Origin: Qipengyuania sp. JC766
GTDB lineage: Bacteria > Pseudomonadota > Alphaproteobacteria > Sphingomonadales > Sphingomonadaceae
DNA: 64,000 bases
Direction of reading: 5' to 3'
Assembly (NCBI RefSeq): GCF_040717445.1
Contig: NZ_JBFEFL010000001.1
Span: forward strand, 1,932,001-1,996,000
Below, in pieces: positions 1 through 64,000 of this stretch (position 1 is its first letter; every line of letters begins with the position of its first letter). The position numbers and the translations under genes were made by a program. The notes under the pieces were generated by a model. That model ran no database searches. It had not been told where the DNA came from and was given only the letters and a program-made list of their open reading frames with translations.

Positions 1-105
1 ATAGGCCTGATGGTGCTTGCCGTGGTGATAGCTAAGCGTCTCGGCCGAAACCGCCGGCGCCAGCGCCGTGTCGTCGTAGGGCAGCGGGGTAACTTCGAAT
101 GCCAT
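1..105 (-). CDS. sodB: Superoxide dismutase (Fe/Mn family), N-terminal 35 residues only
   Basis: Cut by the left window edge. Reading from the ATG at 105-103 gives [17 protein letters not shown]..., followed by [11 protein letters not shown], the N-terminal signature of Fe/Mn superoxide dismutases; the first His of the HHGKHH stretch is a metal ligand in this family. The enzyme dismutates superoxide to peroxide and oxygen in the cytoplasm. A purine-rich Shine-Dalgarno (AAAGGGA) lies just upstream. The upstream neighbour on the same strand is the symporter at 185-1444, 79 bp away. The metal specificity cannot be judged from this fragment. Confidence 0.9.
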
Positions 106-184
106 GGGAATATCCCTTTCCGTCTGTGTGATAGTCGGGTTCGCAACGCATCGCAGGGCAAAGGGTTGCTGTTGCGAATGGTTC

Positions 185-1444
185 TTAGGGTTCGACGGAA
201 TTGTGCCGGTCGACAGTCGCCGTGACCGCGACATTCATGGTGACATTGGCGAGCGTGCGCATGATGTCCGGCAGCATTTCGACCGCTACCAGCAGGGCCA
301 GCGGCTCGACCGGGATACCCATGGCCAGGGCGATGGGTCCGATCGACACTACGAAGCTGATCGAGCCGGGAAGGCTGACCGAACCGACGCTGATCACCAG
401 CGCGACCGCCACGCCCGCCGCGATGGCCGGCAGGGTCAGCTCGTATCCCGCGACGTGGGCGACGTAGATCGCGACCCCCAGATTCATGGCGGGACTGGTC
501 GCGCGGAAGATCGCCACGGCGAGCGGAAGGACAAAATCGGCAACGCTTTCCCGAATGCCGAGCCTGCGCGAACTGTCCAGCATCGCCGGTAGGCTCGCTA
601 GCGAACTTTGCGTGGAGATGGCCACCGCCTGCGATGACAGCACCGCGCGGGTGAACCGGCCGAGGCCGACCCGGCCACCGAATAGCGCCAGGAGATAAGC
701 AAGCACGAGCACAATGAGACCCATCGCGGACACGACGAGGATGTAATGCGCAAGCGTGGCGAAAGCGCCGCTCCCCGCCTGCGCGGCGACGCCGAGAGCC
801 AGCGCGAAGACTCCGACCGGTGCCAGCCAGAGGACCCACCCGATGATCGTGAGCATGGCATTGGCCAGAGCCCGGAATAGCCCGATCAGCGTGGCGCGCT
901 GGTCGTCAGGCAGCCGCGCGATCGCGACAGCAAGAACCGCGAAGAACACCGTCAGCGGCAGCGTGGCGGTTTCCGCTGCGGCGGCGATGACGTTCGGCGC
1001 AATAAGCGAGGCGATAAAATCGGCGATTTCCGGCACCTGCTGCGGCTCTACGTCTCCGGACAGGAGCAGCGCCGAAGCGGAATCGGGAACCGGGAATGCC
1101 GCCAGGAGCAGCGGCATGGCCAGAACCGTGCCGAGCGCGCTCAGCAGCAAAATGCCGAACACCAGCGCCAGGAACCACGCCGCCACGGGGCCCGCCCGCG
1201 CCGCAGCGATCATCTGCGTGATCCCGAGGACCAGCAGGGACGCGACCAGCGGAATGATCGTCATCTGCAAGGCGCGCAGCCAGAGGGCGCCAACCGGCTG
1301 GACGACCGGGAGGATCGCGTCCAGGAAGGCGCTGCCCGAAAGGAGCACGCCCGCGAGCAGGCCGGCGATCAGACCGCCGAACGTCCACCACACCGGAATA
1401 CGGATCGTCACCAGATCGGTGGATTGCGCTGTGTTCTCGGCCAA
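185..1444 (-). CDS. Dicarboxylate/amino acid:cation symporter (DAACS family)
   Basis: A 419-aa polytopic membrane protein with about eight hydrophobic segments. It carries the DAACS hairpin-loop signature in the form QSSLASLP (family: SSxxTLP) and the later TSPAMNLG segment. Family members (GltP, DctA) import dicarboxylates or acidic amino acids with Na+ or H+; the substrate here is unknown. The start is a TTG (1444-1442) because an excellent Shine-Dalgarno, GGGGAGGGA, sits about 6 nt upstream; no ATG in this frame fits as well. It diverges from glmM across about 75 bp. Confidence 0.85.
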
Positions 1445-1519
1445 GCGGGTCCCTCCCCTTTCCTTTGCTGCCTAATCGCGGCAAAGGCGGCTGGCAATTC
1501 AAGGGTGAGACGGCAGGTT

Positions 1520-2857
1520 ATGGGACGCAAGTTTTTCGGCACCGACGGGATACGCGGGCGCACCAATTCGGGGCCGATGACGGCGACCATGGCGATGCGC
1601 GTGGCACAGGCGGCCGGAAACCATTTCCGCCGCGGGGACCATCGGCACCGGGTGGTGATCGGCAAGGACACGCGCCTCTCCGGCTACATGATCGAAAGCG
1701 CGATGGTCGCCGGCTTCACCAGCGTGGGCGTCGACGTCATCATGACCGGCCCCCTGCCCACGCCGGCCGTATCGCTGCTGACGCGCGAAATGCGCGCCGA
1801 TCTCGGCGTGATGATTTCCGCTAGTCACAACCCTTACGAAGACAATGGCATCAAGCTGTTCGGTCCGGACGGCTTCAAGCTGTCCGACGATACCGAGGCG
1901 GCGATCGAGGATGCCATCGACAGCCAGCCCGAACTCGTCCCGCCCGAAGAGATCGGGCGCGCCCGGCGGATCGAGGATTCGCGCGGTCGATACATCCACG
2001 CCGTGAAGCAGGCCGTGTCCGACGAGACGCGGTTCGACGGTCTGAAGGTGGTCGTGGATTGCGCGAACGGCGCAGCTTACCAGGTGGCCCCTTCGGCAAT
2101 CTGGGAACTCGGCGCGGAAGTCATCACGGTGGGTGTCGATCCCAATGGAACCAACATCAATGCCGGGGTCGGATCGACCTCGCTCGACGCGGTGAAGGAA
2201 AAGGTCCTCGAAACCCATGCCGATATCGGCATCGCGCTCGACGGAGACGCGGACCGGCTTATCGTGATCGACGAGAAGGGGGAGACGGTCGACGGCGACC
2301 AGATCATGGCGGTGATCGCCTCGCGCATGGCGGAAAAGGGCCAGCTCAGGGGCGGCGGTGTGGTCGCGACGGTCATGAGCAATCTGGGCCTCGAACGCTA
2401 CCTTGAGGGGCGTGGCCTGACGCTGGAGCGCACGAAGGTTGGCGATCGCTACGTCCTTGGCCGCATGAAATCGGGCGGCTTCAATGTCGGCGGTGAACAG
2501 TCGGGGCACATGATCCTGCTGGACTACGCGACGACCGGGGACGGCACCGTCGCGGCCCTTCGCGTGCTGGCCAGCCTGGTCCATTCGGGACAGCGCGCGA
2601 GCGAGTTGCTCCATGCGTTCGAGCGTGTCCCCCAGATCCTCAAGAACGTGCGCTACGAGAAGGGACGCCCACTGGACGACGAGCACGTGAAGCAGGCGAT
2701 CGCGGACGCGGAAAGCGCGCTCGGCAGGTCGGGCAGGCTTGTGATCCGGCCGTCGGGCACCGAACCGGTGATCCGCGTGATGGCGGAAGGCGACGACGCG
2801 TCCGAGGTCGAACGGGCCGTGGACAGCGTGTGCGACGCCGTGAAGGCAGTGGCCTGA
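1520..2857 (+). CDS. glmM: Phosphoglucosamine mutase
   Basis: Isomerises glucosamine-6-phosphate to glucosamine-1-phosphate for UDP-GlcNAc, the precursor of peptidoglycan and lipopolysaccharide. The 445 aa equal the usual length. The N-terminus is [13 protein letters not shown]. The phosphoserine loop ISASHNP places the catalytic Ser at residue 102, the Mg2+ loop is DGDADR near residue 243, and the C-terminal phosphate loop is [12 protein letters not shown]. The start was set at the ATG at 1520 from family alignment; the frame is open further upstream. The stop overlaps the start of the DUF1272 gene (TGATG). Confidence 0.97.
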
Positions 2858-3081
2858 TGCTGGAAATGCGGCCCGACTGCGAACGGTGCGGCACCGACCT
2901 GCCCGCGTCAGCGCCGGGAACGTTCATCTGCAGCTTCGAATGTACCTTCTGTGCCCGATGCGCGGACGAACTGGACGACCGCTGTCCCAATTGCGGCGGC
3001 GAACTCATGGATCGCCCGGTCCGCGCCAGGGACCTGCTGGCAAAGTTTCCCGCCAGCACGAAACGCCGCTTCGAGGGCTGA
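2857..3081 (+). CDS. DUF1272 domain protein (small zinc-ribbon-like)
   Basis: A 74-aa protein beginning [16 protein letters not shown]. It has Cys pairs CERC, CTFCARC and CPNC arranged as in DUF1272 proteins, and these probably bind zinc. The function of the family is unknown. The start codon overlaps the glmM stop by one base, so it is likely translationally coupled to glmM, and thiD follows 12 bp later. There is no signal peptide or membrane segment. Confidence 0.85.
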   Translation: MLEMRPDCERCGTDLPASAPGTFICSFECTFCARCADELDDRCPNCGGELMDRPVRARDLLAKFPASTKRRFEG

Positions 3082-3093
3082 GACGCAGCGAAC

Positions 3094-3894
3094 ATGGCCA
3101 TCGACTATCCCCGCGTCCTCGTCATTGCCGGTTCCGACAGTTCGGGCGGCGCCGGCATCCAGGCGGACATCAAGACCGTCACCATGCTGGGCGGTTTCGC
3201 TACGACCGCAATCACGGCGGTCACCGCGCAGAACACGACCGGGGTTCAGGGCGTCGAGATCCTGCCGGACCGTTTCGTCGCGCAGCAGATCGAAAGCGTG
3301 CTGACGGACATCGGGGCGGACTCGGTCAAGATCGGCATGCTGGGTAGCGAGGACATCGTCTCCGCCGTGGCCGATGCGCTGGCCGGGTTGGACCGGGAAG
3401 TCCCGATCGTGCTCGATCCGGTCATGGTCGCGACCTCGGGCTCTACGCTCGCCAGCGATCCGACCGTGACCGCCATGAAGGGGCAGCTCTTTTCGAAGGC
3501 CACTCTCCTTACGCCCAACGTCCCCGAATTGACTGCGCTGACCGGACACGAAATCGCGAGCGTCCGCGATCTGCACGATGCGGCGCTCGAACTGGCGCGC
3601 GAATACGGCGTCCTCGTGGTCGCCAAGGGCGGTCATCTGGCAGGCGATACCGTGACCGACCTCCTGGTCGAGGCGGATGGATCCTCCCTGCGATACGACC
3701 ATCGGCGCATCGACAGCCGTCACACCCACGGAACGGGCTGCACCCTTGCCAGCGCGATTGCCACGCTGCTCGGGCGCGGTCAGACCCCGGCGGACGCGGT
3801 CAGCATTGCGCGCAAATTCGTCTATCGCGCAATCGAGGCCGCACCCGCCTTCGGTGCCGGCGGCGGTCCGATGCGGCACAATTTCGGGCGTTAG
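3094..3894 (+). CDS. thiD: Hydroxymethylpyrimidine/phosphomethylpyrimidine kinase
   Basis: Phosphorylates HMP and HMP-phosphate to HMP-diphosphate, the pyrimidine half of thiamine. The 266 aa match ThiD of the ribokinase fold: N-terminal AGSDSSGGAGIQADIKT, central LTPNVPE, and the C-terminal anion-hole/catalytic motif THGTGCTLASA. No other thi genes are adjacent and the 12-bp leader leaves no room for a TPP riboswitch, so it appears to be expressed with glmM and the DUF1272 gene. Its stop overlaps the end of the convergent LOG gene. Confidence 0.95.
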   Translation: MAIDYPRVLVIAGSDSSGGAGIQADIKTVTMLGGFATTAITAVTAQNTTGVQGVEILPDRFVAQQIESVLTDIGADSVKIGMLGSEDIVSAVADALAGLDREVPIVLDPVMVATSGSTLASDPTVTAMKGQLFSKATLLTPNVPELTALTGHEIASVRDLHDAALELAREYGVLVVAKGGHLAGDTVTDLLVEADGSSLRYDHRRIDSRHTHGTGCTLASAIATLLGRGQTPADAVSIARKFVYRAIEAAPAFGAGGGPMRHNFGR

Positions 3895-4766
3895 CGCGAG
3901 AGTTCGTAGAACTCGGCGATGTGCGCCCAGGCCTCGTCCGCGGTCTCGCACCAGCGGAACAGGTCGAGGTCGGCGTGGCTGATCGTGCCTTCGTCGGCAA
4001 GCGCTTCGAAATCGATCACCCGCGTCCAGAAATCCTTGCCGAAGAGGAGTATCGGCATGGGCTTCATCTTGCCGGTCTGGATCAGGGTCAGCAGTTCGAA
4101 GAACTCGTCGAAGGTCCCGAAGCCCCCCGGGAACACCGCGACCGCCTTCGCGCGCAGCAGGAAATGCATCTTGCGCAGCGCGAAATAGTGGAACTGGAAA
4201 CTGAGATAGGGAGTCACGAAGGTGTTCGGCGCCTGTTCGTGCGGCAGCACGATATTGAGCCCGATCGATTCTGCCCCGGCGTCGCTTGCACCCTTGTTGC
4301 CCGCTTCCATGATCGACGGACCGCCGCCGGTCGTCACCACGAACTGCCGCAACCCGTCCTCGATGATCGACTTCTCGCTCACCATCCGGGCGAGCTTGTA
4401 GGCCTCGTCGTAATACTTGGCCTTGGCGGCCAGGTTCTTGGCGACACCCTTGCTCTCTTCCGAGGCGTTTTCGACCAGCGTTTCCGCTTCCGCAGTCGAG
4501 GGAATGCGTGCCGATCCGTACATCACGAGCGTCGAACCGACACCCGCCTCGTCCAGCAGCATTTCCGGCTTCAGCAGTTCGAGCTGGAAACGCACCGGGC
4601 GCAGTTCGTCGCGCAGCATGAAATCGGTATCGCGAAAGGCGAGGCGATAGGCCGGATGCTGGGTCTGGGGGGTCGATTGGGGGGCGGCGTCGGAAAATTC
4701 CGCTTCCTCGTTCGCCCGGTAAAAACGCCGATCGCTCAGATCGTGCTCTGCATCCTTGTCGCTCAT
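3891..4766 (-). CDS. LOG family (TIGR00730-type) protein, possible nucleoside-monophosphate phosphoribohydrolase
   Basis: A 291-aa Rossmann-fold protein with both LOG motifs: GGGPSIMEA (about residues 147-155) and PGGFGTFDE (213-221). Characterised LOG proteins remove the base from nucleoside 5'-monophosphates (cytokinin activation, or PpnN-like nucleotide recycling). The first ~70 residues are a variable extension. The ATG at 4766 (MSDKDAEHD) was chosen over an in-frame start 36 nt upstream because the upstream codons look non-coding. Convergent with thiD, with 4 bp overlap. Confidence 0.85.
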   Translation of the reverse strand: MSDKDAEHDLSDRRFYRANEEAEFSDAAPQSTPQTQHPAYRLAFRDTDFMLRDELRPVRFQLELLKPEMLLDEAGVGSTLVMYGSARIPSTAEAETLVENASEESKGVAKNLAAKAKYYDEAYKLARMVSEKSIIEDGLRQFVVTTGGGPSIMEAGNKGASDAGAESIGLNIVLPHEQAPNTFVTPYLSFQFHYFALRKMHFLLRAKAVAVFPGGFGTFDEFFELLTLIQTGKMKPMPILLFGKDFWTRVIDFEALADEGTISHADLDLFRWCETADEAWAHIAEFYELSR

Positions 4767-4811
4767 GTGGCGCGCGTTAAGCGGTGCCGCAGCCCGCTGC
4801 AAGCCGATGCT

Positions 4812-5150
4812 TCAACCGGCGGTATCCTCGGCCGCGCGATAGAGCATGCCGGACCGGTTGCCAGTGCGGCAAAACGCCAGGATCGGCCGCGGCATTTCGC
4901 GCAAGGCGTCGGCAAAGGCCGGCACCTGCGATTCGAGGGGAATGTCCGCGCCGACGGGGATGTGGCGCACTTCCATGCCTTCCGCCTGCGCGGCGGCGGC
5001 CACGTCCGCCCAGGCCGGCTGGCCCGGTTCTTCGTCATCGGGACGGTTGCAGATGAGCGAGCGGAATCCCGAGGCGGCCAGCGCCTTCATGTCCTCGGGC
5101 CGGACCTGGCCGGTAACGCCCACATCCGGAGCGACGTCCTGAACTTGCAT
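4812..5150 (-). CDS. TIGR01244/DUF442 family phosphatase-like or sulfurtransferase-like protein
   Basis: A 112-aa single-domain cytoplasmic protein. It has the family loop FCRTGNRSG with the presumed nucleophile Cys94 and Arg99, and an N-terminal VTGQVRPEDM segment. The domain resembles dual-specificity phosphatases and also occurs fused to Blh-type persulfide dioxygenases in sulfide oxidation, so both phosphatase and sulfur-transfer roles have been proposed. No sulfur genes are adjacent here. The real substrate is unknown. Confidence 0.8.
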   Translation of the reverse strand: MQVQDVAPDVGVTGQVRPEDMKALAASGFRSLICNRPDDEEPGQPAWADVAAAAQAEGMEVRHIPVGADIPLESQVPAFADALREMPRPILAFCRTGNRSGMLYRAAEDTAG

Positions 5151-5176
5151 GGCGACAATCCCCTTTTTCAGGAATT

Positions 5177-5250
5177 TGGATGCCCCGTGAGGATTCGAAC
5201 CTCAATTGACGGAGTCAGAGTCCGTAGTCTTACCATTAGACGACGGGGCA
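5177..5250 (-). tRNA. tRNA-Gln (anticodon CTG)
   Basis: On the minus strand the acceptor arms TGCCCCG (5250-5244) and CGGGGCA (5187-5181) pair perfectly. The anticodon stem ACGGA/TCCGT encloses the loop CTCTGAC, so the anticodon is CTG, reading CAG (Gln). A T-arm with GGTTCGAATCC is present. Discriminator T and an encoded CCA follow (5180-5177). Total 74 nt. Confidence 0.95.
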
Positions 5251-5292
5251 ATGGCGCGGGCGCGAGAGTCGATCGCGGGTCGCCGGGCCGCG

Positions 5293-5321
5293 CCAATACG
5301 GTCGGGCGGGAACGAGGTCAA
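5293..5321 (-). promoter_or_regulatory. Sigma-70-type promoter of tRNA-Gln
   Basis: On the minus strand TTGACC (5321-5316) and TATTGG (5298-5293) are separated by exactly 17 bp. The -10 box lies about 43 nt before the tRNA 5' end, leaving a leader of roughly 35 nt for RNase P removal. No other promoter-like pair was seen nearby. Confidence 0.6.
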
Positions 5322-5421
5322 GACCGGACCGACCTGTTCAGCTTGCCGAAAAGCAGTTTTGTCGCTAACTACAAGGGCAAGTCCCCGCGAACACCTCGCG
5401 GGAGGAAAAGAAAGTAATACA

Positions 5422-6573
5422 ATGGCGGACTATCATCCGCCGGACGTAAACAGGAGGGCTGACACAAGAGGGGTCGACCGGTCCGGCAGGGCGGAAGAGC
5501 ACCGCCCCCATGCCCCCTCTCAGCCCGAAGCCAGTGCCGCAGGCCAGGCCTCTCGTCCCAAGGCGGGCGGGAAGCGGCACAGTTTCAATCCGCGGCAATC
5601 CTATGCCGCGCTGGACCTCGGCACCAACAATTGCCGCCTGCTGATCGCCCGTCCCTCGGGGCAGGATTTTACCGTGATCGATGCCTTCAGCCGCGTCGTC
5701 CGCCTGGGCGAAGGGCTGGCGAACAGTGGGCGGTTGAGCGACGCGGCAATGGACCGGACGCTGGGCGCGCTGGAAGTCTGCGCCGAAAAACTGCGAAAGC
5801 GCAACGTCCACCTCGCGCGGTCCGTCGCCACCGAAGCCTGCCGCCGGGCGGCCAACGGCCCCCGCTTCATCGACCGGGTGAAACGGGAGACCGGGATCGT
5901 GCTGGACGTCATTTCCGCACAGGAGGAAGCGCGCCTCGCGGTCCTTGGCTGCCATGTCCTCCTCGAAGTCAACGAAGGCCCGGCGATCATTTTCGACATC
6001 GGGGGCGGATCGACCGAGCTCGTCCTGATCGAACCCGATCGCAAGGTTCCGCGCATCCTCGACTGGCTGAGTGTGCCGTGGGGCGTGGTGTCGCTCACTG
6101 ACACCGTGCGCCACATGAGCGAGGGCGACCGCCATGCGCGCTATCGCGAGATGCGCCGCATCGTCGAGCGGGCTTTTGCCCCCTTTGCCGCGCGTATCGC
6201 GCCGCGGATGAGCGGGGCAGAGGATATCCAGCTTCTCGGCACCAGCGGCACGGTCACGACGCTGGCCAGCCTGCATCTGGAACTGCCGCATTACGACCGC
6301 CGGGCGGTGGACGGCCTGATCGTTCCGTCCGCTTCGATGCGCCGGATCAGCACCGATCTGTCCGGCATGTCGATAGAGGAGCGGGGCGAACTGCCCTGCA
6401 TCGGTCGCGACCGGGCGGACCTTGTAGTCGCAGGGTGCGCCATTCTGGAATCGATCCTCGACATCTGGCCGGCCGAGCGGCTGGGCGTTGCCGACCGCGG
6501 CATCCGGGAGGGTATCCTGCGCAGCCTGATGGCCGCCGATTTCGCCGCCGACCGGGCGACCCGCCGTGGCTAG
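5422..6573 (+). CDS. Ppx/GppA family exopolyphosphatase/pentaphosphatase
   Basis: An ASKHA-fold phosphatase of 383 aa. The P-loop-like N-terminal motif YAALDLGTNNCRLLI lies near residue 56 after a basic, probably disordered extension, and the second phosphate motif FDIGGGSTELVLIE follows about 135 residues later. The family hydrolyses polyphosphate and/or pppGpp, so a role in phosphate storage or stringent response is inferred. The ATG at 5422 follows AGGAAAAG, next to a hairpin (5384-5402, 7-bp perfect stem). The end overlaps the GTG start of rlmE by 8 bp. Confidence 0.9.
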   Translation: MADYHPPDVNRRADTRGVDRSGRAEEHRPHAPSQPEASAAGQASRPKAGGKRHSFNPRQSYAALDLGTNNCRLLIARPSGQDFTVIDAFSRVVRLGEGLANSGRLSDAAMDRTLGALEVCAEKLRKRNVHLARSVATEACRRAANGPRFIDRVKRETGIVLDVISAQEEARLAVLGCHVLLEVNEGPAIIFDIGGGSTELVLIEPDRKVPRILDWLSVPWGVVSLTDTVRHMSEGDRHARYREMRRIVERAFAPFAARIAPRMSGAEDIQLLGTSGTVTTLASLHLELPHYDRRAVDGLIVPSASMRRISTDLSGMSIEERGELPCIGRDRADLVVAGCAILESILDIWPAERLGVADRGIREGILRSLMAADFAADRATRRG

Positions 6574-7231
6574 ATCGGGGCGCGATGCCGACAAGCGCGT
6601 ACGGACGGCGAAGGGGCGCACCGCGTCCTCCACCCGGTGGCTGGAGCGCCAGCTCAACGATCCGTACGTGAAGAAGGCAAAGGCAGACGGCTATCGCAGC
6701 CGCGCGGCCTACAAGCTGATCGAGCTGGACGAGAAATTCGGCCTGCTGAAAGGCACGAGGCGCGTTGTGGACCTCGGCATCGCACCCGGCGGCTGGAGCC
6801 AGGTCGTTCGCGCCAAGGCACCCAGGGCCGCCATCGTGGGGATCGACCTGCTGGAAACGGATCCGATCGACGGGGTCACCATCCTGAAGATGGATTTCAT
6901 GGACGATGCCGCCCCGGCGCGGCTTGAAGCGGCGCTCGACGGCGCGCCCGACCTGGTCATGTCGGACATGGCGGCCAACACGGTCGGCCACAAGCAGACC
7001 GATCACCTGCGCACCATGGGCCTGGTCGAAGCGGCGGCATGGTTCGCCATCGAGACGTTGGAAAGCGGCGGATCGTTCGTCGCCAAGGTGCTGGCCGGCG
7101 GGACCGACACGGACTTGCTGAAGCTGCTGAAGTCGCACTTCAGGACCGTGAAGCATGCCAAGCCGCCCGCCAGCCGCAAGGGTTCTTCCGAATGGTACGT
7201 CGTGGCGCAGAACTTCAAGGGGCGCAGTTAG
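6566..7231 (+). CDS. rlmE: 23S rRNA (uridine-2552-2'-O)-methyltransferase
   Basis: Also known as FtsJ/RrmJ. It methylates U2552 in the peptidyl-transferase A-loop during late 50S assembly, using SAM. The 221 aa include the family N-terminal YRSRAAYKLIELDEKF with its catalytic Lys, the SAM motif VDLGIAPGGWSQV (about residues 70-82), the MSDMAANTVG motif and the C-terminal KPPASRKGSSEWYVV. The GTG start (6566) lies inside the last codons of the ppx/gppA gene, implying coupled translation. Confidence 0.96.
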   Translation: MARSGRDADKRVRTAKGRTASSTRWLERQLNDPYVKKAKADGYRSRAAYKLIELDEKFGLLKGTRRVVDLGIAPGGWSQVVRAKAPRAAIVGIDLLETDPIDGVTILKMDFMDDAAPARLEAALDGAPDLVMSDMAANTVGHKQTDHLRTMGLVEAAAWFAIETLESGGSFVAKVLAGGTDTDLLKLLKSHFRTVKHAKPPASRKGSSEWYVVAQNFKGRS

Positions 7232-7237
7232 CGCCCC
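7219..7237. terminator. Candidate hairpin terminator between convergent rlmE and cytochrome c genes
   Basis: GGGGCGC (7219-7225) and GCGCCCC (7231-7237) form a perfect 7-bp stem with a 5-nt loop that includes part of the rlmE stop codon. A second palindrome, CTCCCC-GGTC-GGGGAG type, lies at 7259-7274. Neither is followed by a clear T run, so intrinsic termination is only plausible. Confidence 0.35.
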
Positions 7238-7281
7238 TCGCGTCTTTGATCGGATAGTCTCCCCGGTCGGGGAGAGGCCGG

Positions 7282-7989
7282 TTATTCGCCAGGCTTGACA
7301 CCGCCGGCATCGGTCGCCGCGTTGGAACCGGCCACCGGCTGTTCGGCACCCATGGCGCCGGCGGCTTCCACGTCACCGACTTCGCCGCCTTCGATGGCGC
7401 CCGGACCTTCGGCCGCACCGTCGACCTCTTCGCCTTCGGTAGCTTCGCCTTCGGCTTCGGGCGTGAATTCAGGAAGCGCCGGCCCGCCGCCATTGGCGAG
7501 CATATAGAGAATTACGTTGGCGCGATCTTCCGCGCTGCCGAGACCGGCAAAGCTCATCTTGGTGCCGTTCGCAAAACCGCGCGGGCTCTTGAGCCAGGCG
7601 TCCATTTCCTCGAAGCCCCAGTTGCCGCCATGGCCGGACAGTGCGGAGCTGTAGGCGAAACCAGGGGCATGGCTGCCGATTGGCTGGCCCATGATAGCCC
7701 AGAGATTTGGACCGATGCCGTTAGCCCCGCCCTGCGCGATGGTGTGGCATGCGGTGCACTTGGCGAAGACCGCTTCACCCGCTTCTGCGCTGCCTTCCTG
7801 GAGAAGCTGCGCGAGCGGCGGACCGGAATCGGCACCGCCTTCTTCGGCGACCTCGATCGGGTAGCCGAGAACTTCGGGACGCTCCGCCTCTCCGCCGTGG
7901 AACAGCTTGGAGGTAAGGCTGGACGCGCCCAGCGCGATGATGCCGGCGAAAAGGACCCATCCGGCAATGGTATTGAAACGATCGTCCAT
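7282..7989 (-). CDS. Membrane-anchored cytochrome c (CycM/c552-like) with acidic C-terminal tail
   Basis: 235 aa. There is one N-terminal uncleaved membrane anchor (about residues 8-24), a periplasmic class I cytochrome c domain with heme motif C78-TACH, and the distal Met ligand in TKMSF (Met145). Residues ~170-235 form a Glu/Gly/Ala-rich acidic tail. By analogy with CycM it probably carries electrons from the bc1 complex to a terminal oxidase. The acidic tail is longer than in CycM. It diverges from pheA across 149 bp. Confidence 0.88.
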   Translation of the reverse strand: MDDRFNTIAGWVLFAGIIALGASSLTSKLFHGGEAERPEVLGYPIEVAEEGGADSGPPLAQLLQEGSAEAGEAVFAKCTACHTIAQGGANGIGPNLWAIMGQPIGSHAPGFAYSSALSGHGGNWGFEEMDAWLKSPRGFANGTKMSFAGLGSAEDRANVILYMLANGGGPALPEFTPEAEGEATEGEEVDGAAEGPGAIEGGEVGDVEAAGAMGAEQPVAGSNAATDAGGVKPGE

Positions 7990-8138
7990 CGGTTTCGGTT
8001 ATCCGCAAGTGCTGAAGTCGAAGATGGGGGCCGCTTTAGGCAGCAGCGTGGCCGAGGGCAAGGGTCCGCGATGCATTCGGCCTTGCAGTTCGCGCACCAT
8101 TGTAGGCCGCGAAGTCCCGCCCTAAGGGGCTTCGACCC

Positions 8139-9035
8139 ATGCGCAAGTTCCCTGCCCCTGCTCTCGAACTGGTCGAAACGATGCGCCTTGCGGCGCAGGG
8201 CGATCCTGCGCGCACGATTTCCTTCGGCGGCGCCCCGGGCTCCAATTCCCACCGCGCCGCGGGACAGTTCGATCCTGATGCGCTGCCGCTGCCCTGCCAC
8301 GGCTTCAACGACGCGATCGATGCCGTGAAGACCGGCATTGCCGGCCGCGCCCTGATCCCGATCGAGAATTCGCAGCACGGCCGGGTCGCGGACATCCATT
8401 TCATGCTGCCCGAAAGCGGGCTGTCGATCGTGGCGGAACATTTCATCCCGATCCATCACGCCCTCATGGCACTGCCCGGATCGGGGGAACTCGAAGGCGT
8501 CTACAGCCACCCGCAGGCGCTCGGCCAGTCGCGCCACTTCCTGCAGGAACGCGGCCTCGTTCCCCTCGCCCATGTCGATACGGCCGGCGCCGCGGCGCAT
8601 GTGGCGGAGCGTGGCGATCCGCGCTTCGGTGCCATCGCCCCGGCCATCGCAGCGGAAATGTACGGGCTCGAGATCATCGAGAACAACGTCGAGGACGCGG
8701 CCGACAACATGACCCGGTTCGTGGCACTGGCACCGGAACCGCTCGATCCTCCGGCATTGGGGGACGGGCCCTTGATGACTACCTTCATCTTCGAAGTGAA
8801 GAACGTGCCGGCGGCACTCTACAAGGCGCTTGGCTGCTTCGCGACCAACGGCGTCAACATGACCAAGCTGGAAAGCTACCAGAGGGGCGCCAGCTTCGCC
8901 GCGACGATGTTCTACGCCGATATCGAAGGCGCGCCGGGCATGGCCGGAGTGGACGTGGCGCTGGAAGAGCTTGCCTTCCACTGCAAGCGCCTGCGCATGC
9001 TCGGCAGCTATCCGCAGGCGCGCCAGCGCGGCTGA
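8139..9035 (+). CDS. pheA: Prephenate dehydratase
   Basis: Converts prephenate to phenylpyruvate in phenylalanine biosynthesis. The 298 aa comprise a periplasmic-binding-protein-like catalytic domain with the DNMTRFVAL signature (Thr-Arg-Phe essential in the family) and a C-terminal ACT domain (about 205-290) for feedback control by Phe. The usual ACT motif ESRP reads ESYQ here, so Phe sensitivity may differ. No chorismate mutase domain is fused. The Shine-Dalgarno TAAGGGG precedes the ATG. Confidence 0.95.
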   Translation: MRKFPAPALELVETMRLAAQGDPARTISFGGAPGSNSHRAAGQFDPDALPLPCHGFNDAIDAVKTGIAGRALIPIENSQHGRVADIHFMLPESGLSIVAEHFIPIHHALMALPGSGELEGVYSHPQALGQSRHFLQERGLVPLAHVDTAGAAAHVAERGDPRFGAIAPAIAAEMYGLEIIENNVEDAADNMTRFVALAPEPLDPPALGDGPLMTTFIFEVKNVPAALYKALGCFATNGVNMTKLESYQRGASFAATMFYADIEGAPGMAGVDVALEELAFHCKRLRMLGSYPQARQRG

Positions 9036-9061
9036 GCCGATTTGCGTTGTTGCGCGGCGGG

Positions 9062-9748
9062 ATGCGACCTGCCACGACATCGGGCGTGACTGCGGGATCG
9101 GCACAGACGGGGGCGCCGGGGGGCGTCATTTCGAGCGAAGGCTACGAAGCCGTGCGCGCGGACGAATCGATCCAGTACGCGCCCGTCGAGATGCCGAAAG
9201 CAGAGCCGCGCGAACCGGGCTGGCTGGACGCGTTCTTCGAATGGCTCGGGGATCTTCTGTCCCCATTGGCAAAACTCTTCGGCGCCTCTTGGTTCATCGT
9301 GCAGTGGATCCTGATCGCACTTGCGGTCGCGATGGTCGCCTATCTGATCTGGAAGATCGTCGAGCCGGCGCTCGAATTCCGCAATGAGCGCGACAAGGGG
9401 GTCGAAACCGACTGGGTCCCCGAACGATCGGAAGCGATCGCCTTGCTGGAAGATGCCGATCGCCTGGCGGCGGAGGGACGTTACGACGAGGCCACGCACC
9501 TGCTCCTGATTCGCAGCGTGGGCCAGATCGCGGCCGCGCGGCCGGAATGGGTCGAACCGTCCAGCACGGCGCGTGAACTCGCCCGCCTGCAGGCGTTGCC
9601 GGAAGCGGCGCGCACGGCATTCGGCGTGATTGCCGAGCGGGTGGAACGGAGCCTGTTCGCACTCAAGTCGCTCGGCCGGGAAGACTGGCAGGCCGCGCGC
9701 GACGCCTATGCACGGTTCGCGCTCCAGCGCCTCGGAGGATCGGCGTGA
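9062..9748 (+). CDS. DUF4129 domain membrane protein, first gene of MoxR cluster
   Basis: About 228 aa. A soluble N-terminal stretch is followed by one strong membrane segment (WFIVQWILIALAVAMVAYL) and a cytoplasmic C-terminal DUF4129 domain with the helical region DRLAAEGRYDEATHLLL. In related clusters DUF4129 proteins accompany MoxR/DUF58 envelope systems. The start is uncertain: ATG 9062 was chosen, but a TTG at 9047 is in frame and there is no strong Shine-Dalgarno for either. The last codons overlap the next start (GTGA at 9745). Confidence 0.8.
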   Translation: MRPATTSGVTAGSAQTGAPGGVISSEGYEAVRADESIQYAPVEMPKAEPREPGWLDAFFEWLGDLLSPLAKLFGASWFIVQWILIALAVAMVAYLIWKIVEPALEFRNERDKGVETDWVPERSEAIALLEDADRLAAEGRYDEATHLLLIRSVGQIAAARPEWVEPSSTARELARLQALPEAARTAFGVIAERVERSLFALKSLGREDWQAARDAYARFALQRLGGSA

Positions 9749-11108
9749 GCGCGCGGGGCGGCAACACCTTCGACCCCAAGGTGGTCTTCGGCCTGCTGGT
9801 ATTTGGCGCTCTGGCGTTCTTCCTCACGCTCTATTTCATCGGCACCGGCCAGACCGGGCAAAGCGAGAACGACGGGGCCCCTCACGCCGGTGGCAAGGGG
9901 CTAGTCGGATATGCGGCGATCGCGCGCCTGCTGGAAGAAGAGGGCCACGAGGTCGAGCTGCTGCGCAGCCAGGGCAATCTGGACGACGAGGGCCTGCTGG
10001 TCCTGACCCCGCCCAAGTTCGCCGATCCGGAGGAAGTGGCGGAGGCTATCGACCGGCGGCGCTATATCGGCCCGACCCTGCTGATCCTCCCCAAATGGAA
10101 CGCGATGGAAGCGTCCATGATGAGCGAGGACGCGAAGGACGGCTGGGTCACGCTGTTCGGCACTTCCGAACCGCAATGGGCGGAGGAGCTCGACGAGGAT
10201 TTCAACTCCAGCTTCATCGAGACGCAACGGCGGATCGATGTCGAGCTCGATATCAAGCCGCGCAAGGGCGGTTTCGCGGGTCTCGATCGGCGCGGCGCCC
10301 TGCCGGACGAGAGCCAGGTGCAAGCCATGGAGAACGGCAATGTCCGTCCCATGGTGCTCTCCCCCGACGGAGCCATCTTGGTCGGATACCTACAGGACTG
10401 GGGCGAGTACCCGGTGCTGGAGGACGCGCTGGGCGACGCGCCCCCTCCCGCCGCTGCGACGGACGACAATCCGCCGAGCGTGACCATGTCGATCAATCCT
10501 GCAGACGAGGACTATTCCGACGAGGGTCTCTGGGCCGTGGTGGTCGTTGCCGAGCCGGACCTCATCAACAATTACGGGATGGCCGACCGGACCCGTGCGG
10601 AACTGGCCCACTACATCGTCGACCTGACGATGGAGGGGGAGGATCTGCCGGTCATGTTCGACCTCACTTTCAACGGTATCGGGCAGACGCAGAACCTGCT
10701 GACGCTGGCCTTCATCCCGCCCTTCCTGGCGGCGACGCTGTGCCTCATCATCGCAATGATCGTGGTCGCCTGGCGCGCGCTGCGGCGGTTCGGCCCGGCC
10801 GTGGCGGAGGGGCGCGACATTGCCTACGGCAAGGCGCGGCTGGTGCGAAACAGCGCGTCCTTCATCCAGCGCACGCGCCGTCACCACCTGCTGTCGCAGC
10901 CCTATGCCGACCTCATGCGCGAGCGGCTGGCGCGGACGCTGGCGGTACGCCGCAGTGACGATGAAGCGCTCGACCGCGCGCTTGCCGGGCGCCTGAACGA
11001 CGAGGAACCGCCCAGTCGCCGTCTTTCCGCCCTGGAGAACGCGCGCACGCCGCAAGACATGCTGCGCGCAGCCGACGCGCTCAAAGATCTCGAAAGGAAA
11101 CTGGCCCG

Positions 11109-11112
<4 letters not shown>
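9745..11112 (+). CDS. DUF4350 domain membrane protein
   Basis: 455 aa. A membrane segment near the N-terminus ([19 protein letters not shown]) is followed by a large DUF4350-like extracytoplasmic domain whose core resembles GATase/ThuA-like folds ([25 protein letters not shown]). A second membrane segment lies near residue 325 ([17 protein letters not shown]) before a basic cytoplasmic tail. The GTG start overlaps the DUF4129 stop and follows a strong GGAGGA. The end overlaps the MoxR ATG (ATGA). Function unknown. Confidence 0.8.
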
Positions 11113-12071
<959 letters not shown>

Positions 12072-12078
12072 ACCCTCG

Positions 12079-13407
12079 ATGACCTTTCCCATCCTCCCCA
12101 CCGTGCGCGCGGCCTGGATCGCCGCGCTGGCCGCCCCGGTCGCGGTGGTCCTCGCCGCGATCGCGCCGGGGTCCTGGGCGATCGCGCCCGCGGCGGGCGT
12201 GGCGCTGCTGGTGCTGGTGCTGCTGGACGGGCTGCTCGCGGGCAGGCTGGCCGACTGGCAGATCACCGCGCCCGCGGACACCGAAGTGGGCGAGCCGATG
12301 CAGCTGGGCATCATCGCGGAATTCCGCGGCCGTGTCAGTCTCGGCCGGCCCGATGCGGCGATCGAGATCGACCCGCGCCTGCACGAGGATGGCCGCACCG
12401 AAATGCCGCTGGATTGGGACCGCGCCACCGAAAGCTGGCAGGGCGCGTCCACCCTCACGCCCGGCCGGCGCGGCCCGGCGCCCGTCAGCCGGATGTGGCT
12501 GCGCTGGACCGGCCCGCTCGGCCTCGGCGCGCGCCAATCGCAGCGCGACGTCGAGCACACCGTGCGCGTCTGGCCCGACCTGTCGCCGGTAAGGAGCCCC
12601 GAGCTCCAGCATTTCCTGCGCGATGCGACCTTCGGCCTCATCGCACGGCGCATTCGCGGCGAAGGAACCCAGTTCGAGGCGCTGAGCGAATACGAGGCCG
12701 GGATGGATCGCCGCCGGATCGACTGGAAGGCGAGCGCGCGGCACACCAAGCTCTACGCCCGCGAGAACGAAAGCGAGCGCAACAACCAGATCGTGTTCGC
12801 CTTCGATTGCGGGCAGACCATGTGCGAGCCCATCGACGGACTGCCGCGCATCGACCGGGCGGTCAGCGCCGCGCTTACCGCGTCCTATGTCGCGCTGAAA
12901 GGCGGCGACCGGGTGGCGCTGTTCGGCTTCGCCCAGCGGCCGGAAATCTTCACGCCGTTCGTCGGCGACACGCGCGCCTTCCACCGGCTGCAATCGGCGG
13001 CGGGCGAACTCGACTACCACACCGAGGAACCCAACTTCACCCTCGCCCTCGCCACGTTGACCGCGCGCCTCCAGCGCCGGTCGATGGTGGTGCTGTTCAC
13101 CGATTTCACCGATCCGACGGGCGCGGAAATGATGATCGAGAGCGTGGGGCGGCTGGTCGACAAGCACCTGGTGCTGTTCGTGACCATGGAGGACGCGGAA
13201 CTGGACGGCCTCGTCTCGGCCGATCCGCGCACCATGAACGACCTCGCCGTGGCGGTCAGTGCGGAACAGCTTGTGCGCCAGCGCCGCGTCGTGCTCGAAC
13301 GGCTGCGCCGCATGGGCGTGGACATCATCGAGGCACCGTGGGACCAGATCGGCTACCGGCTGATCGATTCCTATCTCGACATCAAACGCTCCGGCGCGAT
13401 CGGCTAG
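12079..13407 (+). CDS. DUF58 domain protein (VWA-like partner of MoxR)
   Basis: 442 aa. Two N-terminal membrane segments (residues ~10-50) are followed by a beta-rich region and the DUF58 signature GEGTQFEALSEYEAGMDRR...DWKASARH near residue 195. The following VWA-like fold has FAFDCGQTM where a MIDAS DxSxS would be, so the metal site is degenerate. It starts 7 bp after MoxR. DUF58 proteins are standard MoxR partners; the client of this pair is unknown. Confidence 0.9.
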   Translation: MTFPILPTVRAAWIAALAAPVAVVLAAIAPGSWAIAPAAGVALLVLVLLDGLLAGRLADWQITAPADTEVGEPMQLGIIAEFRGRVSLGRPDAAIEIDPRLHEDGRTEMPLDWDRATESWQGASTLTPGRRGPAPVSRMWLRWTGPLGLGARQSQRDVEHTVRVWPDLSPVRSPELQHFLRDATFGLIARRIRGEGTQFEALSEYEAGMDRRRIDWKASARHTKLYARENESERNNQIVFAFDCGQTMCEPIDGLPRIDRAVSAALTASYVALKGGDRVALFGFAQRPEIFTPFVGDTRAFHRLQSAAGELDYHTEEPNFTLALATLTARLQRRSMVVLFTDFTDPTGAEMMIESVGRLVDKHLVLFVTMEDAELDGLVSADPRTMNDLAVAVSAEQLVRQRRVVLERLRRMGVDIIEAPWDQIGYRLIDSYLDIKRSGAIG

Positions 13408-13420
13408 GGAGGGAACCGGC

Positions 13421-14503
13421 ATGGCCTCAGCAAGCGCAACCATCCGGCCCGCCGTCCGCGGCGAGGCGCCTTCGGCCGCGATCGAGGCACCGAGCGCGAT
13501 CGAGGTCGCGGCGCTCCGGTCCGACCGGTTCCGGATCGAGCGGGAGGACGACTGGCGGCGGCTGGAAGCGATCCTCGACCGGATCGAGAGCGGCCGTCTG
13601 CGCAAGCTTTCGGACGACGACGTGCTGGCGCTCCCCGCCCTCTACCGTACCGCCGCGTCCAGCCTTGCCGTCGCGCGCGAGACCTCGCTCGACGCGGCGA
13701 CCATCGCCTATCTCGAATCACTGGTGCAGCGCGCCTGGTTCCAGGTTTACGGCCCCCGGGTCGGCTTCGTCCGCTGGCTGCGCGGGTTCCTGGGTGGCGG
13801 GCTGAGCCAGGCGGTGCGCGACATCTGGCTGGAAATCTGCATCGCGCTTGCCGTCATGGTCGCGGGCACGGTGGTCGGCTGGCTGCTGGTCGCGCGCGAT
13901 ACGGAATGGTTCTACACGCTGGTGCCTTCGCAATTCACCGACAGCCGCCAGCCCGGGGCCAGCCGCGAGGTATTGCGCGAAAGCCTGGCGGTGACGGAAT
14001 ACGAAGGCGGCATGTCCGCCTTCGCGGCGCAGCTCTTCACCAACAATACGGGCGTGTGCATCCTCGCCTTCGCGCTCGGCTTCGCGTTCGGCGTGCCCAC
14101 GCTGCTGCTGCTGATCTACAACATGGCGGTGCTGGGCGCGATGCTGTGGCTCTACAACAGCCAGGGCCTTTTGCCCGAATTCGCCGCCTGGCTGGCCGTC
14201 CACGGCACGACCGAATTCTTCGCCATCCTGCTGGCGGGCGCGGCGGGCCTTCACGTCGGGCGCAAGATGGCGTTCCCGGGCCGGCGCACCATCCTCAACG
14301 CGACGGCCGAAGGCGGCCGGCGCGGGGCGATGGTGCTGGTCGGCTGTTCCATCATGCTGATCTTCGCGGCCCTGCTGGAAGCCTTCCCGCGGCAGATGGC
14401 GACGGCGGAGACGCGGGCGCTGCTGGGCGGTTTCATGCTGATCTTCTGGCTGACCTATTTCTTCGCCTTCGGCCGCGGTCGCCCGAAGGAGGAAACGGCA
14501 TGA
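13421..14503 (+). CDS. SpoIIM-like (stage II sporulation protein M family) membrane protein
   Basis: 360 aa. A cytoplasmic helical N-terminal half (residues 1-130) is followed by about five membrane segments, including FAFGVPTLLLLIYNMAVLGAM and the conserved VHGTTEFFAILLAGAAGLHVG, the hallmark of SpoIIM-like proteins outside spore formers. SpoIIM in Bacillus localises peptidoglycan hydrolases, which hints at an envelope role. A strong GGGAGGGAA precedes the ATG, and the stop overlaps the RDD gene start. Confidence 0.88.
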   Translation: MASASATIRPAVRGEAPSAAIEAPSAIEVAALRSDRFRIEREDDWRRLEAILDRIESGRLRKLSDDDVLALPALYRTAASSLAVARETSLDAATIAYLESLVQRAWFQVYGPRVGFVRWLRGFLGGGLSQAVRDIWLEICIALAVMVAGTVVGWLLVARDTEWFYTLVPSQFTDSRQPGASREVLRESLAVTEYEGGMSAFAAQLFTNNTGVCILAFALGFAFGVPTLLLLIYNMAVLGAMLWLYNSQGLLPEFAAWLAVHGTTEFFAILLAGAAGLHVGRKMAFPGRRTILNATAEGGRRGAMVLVGCSIMLIFAALLEAFPRQMATAETRALLGGFMLIFWLTYFFAFGRGRPKEETA

Positions 14504-15408
14504 GCGACGTCCTCGCACCCCATCTGGCACACACCGCCAAGCGCCGCCGGACGCGGATCACGCCCGAAGGCGTCGCCCTGCCCTTCACCGTGGCGACGCG
14601 CGGCGCGCGGGCGGGCGCGTTCATACTCGACTACTTCATCCTGATGGCAGGCGCCGTGCTGTTCACCCTGCTGCTGGGCACGTTCTACAGCCGGCTCGGC
14701 CTCAGCGGTTCGATCAACGGTTCGGGCGAATTCATCGTCATCCTGTGGACGCTGTTCTGGTTCGTCGCCTGGAACGGCTATTTCATGATCATGGAACTGA
14801 GCCCGCGCGGCGCCACCTGGGGCAAGCGGGCGGTCGGCATCCGCGTGGCCGCGCGCGACGGGACCCGGCTGACGCCCGAAGCGGTGATCGCGCGTAACCT
14901 AGTGCGCGACATCGAGCTGTTCCTGCCGCTGGTGCTGATCATGACCAATTCGTTCTTCGGCGGCAGCGGGCCTGCGGGCTGGGCCGGGCTGGCATGGTTC
15001 CTGGTCTTCCTGCTGTTCCCCTTCTTCAACAAGGACGCGCTGCGCGCGGGCGACGTCATCGCCGGCACATGGGTGGTCGAGAAGCCGAAGATAAAGCTGG
15101 CCGACGCCCTGTCCGCCGAAGGCGCGGCACGCGCGGGCAAGAGTGCGGTGACCGGTGCGAAATACGAATTCGGCGAGGAGGAGCTGGCCGTTTACGGCGA
15201 ATACGAACTGCAGACGCTGGAACGGGTGCTGCGCGAGGGGCGGCCCGATGCGATGGACGCGGTGACCGACGCGATCTGCAACAAGATCGGCTGGAACCCC
15301 GGCAAGGGGGACGAGCGCGCCTTCCTCGAAAGCTTCTACGCCCAGCTGCGCGCCAGGCTGGAAAACGACATGCGCTTCGGCAAGCGCAAGGCGGACAAAT
15401 ACTCGTGA
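14500..15408 (+). CDS. RDD family membrane protein
   Basis: 302 aa. The RDD domain begins around residue 33 (RGARAGAFILDYFIL, containing the Arg and Asp that name the family), with three to four membrane segments to residue ~190, followed by a cytoplasmic tail rich in charged helices (YEFGEEELAVYGEYELQTLE). The tail resembles extensions found on RDD proteins of MoxR clusters. RDD proteins have been linked to ion transport, but the role here is inferred only from context. ATGA overlap at the start, GTGA overlap at the end. Confidence 0.85.
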   Translation: MSDVLAPHLAHTAKRRRTRITPEGVALPFTVATRGARAGAFILDYFILMAGAVLFTLLLGTFYSRLGLSGSINGSGEFIVILWTLFWFVAWNGYFMIMELSPRGATWGKRAVGIRVAARDGTRLTPEAVIARNLVRDIELFLPLVLIMTNSFFGGSGPAGWAGLAWFLVFLLFPFFNKDALRAGDVIAGTWVVEKPKIKLADALSAEGAARAGKSAVTGAKYEFGEEELAVYGEYELQTLERVLREGRPDAMDAVTDAICNKIGWNPGKGDERAFLESFYAQLRARLENDMRFGKRKADKYS

Positions 15409-16313
15409 CGCTGTCGCGCAGACATTTCCTCGCCGGGACCGGCGCGCTGGGCGTGGCCGCCTGCACGACGCCGGGCGGGAGCGACGGGCTCGGCCCGCTG
15501 CGGGACGAACTGGCGGCGGCGGAGCTGCGGGGCAACGGGACGCTGAGCGTTTCCATCCTCGACACGGGCAGCGGGCGCAGCCTGTCCCATGCCGGCTACG
15601 CCCGGGTGGCCCATTGTTCGTCGTTCAAGCTGTCGCTGGCGGCGCTGGTCATGCAGCGGATCCGGGCCGGGACGCTGGACGCGAACGAGACCCTGCGCTG
15701 GAGCGAGACGGACCTCGTGGAATATTCGCCGGTGACGCAAGGCTGGACCGCGCGCGGGGCGACGCCGCTGGAACTGGCCGAGGCGACCCAGAAAACCTCC
15801 GACAATACGGCGGCGAACGTGCTGCTGAAGCGGCTGGGTGGACCGGAGGAACTGACGCGGTTCTGGCGCGCGCTGGGCGACGAGAGCAGCCGGCTGGACC
15901 GCTACGAGCCGGAATTGAACCACGTGCCGCCGGGCGAGATCATGGACACGACCACGCCCGACGCGATGGCGATGACGGTCGCGAAGCTGCTGACAGGCGA
16001 CGTGCTGGCGCCGGAAGACCGGCGCATGCTGAGGCAGTGGACCATCGACACGCAGACCGGTCTGCAGCGCGTGCGCGCGGGCCTGCCGCAGGGCTGGGTC
16101 GCGGGCGACAAGACCGGGACCAGCCTGTGGCCGGACATGCGCAGCATCTATGTCGATGTGGGTTTCGCGCAGCCGCCCGGCCGCCCGCCGATCGTGTTCG
16201 CCGCCTATTTCCGCTCCGCCGGGACCGACGCGACGGTCGATCCCGTGGCGCAGAACGTCTTCGCGGAAGTCGGAACGGTACTGGCGCGCTTCGCGGCGCT
16301 GGCCGGAAGTTAG
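15405..16313 (+). CDS. Class A beta-lactamase-like serine hydrolase, predicted Tat lipoprotein
   Basis: 302 aa from a GTG that overlaps the RDD stop. The N-terminus has a twin-arginine motif SRRHFL and a lipobox VAAC (Cys20), so export by Tat and lipid anchoring are likely. All class A catalytic motifs are in order: SSFK with nucleophile Ser72 and Lys75, SDN at 132-134, EPELN (Glu168 and Asn172, matching the Ambler 166/170 pair), and KTG at 236-238. A Cys immediately precedes the catalytic Ser as in some carbapenemases, but the position equivalent to 238 is Ser, so no matching disulfide. Could be a true lactamase or an envelope enzyme of the MoxR cluster. Confidence 0.9.
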   Translation: MTLSRRHFLAGTGALGVAACTTPGGSDGLGPLRDELAAAELRGNGTLSVSILDTGSGRSLSHAGYARVAHCSSFKLSLAALVMQRIRAGTLDANETLRWSETDLVEYSPVTQGWTARGATPLELAEATQKTSDNTAANVLLKRLGGPEELTRFWRALGDESSRLDRYEPELNHVPPGEIMDTTTPDAMAMTVAKLLTGDVLAPEDRRMLRQWTIDTQTGLQRVRAGLPQGWVAGDKTGTSLWPDMRSIYVDVGFAQPPGRPPIVFAAYFRSAGTDATVDPVAQNVFAEVGTVLARFAALAGS

Positions 16314-17440
16314 TCCGCCGCGTCCTCGCCGTAGATCGCGACCTCGTTCAGCCCCGCACTGTCCGCGCGGCCGCGATACATGCCGGGCGTGTTGAAGCTG
16401 AAGATCGTATGGCCCTCCGCCGTGACGACGATCACCCCGCCATCGCCGCCGAGTTCCTTCACCTCGGCCATGACGCTGTCGGAGATGTGCTGGGTAACTT
16501 CAGGTGCCACGGGGATAGCGATTAACTCGACCAGAGGTATCGATTTATCTGCGTCCTCGGGACTGTTCATCGCTTTGCTTATTGCGGAGGCTACCGCCTC
16601 CGGGTCCATCGTACGGCCCACTTTAAGCAACGTACAAATCTCCTGCGCCACGCCCACGCGGATGAAATACTCGCCCGCGCCGGTCGCGCTGACGGCGCAG
16701 CTGCGATTGTCGGCGTAGGTGCCCGCGCCGATCACCGGGGCATCGCCGATGCGGCCCCAGCGCTTGCCGGTCATCCCGCCGGTCGAGGTGCCTGCGGCGA
16801 GGTTGCCGTCCATGTCCAGCGCCACCGCGCCGACCGTGCCGTATTTGTGGTCCACGTCCTGCGCGGAAAGCCGGTCCGCCTTCATCCGCTCCAGCGCCTC
16901 GCGCCGGCGGTCGGTCTCGAAATAGGCGGGCGGCTCGGTCGCGATGCCGGGGGCCATGTCGCGCACGAACTGCTCCGCCCCGGCCCCGCTCAGGAACACG
17001 TGCCGCCCGTCGTCGCGCACGGCATCGGCCAGCAGGATCGGGTTGCGGATCGAGGTCACGCCCGTCACCGCGCCTGCGCTCCGGTCGCGCCCGTCCATGA
17101 TCGCCGCGTCCATCTCGATCCGGCCGTCCCAGGTGAAGACCGACCCGCGCCCAGCGTTGAACAGTGGCGAATCCTCCATCGGGACGATCGCCGCCTTCAC
17201 CGCGTCCATCGCGCTGCCGCCTTCGCGAAGGACCCGCGCGCCCGCATCGAGCGCGGCCTGCAGCGCGGCGCGGTACTCGGCCTCCTGCTCGGCCGTCATG
17301 TTCTCGCGCAGGATGGTCCCCGCCCCGCCATGGATCGCGATCGACCAGCGCGGATCCTCGTCCGGCAAAGCCTCCTGCGCCAGGGCCGCCGGCGCCAGAA
17401 CCAAGGAAAAAGCAAGAAAAATGAAACGAAAACGGCACAT
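16310..17440 (-). CDS. Isoaspartyl peptidase / plant-type L-asparaginase, exported
   Basis: An N-terminal nucleophile hydrolase of 376 aa. It starts with a signal peptide (MCRFRFIFLAFSLVLAPAALAQ), then WSIAIHGGAGTI. The autocleavage/nucleophile site is KYGTVGAVAL, where Thr becomes the new N-terminus, and the substrate loop is STGGMTGKRWGRIGDAPVIG. It removes isoaspartyl or Asn/Asp side chains, probably in the periplasm. Between QEIC and LGGDGGVIV lie about 60 residues, longer than I expect for the family, with AT-rich codons (about 16480-16640). Start at 17440 because GGGGAGA lies 6 nt upstream. Ends in 4-bp overlap with the beta-lactamase-like gene. Confidence 0.88.
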   Translation of the reverse strand: MCRFRFIFLAFSLVLAPAALAQEALPDEDPRWSIAIHGGAGTILRENMTAEQEAEYRAALQAALDAGARVLREGGSAMDAVKAAIVPMEDSPLFNAGRGSVFTWDGRIEMDAAIMDGRDRSAGAVTGVTSIRNPILLADAVRDDGRHVFLSGAGAEQFVRDMAPGIATEPPAYFETDRRREALERMKADRLSAQDVDHKYGTVGAVALDMDGNLAAGTSTGGMTGKRWGRIGDAPVIGAGTYADNRSCAVSATGAGEYFIRVGVAQEICTLLKVGRTMDPEAVASAISKAMNSPEDADKSIPLVELIAIPVAPEVTQHISDSVMAEVKELGGDGGVIVVTAEGHTIFSFNTPGMYRGRADSAGLNEVAIYGEDAAD

Positions 17441-17560
17441 GCGGATTCTCCCCATGAGCCCTGCTAGCGCACACAGCGCGGCGGGCGCAATCGGCTGGAA
17501 TTTCGGATTGCCGCCCGTCTGTGGTAGTCCGGGGGCGACAGCAAACGGGGAGAAACGACG

Positions 17561-18817
17561 ATGAACCGATATCGCTTCAACGAGGATCTGGCGATGGAGC
17601 TGCTGACCAAGGCAGTCTTCGTCATCGCCATCCTGATTGTCACCTGGATACTGGCCAAGGCGGCCAAGTGGGCCTTTGCCAAACTGGTCGACAACATCGC
17701 CTTCCTCCAGCGCGACACCAGCAGCGGGGCATCGCTGGGCGAATCGCTGGGCAAGATCATCTCCCTCCTCATCTGGCTGTTCGGCCTCCTGGGCGTGCTG
17801 ACCGTCCTCGAACTGGGCGGCGTCATGAGCCCGATCCAGAACCTGCTGAACAACATCGTCGCCTTCGTGCCGAACCTGATCGGGGCGGCGCTGATCTTCT
17901 TCATCGGCGTGATGGTCGCAGGGATCGTGCGCGATCTCGTCGTCACTTCGCTGGCCACGGTCAATTTTGACAAGTGGGCCAATCGCGGCGGCATCGACGA
18001 CGTCACGGGCAACACCGCGATCAGCAAGACCATCGGCACGATCGTCTACGTCCTGATCGTCATCCCGGTGGCCATCCTGGCGCTCGATGCACTCGATCTC
18101 GAAACGATCAGCGGCCCTGCCAGCAACATGCTCAACATGATCCTGGCCGCCATCCCGAACATCATCGGCGCCGCCCTGCTGCTCGGCATCGGCTACCTGA
18201 TCAGCCGGTTCGTGGTGCAGATCCTGGAAGAAGTGCTGCCGGGTCTGGGCGTTGACCGGTCGCTGCAGGCGACGGGCCTCGTCGGAACGGGCACCAGCGC
18301 GTCGAGCATCATTTCGCGCATCGTGCAGGTGGCGATCATCATCTTCTTCGCCATCGCCGCCACCCGCCTGCTGGGCTTCCCGGAACTGACCGCGATCCTC
18401 GACCAGGTCCTCGAACTGGGTGGACGCGTCGTGTTCGGCGCGGTGGTCATCGGCTTCGGCTTCCTGATCGCCAACCTGCTCGCCCGCCTCATCGCGGGCA
18501 GCGAGGAAGGCAGCAGCACTGCGGCCACCATCGTGCGCTATGCCACGATCTTCCTGTTCACCTTCATGGGCCTCAATTTCACGGGCGTGGGCGAAGTCAT
18601 CACCGGCACCGCCTTCAGCGCCATCGTGATCGGCGCATCGGTGGCGGGCGCGCTGGCCTTCGGTCTCGGCGGCCGCGAATGGGCCGCCCGCCAGCTGGAA
18701 AAGCTTGAGAACGGCCACGCGATCGGTGACGGCACGCCGCCGGCTTCGCAGCCGCCGCGCAAGCCCGCCCCGCCCGCCGCGCCCAAGTCCGACGATCCGC
18801 TGCCCCCGGGGGCCTGA
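17561..18817 (+). CDS. Mechanosensitive-channel-type membrane protein with TM-helix repeats (CmpX-like)
   Basis: 418 aa with at least ten hydrophobic segments. It contains repeated units of the TM_helix type, each with the pattern NLLNNIVAFVPNLIGAALI and NMLNMILAAIPNIIGAALL (about residues 100 and 190), plus a third near residue 270. The C-terminus is a cytoplasmic Pro/Ala-rich tail. Such proteins are annotated as mechanosensitive channels; CmpX of Pseudomonas affects envelope stress. The ATG follows GGGGAGAAACGACG. Confidence 0.8.
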   Translation: MNRYRFNEDLAMELLTKAVFVIAILIVTWILAKAAKWAFAKLVDNIAFLQRDTSSGASLGESLGKIISLLIWLFGLLGVLTVLELGGVMSPIQNLLNNIVAFVPNLIGAALIFFIGVMVAGIVRDLVVTSLATVNFDKWANRGGIDDVTGNTAISKTIGTIVYVLIVIPVAILALDALDLETISGPASNMLNMILAAIPNIIGAALLLGIGYLISRFVVQILEEVLPGLGVDRSLQATGLVGTGTSASSIISRIVQVAIIIFFAIAATRLLGFPELTAILDQVLELGGRVVFGAVVIGFGFLIANLLARLIAGSEEGSSTAATIVRYATIFLFTFMGLNFTGVGEVITGTAFSAIVIGASVAGALAFGLGGREWAARQLEKLENGHAIGDGTPPASQPPRKPAPPAAPKSDDPLPPGA

Positions 18818-18873
18818 TCGGGCACGCGAACCCTTCCCACCGGGAAGCGGGAAAGATAGGGGCGCAGGGTCAC

Positions 18874-19386
18874 ATGATCCTGCGCCCCGTCTCTTCGTCC
18901 GATGTCCCCGCCCTCGCGCAACTGGGCCGGGACAGCTTCTGCGCTGCGTTCGAACATCTCTACCGTCCCGAAGACCTGCGCAATTTCTTGGAAGAAGTGT
19001 ATTCGGAAGACGCCGTGCGCGGCGAGGTGGAGGACGATTTCTGCACCCACAGGCTCGCCTTCGACGGCGATGCGCTGACCGGTTTCGTCAAGATGCGCGC
19101 GCCCAGCTGGTATGCCGAATATTCCGATGCGGCGAACCCGATCGCGCTGGGCCAGCTCTACACCGATCCGGCCCGCACCGGGCAGGGGATCGGCGCGGCG
19201 CTGATGGACTGGGCGCTGGCCTACGCGCGCGACGAGGGGCACGATGCGATCCAGCTGTCGGTCTGGAACGAGAATTACGGCGCCCAGCGCTTCTATGCCC
19301 GCTACGGATTTGCCAAGATCGCCGACATAGACTTCTGGGTCGGCGACCACCGGGACGACGAATTCCTTTACGAACTGCGCCTCTGA
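18874..19386 (+). CDS. GNAT family N-acetyltransferase
   Basis: 170 aa with the GNAT acetyl-CoA loop RTGQGIGAALMDWAL (motif A, about residues 106-120) and the C-terminal motif B region NYGAQRFYARYGFAKI. No signal peptide or second domain. The acceptor substrate cannot be predicted. It sits between the channel gene and the SDR gene on the same strand. Confidence 0.88.
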   Translation: MILRPVSSSDVPALAQLGRDSFCAAFEHLYRPEDLRNFLEEVYSEDAVRGEVEDDFCTHRLAFDGDALTGFVKMRAPSWYAEYSDAANPIALGQLYTDPARTGQGIGAALMDWALAYARDEGHDAIQLSVWNENYGAQRFYARYGFAKIADIDFWVGDHRDDEFLYELRL

Positions 19387-19410
19387 CCCAAGCCTTCAAG
19401 GAGAGAACCC

Positions 19411-20367
19411 ATGAGCGATTTCGGTTTCGAAAGCACTGCGGACGACGTGCTGGAAGGCAAGGACCTGACGGGCCGTACCGCCTTCATCACCGGCGGGTAT
19501 TCCGGGCTGGGCCGGGAGACCGCGCGGGCCATGGCGGACAGGGGCGCGCATGTGGTCATCGCCGGGCGCGATGCGGACAAGGGCGAAGCGACAGTCGCCG
19601 AACTGAAGCGCGAAACGGGTAACGATTCCATCGAATTCGTCGCCTGCGACCTCGCCTCGCTTGGCAGCGTGCGCGCCTGCGGGGCCGAAGCGCGCGACCG
19701 GCTGGCGAAGATCGACCTGCTGATCAACAATGCCGGCGTCATGGCCTGCCCCAAGGACACCACCGCGGACGGGTTCGAGCGCCAGTTCGGCACCAACCAT
19801 CTGGGCCATTTCCTGCTGACGAAGGAGCTGATGCCGCTGGTCCGCAAGGGCAAGGCGCCGCGCATCGTCAACCTGTCGAGCCGGGGGCACCATCTGGACG
19901 AGGTGCATTTCGACGATCCGAATTTCGAGGACCGCGAATACGACAAGTGGAAGAGCTACGGCCAGTCCAAGACCGCCAACATCCAGTTCGCCGTGGGACT
20001 GGAAAAGCGCTTCGGGCCCGAAGGCATCCACGCCATCGCGCTTCACCCCGGCGGGATCATGACCAATCTGGGCCGGCACATGACGGAAGAGGACATGCGC
20101 TGGATGAAGAAGCGCATGGAGGACAATGCCAGCCAGGGCGGCGAAGGCTTCAAGACCATCCCGCAGGGCGCGGCCACCACGTGCTGGGCGGCGACGACCG
20201 AGGAGCTGGAAGGCAAGGGCGGCCTTTATTGCGAGGATTGCCAAGTTGCCCCGGTGGACGACGAGAGCACCCAGGGCGGCGTGCGCTCCTACGCGCTGGA
20301 TCCGGACAAGGCGGACCGGCTGTGGGCGCTGTCGGAACGGATGGTCGGGGAAAGCTTCGCGCCCTGA
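19411..20367 (+). CDS. Short-chain dehydrogenase/reductase (SDR)
   Basis: 318 aa classical-type SDR resembling the retinol dehydrogenase/WW-oxidoreductase branch. It has the cofactor-binding TGGYSGLGRETA (TGxxxGxG, about residues 27-38), NNAGVM, catalytic Ser in NLSSRG and the active-site YGQSK (Tyr and Lys). Asp of CDLAS follows the adenine pocket. The substrate is unknown. A strong AAGGAGAG precedes the ATG, 24 bp after the GNAT gene. Confidence 0.9.
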   Translation: MSDFGFESTADDVLEGKDLTGRTAFITGGYSGLGRETARAMADRGAHVVIAGRDADKGEATVAELKRETGNDSIEFVACDLASLGSVRACGAEARDRLAKIDLLINNAGVMACPKDTTADGFERQFGTNHLGHFLLTKELMPLVRKGKAPRIVNLSSRGHHLDEVHFDDPNFEDREYDKWKSYGQSKTANIQFAVGLEKRFGPEGIHAIALHPGGIMTNLGRHMTEEDMRWMKKRMEDNASQGGEGFKTIPQGAATTCWAATTEELEGKGGLYCEDCQVAPVDDESTQGGVRSYALDPDKADRLWALSERMVGESFAP

Positions 20368-20391
20368 TCCGGCGCGCCGGAAGCGCGCCCG

Positions 20392-21390
20392 TCAGAGCCA
20401 GCGCAGGCGTTTGAAGATCACCAGCAGGATGACGATGATCGCGGCGCAGATGCCGGCGACCCACCAGAAGGCGTTGCCGCTGTCGACGCCCGGCATGCCG
20501 CCCACGTTGATGCCGAGCAGCCCGGTCAGGAAGCCCAGCGGCAGGAAGATCCCGGCCACGATCGTCAGCATGTAGGTCGCGCGTTCGTTGCTGCTGAGCG
20601 CGCGGGTGCGCAGTTCGTCCATCAGCACGACCGCACTTTCCTTGCTGACGTCGATATCGTCGAGATAGCGGCGCAGGCGGTCGATCGTCTCCGCGATCTC
20701 GCGCCGGTCGTGCTCCTCGAACCAGGCGGGCGCATCGCGGCTGATCGCTTCCAGCGCCACGTGCTGCGGTCCCATGTGCCGCTGCAGCCCCAGGCAATTG
20801 CGGCGGATGGTGGCGATGCGGTTCAGCATGTCGTCCGGGTCGTCGTCCATGTCCCGCTCTTCCAGCGTGTCGATCTGGTCGTTCATGTCGATGATGGACT
20901 GGTTCATGCGCGCCACCATCGCCTCGGTCAGCTGGGTGACGATGGCGCCTGCATCGGTCGGCCCGGCTCCCTGGTCGATCTGCGCGAGCACGTCGCGCGG
21001 GGTCTGTAGCGGGAACCGGCGCAGGGTGATGACCCGCACCCCGTCGCTCCACACCTGCATGGAAACCATGTCCTCCGGCTCCGCGCCGGGATTGAAGTTG
21101 ATGCCGCGCAAGGTTGCCACCAGCGCGTTCTTCTCGCGAAAGGCGCGCGGGCGGGTCTGGTCGCTGGTCAGCAGTTCGGCGGTCGGTTCGGGAATGCCGA
21201 CCTGCTCCTGCAGCCATTCGTAGACGCCGGGCCGGTTGCGGCAGAGATGCATCCAGAGGACCGGCTCCTGCGCCGTGGGTTGGCAGGACCGGGCCCCGGC
21301 CCAGTCCAGCACGCGGCCGCCGCCCTGCCCGTCCAGCGCCCGGGCGAACAGCAGCGGGGTATCGTCCTGCGTATCGGTATGATCGTTCAT
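20392..21390 (-). CDS. CorA/ZntB-family divalent metal ion transporter
   Basis: 332 aa. A large cytoplasmic alpha/beta funnel domain is followed by two C-terminal membrane segments (GIFLPLGFLTGLLGINVGGM and WWVAGICAAIIVILLVIF). The pore motif is GIN followed by VGGMPG rather than the Mg2+ selective GMN of CorA, as in ZntB-like members, so Zn2+ or another cation is likely. The C-terminal FKRLRWL is typical. Start at the ATG at 21390; an upstream in-frame ATG at 21402 is possible. Confidence 0.87.
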   Translation of the reverse strand: MNDHTDTQDDTPLLFARALDGQGGGRVLDWAGARSCQPTAQEPVLWMHLCRNRPGVYEWLQEQVGIPEPTAELLTSDQTRPRAFREKNALVATLRGINFNPGAEPEDMVSMQVWSDGVRVITLRRFPLQTPRDVLAQIDQGAGPTDAGAIVTQLTEAMVARMNQSIIDMNDQIDTLEERDMDDDPDDMLNRIATIRRNCLGLQRHMGPQHVALEAISRDAPAWFEEHDRREIAETIDRLRRYLDDIDVSKESAVVLMDELRTRALSSNERATYMLTIVAGIFLPLGFLTGLLGINVGGMPGVDSGNAFWWVAGICAAIIVILLVIFKRLRWL

Positions 21391-21498
21391 GCGCCCGACC
21401 ATGCCCCAAGAAAGCGCGATTTCCTACACGCGGCGCACGTGTTAAGGGCCCGGCCATGGCGCCGGTCGCAAATCCGCAGCATTGCCCCCACATGGGTG

Positions 21499-21553
21499 GG
21501 CCCGGCGGGCCTTTTAGCCCAGCCAGTTTTAATTCTCCTGGACTGTGGTCCAG
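21499..21553 (+). promoter_or_regulatory. Two hairpins in the ispG leader, possible attenuator
   Basis: GGCCC-GGC-GGGCC (21499-21511) is followed directly by TTTT, a short terminator-like element. CTGGAC-TGTG-GTCCAG (21538-21553) is a second perfect 6-bp stem. Both lie in the interval between divergent zntB-like and ispG genes, upstream of the ispG ATG at 21587. A regulatory role is only inferred. Confidence 0.3.
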
Positions 21554-21586
21554 GCGGTCCAAGTGTACCGTACGAAAGACGAACCG

Positions 21587-22738
21587 ATGAACCACATCCG
21601 CCCCTGGCGCACGATAGAACGGCGCGAATCGCGCCAGATCATGGTCGGCAACGTGCCCGTCGGCGGCGGCGCGCCGATCACCGTACAGACTATGACCAAC
21701 ACGCCGACCGAGGATGCGGTGGCGACCATCGACCAGATTCGCCGGTGCGAGGATGCGGGCGCGGACATCATCCGCGTCTCCGTCCCGACCGAAGAGGCGA
21801 GCGCGGCCTTCGGCAAGATCACGCGCGCCGCTCAGGTGCCGATCGTCGCGGACATCCACTTCCATTACAAGCGCGCGCTGGAAGCGGCGGACGCGGGCGC
21901 GGCCTGCCTGCGCATCAATCCCGGCAATATCGGCAGTTCGGAGCGCGTGGCCGAAGTGGTCCGCGCCGCCAAGGCCAATGGCTGCGCGATACGGATCGGC
22001 GTGAACGCGGGCAGCCTGGAGAAGGACCTGCTGGAGAAATACGGCGAGCCCTGCCCCGAAGCGCTGATCGAGAGCGCGCTCGACCACATCAAGCTGTTGC
22101 AGGACCACGACTTTCACGAATTCAAGGTCGCGGTGAAGGCGAGCGACGTTTTCCTGGCGGTGGCCGCCTATCACGGGCTGGCCGAGGCGGTCGACTGCCC
22201 GCTGCATCTCGGCATCACCGAGGCGGGCGGCCTGATCGGCGGGACGGTCAAGTCCAGCATCGGCATCGGCAGCCTGCTGTGGGCCGGGATCGGCGACACC
22301 ATCCGCGTGAGCCTGTCCGCCGAGCCCGAGCGCGAGGTGAAGGTCGGGTTCGAGATGCTGAAGGCGCTGGGCCTGCGCACGCGCGGTGTGCGCGTGGTCT
22401 CCTGCCCGTCTTGCAGCCGCCAGGGCTTCGACGTGATCCGCACGGTCGAGGCGCTGGAAGAGCGGCTGGAGCACATCAAGACGCCGATGAGCCTGTCGGT
22501 CCTCGGCTGCGTGGTCAACGGCCCCGGCGAGGCACGCGAGACCGACATCGGCATCACCGGCGGCGGCAAGGGCAAGCACATGGTGTACCTGTCCGGCGTG
22601 ACCGACCATCACGTGGCCGACAACGACATGCTCGACCACATCGTGAAGCTGGTGGAGCAGAAGGCCGCCGCAATCGAGGCGGGCGAGGCGCAGGCCTTCG
22701 ATCCGCACAACGCACCCGCAGCGGAAGCGGCGGAGTAG
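21587..22738 (+). CDS. ispG: 4-hydroxy-3-methylbut-2-enyl-diphosphate synthase
   Basis: Also GcpE. It reduces MEcPP to HMBPP in the non-mevalonate isoprenoid pathway, using a [4Fe-4S] cluster. The 383 aa include the N-terminal TIM barrel ([18 protein letters not shown]) and the cluster ligands in [11 protein letters not shown] and in [10 protein letters not shown] near the C-terminus. The ATG at 21587 fits the family N-terminus (MNHIRPW...), although the frame is open 42 nt further upstream. MgtC follows after 4 bp. Confidence 0.97.
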
Positions 22739-22742
22739 GCGC

Positions 22743-23207
22743 TTGCTGAACGAGAGCCTGCTGACGTTCGAGATCCTGCCCGAAGCCGCGCTGAGACTGG
22801 GCGTCGCGACCGGCGTGGGCATGCTGCTCGGCTTCGAGCGGGAAACGGACAACCACCCGGCCGGCGTGCGGACCCATGCGGTCATCGCGCTGAGCGCCGC
22901 GCTCGTCATGCTGACGGCGATCCTCCTTACCGGGCAGCTCGACCCTCAGGGACAGCGGATGGACGTGCTGCGCGTGATCGAGGGCATGGCGACGGCCGCC
23001 GGTATCATCGGCGCGGGCCTGATCGTGTTCAAGCAGGGTAACATCCGCAACCTGACCACCGCCGCCCACATCTGGCTGACCGCCACGATCGGCATTGCCT
23101 GCGGCGCGGGGCAGTACGTGCTGGTCGGGCTGGCCGCCGCGCTAGGCCTGTTCGTGATGCTGGTGGTGAAGCGGCTGGAGAAGTCCGCCACCCATTTGCG
23201 CGACTGA
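22743..23207 (+). CDS. MgtC/SapB family membrane protein
   Basis: 154 aa with four membrane segments and the MgtC signature GMLLGFERE...PAGVRTHAVIALSAALVML. It lacks the C-terminal soluble domain of Salmonella MgtC, so it is the short SapB form. MgtC proteins modulate F-type ATP synthase and survival under low Mg2+; the role here is unknown. The TTG start (22743) is 4 bp after the ispG stop; no ATG is available. Confidence 0.87.
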   Translation: MLNESLLTFEILPEAALRLGVATGVGMLLGFERETDNHPAGVRTHAVIALSAALVMLTAILLTGQLDPQGQRMDVLRVIEGMATAAGIIGAGLIVFKQGNIRNLTTAAHIWLTATIGIACGAGQYVLVGLAAALGLFVMLVVKRLEKSATHLRD

Positions 23208-23214
23208 TCCGGAC

Positions 23215-24153
23215 GTGCTGCACGTCGTCCACCATGTCGACTACATGGCCCCGCCGCCCGAGCGCGGGACCTTCAAGTTCGACAAGTACCAGCTCGTGAT
23301 GGTGGCCCTGAGGGAATGGGCAAGCGAAAGCGGCCATCCCGTGACGGAGCACGCGCCCGACCCGATGCCGCGCGAATGGCTGGAGGCCGTCCACGACCCC
23401 GACTACGTGGCGCAGGTCTTCGCCGCCGAGGTACCGCGGGACAAGGAACGGCGGATCGGGTTCCCGGTCACGCCGCGCATCGCGAGCCGCGTGCGCCACA
23501 CCAATGGCGGCACCTGGCTCGCCGCGCGGCTGGCGATGGACCACGGCTATGCCGCAAACAGTGCCGCCGGCAGCCACCACGCCCTCTACGATACAGGGGC
23601 TGGCTACTGCGTGTTCAACGACCTCGCCGTCGCCAGCAACCGCCTGATCGCGCAAGGGCATGCGCAGCGGATCCTGATCGTCGACTGCGACGTCCACCAG
23701 GGTGACGGCACCGCCGCGCTGACCGCCGGGCGCGAGGACGTCTTCACCCTGTCGCTCCACGCGGAGAAGAACTTCCCGGTCCGCAAGGCGCGCTCCAGCC
23801 TCGACGTCCCGCTGCCCGACGGGATCGACGACGACGGCTATCTCGAAGCTCTCGAGAAAGCGCTGCTCCCCGCCATGCGCGAGTTCGAGCCCGATTTCGT
23901 GTTCTACCAGGCAGGCGTCGATCCCCATCGCGACGACCGGCTGGGGCGCCTCTCGCTGACCGATGACGGTCTGGCGCGCCGGGACCGGTTCGTGGTGGAA
24001 AGCGCGCGGTCGCGCGGACTGCCCGTCGCCAGCGCGCTCGGCGGGGGATACGGGTCCGACCAGCGCGTGGTGGCTGACCGGCATGCGCGCTCGATGATCG
24101 CCATGGCGCTGGCCAATGCGCAGTTCGAAGCGCCGCGCTTTACGCCCGCTTAA
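23215..24153 (+). CDS. Histone deacetylase family amidohydrolase
   Basis: 312 aa arginase/deacetylase fold. Catalytic features: SHHALYDTGAGYCVFNDLAVA (tandem His and the conserved Phe-Asn-Asp), metal-binding DCDVHQGDGTA (Asp, His), a later Asp in QAGVDPHRDDRLG, and the Gly-rich GGGYG with its Tyr. Bacterial members remove acetyl groups from small amines (acetylpolyamines, acetoin system) or proteins. It starts with GTG 7 bp after mgtC. Confidence 0.92.
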   Translation: MLHVVHHVDYMAPPPERGTFKFDKYQLVMVALREWASESGHPVTEHAPDPMPREWLEAVHDPDYVAQVFAAEVPRDKERRIGFPVTPRIASRVRHTNGGTWLAARLAMDHGYAANSAAGSHHALYDTGAGYCVFNDLAVASNRLIAQGHAQRILIVDCDVHQGDGTAALTAGREDVFTLSLHAEKNFPVRKARSSLDVPLPDGIDDDGYLEALEKALLPAMREFEPDFVFYQAGVDPHRDDRLGRLSLTDDGLARRDRFVVESARSRGLPVASALGGGYGSDQRVVADRHARSMIAMALANAQFEAPRFTPA

Positions 24154-24176
24154 GGCGGGTCGGTTATGGCCGGACG

Positions 24177-24740
24177 ATGGTCGAGAAATATGCCCTCGGT
24201 GCGATCTTCGTCTGCGCCTTCGCCGTGTTCCTCGTGCCCATGCCGGCGGAGGACACGGGATCGCCGGCGGCCGCCGCTCCCGCCTCGAAGCCGAAAGCGG
24301 AATCGGCCTTCTTCCGCAACGCCAGCAGTTCTCCGCGCGTCGAGCGTACTTCCGCCGGGCCGGGCTGGGCCGCGGGCGAGACTGTACTGGAGCGCGAGTA
24401 CGACGGGCATTTCTACGCCGACGTCCGCGTTGACGGCGGTAGCTACCGCTTCCTTGTCGACACGGGCGCGAGCATCCTGGCGCTGACGGGCGAGGATGCC
24501 GAGGCGATGGGACTGTTCTGGGACGAAAGCGACCTCTCGCATATCGGCGAGGGCGCCAGCGGCGCCGTCCGCGGTGTCCCCGTGGTCCTCGACCGCGTGG
24601 AACTCGGTGGCCACGTGGCCGAAAACGTCGAGGCAGCCATCATTCCGGACGGGCTCGGCGTATCGCTCCTGGGACAGTCGTTCCTGCAGAAGGTCGGCAA
24701 GGTGCAGATCGAGGGCGAGCGGATGGTCCTCAGCGACTGA
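24177..24740 (+). CDS. Retropepsin-like aspartic protease (clan AA, TIGR02281 type)
   Basis: 187 aa. A single N-terminal membrane anchor (about residues 5-20) and a linker are followed by a retropepsin domain whose active site is FLVDTGASILALT (DTGA near residue 95), with a later SLLGQSFLQKV. One catalytic Asp per chain means it must dimerise. It is membrane-anchored and probably faces the periplasm. No substrate is known. It follows the deacetylase gene by 23 bp. Confidence 0.87.
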   Translation: MVEKYALGAIFVCAFAVFLVPMPAEDTGSPAAAAPASKPKAESAFFRNASSSPRVERTSAGPGWAAGETVLEREYDGHFYADVRVDGGSYRFLVDTGASILALTGEDAEAMGLFWDESDLSHIGEGASGAVRGVPVVLDRVELGGHVAENVEAAIIPDGLGVSLLGQSFLQKVGKVQIEGERMVLSD

Positions 24741-24863
24741 TCGGCAAGCTTCGGGATGCCGACCAAGCGTTCCGCCTGCAGGACAGAAGGTTACGGGCGG
24801 GCGCAACGCCGCATGATTTGGCGTTCACGAACCCGTTAGCCGGCCTTATGCTATGATCCGCCT

Positions 24864-25583
24864 ATGAACAGACGTGATCTCCTCAAAACAGGGCTGGCCG
24901 CCGGGGCGACCCTCGCACTCCCTCCGACCGTCGCCGCGCAGGCGCGCACGGGTAACCCCCGCGACGCCGCACTGGCGGCGATCGCGCGCGAGCAGGTCGA
25001 AAAAGCCGGCGACCTGTTGTGGCGGCGCGACATCGTGGGCGTGGTGGATTACGGCCTTCGTTCCTCGGAAGAACGGTTCCACTTCGTCGATCTCGCTCGG
25101 GGGCAAGTGAACAGCTATCTCGTCAGCCATGGCGATGGTTCCGATCCGGAACACGATGGCTGGCTCAACTGGTATTCGAACGAGTATGGCTCGCACTGCT
25201 CGTGCGAGGGCACGTTCGTTACCTATGGCTGGTACACGGGGAAATACGGCACCTCGATCCGGCTCGACGGCCTCGATCCCACCAACAACAACGCTCTGGA
25301 CCGTGCCATCGTCATGCATCGGGCCGGTTATGCCGAGCGATCCCACCTGGAACGCTGGGGCCGTCTCGGCAGGTCCAACGGTTGTTTCGCCATGGGTGAC
25401 GCGGACTTCAAGACGGCCTTGTACGAGCTTGGCGGCGGAGCGGTCCTGTGGGCGGGCAGTCTCGGCCTCGCGCCCGACGGTAGCAAGGTAACGCCGCCCG
25501 CACCCGAGCCGGCCGAAAATGTGGAACCGCTGCAAAGCGATCCGCCGCAATACGGGGAAATCCTGCAGCCCGGCGTCTACTGA
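24864..25583 (+). CDS. Murein L,D-transpeptidase catalytic domain (YkuD_2-type), Tat substrate
   Basis: 239 aa. The N-terminus has a twin-arginine-like NRRDLLK followed by a hydrophobic stretch ending in AAQA, so Tat export is likely. The catalytic region is HRAGYAE...HLERWGRLGRSNGCFAM, with Cys as nucleophile in the S-x-G-C motif of the L,D-transpeptidase fold. Such enzymes cross-link peptidoglycan or modify its stems. It converges with a second, unrelated-type L,D-transpeptidase 27 bp downstream. An AT-richer promoter-like TATGAT lies at 24852-24857. Confidence 0.85.
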   Translation: MNRRDLLKTGLAAGATLALPPTVAAQARTGNPRDAALAAIAREQVEKAGDLLWRRDIVGVVDYGLRSSEERFHFVDLARGQVNSYLVSHGDGSDPEHDGWLNWYSNEYGSHCSCEGTFVTYGWYTGKYGTSIRLDGLDPTNNNALDRAIVMHRAGYAERSHLERWGRLGRSNGCFAMGDADFKTALYELGGGAVLWAGSLGLAPDGSKVTPPAPEPAENVEPLQSDPPQYGEILQPGVY

Positions 25584-25610
25584 CACCGGGCTTTAAGTGC
25601 GTGACGCCGC

Positions 25611-27020
25611 TCAGGCGGTGTCGCGCGGATCGTTCTCGATCGGGATGACCTGCTCGTCCGTCACGCGGCTGCGATTGGCAACGCGCGCCTTTTCGAAGCT
25701 CTCCAGCACCGCCGCATCGCGGCCGTAGATGTCGTTGAAGGTCCGCAGCTTGCCTTCGATGTCCTTCGCCATCGTGAAGTAGGTGATGTAGGCAGGCATC
25801 TGCTGCTTGAACGGAACCAGCGTGTATTCGCCGGTCTTCTGGATCGCGGCCGCCTCGTCCGCCGTCTTGCCAGCGCGCAGGATGGCCAGCGTCATGGCAA
25901 GCTCGCTCGCCCGCTCGGTACGGATGCAACCATGGCTCAGCGCCCGGTTCGCGCTGTTGAAGTAGTGCTTCGACGGGGTGTCGTGGAAGAAGATCGCGTG
26001 CCGGTTGGGCATGTGGAGCTTCATGAGGCCGAGCGAATTGTCGGGGCCCGGCTGCTGCACCACGGTGACCCAGCCGTTCTCGCCGCGCGTCGCAGCGTAT
26101 CCGTTGTTCTTCGCCCAGGTCGGGTTGTTGAGCACCTTCGCGCCCAGACCTTCCCCCTGGACGATCGACTGCGGCACCGTCCAGGTCGGGTTGAACACCA
26201 CGCCCTCGATGCTTTCGGCCAGCTGCGGGGTCGCAGTGCGGCCGGGTTTGCCGACCACCGTCTTGTAGGTCCGCACGATGGTGTCGTTCACGGTCAGGCG
26301 AAGCTGGTATTCAGGGACATTGGTGATGAGGTACTGGCTGCCGAGATCGCGCGGCAACCAGCGCCAGCGGTCCATGTTTGCCTGGATCAGTTTCCTGCGC
26401 GCGGGCGTAGTCGCCGAACCGAGCGCGTCGCGAAGCGCGGCGTAATCGGGGTGCTCCGGCATGATCCGCTGCAGCGCCGCGTCAATGCTCCCGCCTTCGA
26501 GGGCCTGCGCCATCAGGCGCGCGGTGGGATAGCGGTCCTGATCCGGATCGAACACGAACCACTGCTTGCGCGCCGTCATCGGTGTGCGTCCGTCGCGCAG
26601 GTCTTCGACCACCCAAGCAAAGGTGCGGCTGGCGACCATATTGAGTTCATCGCCCTGTCCGGCGGCAATCGCGGCGCGCAGTTTGGCGGGCTCGTAATCG
26701 GCGGGCTTCAGGCCTTCAGCGCCCATGCCTTCCACGATCGAAAGCAGTTCCTGCGCACTCGCGACGGACCAAACCTGGACGGCCGGGTCCTTCTTCTCGG
26801 CGATGGCGTCGAGCTGCCTTTCGACCGAGTCGGTGGCGACCGCGTCGTCTTCCACGTCGACCGCTTCACCTTCGATCTGCGCCCGTTGCGGAAGAAGGTC
26901 TTCCGGCTGGCCCGCCTGCGCGTGCAGGGTGACTGGCAGGGCAGCCGCGGTCGCGGCCAGAAGCGAGAAACGGAAAGCGAAAGTCTTGGTCACAACAGCC
27001 CCACAGCTATGCTTGAACAC
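25611..27020 (-). CDS. L,D-transpeptidase, LdtD/YcbB type
   Basis: 469 aa. A signal peptide (RFSLLAATAAALPVTLHAQA) is followed by an N-terminal scaffold domain (about 60-220) and a YkuD catalytic domain ending in SHGCIRTERASELA with the Cys nucleophile. The lid-containing region IFFHDTPSKHYFN is as in LdtD. It forms 3-3 cross-links in peptidoglycan, a route that bypasses penicillin-binding proteins. The start is a GTG at 27020 preceded by GAGGGAG; a second GTG at 26993 (VTKTFAF...) would give a more compact signal peptide. Confidence 0.87.
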   Translation of the reverse strand: MFKHSCGAVVTKTFAFRFSLLAATAAALPVTLHAQAGQPEDLLPQRAQIEGEAVDVEDDAVATDSVERQLDAIAEKKDPAVQVWSVASAQELLSIVEGMGAEGLKPADYEPAKLRAAIAAGQGDELNMVASRTFAWVVEDLRDGRTPMTARKQWFVFDPDQDRYPTARLMAQALEGGSIDAALQRIMPEHPDYAALRDALGSATTPARRKLIQANMDRWRWLPRDLGSQYLITNVPEYQLRLTVNDTIVRTYKTVVGKPGRTATPQLAESIEGVVFNPTWTVPQSIVQGEGLGAKVLNNPTWAKNNGYAATRGENGWVTVVQQPGPDNSLGLMKLHMPNRHAIFFHDTPSKHYFNSANRALSHGCIRTERASELAMTLAILRAGKTADEAAAIQKTGEYTLVPFKQQMPAYITYFTMAKDIEGKLRTFNDIYGRDAAVLESFEKARVANRSRVTDEQVIPIENDPRDTA

Positions 27021-27128
27021 GGGGAATATACTCCCTCTGGATAGCTACTATCAAGCATGCCTGCTGTATCCTCGGTGAATCGTCCGGCCGGTGATGACGA
27101 AGGGCAACAGCGTGCCTAAGCACACGCC

Positions 27129-28016
27129 ATGCGCCACCGCAGTCCGCATATCCTGCCGATCCTGGCGACGCTCGCAGGGGTCGCCGCGCTTTCGCTGATG
27201 GATGCGTTCATGAAAGGCGCCAGCCTTGCGATCGGCGCGTATAGCGCATCGCTCCTGCGATCGCTCATCGGTGCCGCGATCGCCGCGCCCCTCTGGGTCG
27301 GCGCCGGGGCGCGCTGGCCGGACCGCGCCGTGCTGAAATTGCACCTGCTGCGCGGGATCGTATCCGCCTTCATGGCGCTGACGTTCTTCTTCGCACTCAC
27401 CAAGCTGCGGCTGGCGGAAGCGATCGCGATTTCCTTCGTCGCGCCGCTGATCGCACTCTATCTCGCCCATGTCCTGCTGGGCGAGACAATCAGGCGAATC
27501 GCGATCGTCGGCTCGATCCTCGGCTTTGCAGGGACGCTGGTCATCATTGGCGGGCGCGTGGGGCGCGATACCTTCGATGCCGATATCGCGATGGGCCTGT
27601 TCTCGATCCTGGTGTCCGCAATGCTCTACGCCTGGAACTTCGTGATCATCCGCCAGCAATCGCGGGTGGCGGGGCCACTTGAAGTGGCGACGTTCCATAG
27701 CGGCGTGGGCGGAGCGATCATGCTGGTCGCAGCGCCTTTCTTCCTGGTCCTGCCGGACTGGGCCGTGCTGGGCGACATCGCGGTTGCCTCCGTCCTGACC
27801 GTTTTCGGGGCCATGGCCATCGCCTGGGCCTACGCCCGCGCGGAAACGCAGGTGCTTGTTCCGCTGGAATATTCCGGCTTCCTGTGGGCCACGCTGTTCG
27901 GGTGGCTGTTCTTCGCCGAAGAAGTGACAGCAACGACCCTGCTCGGCACTTCGCTGATCGTCCTTGGCTGCTGGCTGGGCACGCGTCGCGGTCGTCCGTT
28001 GCCCGAGTCATCTTGA
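27129..28016 (+). CDS. DMT superfamily transporter (EamA)
   Basis: 295 aa with ten hydrophobic segments arranged as two EamA repeats of five (residues ~8-140 and ~150-285). Typical elements are [38 protein letters not shown] in repeat one and [21 protein letters not shown] in repeat two. These proteins export amino acids or other metabolites; the substrate is unknown. It ends about 100 bp before acnA. Confidence 0.88.
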
Positions 28017-28113
28017 CGCAAACCGCGTCAGAGCGCAGGTGCGCGGCACATTCAGCGTTGCCAGCCGTTGGGAGGGCGACAGTTTCATTCATGCCAGTCG
28101 AAAGGACCCGCCC

Positions 28114-30786
28114 ATGACACAGGTCGGCAAGGACACGCTCGGAACCCGCGATACCCTCACCGTCGATGGCAAGGACTACGCCTATTACTCGCTCGCCAAG
28201 GCCGGCGAGAAGGTCGGCGACGTTTCCCGGCTGCCCTTCAGCATGAAGGTGCTGCTGGAAAACATGCTCCGCTTCGAGGACGAAGGCCACACCGTCGGGA
28301 CCGAGCATGTGGAAGCGATCGCGAAATGGGCCGACAACCCGGTCCGGGGGCGGGAAATCCAGTATCGGCCGGCACGCGTCCTCCTCCAGGATTTCACCGG
28401 CGTTCCGTGCGTCGTCGATCTTGCTGCAATGCGCGATGCGATCAAGAAGCTCGGCGGGGATACGGCCAAGATCAACCCGCAGGTACCGGTCAACCTCGTG
28501 ATCGACCACTCCGTGATGGTCGACGAATTCGGCCATCCGCAGGCGTTCGAAAAGAACGTGGAGCTCGAATACCAGCGCAACGAAGAGCGCTACGACTTCC
28601 TCAAGTGGGGGTCCAAGAGTTTCGAGAACTTCTCCGCCGTTCCTCCCGGAACCGGCATCTGCCACCAGGTGAACCTGGAATATATCGGCCGCGGCGTCTG
28701 GTCGACCGAGGACCAGGACGGCAACCTCACCGCCTACCCCGATACCTGCGTCGGGACGGACAGCCACACGACCATGATCAACGGTCTCGGCGTGCTGGGC
28801 TGGGGCGTCGGCGGGATCGAGGCCGAAGCGGCGATGCTCGGCCAGCCGATTTCCATGCTCATCCCCGAAGTGGTCGGCTTCAAGCTGACCGGCCAGATGG
28901 CGGAAGGCGTCACGGCGACCGATCTCGTGCTGACCTGCGTCCAGATGCTGCGCGAGCATCAGGTCGTCGGCAAGTTCGTCGAGTTCTACGGACCCGGTCT
29001 CGCCTCGCTGACGCTGGCCGACCGTGCGACCATTTCCAACATGGCGCCGGAATATGGCGCCACCTGCGGCTTCTTCGGCATCGACGACAAGACGCTCGAA
29101 TACCTGCGCCTGACAGGCCGTGACGAACACCAGATCGCCCTCGTGGAAGCCTATTCGAAGGCGCAGGGCATGTGGATCGATCCGTCGATCGATCCGGTCT
29201 TCTCCAGCACCCTCGAACTCGACCTGTCCGCCGTGGTGCCCAGCCTTGCCGGACCCAAGCGTCCGCAGGACAAGGTTGCGCTTCCCCAGGTCGACGAACT
29301 GTTCAACAACGACCTGCGCGAAGTCTACAAGAAGAGCAGTCCGCACCGCGTCGATGTGGCCGGCAAGGACCACGATATCGGCGACGGGGATGTCGTCATT
29401 GCCGCTATCACGAGCTGCACCAACACCTCCAACCCCGACGTCCTCATTGCAGCCGGACTGGTCGCGAAGAAGGCACACGAGAAAGGCCTGAAGCCCAAGC
29501 CCTGGGTTAAGACCTCGCTCGCTCCGGGGTCGCAGGTGGTGACGGACTATCTCGAGAAGAGCGGCTTGCAGGACGATCTCGACGCGCTGGGCTTCGACCT
29601 GGTCGGTTACGGCTGCACCACCTGCATCGGGAACAGCGGCCCCCTGCCCGGCCCGATCAGCGACGCGATCAACACCAACGACCTAGTCGCGGCCAGCGTC
29701 CTTTCGGGCAACCGCAACTTCGAGGGCCGCGTGAGCCCGGATGTGCGTGCGAATTTCCTCGCCAGTCCGCCGCTCGTGGTCGCCTACGCCCTCAAGGGGA
29801 CCGTTACGGAAGACATCACGACCACGCCGATCGGGCAGGACAGGGAAGGCAACGATGTGATGCTGGCCGATATCTGGCCGAGCAATGCCGAAATCGCCGA
29901 ACACCGTGCCGCGAACATCGACCGCGAGATGTTCGAGAGCCGCTATGCCAAGGTCTACGACGGTGACGAGCACTGGCGTTCGATCAAGGCGGAAGCGAGC
30001 GACACCTACAGCTGGAATCCGGGCAGCACCTACATCGCAAATCCGCCGTTTTTCGACGGAATGGAAATGACCCCGAAACCGGTGGCCGACATTACCGGTG
30101 CCAAGCCGCTGGCGATCCTCGGCGATTCCGTGACGACCGACCACATCAGCCCGGCCGGTTCGATCAAGGAAGACAGCCCTGCCGGCGAGTATCTGAAGGA
30201 ACGCCAGATTTCGAAGGCGGACTTCAATTCCTACGGCAGCCGCCGCGGCAATCACGAAGTGATGATGCGCGGCACCTTCGCCAATATCCGGATCCGCAAC
30301 GAGATGGTCCCCGGCGTGGAAGGTGGATACACCATCTACAACGGCGAGCAGATGCCGATCTACGATGCCGCGATGAAGCACAAGGAAGACGGCACGCCGC
30401 TGGTCGTGATCGGCGGCAAGGAATACGGCACCGGTTCGAGCCGCGACTGGGCGGCCAAGGGCACCATCCTGCTGGGCGTGCGCGCCGTCATCGTCGAGAG
30501 CTACGAGCGAATCCACCGCTCGAACCTCATCGGGATGGGCGTTCTGCCGCTCCAGTTCCGCGAGGGCGAATCCCGCGACACGCTGGGACTGACGGCCGAC
30601 GACAGCTTCACCATCAAGGGGCTCGCCAGCCTTAAACCGGGCCAAGACGTCGAGGTGGAAGTCACGCGTCCCGACGGCACCAGTGCCAGTTTCACCGCGC
30701 TTTGCCGGATCGATACGGCGAACGAGATGGAATACTACAAGAATGGCGGCATCCTGCATTACGTGATCCGCAAGCTGGCAGCCTGA
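28114..30786 (+). CDS. acnA: Aconitate hydratase A
   Basis: TCA cycle enzyme that interconverts citrate and isocitrate through cis-aconitate. 890 aa, the usual AcnA length. The [4Fe-4S] ligands are in [10 protein letters not shown] and [12 protein letters not shown]; the substrate-binding regions [20 protein letters not shown] and the C-terminal swivel domain [16 protein letters not shown] are intact. The ATG at 28114 follows AAAGGA; the frame is open upstream but only this start fits the family. A short hairpin, GCCCG/CGGGC, lies at 30807-30821 after the stop. Confidence 0.97.
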
Positions 30787-30838
30787 CAGGCGAACGGCTC
30801 CGCCTCGCCCGTTAAGCGGGCGGCAACGACGCATGGAG

Positions 30839-30870
30839 CAATCCTTCCCGACCGGGATCGGGGAGGATTG
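30839..30870 (+). promoter_or_regulatory. Hairpin enclosing the ribosome binding site of the rhodanese gene
   Basis: CAATCCTTCCCGA (30839-30851) pairs with TCGGGGAGGATTG (30858-30870) over 13 bp with a single G-U pair and a 6-nt loop. The 3' arm contains the Shine-Dalgarno GGGGAGGA for the GTG at 30873. In RNA this stem would hide the ribosome binding site, suggesting control of translation. Confidence 0.55.
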
Positions 30871-30872
30871 CC

Positions 30873-31328
30873 GTGCGGACAGAATACAAGTCGATCCTGA
30901 TACTTGTCGCCCTGGTGTTGAGCCCGTCGCCTGCGAAGGCAAGGGAAGACCCGGCCGGAACCCGCATAGACTATAATGGCTTTGCCGCGCTCACGGCGGA
31001 AGTCGGGGGTTACCGTGAGGGTCGCCTTCTCGACCCCGAGCAATTTTTCGAAGAGGCTGCCCGCCAAGGCGCTCTGCTTCTCGACACGAGATCGGCCGAC
31101 GCATTCGCGCGTGGTCACATAGAAGGCGCGGTCAACCTGCCGTTTTCCGATTTTACCGAGGCTTCGCTGGCCCGGGTTATCGGCGAAGATCGCGATCGGC
31201 CCATCTTCATCTACTGCAACAACAACTTCACCGACGATACCGAGCCCGTGGCCACGAAGAAGGCGCCGCTCGCACTCAACATCCCCACGTTCATAAACCT
31301 CTACGGCTATGGCTACACCGATGTCTGA
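30873..31328 (+). CDS. Exported rhodanese-like domain protein
   Basis: 151 aa. A signal peptide (YKSILILVALVLSPSPAKA) is followed by a rhodanese domain: LLLDTRSADAFARGHIEGAVNLPFSDF and the active-site loop YCNNNF with the presumed catalytic Cys. Rhodanese domains transfer sulfane sulfur; the active loop CNNNF is not the canonical CRKGVT of thiosulfate sulfurtransferases, so substrate preference is open. GTG start. Its ribosome binding site is part of a 13-bp hairpin. Confidence 0.8.
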   Translation: MRTEYKSILILVALVLSPSPAKAREDPAGTRIDYNGFAALTAEVGGYREGRLLDPEQFFEEAARQGALLLDTRSADAFARGHIEGAVNLPFSDFTEASLARVIGEDRDRPIFIYCNNNFTDDTEPVATKKAPLALNIPTFINLYGYGYTDV

Positions 31329-31422
31329 GAGTTGGACGGAGCCATGAGCACGGCTGAGGTCGCATGGGTGTCCGCCGACTGAAGCCCTTGCGCAGCGCAC
31401 GGCGACCATAGCCGGCAACGAA

Positions 31423-31450
31423 AAAGGGCGGCCCGCAAGGACCGCCCTTT
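31423..31450 (-). terminator. Rho-independent terminator of the Asn-rich surface protein gene
   Basis: AAAGGGCGG (31423-31431) and CCGCCCTTT (31442-31450) form a perfect 9-bp stem with a 10-nt loop. On the minus strand the stem is followed by five T residues counted from 31425, right after the stop of the gene at 31477-32760. It may also act on the plus strand for the rhodanese gene. Confidence 0.75.
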
Positions 31451-31476
31451 CATTCGAGCCGTGCCGGAAGGGGGCG

Positions 31477-32760
31477 TCAGCCGCGGTCCTTGCCCTTGAG
31501 GTGCTTGCGGCCGAGAACGCCTGCGGCTGCCAGCCCGAAGAGGATCAGCATCGGCGGAGCCGGAACCGGCGTGCCGCCAGTCGTGCCGGGCGTCCCGGAG
31601 GTGCCGTGGCTGGTCGAACCGCCGCCACACTTGCGGCCCTTGCAGTCGCCACCGCTCGTGCTGCTCGTCATGTTGCCCGAGCTCGACGTGCTGGTGGAAT
31701 TCTCGTTGTGATTGTTGTTCTCGTTCGAGTTGTTGTTCTCGTTATTGTTATTGTTGTTATTCTCGTTGTGGTTGTTGTTCTCGTTCGAGTTGTTATTCTC
31801 GTTGTGGTTGTTGTTATTATTGTTGTTGTGGTTTTCGTTGTTGTTCGACTGCTCTTGATCCTGGTTCTGGTTCTGGTTCTGATCCTGGCTCTGCTCGTTC
31901 GAGTTGTTGTTCTCGTTGTCGATGTCGATATTGCCGGAGCTGCTGGAGGACGTCGAAGTCGAGGTCGAGCTTCCGCCCGTCGAGGTCGAGGTGGAGCTAC
32001 CGCCGGTCGATGTCGAAGTCGAGCTGGACCCGGTCGTGCCGCCGAAGCTGCTGTTGTCGATGTCGATATCGATATTGATGCCGTCATTGCCCGAGGTCGA
32101 GCTGCTGCCGGACGTCGATCCCGAACCGGAGGTGGTCGAGCTCACGACGACGCTGCCGCCGCTCGAACCGCCGCCGAAGAAGCCGCCGAAGAAGCCACCG
32201 CCGAAACCGCCACCGAAGCCGCCGCTTCCGCCGATGACCGTCACGCCGCCGCTTCCGCTACCGCCACCGCCGACGATCGGACCAACCGGGCCGAGCGGGA
32301 GGGGTGCAGGCACCGCCGCAAGGGCGACCTGGTAGGCAGGTGCGCAACCGTCGGCACCGCGAATGTAGCCCGCTTCGGAGTAGCTGCTGGAATAGGAACC
32401 GCCTTCCGCGTAGGCCGCTCCGCCAGCATGCGACCCGCCGCCTGCGTAGGACGCGCCGGCATGGGCCGGGCTGCCATAGGCCGCACCAGGCGCGCCCGGG
32501 CCGCCGATCGGTTCGCATTCTACCGTGCGATGGACGACGCGGCGACGCACTTCGACCGGCTCTTCGTCCGGGATGAAGCGAACGCGCTTGTCCTTGATGT
32601 AGCGAACTTCGGGCTCGCCCTTCACGCTCTCGACCTTGTCCGACTTGTAGGACGGCGCGTCGGTTACCATCGGTTCGGCGACATGGACTGCGCCACCGGC
32701 GAGGATCGCGGTGCCGGCCGCAGTGGCCGAAAGTTTTGCCAGGGCCATTTTGACGGACAT
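31477..32760 (-). CDS. Low-complexity Asn/Gly/Ser-rich surface protein with PEP-CTERM-like tail
   Basis: 427 aa. Possible segments in order: an N-terminal export-like region (SATAAGTAILAGGAVHVA); a charged stretch to residue ~85 (RRRVVHRTVECEP); a Gly/Ser/Tyr region; a Gly/Phe-rich block (~175-195); Ser/Thr/Gly repeats with two IDIDN motifs; a ~100-residue Asn/Glu/His/Gln block; then CKGRKCGGG and a C-terminal VPAPP, hydrophobic helix, and RK plus basic end. That last part fits PEP-CTERM sorting signals recognised by exosortase, with PAP in place of PEP. No exosortase lies in the window. A secreted or biofilm-matrix role is inferred, not shown. Confidence 0.75.
   Translation of the reverse strand: MSVKMALAKLSATAAGTAILAGGAVHVAEPMVTDAPSYKSDKVESVKGEPEVRYIKDKRVRFIPDEEPVEVRRRVVHRTVECEPIGGPGAPGAAYGSPAHAGASYAGGGSHAGGAAYAEGGSYSSSYSEAGYIRGADGCAPAYQVALAAVPAPLPLGPVGPIVGGGGSGSGGVTVIGGSGGFGGGFGGGFFGGFFGGGSSGGSVVVSSTTSGSGSTSGSSSTSGNDGINIDIDIDNSSFGGTTGSSSTSTSTGGSSTSTSTGGSSTSTSTSSSSSGNIDIDNENNNSNEQSQDQNQNQNQDQEQSNNNENHNNNNNNNHNENNNSNENNNHNENNNNNNNENNNSNENNNHNENSTSTSSSGNMTSSTSGGDCKGRKCGGGSTSHGTSGTPGTTGGTPVPAPPMLILFGLAAAGVLGRKHLKGKDRG
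31696..31925. repeat. Imperfect short tandem repeats encoding the Asn-rich block
   Basis: The plus strand shows repeated GTTGTT, CTCGTT and CTCGTTCGAG units with longer repeats such as GTTGTTCTCGTTCGAGTTGTT occurring several times in slightly different order. They encode N-N-N, E-N and S-N-E-N patterns. Repeat number could vary by slippage or recombination. Confidence 0.8.
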
Positions 32761-32978
32761 GGTCGGGTTCTCTCTTTAGCCTGTGGGAAGACAGAACCGA
32801 CGGCGGGTCCGCTGATTGCCACTTCCCTGTGCTCTCCAAGAACCCCAAGAACCGGCAGGTCGGCAACGCGATTAACCATCAAATGGTCGGGTGGGCGCAA
32901 AAAAATCGCTCGAAATTCGCGGTTTGGCGTGAGTTGTTCCACTATGGGACCGAAACCCGGCCAATCCTTTGCGGTGCA

Positions 32979-34022
32979 TCAACCCTCTTCGTCAAACAGC
33001 CCCGTCTGAGCGCCTGCCGAGGGGGACGAGGGCGGCGCGAGTCCCAGATGCTGCCACCCGGCATCGTTGAGGCATCGCCCGCGCGCCGTCCGCGCGATCA
33101 GGCCGAGCTGGATCAGGTAGGGCTCGACCACCTCTTCCACCGTATCGCGCGGTTCGGCGAGCCCCGCCGCTAGCGTTTCGACGCCCACCGGCCCGCCCTT
33201 GTAGGTGGTGGCGATCATGGTGAGGTAGCGCCGGTCCATCGCATCGAGGCCGAGAGAATCGACCTCCAGCCGGGTAAGGGCGTCATCCGCCACCTTTGCC
33301 GTGATCGCGCCGTCGCCTGCCACGTGGGCAAAGTCGCGCACCCGGCGCAGCAGGCGTCCGGCCACCCGCGGCGTACCGCGCGACCGGCGTGCGATCTCCC
33401 GCGCGCCTTCCGGTTCGATCGCCATGCCCAGCTTGCCCGCGCCGCGCGTGACCACCCGTTCCAGTTCGGCGTGGGTGTAGAAGTTCAGCCGCACCGGGAT
33501 GCCGAACCGGTCGCGCAGCGGCGTGGTCAGCAGGCCCTGCCGCGTGGTCGCACCCACCAGGGTGAAGGGCGGCAGGTCGATCCTCACGCTGCGCGCCGAG
33601 GGGCCTTCGCCGATGATGATGTCGAGTGCGCGGTCCTCCATTGCCGGATAGAGCACTTCCTCGACCACGGGATTGAGCCGGTGGATCTCGTCGATGAAGA
33701 GCACGTCCATCGGCTCGAGATTGGTCAGCAGCGCGGCGAGATCGCCCGCCTTGGCGATGACCGGACCGCTTGTGGCGCGGAAGCCCACGCCCATTTCCTT
33801 GGCGACGATCTGCGCCAGGGTGGTCTTGCCGAGGCCCGGCGGGCCGAAGAACAGGACATGGTCCATCGCCTCGCCCCGCCCGCGCGCCGCCTCGATGAAG
33901 ACGCGCAGGTTCTCGCGCGCGGCCTCTTGCCCGACGAACTCGGCCAGCGACTGGGGCCGCAACGCCGCGTCCGGGTCCTCCGGCTGGCGGTCGGGCGAAT
34001 GGAGGGGAACGGGGTCGGTCAT
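32979..34022 (-). CDS. ruvB: Holliday junction branch-migration ATPase RuvB
   Basis: 347 aa AAA+ motor that drives branch migration with RuvA. It has Walker [12 protein letters not shown], Walker [12 protein letters not shown], sensor 1 [10 protein letters not shown], the arginine-finger region RDRFGI and the C-terminal winged helix (GLARTARGR-type segment near residue 310). The ATG at 34022 overlaps the stop of the dsrE gene (TGATG), so ruvB is separated from ruvA by that gene and probably co-transcribed. Confidence 0.97.
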
Positions 34023-34570
34023 CAAAACGGGTTCACCGTGTAGCCGTCCTGCTGCAGCAGGGCATGGGCGGTCATCGCGGAAGTGGCGACTTTCACGCCT
34101 TCCATCAGGTCGCTCGTCTCGTCCACGCCCTGGCCGACCGCGCTTTGGCCGCACACGATGATGCGCACGCCGTGGTCGAGAAGCGCGCGGACCAGTCCGG
34201 CGCTCGGGTTCTCGGCCCCGTCGAAGCGGGCGGCGTAGGCAGTCGCGTTCAGCACGTCCATCGTCGCGCCGCCATGGACGACGATCGCCGCCTGCGTCTG
34301 TGCGACCGGATGGCCGGCCCTGGCGTGCATGTTGATCAGCCGCGCGGCGCTGTTGAACGTGGTGTTGGACCGCTGACCGCTCGCCTGGCGCGCCGCATCG
34401 AACGCCACCTTGAATTGCGTATCGGCGGGGATCGTCACGGTCGATGCGATTTCGGCCGTCGCGCCGTACTCGGCAAAGACCGGCCCGTATTCGAAGCGCG
34501 AGGCGTCCGGGTCCTGCGCCATGGCAGGAGTTGTCAGGGCCATTGTGGCGAGCAGCAGCAACAGTCTCAT
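34022..34570 (-). CDS. DsrE family protein with signal peptide, inserted between ruvA and ruvB
   Basis: 182 aa. A cleavable signal peptide ([18 protein letters not shown]) is followed by a DsrE-like fold with [13 protein letters not shown] and the Cys-containing [13 protein letters not shown]. DsrE/F-like proteins handle sulfur relay, but exported versions are poorly studied. Start set at 34570 since GGAG is 6 nt upstream; an upstream in-frame ATG pair at 34582-34585 overlaps the ruvA stop. Its position inside ruvAB is unusual. Confidence 0.82.
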
Positions 34571-34581
34571 CGCGTTCTCCA

Positions 34582-35187
34582 TCATCCCGCCGCCCGCTTC
34601 AGGGCCACGCGGATCAGGTCGCCCTCGGTTGCGCCTTCGCCCAGTTCGGCCTGTGCGGTGGCGACGGCGCGGGCGGCCACGGCGGGCTTGAAGCCCAGGT
34701 TCTCAAGCGCGCTGACCGCATCGGAGCTGGCCCCGCCCACCGGCGCGGCGGCGCTCACGGCTCCGTTGCCTCCGCCGCCGGGCATCGCGCCCGCCTTGTC
34801 CCTCAGTTCGTTGACGATGCGGCCCGCCAGCTTCGGGCCCACACCCTGCGCGCGGGCGACCATCGCGGCATCGCCCTGCGCGCAGGCGGATTGCAGTTCG
34901 CCCGCCGAAAGGGCGGACAGGATGGCGAGCGCCACCTTGCTGCCGACGCCCTGCACGCTGGTGAGGAGGCGGAACCAGTCGCGTTCGCCAGCTTCCGCGA
35001 AGCCGAGCAGGCGCATGTCGTTCTCGCTCACCTGCAAGTCCGTATAGACCGTGCAGCCTTCGCCCTTCTCTCCCAGAGCGGAGAGCGTACGGGCCGAGCA
35101 ATGGACGAGGTAGCCGACCCCGCCGACGTCGATCACCGCCCAGTCCGCGCCGGTTTCATCCAGCAGGCCTTTCAGCTTGGCGATCAC
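34582..35187 (-). CDS. ruvA: Holliday junction DNA helicase subunit RuvA
   Basis: 201 aa. The OB-fold N-terminus [27 protein letters not shown] starts at a GTG (35187). Tandem helix-hairpin-helix motifs follow ([17 protein letters not shown] and [16 protein letters not shown]), then a flexible linker rich in Gly/Ala and the C-terminal RuvB-binding domain ([17 protein letters not shown]). It binds four-way junctions and recruits RuvB. The frame is open upstream, but the family N-terminus fixes the start. Divergent from aroC. Confidence 0.96.
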
Positions 35188-35408
35188 GGCCGATGCGCTC
35201 CGCCAGCAAGGAGAGACATGGACCGCATGGACCACTGTCCTGGGGCAAGAAACGTCACTGAAAACCCGCGCTTTTTTTTGGGCGTTGTCGAATGGCTCGC
35301 GAGGCGGTGCATGGCGTGCAGATGGCACGAAAACCGCGTGTAGGAAAGCGCGGCGGCCTCGCAAGCCCCGGCTCGACACGTCGGGCAGGCACGGTATGGA
35401 TGGCAGGC

Positions 35409-36500
35409 ATGAGCTGGAACACGTTCGGGCGGGTCTTCCGCTTCACCACATGGGGCGAAAGCCACGGCCCCGCGATCGGCTGCGTGATCGACGGCTGCCC
35501 TCCGGGCATCGCGCTGTCGGAAAGCGATATCCAGCCGTTCCTGGATGCACGCAAGCCCGGGCAGAACAAGTTCACCACCCAGCGGCAGGAGGCCGACGCG
35601 GTGCGAATCCTGTCGGGCGTATTCGCGGACGAGGACGGGCAGCAACGGACCACCGGCACGCCGATTTCCCTGCTGATCGAGAACACCGACCAGCGATCGA
35701 AGGACTATTCGGACATCGCCGGCACCTATCGCCCGGGCCACGCCGACTACGCCTATGACGCGAAATACGGCTTTCGCGATTATCGCGGCGGCGGGCGCAG
35801 CAGCGCGCGCGAAACCGCCATGCGGGTCGCGGCGGGCGCGGTGGCGCGCCTGCTGCTGCCCGAAGTGAGCTTGCGCGCCTGGGTGAGCGAGATCGGCGGG
35901 GACAAGGTCGATCCGGCGAATTTCGACGCCGACGAGATCGCGCGCAATCCCTTCTGGTGCCCCGATGCCGAGGCCGCGAAGCGCTGGGAAACACTGGTGG
36001 ACGATGCGCGCAAGGCCGGTTCCTCGCTCGGCGCCGTGGTCCAGTGCGAGGCGACCGGCGTGCCCGCCGGCTGGGGTGCGCCGATCTACGCCAAGCTGGA
36101 TGCGGAACTCGCAGCCGCAATGATGAGCATCAACGCGGTCAAGGGCGTGGAGATCGGCGACGGGTTCGACGCCGCGCGGCTGACCGGCGAACAGAACGCC
36201 GACGCCATGCGGCCCGGCGAGGGCGACGAGGCCGCCCCGCGTTTCGAGGCGAACCATGCCGGCGGCATCGCCGGCGGCATTTCCACCGGACAGCCGGTGA
36301 CGTGCCGCGTGGCCTTCAAACCGACCAGCTCCATCCTCACGCCGGTCGACAGCATCACGCGCGAAGGCGAAGCGGCGCAGGTGCGCACCAAGGGCCGCCA
36401 CGATCCGTGCGTCGGCATCCGCGGCACGCCCGTGGTCGAAGCGATGATGGCGCTGGTTCTGGCCGATCAGAAGCTGCTACACCGGGCGCAATGCGGGTGA
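35409..36500 (+). CDS. aroC: Chorismate synthase
   Basis: Last step of the shikimate pathway: EPSP to chorismate with reduced FMN. 363 aa. N-terminal [20 protein letters not shown] contains the catalytic His; further signatures are [20 protein letters not shown] and the C-terminal [18 protein letters not shown]. The start at 35409 fits the family; an in-frame ATG at 35400 adds three residues. The region 35188-35408 between ruvA and aroC holds an 8-T run at 35272 but no clear gene. Confidence 0.97.
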
Positions 36501-36547
36501 GGTTCGCTTTCGATCCGGTTGCGGAACCCGGCGCGACCTGACCGCCC

Positions 36548-37774
<1,227 letters not shown>

Positions 37775-37826
37775 CCGCCGCTAAAGTGCGGCTTTCCGTA
37801 AGTTCCAAATCGCTGATTGAAAATTC

Positions 37827-37850
37827 CGATGTTAGCAATCGCAACATATC
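37827..37850 (+). promoter_or_regulatory. Possible regulator operator upstream of ahpC
   Basis: In the 143-bp gap before ahpC, ATGTT (37829-37833) and AACAT (37843-37847) form an inverted repeat within an AT-rich stretch, close to the T-N11-A pattern of LysR regulators such as OxyR. OxyR control of ahpCF is common in proteobacteria; the site itself is a weak match. Confidence 0.25.
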
Positions 37851-37917
37851 GCTTTTGTGCACCGCAGCAGTGCCTATCTGACAGCCACGAGTTTCAACCC
37901 GAACACGGAGAAAAACC

Positions 37918-38484
37918 ATGGGTATCATCGGAAGCCAGATCAAACCGTTCAAGGCCACCGCCTTCCAGGCCGGCAAGGACTTTTTCGAAGTCACCGACGA
38001 AGATGTGAAGGGCAAGTGGGCCGTCTTCTTCTTCTATCCGGCCGACTTCACCTTCGTCTGCCCGACCGAGCTGGAAGACCTCGGCGAGAAGTACGAGATG
38101 CTCCAGAAGATGGACGTCGAAGTGTACGGCGTTTCGACCGACACGCATTTCAGCCACAAGGCCTGGCACGACACCAGCGAGCGCGTCGGCAAGCTTAAGT
38201 TCCCGTTCCTGGGCGACCAGCTGCACACGCTGTCGAAGAACTTCGACGTACTGCGTGAAGAGATGGGCCTTGCCGATCGTGCGACCTTCGTGGTCGATCC
38301 GGACGGCGTCATCCAGATCATGGAACAGACCTGCGAAGGCGTGGGCCGCAATGCCAACGAACTGACGCGCAAGATCAAGGCCGCGCAATATGTCCGCGCC
38401 AACCCCGGCCAGGTCTGCCCGGCCGCGTGGGAAGAAGGCGAAGACACGCTGGCCCCCTCGCTCGACCTCGTCGGCAAGATCTAA
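37918..38484 (+). CDS. ahpC: Alkyl hydroperoxide reductase subunit C (peroxiredoxin)
   Basis: A typical 2-Cys peroxiredoxin of 188 aa that reduces H2O2, organic peroxides and peroxynitrite. The peroxidatic Cys is in [13 protein letters not shown] (about residue 48) and the resolving Cys in [13 protein letters not shown] (about 167). The C-terminus carries the usual [17 protein letters not shown]. It is the first gene of the ahpCF pair and is well expressed in most bacteria. ahpF begins 90 bp downstream. Confidence 0.97.
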
Positions 38485-38574
38485 GCTACAGCGACACGAC
38501 TACCATGGCGGCCCGGGCCTCGCGTCCGGGTCGTCACTTCCTTTCCAATCTCCATCCGACAGGACATTCGCGCC

Positions 38575-40164
38575 ATGCTCGACACCGCCATGACCCAGCA
38601 GCTCAAGCAATACCTCGCCAATCTGCGCGAGCCGATCGAGCTTGTCGCCACGCTGGGTGACGATGCGAAGAGCGCGCAGACGCGCGAACTGCTGGAAGAG
38701 ATCGCGGCGCTGCACGACATGGTCAGCGCCGGTTTCGACGGTACGGACGAACGCGTACCCAGCTTCGTCATCCGCCGCGCGAGCGACCCGCAGAAATGGG
38801 TCCGCTTCGCCGGCCTGCCGATGGGCCATGAATTCACCTCGCTGGTGCTCGCCCTGCTGTGGGCCGGTGGCCACCCGCCCAAGGTGGACGCGGACCTTCT
38901 GGAACAGGCCGAGCGCCTGGAAGGCGATTTCGCGTTCGAGATGTTCTTCTCGCTCAGCTGTCACAACTGCCCCGACGTGGTGCAGGCGCTGACGCTGCTC
39001 GCCCTGACCAACAGCCGCGTGACCGCGACGCTGGTCGAAGGCGGCACCTTCAAGGACGAGGTCGAACGGCGCGACATCATGGCCGTGCCGGCGACCTTCC
39101 TGAACGGCGAACCGTTCTACAACGGCAAGATCGACCTCGCCGGAATCCTGGCGAAGCTCGACACAGGCGCGGACGCGCGCGAAGCCGAGAAGCTGAACGC
39201 CATGGACCCGTTCGAGGTACTGGTCGTCGGCGGCGGCCCGTCGGGCGTTTCCGCCAGCATCTATACCGCGCGCAAGGGCTTTCGGACCGGCATCGCGGCA
39301 GAGCGCTTCGGCGGCCAGCTGCAGGACACGCTCGGCATCGAGAACCTGCCTGGCACCAGCTACACCGAGGGCCCGAAGCTCTCGGACGATCTGGCGAAGC
39401 AGGTCGCGGACAACACGATCGAGCGCATGGACCGCCTGCAGGCCGAGGAGCTGGTGCCCGCCAAGGTGCGTGGCGGGCTGCACACAGTGCGCTTTGCCAA
39501 TGGGGCCGAACTGAAGGCGCGGGCGCTGATCCTCGCGACCGGGGCGCGCTGGCGCAATCTGGGCGTGCCGGGCGAGCAGGAATACCGCAACAAGGGCGTC
39601 GCCTATTGCCCGCACTGCGACGGCCCGCTGTTCAAGGGCAAGCGGATCGCGGTCATCGGTGGCGGGAATTCCGGCGTCGAGGCGGCGATCGACCTTGCCA
39701 AGATCGTCGATCACGTGACGCTGCTCGAATTCGCGGACAGCCTGCGCGCGGACGAGGTGCTGCAGGCAAAGCTGCGCAGCATGGATAATGTCGACATCAT
39801 CGTGAACGCGGCGACCACCCGCGTGAACGGGGACGGCAAGCGCGTAACCGGCCTCACCTACAAGGACCGCGCCACCGACGCCGAGCACGATATCGAACTG
39901 GCCGGTATTTTCGTCCAGATCGGCCTCGTCCCCAATACCGAGTGGCTGAAGGACAGCGGGCTCGCACTCAGCGAACATGGCGAGATCGAGATCGCCAAGG
40001 ACGGCGCGACCAACATTCCCGGCATCTACGCCTCGGGCGATGCGACCACCGTTCCCTTCAAGCAGATCGTGGTGGCGATGGGCGCAGGTTCCAAGGCGGC
40101 GCTGGGCGCGTTCGATTACCTCATCCGCAACGAGGCGACCGACGAGGTCGCGCAGGCGGCCTAA
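38575..40164 (+). CDS. ahpF: Alkyl hydroperoxide reductase subunit F
   Basis: A 529-aa FAD-dependent NADH:disulfide reductase that recycles AhpC. The N-terminal tandem thioredoxin-fold domain contains the redox pair CHNC (about residue 128); then the FAD motif [18 protein letters not shown], the thioredoxin-reductase-type disulfide CPHCDGPLF, the NADH-binding [18 protein letters not shown] and the C-terminal [26 protein letters not shown]. Same strand as ahpC; no terminator is obvious between them. Confidence 0.97.
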
Positions 40165-40167
40165 CGG

Positions 40168-40746
40168 TTAGCGACGCCGTTTGAGCACGAGATAAAGCGC
40201 ACCGTCGCCCCCGTGGCGGCGGTGCGCTTTTCGTATGGCGGCGATGTCGCCCGCGTGCGGACCCGCGGCCAGCCAGTCGAGCATCTTGGCCCGGATCGCC
40301 CCGCGCCGCTGGCCCCTGTCCGCCGCATCGACCGGCCGCGAACGCCCCGCGATGACCAGCACCAGCCGCGCGCCCATCGTCTTCGCCTGGAACAGTCCGC
40401 TTTCGAGCCGGTGATACGCCCCGTCGAGCGTGTGCCCGTGCATGTCGAGAGTGAAGTCGGGCGCGACCTGCCCTGCCTTGAGCTTCCGGTCCCAGTGCGA
40501 ATCGAGACCGCCATCGCCGCGCGGCACGGACGGGTTTGGCGGCGTGCGTGTGGGTAGGGAAAGATCGCGCCGCTTCGGCTCCGGACGCGCGACCGGGGAG
40601 GACGTAGCGGGAGCGGGTGAAGGTGGCGGCGCCGGCGCGGGGACAACCTTGCGCGGTCGCCGTGCCGGATGCAGCGGTTCGACCGTCGCCGCCAGCTTCT
40701 CCCACGCCTGCGCTTCGGCGTCGGTCAGGCCGCGCGGATGGGTCAT
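40168..40746 (-). CDS. Smr domain protein
   Basis: 192 aa. An N-terminal Pro/Ala/Arg-rich, probably disordered half leads to a C-terminal Smr domain: FTLDMHGHTLDGAYHRLESG (family motif LDLHGxT) followed by LVLVIAGR and a His/Arg-rich end in place of the usual HGRG...G. Smr domains act as DNA-nicking or RNA-cleaving nucleases or bind RNA/DNA. The start codon overlaps the mltA stop (ATGA). Convergent with ahpF, 3 bp apart. Confidence 0.85.
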   Translation of the reverse strand: MTHPRGLTDAEAQAWEKLAATVEPLHPARRPRKVVPAPAPPPSPAPATSSPVARPEPKRRDLSLPTRTPPNPSVPRGDGGLDSHWDRKLKAGQVAPDFTLDMHGHTLDGAYHRLESGLFQAKTMGARLVLVIAGRSRPVDAADRGQRRGAIRAKMLDWLAAGPHAGDIAAIRKAHRRHGGDGALYLVLKRRR

Positions 40747-41921
40747 TGCCCGCGCAGGCGGGCGAGCGTCCCTTTCGGCACCAGGATCAGCGCTTCGCCG
40801 CGACCGGTCATGCCGCCTGCGATGAGGCGCGAATCCTCGCCCGCACCCCAGAACGTATCGAACCGGTTGGTGCCCTTGATCGCGCCGCCGGTATCCTGCG
40901 CGACCCACAGGCCGTTGGCTTCCGGCCGGTCGAGTTGCAGCCAAACCGGAGCGCCATAGGGCACGAAGTTCGGATCGACCGCGACCGAGTTCTCGCGCGA
41001 AACCGCGACGCCGAGCGAGCCAAGCGGCCCGGCACCGGTCAGTTCGCGGAAGAAGATCCAGCTTTCGTTGAGGCGCATGAGATCGCGGCCCGCCTGCGGG
41101 TTCTCGCGAATATACTGCATGATGCCCTGCATGGAGCCGGAATACTTGCCGGGCCCTTCGCCCAGCAGCCCCCGCTCGCGCATAACGCCGCCGATGCCGG
41201 TATAGGCATGGCCGTTCTGGCCGGCATAGCCGATGCGCACGACATCGCCTTCGGGCGTGATGAGGCGGCCCGAACCCTGGATCTGGAGGAAGAAGACCTC
41301 GACCGGATCCGCAGCCCAGGCGATTTCCAGCCCGCGCCCTTCCAGCGCCCCGTCCTCGATTTCGGCCCGCGTGTAGTAAGGCACGTGGTTGCCGAATTCG
41401 TCCGTCCGGCCGAGCGGCGCACGCCCCTGTCGTTCGCTTTCGGGCGTGTCGGCGGGCCATGCGCGGACGAGATCCGCGGGCATCCCGTAGATCGGCACTT
41501 CGTAGCCCGGACGGCGGGTGCGAGAACCGCGGATCTCGGGCTCGAAATAGCCGGTCGCGAACGCCTTGCCGTCAGCGACGCGGACGGTTTCGAAATGGGT
41601 GACGAAGAAGGCGCGCGGATCGCCGGTCCAGCTGCGTGCCGCGTCGCACGGCACCTGCCAGTCGACGGGCCGCGTCAGGCCCGAGGCGTCTTCCCGGCTG
41701 GTCGCCCAGCCGCAGCTGCCGACGAACGCGGTCAGCGCGCCGGCTGCATCGTCGCGGCTTATCGGAAGAGCGGCGACGCCCTGCGCAGCGAACAGGGCGG
41801 TGCCCCCGGCGGTCGTCGCCACAGGGGCGATCGCCCCTCCGGCCCCGCCTGCGGGAATGACGGCACAGGCGGAAAGCAGCGCGAGGCCGCCCATCGCGAA
41901 GAGGCGAAGCGCGGCGCGCAT
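40743..41921 (-). CDS. mltA: Membrane-bound lytic murein transglycosylase A
   Basis: 392 aa. A lipoprotein signal ending in LLSAC (Cys19) predicts outer-membrane anchoring. The MltA barrel contains QIQGSGRLITPEG and MQGIMQYIRENPQAG, and the C-terminal 3D domain has WVAQDTGGAIKGTNRFDTFWG with the catalytic Asp. It cleaves peptidoglycan glycan strands to 1,6-anhydro products. It starts at 41921, 9 bp after the Tim44-domain gene. Confidence 0.93.
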   Translation of the reverse strand: MRAALRLFAMGGLALLSACAVIPAGGAGGAIAPVATTAGGTALFAAQGVAALPISRDDAAGALTAFVGSCGWATSREDASGLTRPVDWQVPCDAARSWTGDPRAFFVTHFETVRVADGKAFATGYFEPEIRGSRTRRPGYEVPIYGMPADLVRAWPADTPESERQGRAPLGRTDEFGNHVPYYTRAEIEDGALEGRGLEIAWAADPVEVFFLQIQGSGRLITPEGDVVRIGYAGQNGHAYTGIGGVMRERGLLGEGPGKYSGSMQGIMQYIRENPQAGRDLMRLNESWIFFRELTGAGPLGSLGVAVSRENSVAVDPNFVPYGAPVWLQLDRPEANGLWVAQDTGGAIKGTNRFDTFWGAGEDSRLIAGGMTGRGEALILVPKGTLARLRGQ

Positions 41922-41930
41922 AGTTTCGGG

Positions 41931-42593
41931 TCAGCCCTGGTCGGTTTCGTCGAGCAGCCAGTCCGGATCTTCCGAACGCACATCGCGCTTGAAAGTCCAG
42001 ACGTCCACGCTCTCGATCGCGTCGTCAAGCGACCCGGCAACGACATTGCCGTCCCGGTCGCGCGTCACAGCCGCGATGTCGGAAACGAAGCGGACGCGGA
42101 TACGCGCCGTCCTGTCGACCAGCGAAGCGGCATCGATCTTCGCATCCTCGATCCGCACCAGCGTGTTGTCGAGCGTTTCGCCCGCTTCCTCGCGCGCGGC
42201 GATCGCGGCGTCGAAACCGGCATAGACGTCTTCGTCGCACAGCTCGCGCAGCGTTTCGCGATCACCGGTCCAGAACGCTTCCAGGATCATCCCGTACGCC
42301 CCCTTCGCTCCTTCGAGGAAGGCGGTGATGTCGAACTGGCGATCCGCCGCGGCGATCGACCGCACGCCGCTTTCCACAGCCGGAAGGACTCCGGGCATTT
42401 CCTGCGGCAGCTGGCGGGCGGGCGCCAGCGCCGGCCGGGCCTGCGCAGCGTCGCGGCGCTGCTCCTCGAACCGCTTGGGAATCGATTCTTCCTCGCCCTC
42501 GTGCCGTTTGCCGAGCACCGAATAGAGCTTCATGCCCAGGAAGGCGGCAATGACGGCCAGGATGACGATCTGAATAATCACGGAAGAGTCCAT
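41931..42593 (-). CDS. Tim44/TimA-like domain protein, membrane-anchored
   Basis: 220 aa. One N-terminal membrane anchor (SSVIIQIVILAVIAAFLGMKL) precedes a charged linker and a C-terminal Tim44-like domain (about 95-215; FLEGAKGAYGMILEAFW, VDVWTFKRDVRSEDPDWLLDET). Alphaproteobacterial TimA proteins resemble mitochondrial Tim44, which tethers the import motor. Divergence from secB is consistent with a role in protein traffic. The ATG at 42593 fits the membrane anchor; the longer frame lacks a good start. Confidence 0.85.
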   Translation of the reverse strand: MDSSVIIQIVILAVIAAFLGMKLYSVLGKRHEGEEESIPKRFEEQRRDAAQARPALAPARQLPQEMPGVLPAVESGVRSIAAADRQFDITAFLEGAKGAYGMILEAFWTGDRETLRELCDEDVYAGFDAAIAAREEAGETLDNTLVRIEDAKIDAASLVDRTARIRVRFVSDIAAVTRDRDGNVVAGSLDDAIESVDVWTFKRDVRSEDPDWLLDETDQG

Positions 42594-42678
42594 ACAAGTG
42601 TCCTGCGAACGGCACGGCCCGTTCCGAGCCGGAACAACCGCGCTTTCAACATGTGCCTTAAATAGGAGGCGATTACAA

Positions 42679-42762
42679 ATGAACAACGCAGGGCGGCTTT
42701 TCGTTTCACCGCCGCCATCGCCCCCGCTGTCGCACGTTGCGGGGGGCGTGCGGCGGTGCTAG
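42679..42762 (+). CDS. Candidate Pro-rich leader peptide upstream of secB
   Basis: A 27-codon ORF, MNNAGRLFVSPPPSPPLSHV plus AGGVRRC, preceded by a near-ideal Shine-Dalgarno TAGGAGG eight to nine nt before the ATG. The core SPPPSPPL is a polyproline stretch of the type that stalls ribosomes and needs EF-P. Within it CCCCCGC (42721-42727) and GCGGGGG (42739-42745) can form a 7-bp stem. It ends 61 nt before secB, whose own ribosome binding site is weak. Expression is not proven; it could be a chance ORF. Confidence 0.4.
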   Translation: MNNAGRLFVSPPPSPPLSHVAGGVRRC

Positions 42763-42823
42763 GCGCGCGGGCCGAAGACCCGATCCGGCGCGGCAGCCGC
42801 GCACAACAAGAAAGATTTCCGAC

Positions 42824-43360
42824 ATGGCCGACGAAGGCGACATCCTGACCGATCTTGACGCAGCGCAGAACAACGGTGCCAACGGGGCCGACAACCAGCC
42901 CGTGGCCGGCATCGTCTCGCAATATGTGAAGGACCTGTCGGTCGAAAACCCGAACGCGCCGGAATCCTTCCGCTGGGACCAGCAGCCGCAGATCGACCTG
43001 CAGTTCAACATCGCCGCGCGCCCGCTGGAAGGCGAAACGCACGAGGTGGAACTGAAGGTCAACGTGACGGCCAAGTCCGACAGGGGCAACGTGTACCTCG
43101 TCGAACTGTCCTATTGCGCCGTCGTCGGCATGCGCAACCTGCCGGAAGAACAGGGGCACATGTTCCTGTATGCCGAAGCGCCGCGCCTGCTGTTCCCCTT
43201 CGCCCGCCGGGTCCTTTCGGACGCGACTCGCGATGCCGGTTTCGCGCCGCTCGTCCTCGATCCGATCGATTTCAACGGGCTCTACGTCCAGCAGATGCAG
43301 CAGCGCCAGGCGCAGGGCGGCGATCCGGGCGCGATGTCGATCCCCGGTTCGGAAAACTGA
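42824..43360 (+). CDS. secB: Protein-export chaperone SecB
   Basis: 178 aa. It holds preproteins unfolded and hands them to SecA. Family features: YVKDLSVENPNAPESFRW near the N-terminus, VELSYCAVVG, and PRLLFPFARRVLSDATRDAGF followed by the LDPIDFNGLY segment. It has an acidic N-terminal extension and a Gln-rich tail. Alphaproteobacterial SecB proteins are of this size. The murJ gene starts 28 bp later. Confidence 0.96.
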   Translation: MADEGDILTDLDAAQNNGANGADNQPVAGIVSQYVKDLSVENPNAPESFRWDQQPQIDLQFNIAARPLEGETHEVELKVNVTAKSDRGNVYLVELSYCAVVGMRNLPEEQGHMFLYAEAPRLLFPFARRVLSDATRDAGFAPLVLDPIDFNGLYVQQMQQRQAQGGDPGAMSIPGSEN

Positions 43361-43388
43361 GCCCATTTCCTGACGCGGGCCTGACGGC

Positions 43389-45032
43389 GTGAGCCTGCTC
43401 AAGAATGTCGGAACGATCGGCGGGCTGACCATGGTCAGCCGCGTCGCCGGCATGGCGCGCGAGATGATCTTCTCGCGCGTCCTCGGCGCCAATACGGTGA
43501 CCGATGCCTGGTTCCAGGCCTTCATCATTCCCAACGTCTTTCGCCGCCTGTTCGCGGAAGGCGCCTTCTCCGCCGCCTTCGTGCCGATGTTCTCCAAGCG
43601 CCTGCACGGGGATGGCGGGATAGAGGATGCGCGCAGCTTCTCCGACGATGTGCTGAGCGTCTTTCTTCCGGTACTGATCGCGCTGTGCGCGGTGATGATG
43701 CTGGCGATGCCGTTCGTCATCCGCCTGCTGGGCGATGGCGGCGCGGCGCCTGCCGACTTCGCGATGGAAGTCGATTTCGCGCGCATCATGTTCCCCTACA
43801 TCGTGCTGGTCAGCCTGGTGACGCTGTTCACCGGCATGCTCAATTCCGTCAGCCGCTTCGCGCCCGGGGCCAGCTTCCCGATCATCCTCAACCTGGTCCT
43901 GATCGCGGCGCTCCTCCTGGGCGACCACGCCATGGCCGAATGGGGCTGGACCGTCAGGCAGGTCGGCTACAGCCAGGCATGGGCCGTGACGGTAGGCGGC
44001 GCGATCCAGCTCGTCTGGCTCTATGTCTGGACGCGGGTCGAGGGCTTCCGCCCACGCCTCCTGTGGCCGCGCATCACACCCGAGGTGAAGCGCCTGTCGA
44101 TCATCGCGCTGCCCGCCGCGATCGGCGGCGGCGCGTACCAGATCAACACGCTGGTGCAGCTCTACTTCCTGAACCAGCTGGAAAGCGGTTCGATCAGCTA
44201 CATGAATTATGCCGACCGGCTGAACCAGCTGCCGCTGGGCATCATCGGCATCGCGCTTTCGACTGCCATCCTGCCCACACTTTCACGCTTCGTCAGCGCG
44301 AAGAACCGCGAAGGGGCGGACCGCATCCAGTCGGATGCGATCGAGCTGTCTATGCTGCTGACCATTCCCGCGGCCGTCGCCCTGGCGATCTGCGCCGTGC
44401 CCTTCGTCACCATGATCTTCCAGGGAGGCCGGTTCAGCCTCGATCAGGCCGTGGTGACGGGCGAGGTGCTGGGCGTGCTGGTCACGGGCCTGCCCGCCTA
44501 TGTCCTCGTGAAAGTGCTGGTCCCCAATTTCTACGCCCGGTCCGATACAAGGACGCCGGTCTATGCCGCCTTCATATCGCTCGCGGTGTTCCTGGCCGTC
44601 TGCCTGGCGAACAACGGGCTCGCCTTCGGAGGACCGGTTTCGATCTTCGGCCAGTCGACAACACTGCCCGCGTTCGGGTTCGAAGGTGCGGGCTACGGCG
44701 TGGTGGGCATCGCGCTTGCCAGCGTGGTAGGGGCATGGATCAACGTCGCCTATCTCTACGCCGTACTGGTCAGGCGCGGCTATTACACGATCCCGCTGGG
44801 GCTCGTGGGGCGGGTCGGGCGGCAGGTGGTGGCGGCCGCGGCCATGGGCGCCGCCTTGTGGTTCGCCCGCGACTTGCTTACGGGCTGGTACGATGCCGGC
44901 CTGTTCGCGCGCGTAGGCGCCCTGCTCGCGCTTATCGGGTGTTCGGCGGTCGTCTATTTCGCCATCGCCTACGTGCTCGGCGCGATCGATCGCCAGCGCA
45001 TCGTCACGCTGACCAGAAGAAGAGAGCCCTGA
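43389..45032 (+). CDS. murJ: Lipid II flippase MurJ
   Basis: 547 aa, MOP superfamily with about 14 membrane segments. The N-terminus SLLKNVGTIGGLTMVSRVAGMAREM and the conserved AFFIPNVFRRLFAEGAFSAAFVP-type stretch (QAFIIPNVFRRLFAEGAF) identify it. It flips lipid-linked peptidoglycan precursor to the periplasm. The GTG start is used since no better ATG lies near. trpS follows 6 bp after the stop. Confidence 0.96.
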   Translation: MSLLKNVGTIGGLTMVSRVAGMAREMIFSRVLGANTVTDAWFQAFIIPNVFRRLFAEGAFSAAFVPMFSKRLHGDGGIEDARSFSDDVLSVFLPVLIALCAVMMLAMPFVIRLLGDGGAAPADFAMEVDFARIMFPYIVLVSLVTLFTGMLNSVSRFAPGASFPIILNLVLIAALLLGDHAMAEWGWTVRQVGYSQAWAVTVGGAIQLVWLYVWTRVEGFRPRLLWPRITPEVKRLSIIALPAAIGGGAYQINTLVQLYFLNQLESGSISYMNYADRLNQLPLGIIGIALSTAILPTLSRFVSAKNREGADRIQSDAIELSMLLTIPAAVALAICAVPFVTMIFQGGRFSLDQAVVTGEVLGVLVTGLPAYVLVKVLVPNFYARSDTRTPVYAAFISLAVFLAVCLANNGLAFGGPVSIFGQSTTLPAFGFEGAGYGVVGIALASVVGAWINVAYLYAVLVRRGYYTIPLGLVGRVGRQVVAAAAMGAALWFARDLLTGWYDAGLFARVGALLALIGCSAVVYFAIAYVLGAIDRQRIVTLTRRREP

Positions 45033-45038
45033 TAAGCC

Positions 45039-46067
45039 ATGCGCGTCGTTTCCGGCATCCAGCCGACAGGCAACCTCCACCTCGGCAATTATCTGGGCGC
45101 GATCCGCAACTGGGCGCGCATGCAGGACGAGCTTCCCGATGGCAGCGAGTGCCTGTTCTTCCTGGCGGACCTCCACGCGATCTCCATGCCGCACGATCCC
45201 GCGCAGTTGCGCAGCGCGACGCTGGAAATGGCCGCCGCGCTGGTCGCGTGCGGGATCGACCCGGACCGTTCGATCCTGTTCAACCAGGCGCAGGTTCCCC
45301 AGCACGCGGAACTGCAATGGCTGCTTAACGGCACGGCCCGGATCGGCTGGCTCAACCGGATGACGCAGTTCAAGGACAAGTCGGGCAAGAACCGCGAAGG
45401 CGCGAGCGCGGCGCTGTTCACCTATCCCGTACTGCAGGCGGCCGACGTGCTGGTCCATCAGGCGACCCACGTGCCCGTGGGCGAGGACCAGAAGCAGCAC
45501 CTGGAACTGGCGCGCGACATCGCGGCCAAGTTCAACCACGATTTCGCATCGGAAGAGGAACCGGTCTTCACCCTTCCCGAGCCGATCAGCCCGCCCGATG
45601 CGGCCCGCATCATGAGCCTTCGCGACGGCTCGAAGAAGATGTCCAAGTCGGACCCCAGCGACATGAGCCGGATCAACCTCTCCGACGATCCGGACGAGGT
45701 GATGAAGAAGGTCAAGAAGGCCAAGACCGATCCCGAGCCGCTGCCGTCCGAGCGTGACGGACTGGAAGGGCGGCCCGAAGCGCTGAACCTCGTGACCATC
45801 TACGCCGCGCTGACCGATTCCAGCGTGGATGCGGTGCTTGCCGACCACGGTGGCGAAGGGTTCGGCGCGTTCAAGCCGGCGCTCGGCGAAGTGCTGGTCG
45901 AGACGCTGCGCCCCATCTCGGCCCGGTTCACCGACCTGCTGCAGGACCGGGAAGCGATCGATGCCATCCTGGCGCGCGGCGCTGCGAAGGCGCGCGAGCG
46001 GGCGGTGCCGACGCTGGAGGCGGCCTACTCGGCGCTGGGCTTCGTGCGCGGCGACGGAACGCGCTGA
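45039..46067 (+). CDS. trpS: Tryptophanyl-tRNA synthetase
   Basis: A class I synthetase of 342 aa. It has the HIGH-like motif in SGIQPTGNLHLGNYLGAI and the KMSKS loop (SKKMSKSDPSD, about residue 200). The ATP-binding GEDQKQHLELARDIA region is conserved. It charges tRNA-Trp. In an apparent operon with murJ. Confidence 0.97.
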   Translation: MRVVSGIQPTGNLHLGNYLGAIRNWARMQDELPDGSECLFFLADLHAISMPHDPAQLRSATLEMAAALVACGIDPDRSILFNQAQVPQHAELQWLLNGTARIGWLNRMTQFKDKSGKNREGASAALFTYPVLQAADVLVHQATHVPVGEDQKQHLELARDIAAKFNHDFASEEEPVFTLPEPISPPDAARIMSLRDGSKKMSKSDPSDMSRINLSDDPDEVMKKVKKAKTDPEPLPSERDGLEGRPEALNLVTIYAALTDSSVDAVLADHGGEGFGAFKPALGEVLVETLRPISARFTDLLQDREAIDAILARGAAKARERAVPTLEAAYSALGFVRGDGTR

Positions 46068-46074
46068 AACAGCG

Positions 46075-46091
46075 ACGAATTCAAAATTCGT
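46075..46091 (+). terminator. Possible weak terminator after trpS
   Basis: ACGAATT (46075-46081) and AATTCGT (46085-46091) are perfect 7-bp arms with a 3-nt loop, followed by TCATTTTCC. The stem is AT-rich and weak for a terminator, so it could instead be a regulator site in front of the DUF4136 gene. Confidence 0.3.
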
Positions 46092-46210
46092 TCATTTTCC
46101 GTTCCTTATCTGTTACCCTAACGACTCGCGGCGTTGGTGGGAACGACCGTCAGAGCACAGCGCTTCTATCGGTACACACGGGAGGTGAGCGCCCCCGTTC
46201 CAAGGAACAG

Positions 46211-46885
46211 ATGATGACACAGAACACACGCAACAGGGGCCGCATCGTCCGATGGGCGTCGGTTCCTCTTCTCCTCGCCAGCCTCGGTGCGTGCACCACG
46301 CCGTTCAGCGCCGATGTCTCGCGTTTCGAAAGCCAGCTCCCGGCGCCGCAGGGCCAGACCTTCGCCGTCGTGGCGGATGATCCCGATCTCGCCGGCGGGC
46401 TCGAGTTCGCGCAGTATGCGGACTTGGTCGAGGAAGAGATGAGCCGTCTCGGTTACAGGCAGGCCGGCTCGCCCGAAACGGCGAACCTGCTGGTCCGTTT
46501 CGATTACGGCGTCGATAACGGTCGCGAACGCATCCGGCAAAGCGCATTCTACGATCCGTGGTACGGTTACAGCCCCTACCGCTCGCGTTTCGGATACCCC
46601 TATCGCAGCCGCTTTCGCAGCTTCGGCGCCTGGGGCTACGGCTTCAGCGATCCCTGGCTCTATGGCGGCGGGCTCGACGCCACAACCGTCTATACCAGCG
46701 GCATCGACCTGAAGATCGACGATCGCGCGACCGGGCAGCGCCTGTTCGAAGGCAAGGCCGAGGCGGTCAGCCGCTCCAAGCGCCTGCCCTATCTCGTGCC
46801 TAACCTGGTCGAAGCGATGTTCACCGATTTCCCGGGTCGCTCCGGCGAGACAGTGCGCATCTCGATCAAGCCCGAAGACAGCTGA
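46211..46885 (+). CDS. DUF4136 domain lipoprotein
   Basis: 224 aa. A lipoprotein signal with LASLGAC (Cys28) and a Lol-compatible Thr-Thr at +2/+3 suggests outer-membrane anchoring. The DUF4136 domain follows (FAVVADDPDLAGGLEFAQYADLVEEEM, VRFDYGVDNG), interrupted by a Tyr/Arg/Ser-rich segment (PWYGYSPYRSRFGYPYRSRF). Function unknown. AAGGAAC precedes the ATG. A clear terminator follows. Confidence 0.85.
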   Translation: MMTQNTRNRGRIVRWASVPLLLASLGACTTPFSADVSRFESQLPAPQGQTFAVVADDPDLAGGLEFAQYADLVEEEMSRLGYRQAGSPETANLLVRFDYGVDNGRERIRQSAFYDPWYGYSPYRSRFGYPYRSRFRSFGAWGYGFSDPWLYGGGLDATTVYTSGIDLKIDDRATGQRLFEGKAEAVSRSKRLPYLVPNLVEAMFTDFPGRSGETVRISIKPEDS

Positions 46886-46908
46886 TCGAACCACAGTATC
46901 GGACAAGC

Positions 46909-46937
46909 AAAGGCGGGCTGAAAGGCCCGCCTTTTTT
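46909..46937 (+). terminator. Rho-independent terminator after the DUF4136 gene
   Basis: AAAGGCGGGC (46909-46918) pairs with GCCCGCCTTT (46925-46934); the 6-nt loop is TGAAAG, and the T run CTTTTTTG follows directly. Strong intrinsic terminator on the plus strand. Confidence 0.9.
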
Positions 46938-46973
46938 GTTGACCAAACCGCCTTCGACTTTCACATCTTCGTC

Positions 46974-47903
46974 ATGAGGGCGGGACTGTTTCTTACGATA
47001 CTCGTGGCCGGGCTCGCGACGGCACAACCTGCCCATGCGCAGGGCGAACCGCATCATACCGACAAGTTCGGCGCGCCCGCCGGATGGATCAGCGGCGGAT
47101 ACGACAGGTCCTGCTACATCGAGCGCATCGGGGAGACCGACCTGCCCGACCTGGTCCTGCATTCCGAACCCGGGCTTGCGAACCAGCTGATCCTGCCCCT
47201 GTTCGATGCCGCCGGGGAGCCGTCGAATGCAGACCGGTTCGCCATCCGGATAGATGGCGACACCACACCGGTTCAGCGCAGCCCGCTCATCGCTTCGTCG
47301 GTGCTTCATGCGGTGGACGACCGGCTCGACCGCAAGTTGCGCACAGGCACCGAGCTGACGATCCTGGGTGACGGGAATGTCCTGCGCAGTATTTCCCTCA
47401 AGGGAAGTGCCGCTGCGATGCGGGCGTTCGACCGGTGCCTTGCAGCAGTAGCCGAAGGGCCCCTCCCGCCCACGATGCCGCTGCTGCAGACAATTCCCCC
47501 ACCCCGGATGCTCGCCATCACGCCGCCCCCGATCGCGACAGCGCCGCCCATGCGTTTGGCGGCGGGGTACCCCGCCGTCCCCATCGACCGCGAGAGCTGG
47601 ATCACGATCGACGACTATCCCGCGAGCGCGCTTCGCCAGCTGCAGGAAGGCCCGGTCGGTGTTTCGATGCAGATCGATAGCCTTGGGCGGGTGGAGCAGT
47701 GCGAAATCCGGAGTTCGAGCGGCTACGCCCAGCTGGACGACTGGACCTGTCGGATCCTCACAAGGCGCGCGACATTCGATCCCGCAACCGACGACAACGG
47801 CAATCCGCAGGCCGGCTCCTACGCGACCGTCGTTCGCTGGGTCCTGCCGCCGGATATCCTCGAAGAGGAAGATGAAGAAGGCGAGCCGACCTGCGGCGAC
47901 TGA
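46974..47903 (+). CDS. Periplasmic TonB C-terminal domain protein
   Basis: 309 aa. A signal peptide (LFLTILVAGLATAQPAHA) replaces the membrane anchor of true TonB. A middle domain (about 30-150) of unknown type is followed by a Pro-rich linker (~155-185) and a TonB-like C-terminal domain (PASALRQLQEGPVGVSMQIDSLGRVEQCEI...). Such exported forms occur in Sphingomonadales. Without an anchor it is unlikely to transduce energy from ExbB/ExbD on its own. Confidence 0.83.
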   Translation: MRAGLFLTILVAGLATAQPAHAQGEPHHTDKFGAPAGWISGGYDRSCYIERIGETDLPDLVLHSEPGLANQLILPLFDAAGEPSNADRFAIRIDGDTTPVQRSPLIASSVLHAVDDRLDRKLRTGTELTILGDGNVLRSISLKGSAAAMRAFDRCLAAVAEGPLPPTMPLLQTIPPPRMLAITPPPIATAPPMRLAAGYPAVPIDRESWITIDDYPASALRQLQEGPVGVSMQIDSLGRVEQCEIRSSSGYAQLDDWTCRILTRRATFDPATDDNGNPQAGSYATVVRWVLPPDILEEEDEEGEPTCGD

Positions 47904-47916
47904 AGCGACGCGCGGC

Positions 47917-48225
47917 CTAGCGCCCGCGTCCGCGAATGGCGGCGATGCCGACACCGATGGCGACCGCGCCGATCAGGAAAGCAGGGGGAAAGCCCGCCGG
48001 GGGCGTTTCCGCTCCGTCCAGAAGGCTGAGCGCGTAGTTCCCGAAATGGATCGCGCCGACGAGGATCACGAACGAGGCCAGGACCGTGCGCCAGTCCCAT
48101 GCCCCCCAGCCGAAATTGGCGGCGAATACCTGCCGCAGGATCGTGGCGAGGATCACCAGCACCACCAGCCCGAGGCCTAGCAGGACGAGCGCGCCCAAGG
48201 CGAACAGCGGGTTCGAGAAATCCAT
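47917..48225 (-). CDS. Small hypothetical membrane protein (three membrane segments)
   Basis: 102 aa, not recognised. It has three hydrophobic stretches (residues ~8-33, 48-70 and 82-98) with a short acidic/Pro-rich loop between the second and third and a basic C-terminal RGRGR. The ATG at 48225 overlaps the dut stop; an adjacent ATG at 48228 is equivalent. It is probably the last gene of the coaBC-dut operon. Confidence 0.7.
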   Translation of the reverse strand: MDFSNPLFALGALVLLGLGLVVLVILATILRQVFAANFGWGAWDWRTVLASFVILVGAIHFGNYALSLLDGAETPPAGFPPAFLIGAVAIGVGIAAIRGRGR

Positions 48226-48674
48226 CATGCGCGGCCGGTCGATCCGAAGCCGCCAGCCCCGCGCGCCGTTTCATCGAGATCGCCCACTTCTTCCCAGGCT
48301 GCCCGGGTCACGGGAGCGATCACCAGCTGCGCGATTCGGTCGCCCCGCGCGATGCCGAAAGGCTCGGCCCCGTGGTTGATCACGATGACCTTCAGTTCAC
48401 CGCGATAGTCGGAATCGATGGTCCCGGGCGTATTGGGAACGGTCAGCCCGTGCTTCAGGGCGAGACCAGACCGCGGGCGAACCTGGATTTCGTAGCCATC
48501 GGGTATCGCGACCGAAAGGCCGGTGGCGACCGCGTGGCGCATAGCGGGCTGGATCGTGATGTCCTCCGCTGCAAGGATGTCCATCCCGGCTGCGCCTTCG
48601 GTGGCGTAGCGCGGCAAGTCGAGCCCCTCCCCGTGCGGCAGGCGCTTTACCCGGACCGTGACCGGCTCACTCAT
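48225..48674 (-). CDS. dut: Deoxyuridine 5'-triphosphate nucleotidohydrolase
   Basis: 149 aa trimeric dUTPase that hydrolyses dUTP to dUMP and PPi, keeping uracil out of DNA. The five motifs are visible: [45 protein letters not shown] and the C-terminal arm GGFGSTG. The start overlaps the coaBC stop by 8 bp; the dut-coaBC order matches many proteobacteria. Confidence 0.96.
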
Positions 48675-50289
48675 CGTCCATATTCTCCAAAGCGTCGGCC
48701 ACGCGGGCGATCAGTTCGTGCGCGACTATTTGCTTGGGCATCTGGGACAGCGATTCGACCCCCGTGCTCGTGACGATATGAATCTCGTTGTCGAGACCTC
48801 CCATCACGCCGTCCGACACGTCGTTGGCGACGATCCAGTCGACACCCTTGCGCTCCCGCTTGGTTTTCGCATTGCGCACCACATCCTCGGTTTCCGCCGC
48901 GAAGCCGACCAGCAGGCGCGGCCGCTGCGCGCCGCTTGCGACGGTCGCGAGGATGTCGGGGTTTTCCGCCAGCATCAGGGCCGGCGGGGCCGAACCGCGC
49001 TTCTTCATCTTCTCGGGCGCATAGTCCTTGGTCCGCCAATCGGCGACGGCGGCAACCATGATCGCCGCATCGGCCGGGAGTGCCCGCCGGACGGCCTCGG
49101 CCATGTCGCGCGCCGATTCGACGTCGATCCGGTCGACACCCGGCGGCGTCTGCAAGTGCACGGGACCGCTTACCAACGTTACGCGCGCCCCGGCGTTTGC
49201 GGCGGCGGCGGCGATGGCGAAACCCTGCCTTCCGGAAGACCGGTTGGCGAGATAGCGGACGGGATCGATCGGCTCGTGCGTTGGACCCGCCGTCACGAGG
49301 ACGTGGCGGCCGTAGAGCGGTCGATGCTCGATATCCGTCTCGAACGCGGGCTGGCCGTCCAGTGGATCGAACCCGGACTCTTGCGTAACGGCATTGGGAA
49401 AACCGGCGGGTTCGTTCCAGCCCAGGGCTTCGGGACGCGCGCGGCCTGCGCCGGTGCTGACTTCGTGGTTGATCGCGTCGGGATCGGTCGGAGGCGCGGA
49501 TGTCGCACCGCCCTTGCGCGCCAGCAGCGGCGCAGCGGGAGACGGTGCATCCACGTCCTCGCCTTCGTCCGGCAACGGTTCCGGTGCAGGTTCGGGCTGG
49601 CGCGACATGCCCCGCGGAATGATCGAGGAAAGCAGCCCTCCCAGACCACCGCGGCGGGGCTCGTCCTCGTTCGCTTCGTCGTCCAGCGTGTCTTCGAAGT
49701 CGTCCTCGCCCCCGGCCAGCGCCTCCGGTGCGTCGGCCGCCATGCCGAAGAAGGCGGCGATCTCGGCCCAGATGAGCTCCGGTTCGGGCAAGCGTCCGGG
49801 GCCGAACTCGCCGCAGGCCATGGGGCCGATATCCGGGTCCACGACCTCGACCCCCGCATGGCGCAGGACGCCGACATTGCGCTGCGTCGCGTCGTGCTGC
49901 CACATGCGGACATTCATGGCCGGTACCGCCATCACCGGCTTGTCCGTCGCAAGGATCAGCGTGGTCGCCAGGTCGTCCGCGATCCCGGTCGCCATCTTGG
50001 CCAGCATGTTGGCCGTGGCCGGACACACGACGACCAGATCGGCTTCGCGGCTGAGCTGGATATGGCCCATTTCCGCTTCGTTCTTCAGGTCCCACAATGT
50101 AGTGTAGACCGGGTTCTCGCTGAGGGCCGCGAGCGACATGGGGGTGACGAACTGCTGGCCGCCCTCCGTCACGACGCACGTGACGCTGCCGCCGCCCTTG
50201 CGGATCAGGCGGACCAGTTCGCAGCTCTTGTAAGCGGCGATCCCCCCGCCGACGATCAGGAGAATGCGCGGATACCCGGTCTCGTTCAC
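48667..50289 (-). CDS. coaBC: Bifunctional phosphopantothenoylcysteine decarboxylase/phosphopantothenate-cysteine ligase with long linker
   Basis: 540 aa versus about 400 in typical Dfp/CoaBC. The CoaC flavoprotein half (residues 1-180) has [13 protein letters not shown], the catalytic His in LSREAD context and [10 protein letters not shown]. The CoaB half starts at [25 protein letters not shown]. In between lie about 125 acidic/Pro-rich, low-complexity residues (DNA about 49345-49745). It makes 4'-phosphopantetheine for CoA. Start GTG 50289 ([10 protein letters not shown]) with TGGGG upstream; GTG 50301 is an alternative. Confidence 0.95.
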
Positions 50290-50468
50290 CGGCGGCCCCA
50301 CATCTGCGGCACGGGCGTGATCATGTTTCCGGGGCTCCCTTCCTCCATCGCGCGCAGCCTAGCGCGGCGTTCCGCGCCCTGCCAGTCCCCCAAACGGCCC
50401 GCGACGATTTCCTTGGCGTGCTGGCGGAAACGCCGGCTATGGTATCCGGAATATAGGAGGGGGTATCG

Positions 50469-50849
50469 ATGCGACTGATCCTGACCGCGCTCATATTCGT
50501 GGGTGGCCTGTTCTTCCTTGTGACCGGCCTGTGGTTCCTGGTCGAACCCGTCAGTGCTGGCAGCAATTTCGGCCTGATCGCGAGGGACAGTTCCGGACTG
50601 GCCGCCATGCGGGCCGACTTCACGGCATTCTTCGTGATGGCCGCCATTTGCATGCTGGCGGGTGCATGGCTGCGTCGCGGGTCGCTGCTGCTGATCCCGG
50701 CCGCCCTGTTCGGCATCGCCTTGGCCGGACGGATCGTCAGCGCGCTGGTCGACGGCACGCAGGATGGCTTCTGGCAGCCCATGCTGGTCGAAGCGGGCAC
50801 GGTCATCGTCCTGCTGATCGCGAGCCGGATCCTACCGCATAGGGTCTGA
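50469..50849 (+). CDS. DUF4345 family small membrane protein
   Basis: 126 aa with four membrane segments. The pattern FLVEPVSAGSNFGL...GLAAMRADFTAFFVMAAICM, and the later LFGIALAGRIVS, fits DUF4345 proteins, which have no known function. TAGGAGGGGG precedes the ATG. Its last 47 bp overlap the 3' end of the convergent membrane protein gene. Confidence 0.72.
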   Translation: MRLILTALIFVGGLFFLVTGLWFLVEPVSAGSNFGLIARDSSGLAAMRADFTAFFVMAAICMLAGAWLRRGSLLLIPAALFGIALAGRIVSALVDGTQDGFWQPMLVEAGTVIVLLIASRILPHRV

Positions 50850-51297
50850 CCGGAGCGGCGAGGAACCGGTGCAGCGCGATCAAGACGCGCGCCAGCCCGG
50901 CCCAGACGATGCCGAACAGCGCGCCGTTGGGGAGCAGGATTTCCGGCCGGCCCAGGACCAAATCCATTTGGAGGCTGACGAGCAGCAGCGCGAATACGCC
51001 GACCGGCACGCCTGCCGCCACGAAGGTGAACCATCCCAGGTCGCTCGTCAGCCGGCGAACGTTCATGGTGGCCAGCGCGGCTATCGGCCAGACGACGAAG
51101 AACGCGAACGGGATCGCTATCAGGAAATAGAACCAGAATTCGGCCGTCAGGCGCGCGGCCGCTCCTTCCAGTCCGGCCGGCGGGAAGGGCGTGCCGATAT
51201 AAAGGTCGAACGCCAGCGCGGCATGGGCGATGCCGGTCGTCACGATGGCGCTTTCCAGCAATGCGAGCGCCTCGCCCTCGTCCGGGCGATAGGCCAT
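50803..51297 (-). CDS. Hypothetical membrane protein (four membrane segments)
   Basis: 164 aa, not recognised. Hydrophobic segments at about residues 15-33, 52-75, 88-107 and 125-143; the N-terminus MAYRPDEGEALALLESAIVTTG is cytoplasmic. The ATG overlaps the ubiB stop (ATGA), so it is likely the distal gene of the ubiE-ubiB operon. The 3' end overlaps the DUF4345 gene by 47 bp on opposite strands. Confidence 0.65.
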   Translation of the reverse strand: MAYRPDEGEALALLESAIVTTGIAHAALAFDLYIGTPFPPAGLEGAAARLTAEFWFYFLIAIPFAFFVVWPIAALATMNVRRLTSDLGWFTFVAAGVPVGVFALLLVSLQMDLVLGRPEILLPNGALFGIVWAGLARVLIALHRFLAAPVRPYAVGSGSRSAGR

Positions 51298-52853
51298 CAG
51301 CCGATCCAGCCGAGGGCGACCGCCCCTCCCGCAAGCCCGGCCCCGATCACACCTGCCAGGAGGTATCCGAACAGCCCGCGTGAGCGGCGCCGGCTACGTT
51401 CCCACATCAATTCGATTTCGGGCAACGGCGGCGGTTCGGGTGCGCCGCCCTTCGCCGGGAAACGGTCCTCTATGCGGCGGATCAGGTCGGGCAGGCGCAG
51501 CAGCGTGTCGACATCGGTCCGGATCCGGTCGGCAATCGCGGCCTCGGGGCCCAGCTCGTCACGGATCCAGTTGCGGACATAGGGGGCGGACACGTCCCAC
51601 ATGTTGATCTGGGGATTGAGCTGCGTGGCGATCCCTTCGACCATGACCATGGTCTTCTGCAGGAGCAGCAGGTGCGGCTGGGTCTGCATGTCGAAATCGC
51701 GCGTGATCGCGAACAGCCCGTCGAGCATCTGGCCGACGCTGAGCTCGCTCACCGGCTTGCCGCGCATGGGCTCACCCACGGCGCGCAGCGCGGTCGCGAA
51801 TTCGTCCACCGAATGATAGCTGGGCACATACTGCGCCTCGAAGTGGATTTCCGCGACGCGGCGATAATCTCCGGTCGTTAGGCCGTACAGGATTTCGGCC
51901 AGCCACATGCGCGCCTGCCGATCGATCCGGCCCATGATCCCGAAATCGATCGCAACGATGGTCCCGTCCGCCTTCACGAACAGGTTCCCCTGGTGCATGT
52001 CGGCGTGGAAGAACCCCGCGCTGATCGCCTGCGTCAGGAACGCGAGTACGAGCCGTTCGGCCAGCGCCGGCAGGTCGTGCCCCGCCTCGATCAGCGCCTC
52101 CCGGTTGCTGATCTTGATCCCGTCCACCCACGAAACCGTGAGGACCCGGCCATTGGTCCGGTCCCAATCGATGTCCGGCACCTCGTAGCCGGCGATCGCC
52201 CGCATCGCGACAGCGAGTTCGCTCGCCGACGCGGCTTCGCGCCGCAGGTCCAGTTCGCGATTGGTCCAGCGCTCGAAATTGGCGATGGTGAGGCGCGGAC
52301 GCAGGCGACGCGCTTCTCCGCCCATCGCTTCCAAGTGCGCGGCGGCCCAGTGATAGGTCTTGATGTCGCGGGCGAACTGTTCGCGAATGCCCGGGCGCAG
52401 GACCTTGACCGCGACATCGCGGCCATCGGTAGTCACTGCGCGATGGACCTGCGCGATCGAGGCCGCGCCCACGGGTTCCTCGTCCAGCGACGCGAAAAGC
52501 GCTTCGACCGGCTGGCCGAAACTCGTCTCGATCGAGCGGCGTATCTGCTCGAACGGCGCAGGGGGGAGGTTGTCCTGAAGCGACAGCAGGTTTCGCGCGG
52601 CATCCTCGCCCACGATGTCCGGCCGGGTGGCGAGCGACTGGCCCAGCTTGATCGCAGCCGGACCGATCGCGCGAAAGGCGCTCGCGTAATCGGGCTCCTT
52701 CGGCTGGTGCGCGCCGAACCGGGCCAGACGCGCCAGGCGCTTGACCGGCAGCGGCGTGTTCGGATCGTTCTCGATCCCGCGCAGCGCACCGTGGCGCGCC
52801 AGTGTGCGCCCCCATTTCAGCAGGCGCCAGATATGCTTGGAAGGACGGCTCAC
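51297..52853 (-). CDS. ubiB: UbiB, ubiquinone biosynthesis ABC1-family protein kinase-like ATPase
   Basis: 518 aa. The ABC1/UbiB signature KLGQSLATRPDIV, the Ala-rich loop PVGAASIAQVHRA (in place of a Gly-rich P-loop), and the catalytic GFFHADMHQGNLF...AIDFGIMGR are intact; two C-terminal membrane segments anchor it (residues ~480-515). It supports coenzyme Q synthesis as an ATPase that extracts Q intermediates. GTG start 4 bp after ubiE. Confidence 0.95.
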   Translation of the reverse strand: MSRPSKHIWRLLKWGRTLARHGALRGIENDPNTPLPVKRLARLARFGAHQPKEPDYASAFRAIGPAAIKLGQSLATRPDIVGEDAARNLLSLQDNLPPAPFEQIRRSIETSFGQPVEALFASLDEEPVGAASIAQVHRAVTTDGRDVAVKVLRPGIREQFARDIKTYHWAAAHLEAMGGEARRLRPRLTIANFERWTNRELDLRREAASASELAVAMRAIAGYEVPDIDWDRTNGRVLTVSWVDGIKISNREALIEAGHDLPALAERLVLAFLTQAISAGFFHADMHQGNLFVKADGTIVAIDFGIMGRIDRQARMWLAEILYGLTTGDYRRVAEIHFEAQYVPSYHSVDEFATALRAVGEPMRGKPVSELSVGQMLDGLFAITRDFDMQTQPHLLLLQKTMVMVEGIATQLNPQINMWDVSAPYVRNWIRDELGPEAAIADRIRTDVDTLLRLPDLIRRIEDRFPAKGGAPEPPPLPEIELMWERSRRRSRGLFGYLLAGVIGAGLAGGAVALGWIG

Positions 52854-52857
52854 GCGA

Positions 52858-53595
52858 TCAGGTTTTCCATCCGGAATGGATCGCGACCGCCCCGCCCAGG
52901 ATCGGCTCCACCCTCGTCTGGGTGAAGCCCGCGGCGCGGATCATCGATTCGAATTTTGGCATCGGCGGGAAGCGGCGGATCGATTCGGCCAGATAGCGAT
53001 AGCTGTCCTCGTCCTGCGCGATGACCTTGCCCATCTGCGGCATGATTTTATGCGAGTAGACGTCATAGACATCCTTGAAGCCCGGCCAGGTAGTGGTCGA
53101 GAATTCGAGGCAGAAGAAGCGGCCACCGAATTTCAGCACCCGGTGCGCCTCGGCCAGGGCCCGGTCGATGCGTGTCACGTTCCTTATGCCGAACGCGATC
53201 GTGTAGGCATCGAAGCTGCGCGAGGGAAAGGTCAGCTCTTCCGCGTTCTGCCGGCTCCAGACGAGGCTGTCGTGCCCCCGTTCCATCGCCCGCTCGACGC
53301 CCACGTCGAGCATGTCCTGGTTGATGTCGGCGACCGTGACGCTCGCCCCCTGTTCGGCCATGCGGAAAGCGATGTCCCCGGTGCCGCCCGCCATGTCGAG
53401 GATCGATTCGCCTTCCTGCGGCTTCACCCGGCGCACGAAGCGGTCCTTCCACAGGCGGTGCATTCCGCCCGACATGGCATCGTTCATGATGTCGTATTTC
53501 GACGCGACGCTGGAAAAGACGCCGCCGACACGGGCGGTCTTCTCGTCCTCGGGAATGTCCTCGTAGCCGAAGGATACGGTCTTGGGTCCGGTCAT
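52858..53595 (-). CDS. ubiE: Ubiquinone/menaquinone C-methyltransferase UbiE
   Basis: 245 aa class I SAM methyltransferase acting on the quinone ring. Signatures: VGGVFSSVASKYDIMNDAMSGG (N-terminal), the SAM motif ILDMAGGTGDIAFRM, AFGIRNVTRIDRAL and LKFGGRFFCLEFS. First gene of the ubiE-ubiB-membrane protein operon, divergent from mutM over 54 bp. Confidence 0.97.
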   Translation of the reverse strand: MTGPKTVSFGYEDIPEDEKTARVGGVFSSVASKYDIMNDAMSGGMHRLWKDRFVRRVKPQEGESILDMAGGTGDIAFRMAEQGASVTVADINQDMLDVGVERAMERGHDSLVWSRQNAEELTFPSRSFDAYTIAFGIRNVTRIDRALAEAHRVLKFGGRFFCLEFSTTTWPGFKDVYDVYSHKIMPQMGKVIAQDEDSYRYLAESIRRFPPMPKFESMIRAAGFTQTRVEPILGGAVAIHSGWKT

Positions 53596-53649
53596 GCCGC
53601 TCGCCTTACGGGAGTTTCCGGAGGGGGCAAAGGCTGATAGCGCGCGCCG

Positions 53650-54465
53650 GTGCCCGAACTACCCGAAGTCGAAACCACCGTGCGCGGACTGGCGCGCTTC
53701 CTCGATGGGCAGCGCATCGTCCACGCCGTGACCAACCGTCCGGACATGCGCCGCCCCTTCCCCCCGGAACTGGCCCAGATGCTGACGGGCGCACGAGTGA
53801 CGGGCCTGGGGCGGAGGGCCAAGTTCGGGCTGATCCATACCGATCGCGACCAGACCCTGATCTTCCACCTGGGAATGAGCGGGCGCTGGCGGATCGATCC
53901 CGCGTCGGCGGAGAAACACGATCACCTGCTGATAGAGACCAACGCCCACCGCTTCGCGCTGCACGATCCACGGCGGTTCGGATGGGTGGACCTGGTGGCG
54001 AGCGATTCGATCGAACACTGGCCCAGCTTCGTCGGCATGGGGCCCGAACCGCTCGGTCCCGAGCTGACACCGGAATATCTCGCGCGTGCGCTCGCAGGGC
54101 GCAAACAAGCGATCAAGCTCTTGCTGCTGGACCAGCGGATCGTGGCGGGTCTTGGCAACATCTATGTCTGCGAGGCGCTCTACCGGGCGCGCATTCATCC
54201 ACGAAAGCCGGGCGGCAAGGTCTCCGGCGCGGCGCTGGCGCGACTGGTCCCCGAAATCCGCGCCGTCCTCGAGCAGTCCATCGCGGATGGAGGCTCCACC
54301 TTGCGCGACTACGCCCGGCCCGATGGCGAGCTGGGCTATTTCGCGACTCGCTTCGACGTCTATGGCCGCACGGGGGATCCATGCCGCCGGGACGACGGGG
54401 GTACCATCCGCAGGATCGTGCAGGGCGGACGGAGCACCTGGTTCTGCCCCCGGTGCCAGCGATAG
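53650..54465 (+). CDS. mutM: Formamidopyrimidine-DNA glycosylase (Fpg) with altered zinc finger
   Basis: Removes 8-oxoguanine and formamidopyrimidines by base excision. 271 aa starting at GTG; after Met removal the N-terminal is PELPEVETT, with catalytic Pro and Glu. The conserved Lys is in GRRAKFGLI, and the helix-two-turn-helix segment GNIYVCEALYRARIHP is present. The C-terminal zinc finger normally has C-x2-C...C-x2-C; here it reads PCRRDDGG...TWFCPRCQ, so one of the four Cys is missing, with Asp-Asp in its place. Confidence 0.95.
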   Translation: MPELPEVETTVRGLARFLDGQRIVHAVTNRPDMRRPFPPELAQMLTGARVTGLGRRAKFGLIHTDRDQTLIFHLGMSGRWRIDPASAEKHDHLLIETNAHRFALHDPRRFGWVDLVASDSIEHWPSFVGMGPEPLGPELTPEYLARALAGRKQAIKLLLLDQRIVAGLGNIYVCEALYRARIHPRKPGGKVSGAALARLVPEIRAVLEQSIADGGSTLRDYARPDGELGYFATRFDVYGRTGDPCRRDDGGTIRRIVQGGRSTWFCPRCQR

Positions 54466-54497
54466 GCGCGGGGACCGGACCTGCGGGCAGGATTTCC

Positions 54498-54526
54498 TTG
54501 ACGATTCGGAGCAGCGGACCTATGTG
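54498..54526 (+). promoter_or_regulatory. Sigma-70-type promoter of rpsT
   Basis: TTGACG (54498-54503) and TATGTG (54521-54526) are 17 bp apart, about 87 nt before the rpsT ATG. The mutM stop is 33 bp upstream. This fits independent expression of rpsT. Confidence 0.5.
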
Positions 54527-54612
54527 GCGCGCTTTCCGGCGGGCTTCCGCCGTTCCCAGAGACCACCGAGAGACCATCCGGTCGCCACTCGCGGCCCGAG
54601 ACAAGGACGAAC

Positions 54613-54873
54613 ATGGCCAACACGCCGCAAGCCCGCAAACGCATCCGTCGCAACAATCGCCGTGCGGAAATCAATACCGCCCGCATGAGCCGTATCCGCA
54701 GCTTCCTGAAGAAGGTCGAATCGGCCGTCGATGCCGGTGACAAGTCTGCGGCGTCCGATGCCCTGAAGGCTGCGCAGCCGGAACTGGCACGCGGCGTTGC
54801 GCGCGGCGTGCTTCACAAGAACACGGCGGCGCGCAAGATGTCGCGCCTGTCGAAGCGCGTTTCCGCGCTCTAA
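54613..54873 (+). CDS. rpsT: 30S ribosomal protein S20
   Basis: 86 aa, highly basic and helical: [17 protein letters not shown], then [16 protein letters not shown] and the C-terminal [20 protein letters not shown], all typical of S20, which binds 16S rRNA early in 30S assembly. Gene order rpsT then dnaA is common in Sphingomonadales and other alphaproteobacteria. Confidence 0.98.
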
Positions 54874-54923
54874 GCCGACATTGCTGACCGGCCGACCCCG
54901 GACGGGGTATCGGCCTTGTTCGA

Positions 54924-54958
54924 AAACGGGCTCGCGCAGCTTCTGCGCGGGCCCGTTT
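54924..54958 (+). terminator. Candidate terminator after rpsT
   Basis: AAACGGGC (54924-54931) pairs with GCCCGTTT (54950-54957), with an inner GCGCAG/CTGCGC stem closed by CTT. Long GC-rich stem, but only TTT follows, so termination may be partial. Another hairpin, CCCCGG/CGGGG-like, lies just upstream (54895-54908). Confidence 0.45.
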
Positions 54959-55003
54959 CGCGTTGTCATAATGGCTCCGATACCGGCTTCGCGACAACGC
55001 AAG

Positions 55004-55254
55004 GAATCCTCGCGATTCGCATTTGAAAACCGCGATTGTGCAGGACAAATTACGAAGAAAATTCATGCTTTCCAGACCATTAAACGAAGGTCTGCGGGGT
55101 TGGTCGCTGTCAAGCAAACATTGTGACAGTAAAATGAAAATGTTTGCTTGCCTGACGCGTCTCCACCTGCCTATCTGAATGTCCGCTCGGTGCTGGACGG
55201 AACCGGGCTCACAAAGACCGAAACGCGACACACAGTCGAATCGAATCACGATTC
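55004..55254. promoter_or_regulatory. dnaA control region: five GANTC sites, a 12-bp palindrome and a promoter-like pair
   Basis: In the 468 bp between rpsT and dnaA the GANTC motif of CcrM occurs at 55004-55008, 55014-55018, 55238-55242, 55243-55247 and 55250-55254. A perfect inverted repeat, CAAGCAAACATT (55111-55122) and AATGTTTGCTTG (55139-55150), brackets TAAAAT (55130-55135), with CTGTCA (55107-55112) 17 bp before it. A second, nested repeat CTGTCA/TGACAG spans 55107-55129. This looks like a methylation-sensitive, repressible promoter for dnaA. No gene was found here, and no clear DnaA boxes. Confidence 0.55.
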
Positions 55255-55341
55255 CGGCGACGGGACAACCGTGTTTGCGGAACGGGGGGTAATGACGGAG
55301 AGCCGGCGGGGTCGCGCCGGACTGACAGAAGGTCGAGTGGA

Positions 55342-56808
55342 ATGGCGAATGCAAACGGGAAAGCGACCGCCAAGCTGGAAGAGGCGGACGCGATGAGTGC
55401 AGAGGAAATGGAAGCGGTGAACCTGGCGGCCGACTGGGCCGACATCAGCACCGGCCTGCGCAAGGATCTGGGGCATCAGCTTCACAGTCAGTGGATCAAG
55501 CCGATCCAGCTTGGCGGTTTCTGCAAGCAGACGGGCACTCTCGATCTCTACCTGCCGTCCGAGTTCTACGCCAATTGGGTCCAGGACCGCTTCGCAGACC
55601 GCCTCTCGCTGGCCTGGAAGATTGCGCGCAGCGAAGTTCGCACCGTGCGCATTCAGGTGCACCCGGGCCGGCGCAAGCTGCAGGATCTCGACCTCAACGA
55701 CGGGCGCCGCGCGGCGAACGACGGGGCCGACACCAGCATGATCGCAGTGAGCGCCGGCACGATGGGCGATGCGGGTTTCACGTCTTCTGTCGGGCTCGAC
55801 CCGACGCTCACCTTCGCCGCATTCGTGACCGGCGAAGCGAATATCCTTGCCTGCAATGCCGCGCAGCGCATGGCAGCCACGGAACAGCCGCAGTTCAGCC
55901 CGCTCTACATCAAGGGCGCGACCGGACAGGGCAAGACGCACTTGCTGCACGCCATCGGCCACGCCTATCTCAACGCCCATCCGCGGGCGCGCATCTTCTA
56001 CTGCAGCGCGGAGCGCTTCATGGTGGAATTCGTGCAGGCGCTGAAGAGCGGCAAGACGCTCGAATTCAAGGCGCGCCTGCGCGGTTTCGACCTCCTGCTG
56101 GTCGACGATATCCAGTTCATCATCGGCAAGGCGTCGGCGCAGGAAGAACTGCTTTACACGATCGATGCGCTGCTGGCCGAAGGCAAGCGGCTGGTCTTCG
56201 CAGCGGATCGCGCGCCTCAGGCTCTGGACGGCGTCGAGCCGCGGCTTCTGAGCCGCCTCTCCATGGGTCTCGTCGCGGACATCCAGGCGGCCGACATCGA
56301 GCTGCGCCGCAAGGTCCTCGAATCAAAGCTGACACGCTTTGCTCCGCTTAGCGTGCCCGAGGACGTCATCGATTTCCTCGCGCGCACCATCACGCGCAAC
56401 ATCCGCGAACTGGTCGGCGGACTGAACAAGCTGGTCGCCTATGCGCAGCTCACCGGGCAGGAAGTCTCGCTTTCCCTCGCCGAGGAACAGCTGACAGACA
56501 TACTGAGCGCCAATCGCCGCCGGATCACCATCGACGAGATCCAGCGCACCGTCTGCCAGTTCTACCGGATCGACCGGAGTGAGATGAGCAGCAAGCGCCG
56601 TGCGCGTGCGGTTGTTCGTCCGCGGCAGGTGGCAATGTACCTCTCCAAGGTCCTGACCCCTCGCAGCTATCCGGAAATCGGACGCAAGTTCGGCGGACGC
56701 GACCATTCCACGGTCATCCACGCCGTCCGCCTGATCGAGGATCTGCGTCAGCGGGACGCGGACATGGACGGCGACGTGCGCAGCCTGCTGCGCCAGCTCG
56801 AAAGCTGA
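55342..56808 (+). CDS. dnaA: Chromosomal replication initiator protein DnaA
   Basis: 488 aa. Domain I (residues ~25-110; HSQWIKPIQLGGF), a flexible domain II, the AAA+ domain III with Walker A GATGQGKTHLLHAIG (about residue 195), Walker B LLLVDDIQFI and sensor 2 FAPLSVPEDVIDFLA..., and the DNA-binding domain IV with GRDHSTVIHAVRLIE. It opens oriC. The start at 55342 is assumed; the ATG at 55393 (MSAEEMEAV) is in frame and could be used. No strong Shine-Dalgarno for either. Confidence 0.97.
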   Translation: MANANGKATAKLEEADAMSAEEMEAVNLAADWADISTGLRKDLGHQLHSQWIKPIQLGGFCKQTGTLDLYLPSEFYANWVQDRFADRLSLAWKIARSEVRTVRIQVHPGRRKLQDLDLNDGRRAANDGADTSMIAVSAGTMGDAGFTSSVGLDPTLTFAAFVTGEANILACNAAQRMAATEQPQFSPLYIKGATGQGKTHLLHAIGHAYLNAHPRARIFYCSAERFMVEFVQALKSGKTLEFKARLRGFDLLLVDDIQFIIGKASAQEELLYTIDALLAEGKRLVFAADRAPQALDGVEPRLLSRLSMGLVADIQAADIELRRKVLESKLTRFAPLSVPEDVIDFLARTITRNIRELVGGLNKLVAYAQLTGQEVSLSLAEEQLTDILSANRRRITIDEIQRTVCQFYRIDRSEMSSKRRARAVVRPRQVAMYLSKVLTPRSYPEIGRKFGGRDHSTVIHAVRLIEDLRQRDADMDGDVRSLLRQLES

Positions 56809-56866
56809 TCCGACCCTTCCTTTCCTGCACATCCGGCGCACAGCTTTTCCGCAGGTCCATCCACGG

Positions 56867-56880
56867 GCCTGTCGACAGGC
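56867..56880. repeat. Perfect 14-bp palindrome between dnaA and the ThiF/MoeB gene
   Basis: GCCTGTCGACAGGC reads the same on both strands. It sits 59 bp after the dnaA stop and 28 bp before the next ATG. It may be a dimeric regulator site or a small hairpin; nothing more can be said from sequence. Confidence 0.5.
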
Positions 56881-56907
56881 AGTGCACCGGTTCTTAACTG
56901 CCTTTCC

Positions 56908-57675
56908 ATGGCCTTGTCCCCCGATCGGCTCGAGCGCTTCGCGCGCCATATCGTCATCCCGGAGATTGGCGGCGCCGGCCAGGTCGCGCTTTCCGACGCC
57001 CATGTGACGCTCGTGGGACTGGGCGGCATTGGATCGCCGGTACTGCAATATCTGGCCGGAGCCGGCGTGGCGCATCTCACCCTGATCGACGACGGGACGG
57101 TCGAGGAGAGCAATCTCCAGCGTCAGACGATCTACGCCGAACGCGATATCGGGCACGGCAAGGCGGCCTGCGCGCGGCGCTGGCTGGCCAATTTCGACAA
57201 GCGGATCGAAGTCGAACTGTCCGACCGGCGGATCGATACGTCGACCGCTCCGGAAATACTGTCCGGGACCGACCTGGTCATCGACGGGACCGACAATTTC
57301 GCCACGCGGCTCGCCGTGTCGGACGCATGCGTCGCGCATGGCATCCCGTTGCTTTCAGCCGCCGTGGGGCGCTTCCAGGGACAGGTCGCGGCATTTGCGG
57401 GCCACCGTCCCGACCAGCCCTGCTATCGCTGTTTCGTGGGCGACGCTTTCGATGCGGACGATTGCGACACCTGTGCCGATGAGGGGATGCTTGGCGCGAT
57501 GGCCGGATGGGTGGGAAGCTTCGCCGCGATGCATGCCGTGCGCGTGCTGTGCGAAGGCAAGGCCGCGTTCGGCAAACCGCAATGGGGCACGCTCTTCCTG
57601 CTCGACGGAATGGCCCCCTCGATGCGTCCGCTGACGATCGCGAAGGATCCCGATTGCCGGACCTGCGGCGGATAA
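56908..57675 (+). CDS. ThiF/MoeB-family adenylyltransferase
   Basis: 255 aa E1-like enzyme that adenylates the C-terminal Gly-Gly of a ubiquitin-like sulfur carrier (ThiS or MoaD). The nucleotide loop is LVGLGGIGSPVLQYLAGAGV (about residues 32-51), followed by DDGTVEESNLQRQ, the DGTDNFATR motif and the zinc Cys pairs (CYRC..., CRTC at the C-terminus). It lacks the rhodanese domain of MoeZ/MOCS3 forms. Which carrier it serves cannot be told; no moa or thi genes are adjacent. Confidence 0.88.
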   Translation: MALSPDRLERFARHIVIPEIGGAGQVALSDAHVTLVGLGGIGSPVLQYLAGAGVAHLTLIDDGTVEESNLQRQTIYAERDIGHGKAACARRWLANFDKRIEVELSDRRIDTSTAPEILSGTDLVIDGTDNFATRLAVSDACVAHGIPLLSAAVGRFQGQVAAFAGHRPDQPCYRCFVGDAFDADDCDTCADEGMLGAMAGWVGSFAAMHAVRVLCEGKAAFGKPQWGTLFLLDGMAPSMRPLTIAKDPDCRTCGG

Positions 57676-57679
57676 CCGC

Positions 57680-58477
57680 CTATTCGCTGCCGCACACGAC
57701 GAAGGTTTCGACCGGCTCGCCACTGCCGGGGCGGTAGCGTGCCGTGCCGTCGGCGTTGAGGGCGAGATAGATCGCGCGGGTGCTTTCCCCGTCCCCGACG
57801 GTTTCGCGCAGGGTTATCGCGACGCTGTTCCCGTCGGCCACGACATCGGTGACCGGGCCACCGGTCTCGAAGAAGCTGACCTCGCTGGCGCCCACCGTGA
57901 CCGCGCGGAAGGCGGGATTGTAGGTGTAATCGAGGGCGCAGGCCTGCCGGTCCGGCGCATAGACCCCGCGGAAGCGTTCGGGCACCGTCGTCGAAGCCGC
58001 CCCCTGGGCAGACGCCACGGACGAAGGACAGCGGCGGTAAGTCGCGCTTTCCCCGCCCCCCCGGCGCACGCGCATTTGCCCGTCGCCTTCCATGGCGAGG
58101 TAGACGGCGGATTGCCCGGCCAGCGTCACGGCGAGCGCCTCGTCCCGGCCGCGAATGTCGCCTGCTGCGCCTCCGCCATCGAAGAAGCTGATCGCCTCGC
58201 CCGTCACGGTGAACCGGTTGCGGTTTTCCGCGCGGCATTCCTCGACGCTGCGCGCCCAGACACCGCGGAAGCGCGCCGGTATGCGGGCGAACTGGCGTGT
58301 CCCGCCCGGAATGCCAGCCTTCTCGGAAACCTGCGCGTCTTCCTCGGCTACCCGCTGGTCTACGCTAGGCGCGGCTTCTCCCGTCGCCGAGTCATCGCCA
58401 CTGCCGACACCTCCGCCGCCCGAACAGGCGACCAAGCCGAAAGCGAGAGCGAAGCGGGCAAGGGCTTTGGTCGTCAT
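57680..58477 (-). CDS. Hypothetical lipoprotein with a duplicated domain
   Basis: 265 aa. The lipoprotein signal ends at LVAC (Cys18). Two related units of about 90 residues follow: RIPARFRGVWARSVEEC...EAISFFDGGG...AVYLAMEGDG...YRRC, and VPERFRGVYAPDRQAC...EVSFFETGG...AIYLALNADG...FVVC. Each carries two Cys, perhaps a disulfide. Not recognised otherwise. Outer- or inner-membrane anchoring expected. The start at 58477 fits the lipobox; the frame continues upstream without coding character. Confidence 0.75.
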   Translation of the reverse strand: MTTKALARFALAFGLVACSGGGGVGSGDDSATGEAAPSVDQRVAEEDAQVSEKAGIPGGTRQFARIPARFRGVWARSVEECRAENRNRFTVTGEAISFFDGGGAAGDIRGRDEALAVTLAGQSAVYLAMEGDGQMRVRRGGGESATYRRCPSSVASAQGAASTTVPERFRGVYAPDRQACALDYTYNPAFRAVTVGASEVSFFETGGPVTDVVADGNSVAITLRETVGDGESTRAIYLALNADGTARYRPGSGEPVETFVVCGSE

Positions 58478-58529
58478 GCGGCGAAAACGTCCGTCCCGCG
58501 TTTCGCGTTCCACCCGGACGACGGGCGCG

Positions 58530-59252
58530 TCAGGCGAGCAGATCCTCCACCCAGTCGGGCACCAGCTCGCCCGCCGGGCCGTGACGCGATTCGTCGAACC
58601 AGTGCGATCCCTCGCCCGGTTCGAGGTTGAGTTCGAGCGTGCGCGCCCCTGCCATCTTCGCTTCCTGCACGAAGCCTGCCGCCGGATAGACCGCGCCCGA
58701 CGTGCCGATGCTGACGAACAGGTCCGCGTCCGCGAGCGCCGCGTAGATGCGCTCCATCTGGTAGGGCATCTCGCCGAACCAGACGACGTCGGGCCGCAAT
58801 GCCCGCGCACCGCAGGCAGGACACGCCGGCCCCTGGCCTTCCACCGCCGACATCGGGGCATCCCACGGGCTGCGCGCACCGCATGCCGCACACAGCGCGC
58901 TCCGCAGTTCTCCGTGCATGTGCAGCACGTTCCGGGTGCCCGCGCGCTCGTGCAGGTCGTCCACGTTCTGCGTCACCAGCAGCAGATCGTGCCCGTCCCG
59001 TGCGGCCCACTCCGCTTCCAGCCGCGCCAGCGCCTCGTGCGCACGGTTGGGCGCAACCGCAGCCAGCGCGGCGCGGCGCGCATCGTAGAAGCCCAGCACC
59101 AGCGCCGGATCGCGGGCGAAGCCTTCGGGCGTGGCGACATCCTCCACCCGGTGCTTCTCCCACAGGCCGCCTGCATCGCGGAACGTGTCGATCCCGCTTT
59201 CCGCACTGATTCCGGCGCCCGTGAGGATGACGATGTTGCGAATATCCGGCAT
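58530..59252 (-). CDS. cobB: Sir2-family NAD-dependent protein deacylase (class III, CobB-like)
   Basis: 240 aa. NAD-binding GAGISAESGIDTFRD, catalytic VTQNVDDLHERAGT and HGELRS (active His), zinc Cys CAAC and CPAC, and the later GTSGAVYPAAGF. The Y-D-A-R motif (YxxR) typical of class III sirtuins that prefer succinyl or malonyl groups is present in FYDARRA. It would reverse lysine acylation of metabolic enzymes. Divergent from dapB. Confidence 0.92.
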   Translation of the reverse strand: MPDIRNIVILTGAGISAESGIDTFRDAGGLWEKHRVEDVATPEGFARDPALVLGFYDARRAALAAVAPNRAHEALARLEAEWAARDGHDLLLVTQNVDDLHERAGTRNVLHMHGELRSALCAACGARSPWDAPMSAVEGQGPACPACGARALRPDVVWFGEMPYQMERIYAALADADLFVSIGTSGAVYPAAGFVQEAKMAGARTLELNLEPGEGSHWFDESRHGPAGELVPDWVEDLLA

Positions 59253-59316
59253 TTGTCCTCAGGCAGCGAAGCGGTAGGGCGACGCCTGCATCAACCACGC
59301 CTGCGAAGGGAGCACA

Positions 59317-60048
59317 ATGGCACGCATCGGCATCATCGGCAGCGAAGGACGCATGGGGCAGGCCATCGCGGCGGTGCTGGAAGCGGATCCGGACCACGAG
59401 TGCGCGGGCGGGGCCGATCACGGGCACGATCCGGCGGAACTGGCGCGCCTGTCCGATGCGCTGGTCGATTTCTCCGCGCCCGGGGCGCTGGCCGGAACGC
59501 TGGACGCGGCGCGCGCCGCCGGCATCCCGGTCCTGATCGGCACGACCGGCCTTGCCGCGGAGCATCATGCGGCGATCGACGCGGCGGCGCGCACGATCCC
59601 CGTCCTGCAGACGGGCAATACCTCGCTCGGCGTCACGCTGCTGGCGCATCTGGTGCAGGAAGCGGCCACGCGGCTGGGGCCGGACTGGGACATCGAGATC
59701 GTCGAGATGCACCACCGGATGAAGGTCGACGCGCCGAGCGGGACCGCGCGCCTGCTGGGAGAGGCGGCGGCACGGGGCCGCGGGATCGAGCTGGACGCAC
59801 ACACCGAAAGCGGACGCGACGGCCATACCGGACGACGCGCGCAAGGCGCGATCGGCTTCGCTGCCTTGCGCGGCGGGACGGTGGCGGGCGAACACAGCGT
59901 GATCCTGGCGGGCGAGCAGGAACGCATCACCCTGTCGCACAGCGCGGAAGACCGGGCCATCTTCGCGCGCGGCGCCGTGCGCGGCGCGGCATGGCTCGTC
60001 GGGCGCGAAGCGGGGCGGTACCGGATGGAAGACGTGCTCGGTCTCTGA
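59317..60048 (+). CDS. dapB: 4-hydroxy-tetrahydrodipicolinate reductase
   Basis: Diaminopimelate/lysine pathway. 243 aa with the NAD(P) loop IGIIGSEGRMGQAI at the N-terminus and the catalytic/substrate region IVEMHHRMKVDAPSGTARLLGE (His-His and Lys). GAAGGGAG precedes the ATG. DAP also feeds peptidoglycan. nth follows 18 bp later. Confidence 0.96.
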   Translation: MARIGIIGSEGRMGQAIAAVLEADPDHECAGGADHGHDPAELARLSDALVDFSAPGALAGTLDAARAAGIPVLIGTTGLAAEHHAAIDAAARTIPVLQTGNTSLGVTLLAHLVQEAATRLGPDWDIEIVEMHHRMKVDAPSGTARLLGEAAARGRGIELDAHTESGRDGHTGRRAQGAIGFAALRGGTVAGEHSVILAGEQERITLSHSAEDRAIFARGAVRGAAWLVGREAGRYRMEDVLGL

Positions 60049-60066
60049 CCGGCAGGAGCCGCAGCC

Positions 60067-60717
60067 ATGACCAGGGACCAGATCTTCGAGTTCTTCCGCC
60101 GGCTGGCGGAGGACAATCCGGAACCGGAGACGGAGCTGGAATACGGCAATGCCTACCAGCTGGTCGTGGCCGTGGCGCTGAGCGCGCAGGCGACCGATGT
60201 GGGCGTGAACAAGGCTACGCGCGCCCTGTTCGCGCAGGTGGAAACGCCGCAGCAGATGCTTGACCTCGGATTCGAGGGGCTGGTCGCGCATATCCGCACG
60301 ATCGGCCTGTTCAATTCCAAGGCGAAGAACGTGATCGCACTCAGTCGACTGCTGGTCGACGAGTATGGCGGGGAAGTGCCCGATACGCGCGACGACCTCG
60401 TCCGCTTGCCCGGCGTGGGGCGCAAGACGGCCAATGTCGTGCTCAATTGCTGGTTCGGGCAGGAGACCTTCGCGGTCGACACGCATATCCTGCGAGTCGG
60501 CAATCGCACCGGCCTCGCCAAGGGCAAGACGCCGGAACAGGTGGAAGCGAAGCTGGAGAAGCGCGTACCGCAGCCTTTCCGCCTGCACGCGCATCACTGG
60601 CTGATCCTGCATGGCCGCTACACCTGCAAGGCGCGCACGCCCGAATGCTGGCGCTGCCCGGTGGTGGACCTGTGCAGCTATCGCAAGAAGGTCACGGAGA
60701 AGCCGAAGGGTCGATAG
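60067..60717 (+). CDS. nth: Endonuclease III
   Basis: 216 aa base-excision repair glycosylase/AP lyase for oxidised pyrimidines. Helix-hairpin-helix LPGVGRKTANVVL with the catalytic Lys, the Asp in VDTHILRVGNR, and the [4Fe-4S] cluster Cys pattern CKARTPECWRCPVVDLC (C-x6-C-x2-C-x5-C). Its last 98 nt have a diverged copy 3.1 kb downstream, with 34 nt identical. Confidence 0.97.
   Translation: MTRDQIFEFFRRLAEDNPEPETELEYGNAYQLVVAVALSAQATDVGVNKATRALFAQVETPQQMLDLGFEGLVAHIRTIGLFNSKAKNVIALSRLLVDEYGGEVPDTRDDLVRLPGVGRKTANVVLNCWFGQETFAVDTHILRVGNRTGLAKGKTPEQVEAKLEKRVPQPFRLHAHHWLILHGRYTCKARTPECWRCPVVDLCSYRKKVTEKPKGR
60620..60653 (+). repeat. 34-nt direct repeat, copy in nth
   Basis: Identical to 63716-63749, same orientation; it encodes the start of the iron-sulfur Cys motif. 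Homology upstream of it is absent in the second copy, downstream it continues with mismatches to the stop codon. Confidence 0.85.
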
Positions 60718-61054
60718 CGCGAAGGCCGCGCAGACATGGACCGCTCTATCGATTTGGAAAGACCCGTGACTTTCGCCCGAAACCCGCGGAGTTCCGAGGT
60801 CCGAAAGGCCACGGAGCGCCGCCGAGTGTGGCTTTTGCATCCCACCGATTAGGGCCCGCCCGATGCTCCGAATCAGGGAGGCGCGATGACGGCCCGCGTG
60901 CAGGATGACGCCGTGCATGGATGCGACATGGCATTGCAGGGAGCCTGTAGGACAGCGAAAGTTTCGCCCACCCGCAGGCAGCACCGCGTCCGCCCTCAAA
61001 GGTTAACGGAACGGGGCTTCGTGCCAAAGCGCTTGGTAAGGGTCAGGACAATTT
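60718..61054. other. 337-bp intergenic region, no gene seen
   Basis: Between nth and the DUF305 gene. A short ORF with a good Shine-Dalgarno (GGGAGGCGCG before the ATG at 60886) runs through into the DUF305 gene in another frame and reads as Arg-rich nonsense, so I do not call it. No terminator with a T run was seen. Confidence 0.6.
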
Positions 61055-61633
61055 ATGAACGCACCCTCCCCCGCCCCCGACCGACAGGCGCACAGCCGCT
61101 GGACCACCTTTGCCGCGATGATCGCGACGTCCATCGCGACCATGTTCGTGCTCAAATACTCCAACGTCTGGTCGGCGGATCACGTGTTCTTCAGCCAGAC
61201 CCGGATGTGGATGGCGCTGATGATGGGCATGGCGATGATCGTCATCATGCTCGGTTTCATGTGGGGCATGTATCGCACGCGCACGACCAAGGTTCTGGTC
61301 ATGACAGGAGCCGTGGTCGGCTTCGCAACCTTCCTGTTCCTGGCGCGCAGCCAGCGCACGGTCGATGACGAGGCGTGGATGAAAGCGATGATCCCGCATC
61401 ATTCCATTGCCGTCCTGACCAGCGAGCGCGCGAAGATCAGCGATCCGCGCGTGCGTGATCTCGCCGACCGGATCATCGAGGCGCAGGTCCGGGAAATCGC
61501 GGAGATGGAAATGCTGCTGGCCGATCTCGAAGCGAACGGCGAACGCGGCAACGGCAGCGCAATCCCGCCCCGCACGGCGGACCTCACTCCGGAGCTAAAA
61601 CGACGGGCCGAGGAGAACGCGACGGGGCGCTAG
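61055..61633 (+). CDS. DUF305 domain membrane protein
   Basis: 192 aa. Three membrane segments (about residues 18-36, 50-71, 78-95) precede a DUF305-type domain with the MIPHHSIAV motif (the family reads M-x-x-HH) and a helical charged end (EAQVREIAEMEMLLADLE). Ferritin-like DUF305 proteins often lie near copper genes; none is adjacent here. Function unknown. Confidence 0.85.
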   Translation: MNAPSPAPDRQAHSRWTTFAAMIATSIATMFVLKYSNVWSADHVFFSQTRMWMALMMGMAMIVIMLGFMWGMYRTRTTKVLVMTGAVVGFATFLFLARSQRTVDDEAWMKAMIPHHSIAVLTSERAKISDPRVRDLADRIIEAQVREIAEMEMLLADLEANGERGNGSAIPPRTADLTPELKRRAEENATGR

Positions 61634-61661
61634 GTGCGGCAGGGAGCCGTTCCGAGCGGGC

Positions 61662-62267
61662 ATGACCTTAGGCATGGCTCCGCAACCTCCCTGGAACCTC
61701 CGGACCAATTTGACAGCGAGCGACCCCATTGCGGACATTCGACTGGTGCTCCACGGGTCAATGATGAACCCTTTGAGTGCAGCTCGGCAATACCCGCGTC
61801 TTCCGAACGAACTTCGGAATAAGCTGTCGCAAATCGAGCCAACACAAGCGATCTACTTTCCGGCACTTGTAACGCTCCGCACTGGCGAACGGCGAAACGC
61901 GGTATACCTATGCCCTGCGGTCCAGTACTTCACGCAATGGGGGGTGTGGCCAGAGGAGGACACCGGCAAAGATTCGGTGCCGCTGGAGGAGGTGGTGGAT
62001 CTGGAAGAAAGCCCATCGAGACTGCCGCGAGAGCTTGCGCAGACTATCTACGCCGCTGGCGAGAGCGGGATGGGATATCACTTGTTCCAGCTCACTTTTC
62101 GCGATGGCTCGGTTGTCTCATTCGGCACCGGGAACGCAGTCGATTTCCTTGACCTCCCACCCGATAGGTCGCCTCGTGACGCTGTAGCAGTAACCCCGCA
62201 CGCTGGTCGCGAGGACCCAACCATGAGAAGCACTCTTGATTATGCTTGGTGCTTGTTCTCGTCCTAA
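61662..62267 (+). CDS. Hypothetical protein of atypical composition
   Basis: 201 aa, no family recognised. Soluble, with no signal peptide or membrane segment; a possible small beta domain is suggested by YFPALVTLRTGERRNAVYLCPAVQYF and YHLFQLTFRDGSVVSFGTGNAV. By eye the DNA is clearly lower in GC and uses codons such as TTG, CCT, AAT and GTA that are rare in the neighbours, as does the trailing 62268-62340. This suggests recent acquisition. The start is uncertain: ATG 61662 or 61674. Confidence 0.55.
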   Translation: MTLGMAPQPPWNLRTNLTASDPIADIRLVLHGSMMNPLSAARQYPRLPNELRNKLSQIEPTQAIYFPALVTLRTGERRNAVYLCPAVQYFTQWGVWPEEDTGKDSVPLEEVVDLEESPSRLPRELAQTIYAAGESGMGYHLFQLTFRDGSVVSFGTGNAVDFLDLPPDRSPRDAVAVTPHAGREDPTMRSTLDYAWCLFSS

Positions 62268-62358
62268 TGACCGCTTTCCACTGCAATAGCTGCCGTGGGC
62301 TCAATGAGCACAAAGCTTCAGAAGCATTTTAACCGATCGCCAAAGGTCCCCTTCCGCC

Positions 62359-63192
62359 TCACCTGACCAGCAGCGTCGCGACGACGCCGAAATGGTCGGA
62401 GGGATATTCGTCGCCGGTCGGGCGGTCGCCGATGATGCGGGCGTCGGCGATGTCGAAGGCGGCGCGCTCCACGAAGATGTGGTCGATCACGCGCGGATTG
62501 GCGTGTCCGCGGGCGGGATTGAGGGTGGTTTCGGCGGCACCGGCGGGCAGGGCCGAGACATAGCGCGCGCCGGCGAAGCCCGTCAGCGCAGGCTCGTCCA
62601 GCGGCGCATTGAAGTCTCCCATGACGATTGTCGGCACTCCGTCCGCCGGAAGCCAGCCCGCAAGGTCGGCCAACTGCTCCGCCCGCATGGGTCCCTGCTC
62701 CGCCTTCCATGCGAGATGCGTGCCGACCACGTCCACCGGCCCGGCCGCAGTGCGCACGCGCACCCGGACCGCGGTGCGATGGTCCTCCAGCGGCGCAAGC
62801 TTGCGCCGGGCCACATCCAGTACCGGGAGCCGCGAGAGGATGGCGTTGCCGTACCGCTTGGGCGCGCCTTCCGGCTCCGTCGCGACGAAATGGACGTGCG
62901 GATAGCCGAGCGCGGCGGCGAGCGTTTCCGCCTGGTTGGGAAGATCCTTGGCGGCATCCTGCAACACTTCCTGCAACGCGATCACGTCCGGATCGGCAGC
63001 GCGCAGCGTTTCGACCAGCAGGCCGAGGCGCACGGGCCAGTCCGGCCGGTCGTGCCAGATATTGTAGGTCGCGACCGTCATTGGCGCGCGCGTTTCGGCG
63101 GTCCCTCCACCCCGCATCGCGCATCCCGCCAGCGGGAGCGCGGCCAGCCCCGCCAGCACGCTGCGCCGGTCCGTACCCGATCGGATCGTCAT
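62359..63192 (-). CDS. Endonuclease/exonuclease/phosphatase family lipoprotein (Tat)
   Basis: 277 aa. The N-terminus has twin arginines (TDRRSVLAGLAALPLAGC) with a lipobox ending at Cys; then a full EEP fold: TVATYNIWHD, VIALQEV (catalytic Glu), VVGTHLAWK, VMGDFNAPLD and SDHFGVVATL. It is Mg2+-dependent and cleaves phosphodiesters of nucleic acids, lipids or nucleotides; the periplasmic substrate is unknown. The ATG at 63192 has GGAG 9 nt upstream; longer starts at 63207 and 63243 exist. Confidence 0.88.
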   Translation of the reverse strand: MTIRSGTDRRSVLAGLAALPLAGCAMRGGGTAETRAPMTVATYNIWHDRPDWPVRLGLLVETLRAADPDVIALQEVLQDAAKDLPNQAETLAAALGYPHVHFVATEPEGAPKRYGNAILSRLPVLDVARRKLAPLEDHRTAVRVRVRTAAGPVDVVGTHLAWKAEQGPMRAEQLADLAGWLPADGVPTIVMGDFNAPLDEPALTGFAGARYVSALPAGAAETTLNPARGHANPRVIDHIFVERAAFDIADARIIGDRPTGDEYPSDHFGVVATLLVR

Positions 63193-63354
63193 GCGGTCGT
63201 TCTCCATTCTTCCCGTCAGCGGACCGTCCGCAGATCGCGGCATGGGCGCCTCTTGTCCAGCGGTCGCGGGCCTTCATTTTGACAGGTAAAGCGGGAGGAG
63301 GCCGCTCAGGACATTCCGGCCCTCTCCTGCGTTGAACAAGCAAGGAGATTCGAA

Positions 63355-63618
63355 ATGGCAGGCGGTTGGACGCGCGATGGCGCGGTTCAGGATCAGATAG
63401 ACGACACGGTGAACGACGCGGTGACGGCCGCGCGCCGCCGCATGGGTGCAGGCGTTGGCGCGACCCACTGCGACGATTGCGGCGAACCCATTCCCGAACA
63501 GCGGCGGAAGGCCCTGCCGGCGACGCGGACCTGCGTGGCGTGCCAATCCGCGCGCGACACCAGCGTGCGGCACAGCGGCTTCAACCGGCGCGGCAGCAAG
63601 GACAGCCAGCTGCGCTGA
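63355..63618 (+). CDS. DksA/TraR family C4 zinc-finger protein
   Basis: 87 aa. N-terminal helix MAGGWTRDGAVQDQIDDTVN, then C-x2-C (CDDCGEPIPEQRRKALPATRTC) and CVACQ, giving the four zinc Cys of the DksA/TraR finger. It is shorter than DksA and lacks its long coiled coil, closer to TraR. These proteins bind the RNA polymerase secondary channel. AAGGAG precedes the ATG. Confidence 0.86.
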   Translation: MAGGWTRDGAVQDQIDDTVNDAVTAARRRMGAGVGATHCDDCGEPIPEQRRKALPATRTCVACQSARDTSVRHSGFNRRGSKDSQLR

Positions 63619-63715
63619 CGCGCCTGCCATCAGCCTTCAGACATCGTCCGCGCTGGCCAGTTCCCTCTCGTCCACTTCGCACAGCATGCTGCCGATGACC
63701 ACGGTCACGGTCACG

Positions 63716-63749
63716 ACACCTGCAAGGCGCGCACGCCCGAATGCTGGCG
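63716..63749 (+). repeat. 34-nt direct repeat, copy in the nth remnant
   Basis: Identical to 60620-60653 in nth. The left boundary is abrupt: just before it the two copies share nothing obvious. Possible recombination or integration junction. Confidence 0.85.
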
Positions 63750-63813
63750 GTGCGGTCTGGTCGATCTGTGCAACTTCAGGAAGAGGGTGCCGGAGAAGCC
63801 GAAGGGGCGATGA
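63716..63813 (+). pseudogene. Detached 3' end of a second nth (endonuclease III C-terminus)
   Basis: The frame DTCKARTPECWRCGLVDLC, continuing through NFRKRVPEKPKGR to the TGA at 63811, copies the last 32 residues of the intact nth (YTCKARTPECWRCPVVDLC..., ending KPKGR) with several substitutions. All four cluster Cys remain, but no start codon or upstream nth sequence exists in this frame. It is a remnant, not an expressed gene. Confidence 0.8.
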
Positions 63814-63862
63814 GGGTGTATTGTGGTTAGCCCCAATTTTCTGAAATTGAACGGACCCAAGA

Positions 63863-64000
63863 TCAAATCCACATTTCTTTGCAATCGCCGTCGCGATAAT
63901 TCTCGACTCGCTTGCGGAGGCTTGCGGCGTATTCGCGTGGGGATTGGTTCAATCCGGATGGCGGGCCTATCTCTTCCAATGGTGTGCCGATACGCGCCAG
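63863..64000 (-). CDS. C-terminal 45 residues of an unidentified ORF, cut by the window edge
   Basis: Read from the right edge the frame gives LARIGTPLEEIGPPSGL..., ending in RDGDCKEMWI and TGA (63865-63863). It is open to the edge. The sequence is AT-richer than most of the window, like 61662-62340. It is too short to identify and may not be real. Confidence 0.35.
   Translation of the reverse strand: MARIGTPLEEIGPPSGLNQSPREYAASLRKRVENYRDGDCKEMWI

Follow-up and report, generated by a model that had tools for sequence, protein, structure and literature searches.

The window analyzed here is a 64-kb stretch of DNA at positions 1,932,001 to 1,996,000 of the larger contig of a 2.70-Mb genome. 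It carries the gene for the replication initiator DnaA, which lies 468 nt beyond a gene that we take to be rpsT, for ribosomal protein S20. In the upstream sequences of relatives that we read, rpsT also precedes dnaA. The gap between the two genes holds a hairpin and a perfect inverted repeat, and we list these features with the basis on which each was placed.

54613-54873, + strand: rpsT (ribosomal protein S20), the upstream gene, an 86-aa ORF
54916-54970, + strand: GC-rich hairpin after rpsT, from the RNA fold of 54874-54975 (-57.1 kcal/mol, z -4.8)
55107-55129, + strand: overlapping 6-bp inverted repeat CTGTCA-N11-TGACAG, whose first half overlaps the conserved GTCAA described below; read from the sequence
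55111-55122, + strand: left arm of the palindrome, CAAGCAAACATT, read from the sequence
55123-55138, + strand: 16-nt spacer, GTGACAGTAAAATGAA, containing TAAAAT, read from the sequence
55139-55150, + strand: right arm, AATGTTTGCTTG, the end of which overlaps the predicted -35 region, read from the sequence
55342-56808, + strand: dnaA, replication initiator, a 488-aa ORF

Judged by its predicted fold, the GC-rich hairpin probably ends the rpsT transcript; the terminator scan did not report it, for want of a T run. Nor did that scan return an intrinsic terminator at the palindrome, where the stem is A/T-rich and is followed by CCTG. On re-reading the sequence, we find the palindrome as the initial annotation had described it, with 12-bp arms that are exact reverse complements 16 nt apart. 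The TAAAAT of the spacer (55130-55135) does lie 17 nt past CTGTCA (55107-55112), and the latter does form a second, overlapping repeat with TGACAG (55124-55129). The centers of the two arms are 28 bp apart. As a single DNA strand, the region is predicted to fold strongly, at -13.4 kcal/mol with a z score of -4.0; the corresponding RNA fold has a z score of -2.5.

By number, the palindrome is not remarkable at the scale of the window. In the 64 kb, two inverted repeats are perfect over 12 bp or more with 3-60 nt between the arms, the second at 41468/41527; across 40 first-order Markov resamples of the window, such repeats averaged 1.3 and never exceeded 4. For its location, the repeat is unusual, as one of this kind arose within the 468-nt rpsT-dnaA gap in 40 of 20,000 resamples, and in 9 of 20,000 when the stretch was narrowed to the surrounding 150 nt, with the caveat that the location was picked after the repeat had been seen.

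For comparison, we collected 109 dnaA loci of relatives, comprising 29 relatives from 98 genomes (our own included), in every one of which dnaA was matched (98/98), and the best 80 among the matches listed. The closest DnaA relatives among those matches belong to the Erythrobacteraceae. Upstream DNA was oriented by the DnaA match. Two loci whose contig starts at dnaA (L015 and L025), one with just 170 nt of upstream sequence (L079) and three near-duplicates were left out, and the 103 distinct upstream regions thus kept from 106 usable ones represent the best relatives of two collections.

Most of these regions share a common layout, GTCAA-N31-36-(C/G)TTG-N20-22-TA, which matches 94 of the 103 and is missed in its strict form by nine, with no match in the reversed control (0/103). 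This expression makes no use of the TATTT box that is described below. The same expression matches the window, at GTCAA (55109), CTTGCC (55147) and TA (55172), and the spacing of 33 nt from GTCAA to CTTG recurs in 72 of 97 scored relatives. The promoter features that follow from the comparison are given here.

55109-55113, + strand: GTCAA, conserved upstream anchor of the dnaA promoter, from the comparison of relatives
55120-55125, + strand: site of the relatives' TATTTC, where the window reads ATTGTG, from column counts over 68 relatives with equal spacing
55147-55153, + strand: predicted -35 region CTTGCCT, with TTG conserved, from column counts and the layout expression
55171-55177, + strand: predicted -10 region CTATCTG, with TA at 55172-55173 in conserved columns, from column counts and the layout expression

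The palindrome sits in the dnaA promoter region, as had first been proposed. Because the layout of the relatives is kept in the window, the dnaA promoter here is probably the standard one of the family, and we predict an RNA start about 11 nt past the TA, near 55184. The -10 candidate, whether read as TATCTG or as CTATCT, is a moderate match only. Sigma-70 promoters of alphaproteobacteria, including those of Novosphingobium aromaticivorans, are reported often to have no T at -7 (PMC8407463). The predicted promoter shares with that description the TTG in the -35 region, the TA in the -10 region and a T at -7 that is dispensable; it differs in that its start comes from conservation, whereas the starts in that study were mapped (PMC8407463).

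Between the anchor and the predicted -35 region, the relatives carry a further conserved box. The pattern GTCAA-N4-8-TATTT is present in 102 of the 103 upstream regions, with TATTTC in 94, and in the column counts from the 68 relatives with equal spacing a T tract usually comes after TATTTC. The full family element reads GTCAA-N6-TATTTC-T tract-N9-CTTGC-N17-TA (55109-55177 and the homologous places in L004-L113). Searched with the same expression, the window has no TATTT 4-8 nt past its GTCAA; one other relative lacks it, L054, which has TATTG. The DnaA tree places the window within a 21-row clade (support 97/91), and all 20 of its clade mates show TATTTC in the segments listed, so the loss is derived and occurred on the window's own branch.

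A looser form of the element, GTCAA-N4-7-TATTTC-N21-26-TTG, is found in 307 of 397 family genomes; the match in our own genome lies elsewhere and not at dnaA. The element is absent at dnaA from all 20 upstream regions taken from other families of the order. Across the class, 18 of 190 genomes show the pattern, in diverse sequences that do not resemble those of the family and with a reversed control that looks similar in size by eye. On this and on its absence from the other families of the order, we rejected a class-wide element. The element thus appears, as far as these searches reach, to be confined to one family, and we found no description of it in the literature searched, outside of which most subscription papers lie. 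Farther upstream, the window and most relatives also retain another conserved block, TTAAACG...CTGCGGGGTTG (55081-55102); its CTGCG occurs in 79 of 93 segments, which had themselves been chosen by TATTTC.

The symmetry of the palindrome is not a family trait. In the homologous 50 nt, the longest perfect repeat is at most 6 bp in 102 of the 103 relatives and 10 bp in the remaining one, L014. That locus belongs to another genus, and its 10-bp perfect repeat upstream of dnaA, around CGAAATATTTC, is unrelated and lies in the same element. Allowing up to 3 mismatches, we found the palindrome in none of the 396 other family genomes, none of which is of the same genus. Our own genome has a single site even with 9-bp arms and 3 mismatches. 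The search of the genome and its relatives that the initial annotation had suggested thus places the palindrome only at its own dnaA among 397 family genomes. There is likewise no excess of half-sites in the window, where 2 are found, both from the palindrome itself, and 1.1 are expected. By this comparison, the palindrome is a lineage-specific rewrite of the family-wide dnaA upstream element.

Two features of the relatives' element recall known alphaproteobacterial regulation. The first is the box itself. The ros-box is reported to have the halves TATATTTCA/TGTAATATA (PMC9779718), and proteins of the MucR type to bind an A/T-rich core with a T-A step, for example AAATA (PMC5693944). The TATTTC of the relatives (TATATTTCA in some) matches one half of the ros-box (PMC9779718) and, read on the opposite strand, carries the AAATA core (PMC5693944), although conservation in the family does not extend to the other half of the ros-box. 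A Ros/MucR protein is encoded in 20 of the 20 genomes searched, our own included (PF05443, 172 bits). From 54874 to 55341 of the window, both the ros-box half-site TATATTTCA (with 1 mismatch) and the AAATA core are absent. The match to half of the ros-box had pointed to MucR as the protein acting at the conserved box, but none of the 8 mucR upstream regions read contains TATTTCA, and we keep MucR only as a lead to the family's factor.

The second feature is the anchor, which reads GAGTCAA, a GANTC site, in 84 of the 103 relatives. In Caulobacter, MucR is reported to shield GANTC sites (PMC5172544), and methylation by CcrM to activate the dnaA promoter (PMC2877005). The box of the relatives likewise adjoins a GANTC site, and their shared GAGTC at the upstream anchor resembles the GANTC control of dnaA in Caulobacter. 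The window differs from the latter, with TGTCAA in place of GAGTCAA and thus TGTC at the anchor, and its GANTC sites lie elsewhere in the gap. Of the five such sites in the 468 nt between rpsT and dnaA, three (55238-55254) fall in the predicted leader RNA. The genome encodes CcrM-type (RAMA domain) and GcrA proteins, and GANTC is about fourfold rarer in the window than expected (77 versus ~311), so that the methylation circuit usual in alphaproteobacteria seems to be in place.

Taken as a whole, the account that we favor, and consider reasonably likely to be right, is that a standard family promoter lies downstream and that the upstream element has been rewritten into the palindrome. The palindrome would sit directly upstream of the promoter, at approximately -73 to -34, in the interval that holds GTCAA-N6-TATTTC and the A/T tract in the relatives. 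GTCAA, CTTGC and the distance between these two anchors were kept in this lineage, whose element has neither TATTTC nor the GANTC site at the anchor. We suggest that the complementary ends of the interval, CAAG...CTTG, grew into the 12-bp perfect repeat. Three or four of the twelve pairs already come with the conserved ends CAA(G) and (C)TTG, and by our estimate eight further pairs are improbable by independent change (~0.27 to the eighth power); template-switch copying of one arm would complete them at once. Template switching is thus a plausible origin for the identity of the arms. This process is reported to perfect short imperfect repeats and to be able to invert spacers, reversibly, with a yeast case in which a 4-bp repeat was extended to 11 bp (PMC8604942), and inverted repeats perfected in this way are also described in a second report (PMC7202029). 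The present case differs from those examples (PMC8604942, PMC7202029) in that the event is an inferred one, with no bracketing sister sequence. The interval is still A/T-rich and may serve as an UP-like contact for RNA polymerase. Most likely, the promoter works as it does in the relatives, with an upstream element that is altered but still A/T-rich.

The palindrome could instead be a true operator, at which a lineage-specific dimeric or tetrameric regulator represses or activates dnaA in place of the factor that acts at TATTTC, a reading to which we give a real but clearly lesser chance. The perfect 12-bp symmetry within a short promoter interval, its rarity in local resamples and the far shorter symmetry of nearly all relatives at the homologous place argue for it. 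The eight in-register pairs beyond the anchors could mean that a binding site was selected for and that the repeat is not a by-product. As one would look for in the site of a dimeric repressor, the repeat overlaps the promoter core, with its right arm reaching the predicted -35; a protein on that arm would matter because of this overlap. However, arm centers 28 bp apart are wide for a simple dimer, and conservation or recurrence of the site was found neither in our own genome, which has no second copy and no surplus of half-sites in the window, nor in the 396 other genomes of the family. The rpsT-dnaA gap also matches none of eight operator consensuses and neither of two motifs of the MucR type; DnaA box, CtrA, IHF, LexA and CRP/FNR consensus sites are all absent from 54874-55341. 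The initial annotation had not recognized the palindrome as a known operator, and it indeed fits none of the consensuses tested.

Any function of the palindrome would be exerted as duplex DNA, in the form of a symmetric protein site that touches the -35 region, and not as an RNA switch. An RNA attenuator or riboswitch would need both stems in the transcript, but the predicted start falls beyond the two arms, and no Rfam family reaches its gathering score in 54500-55600. The palindrome would not be transcribed from the predicted promoter, and the competing RNA stems drop out for that reason.

A further possibility, which we regard as improbable, is that template switching both homogenized the arms and inverted the spacer, so that the T-rich box has moved to the opposite strand, perhaps reversibly. 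Inverting the 16-nt spacer brings TTTCA into exact register with the family box and raises the ungapped score of the interval from -42 bits in the present order to -9.7 bits, and both arm homogenization and reversible spacer inversion are reported for template switching in the study cited above (PMC8604942). Compared with single-base shuffles, the spacer alone gives P 0.007, but with dinucleotide shuffles this becomes P 0.06, and in gapped alignments the inverted form barely beats shuffles (P 0.10 and 0.17 against 96 of 97 relatives, L027 having been dropped, and 0.11 to 0.67 in a further comparison). Moreover, a single orientation of the spacer is seen, and its present order aligns well to L089, a locus that the DnaA tree sets well apart from the window. 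With these mixed statistics, spacer inversion is not established. L089 and L113, which are sisters in the DnaA tree, have an A tract and TGAAAAT in place of the T tract, and thus carry the quasi-palindrome TATTTCA...TGAAAAT. The best local alignment of the window to this pair scores 44.5 against a null mean of 35.9 (P 0.02). An ancestry resembling L089/L113 was rejected, as the tree puts both far from the window, and we treat the likeness as coincidence or convergence.

Still harder to sustain is the promoter of the initial annotation, with CTGTCA as -35 and TAAAAT, inside the palindrome spacer, as -10, at which a regulator on the palindrome would block polymerase or two exclusive RNA stems would form. 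This pair is the sole consensus match in 54500-55800 (9/12, with 0.2 expected), yet CTGTCA-N17-TAnnnT occurs in 0 of the 103 relatives. CTGTCA overlaps, and is accounted for by, the conserved GTCAA anchor, and the conserved -35 and -10, at or past the end of the right arm, put the promoter about 40 nt farther downstream. The two RNA stems also fail on their own terms: RNA made from TAAAAT would begin near 55142, past the left arm. The initial annotation had named transcription starting downstream of 55150 and a palindrome that is not conserved as findings that would speak against it; the predicted start, near 55184, lies beyond that position, and the palindrome has no counterpart in the 396 other family genomes searched. 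By comparison with the relatives, that promoter reading is probably wrong in place. Least credible of all is a reversible, replication-borne switch of dnaA, in which template switching between the perfect arms would flip the 16-nt spacer, the TTTCA/T-tract box would change strand and cells with either orientation would differ in dnaA transcription.

To our knowledge, little is known about the control of dnaA transcription outside Caulobacter. Here, one family of the Alphaproteobacteria shares a dnaA element, GTCAA-N6-TATTTC-T tract, and one lineage is without its core, with a perfect palindrome in its place. On the evidence of the alignments, the palindrome region is a lineage-specific variant of the conserved dnaA promoter. 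The palindrome alone is minor, and the conserved element is the better question; for the function of that element, the lineage of the window is a natural mutant.
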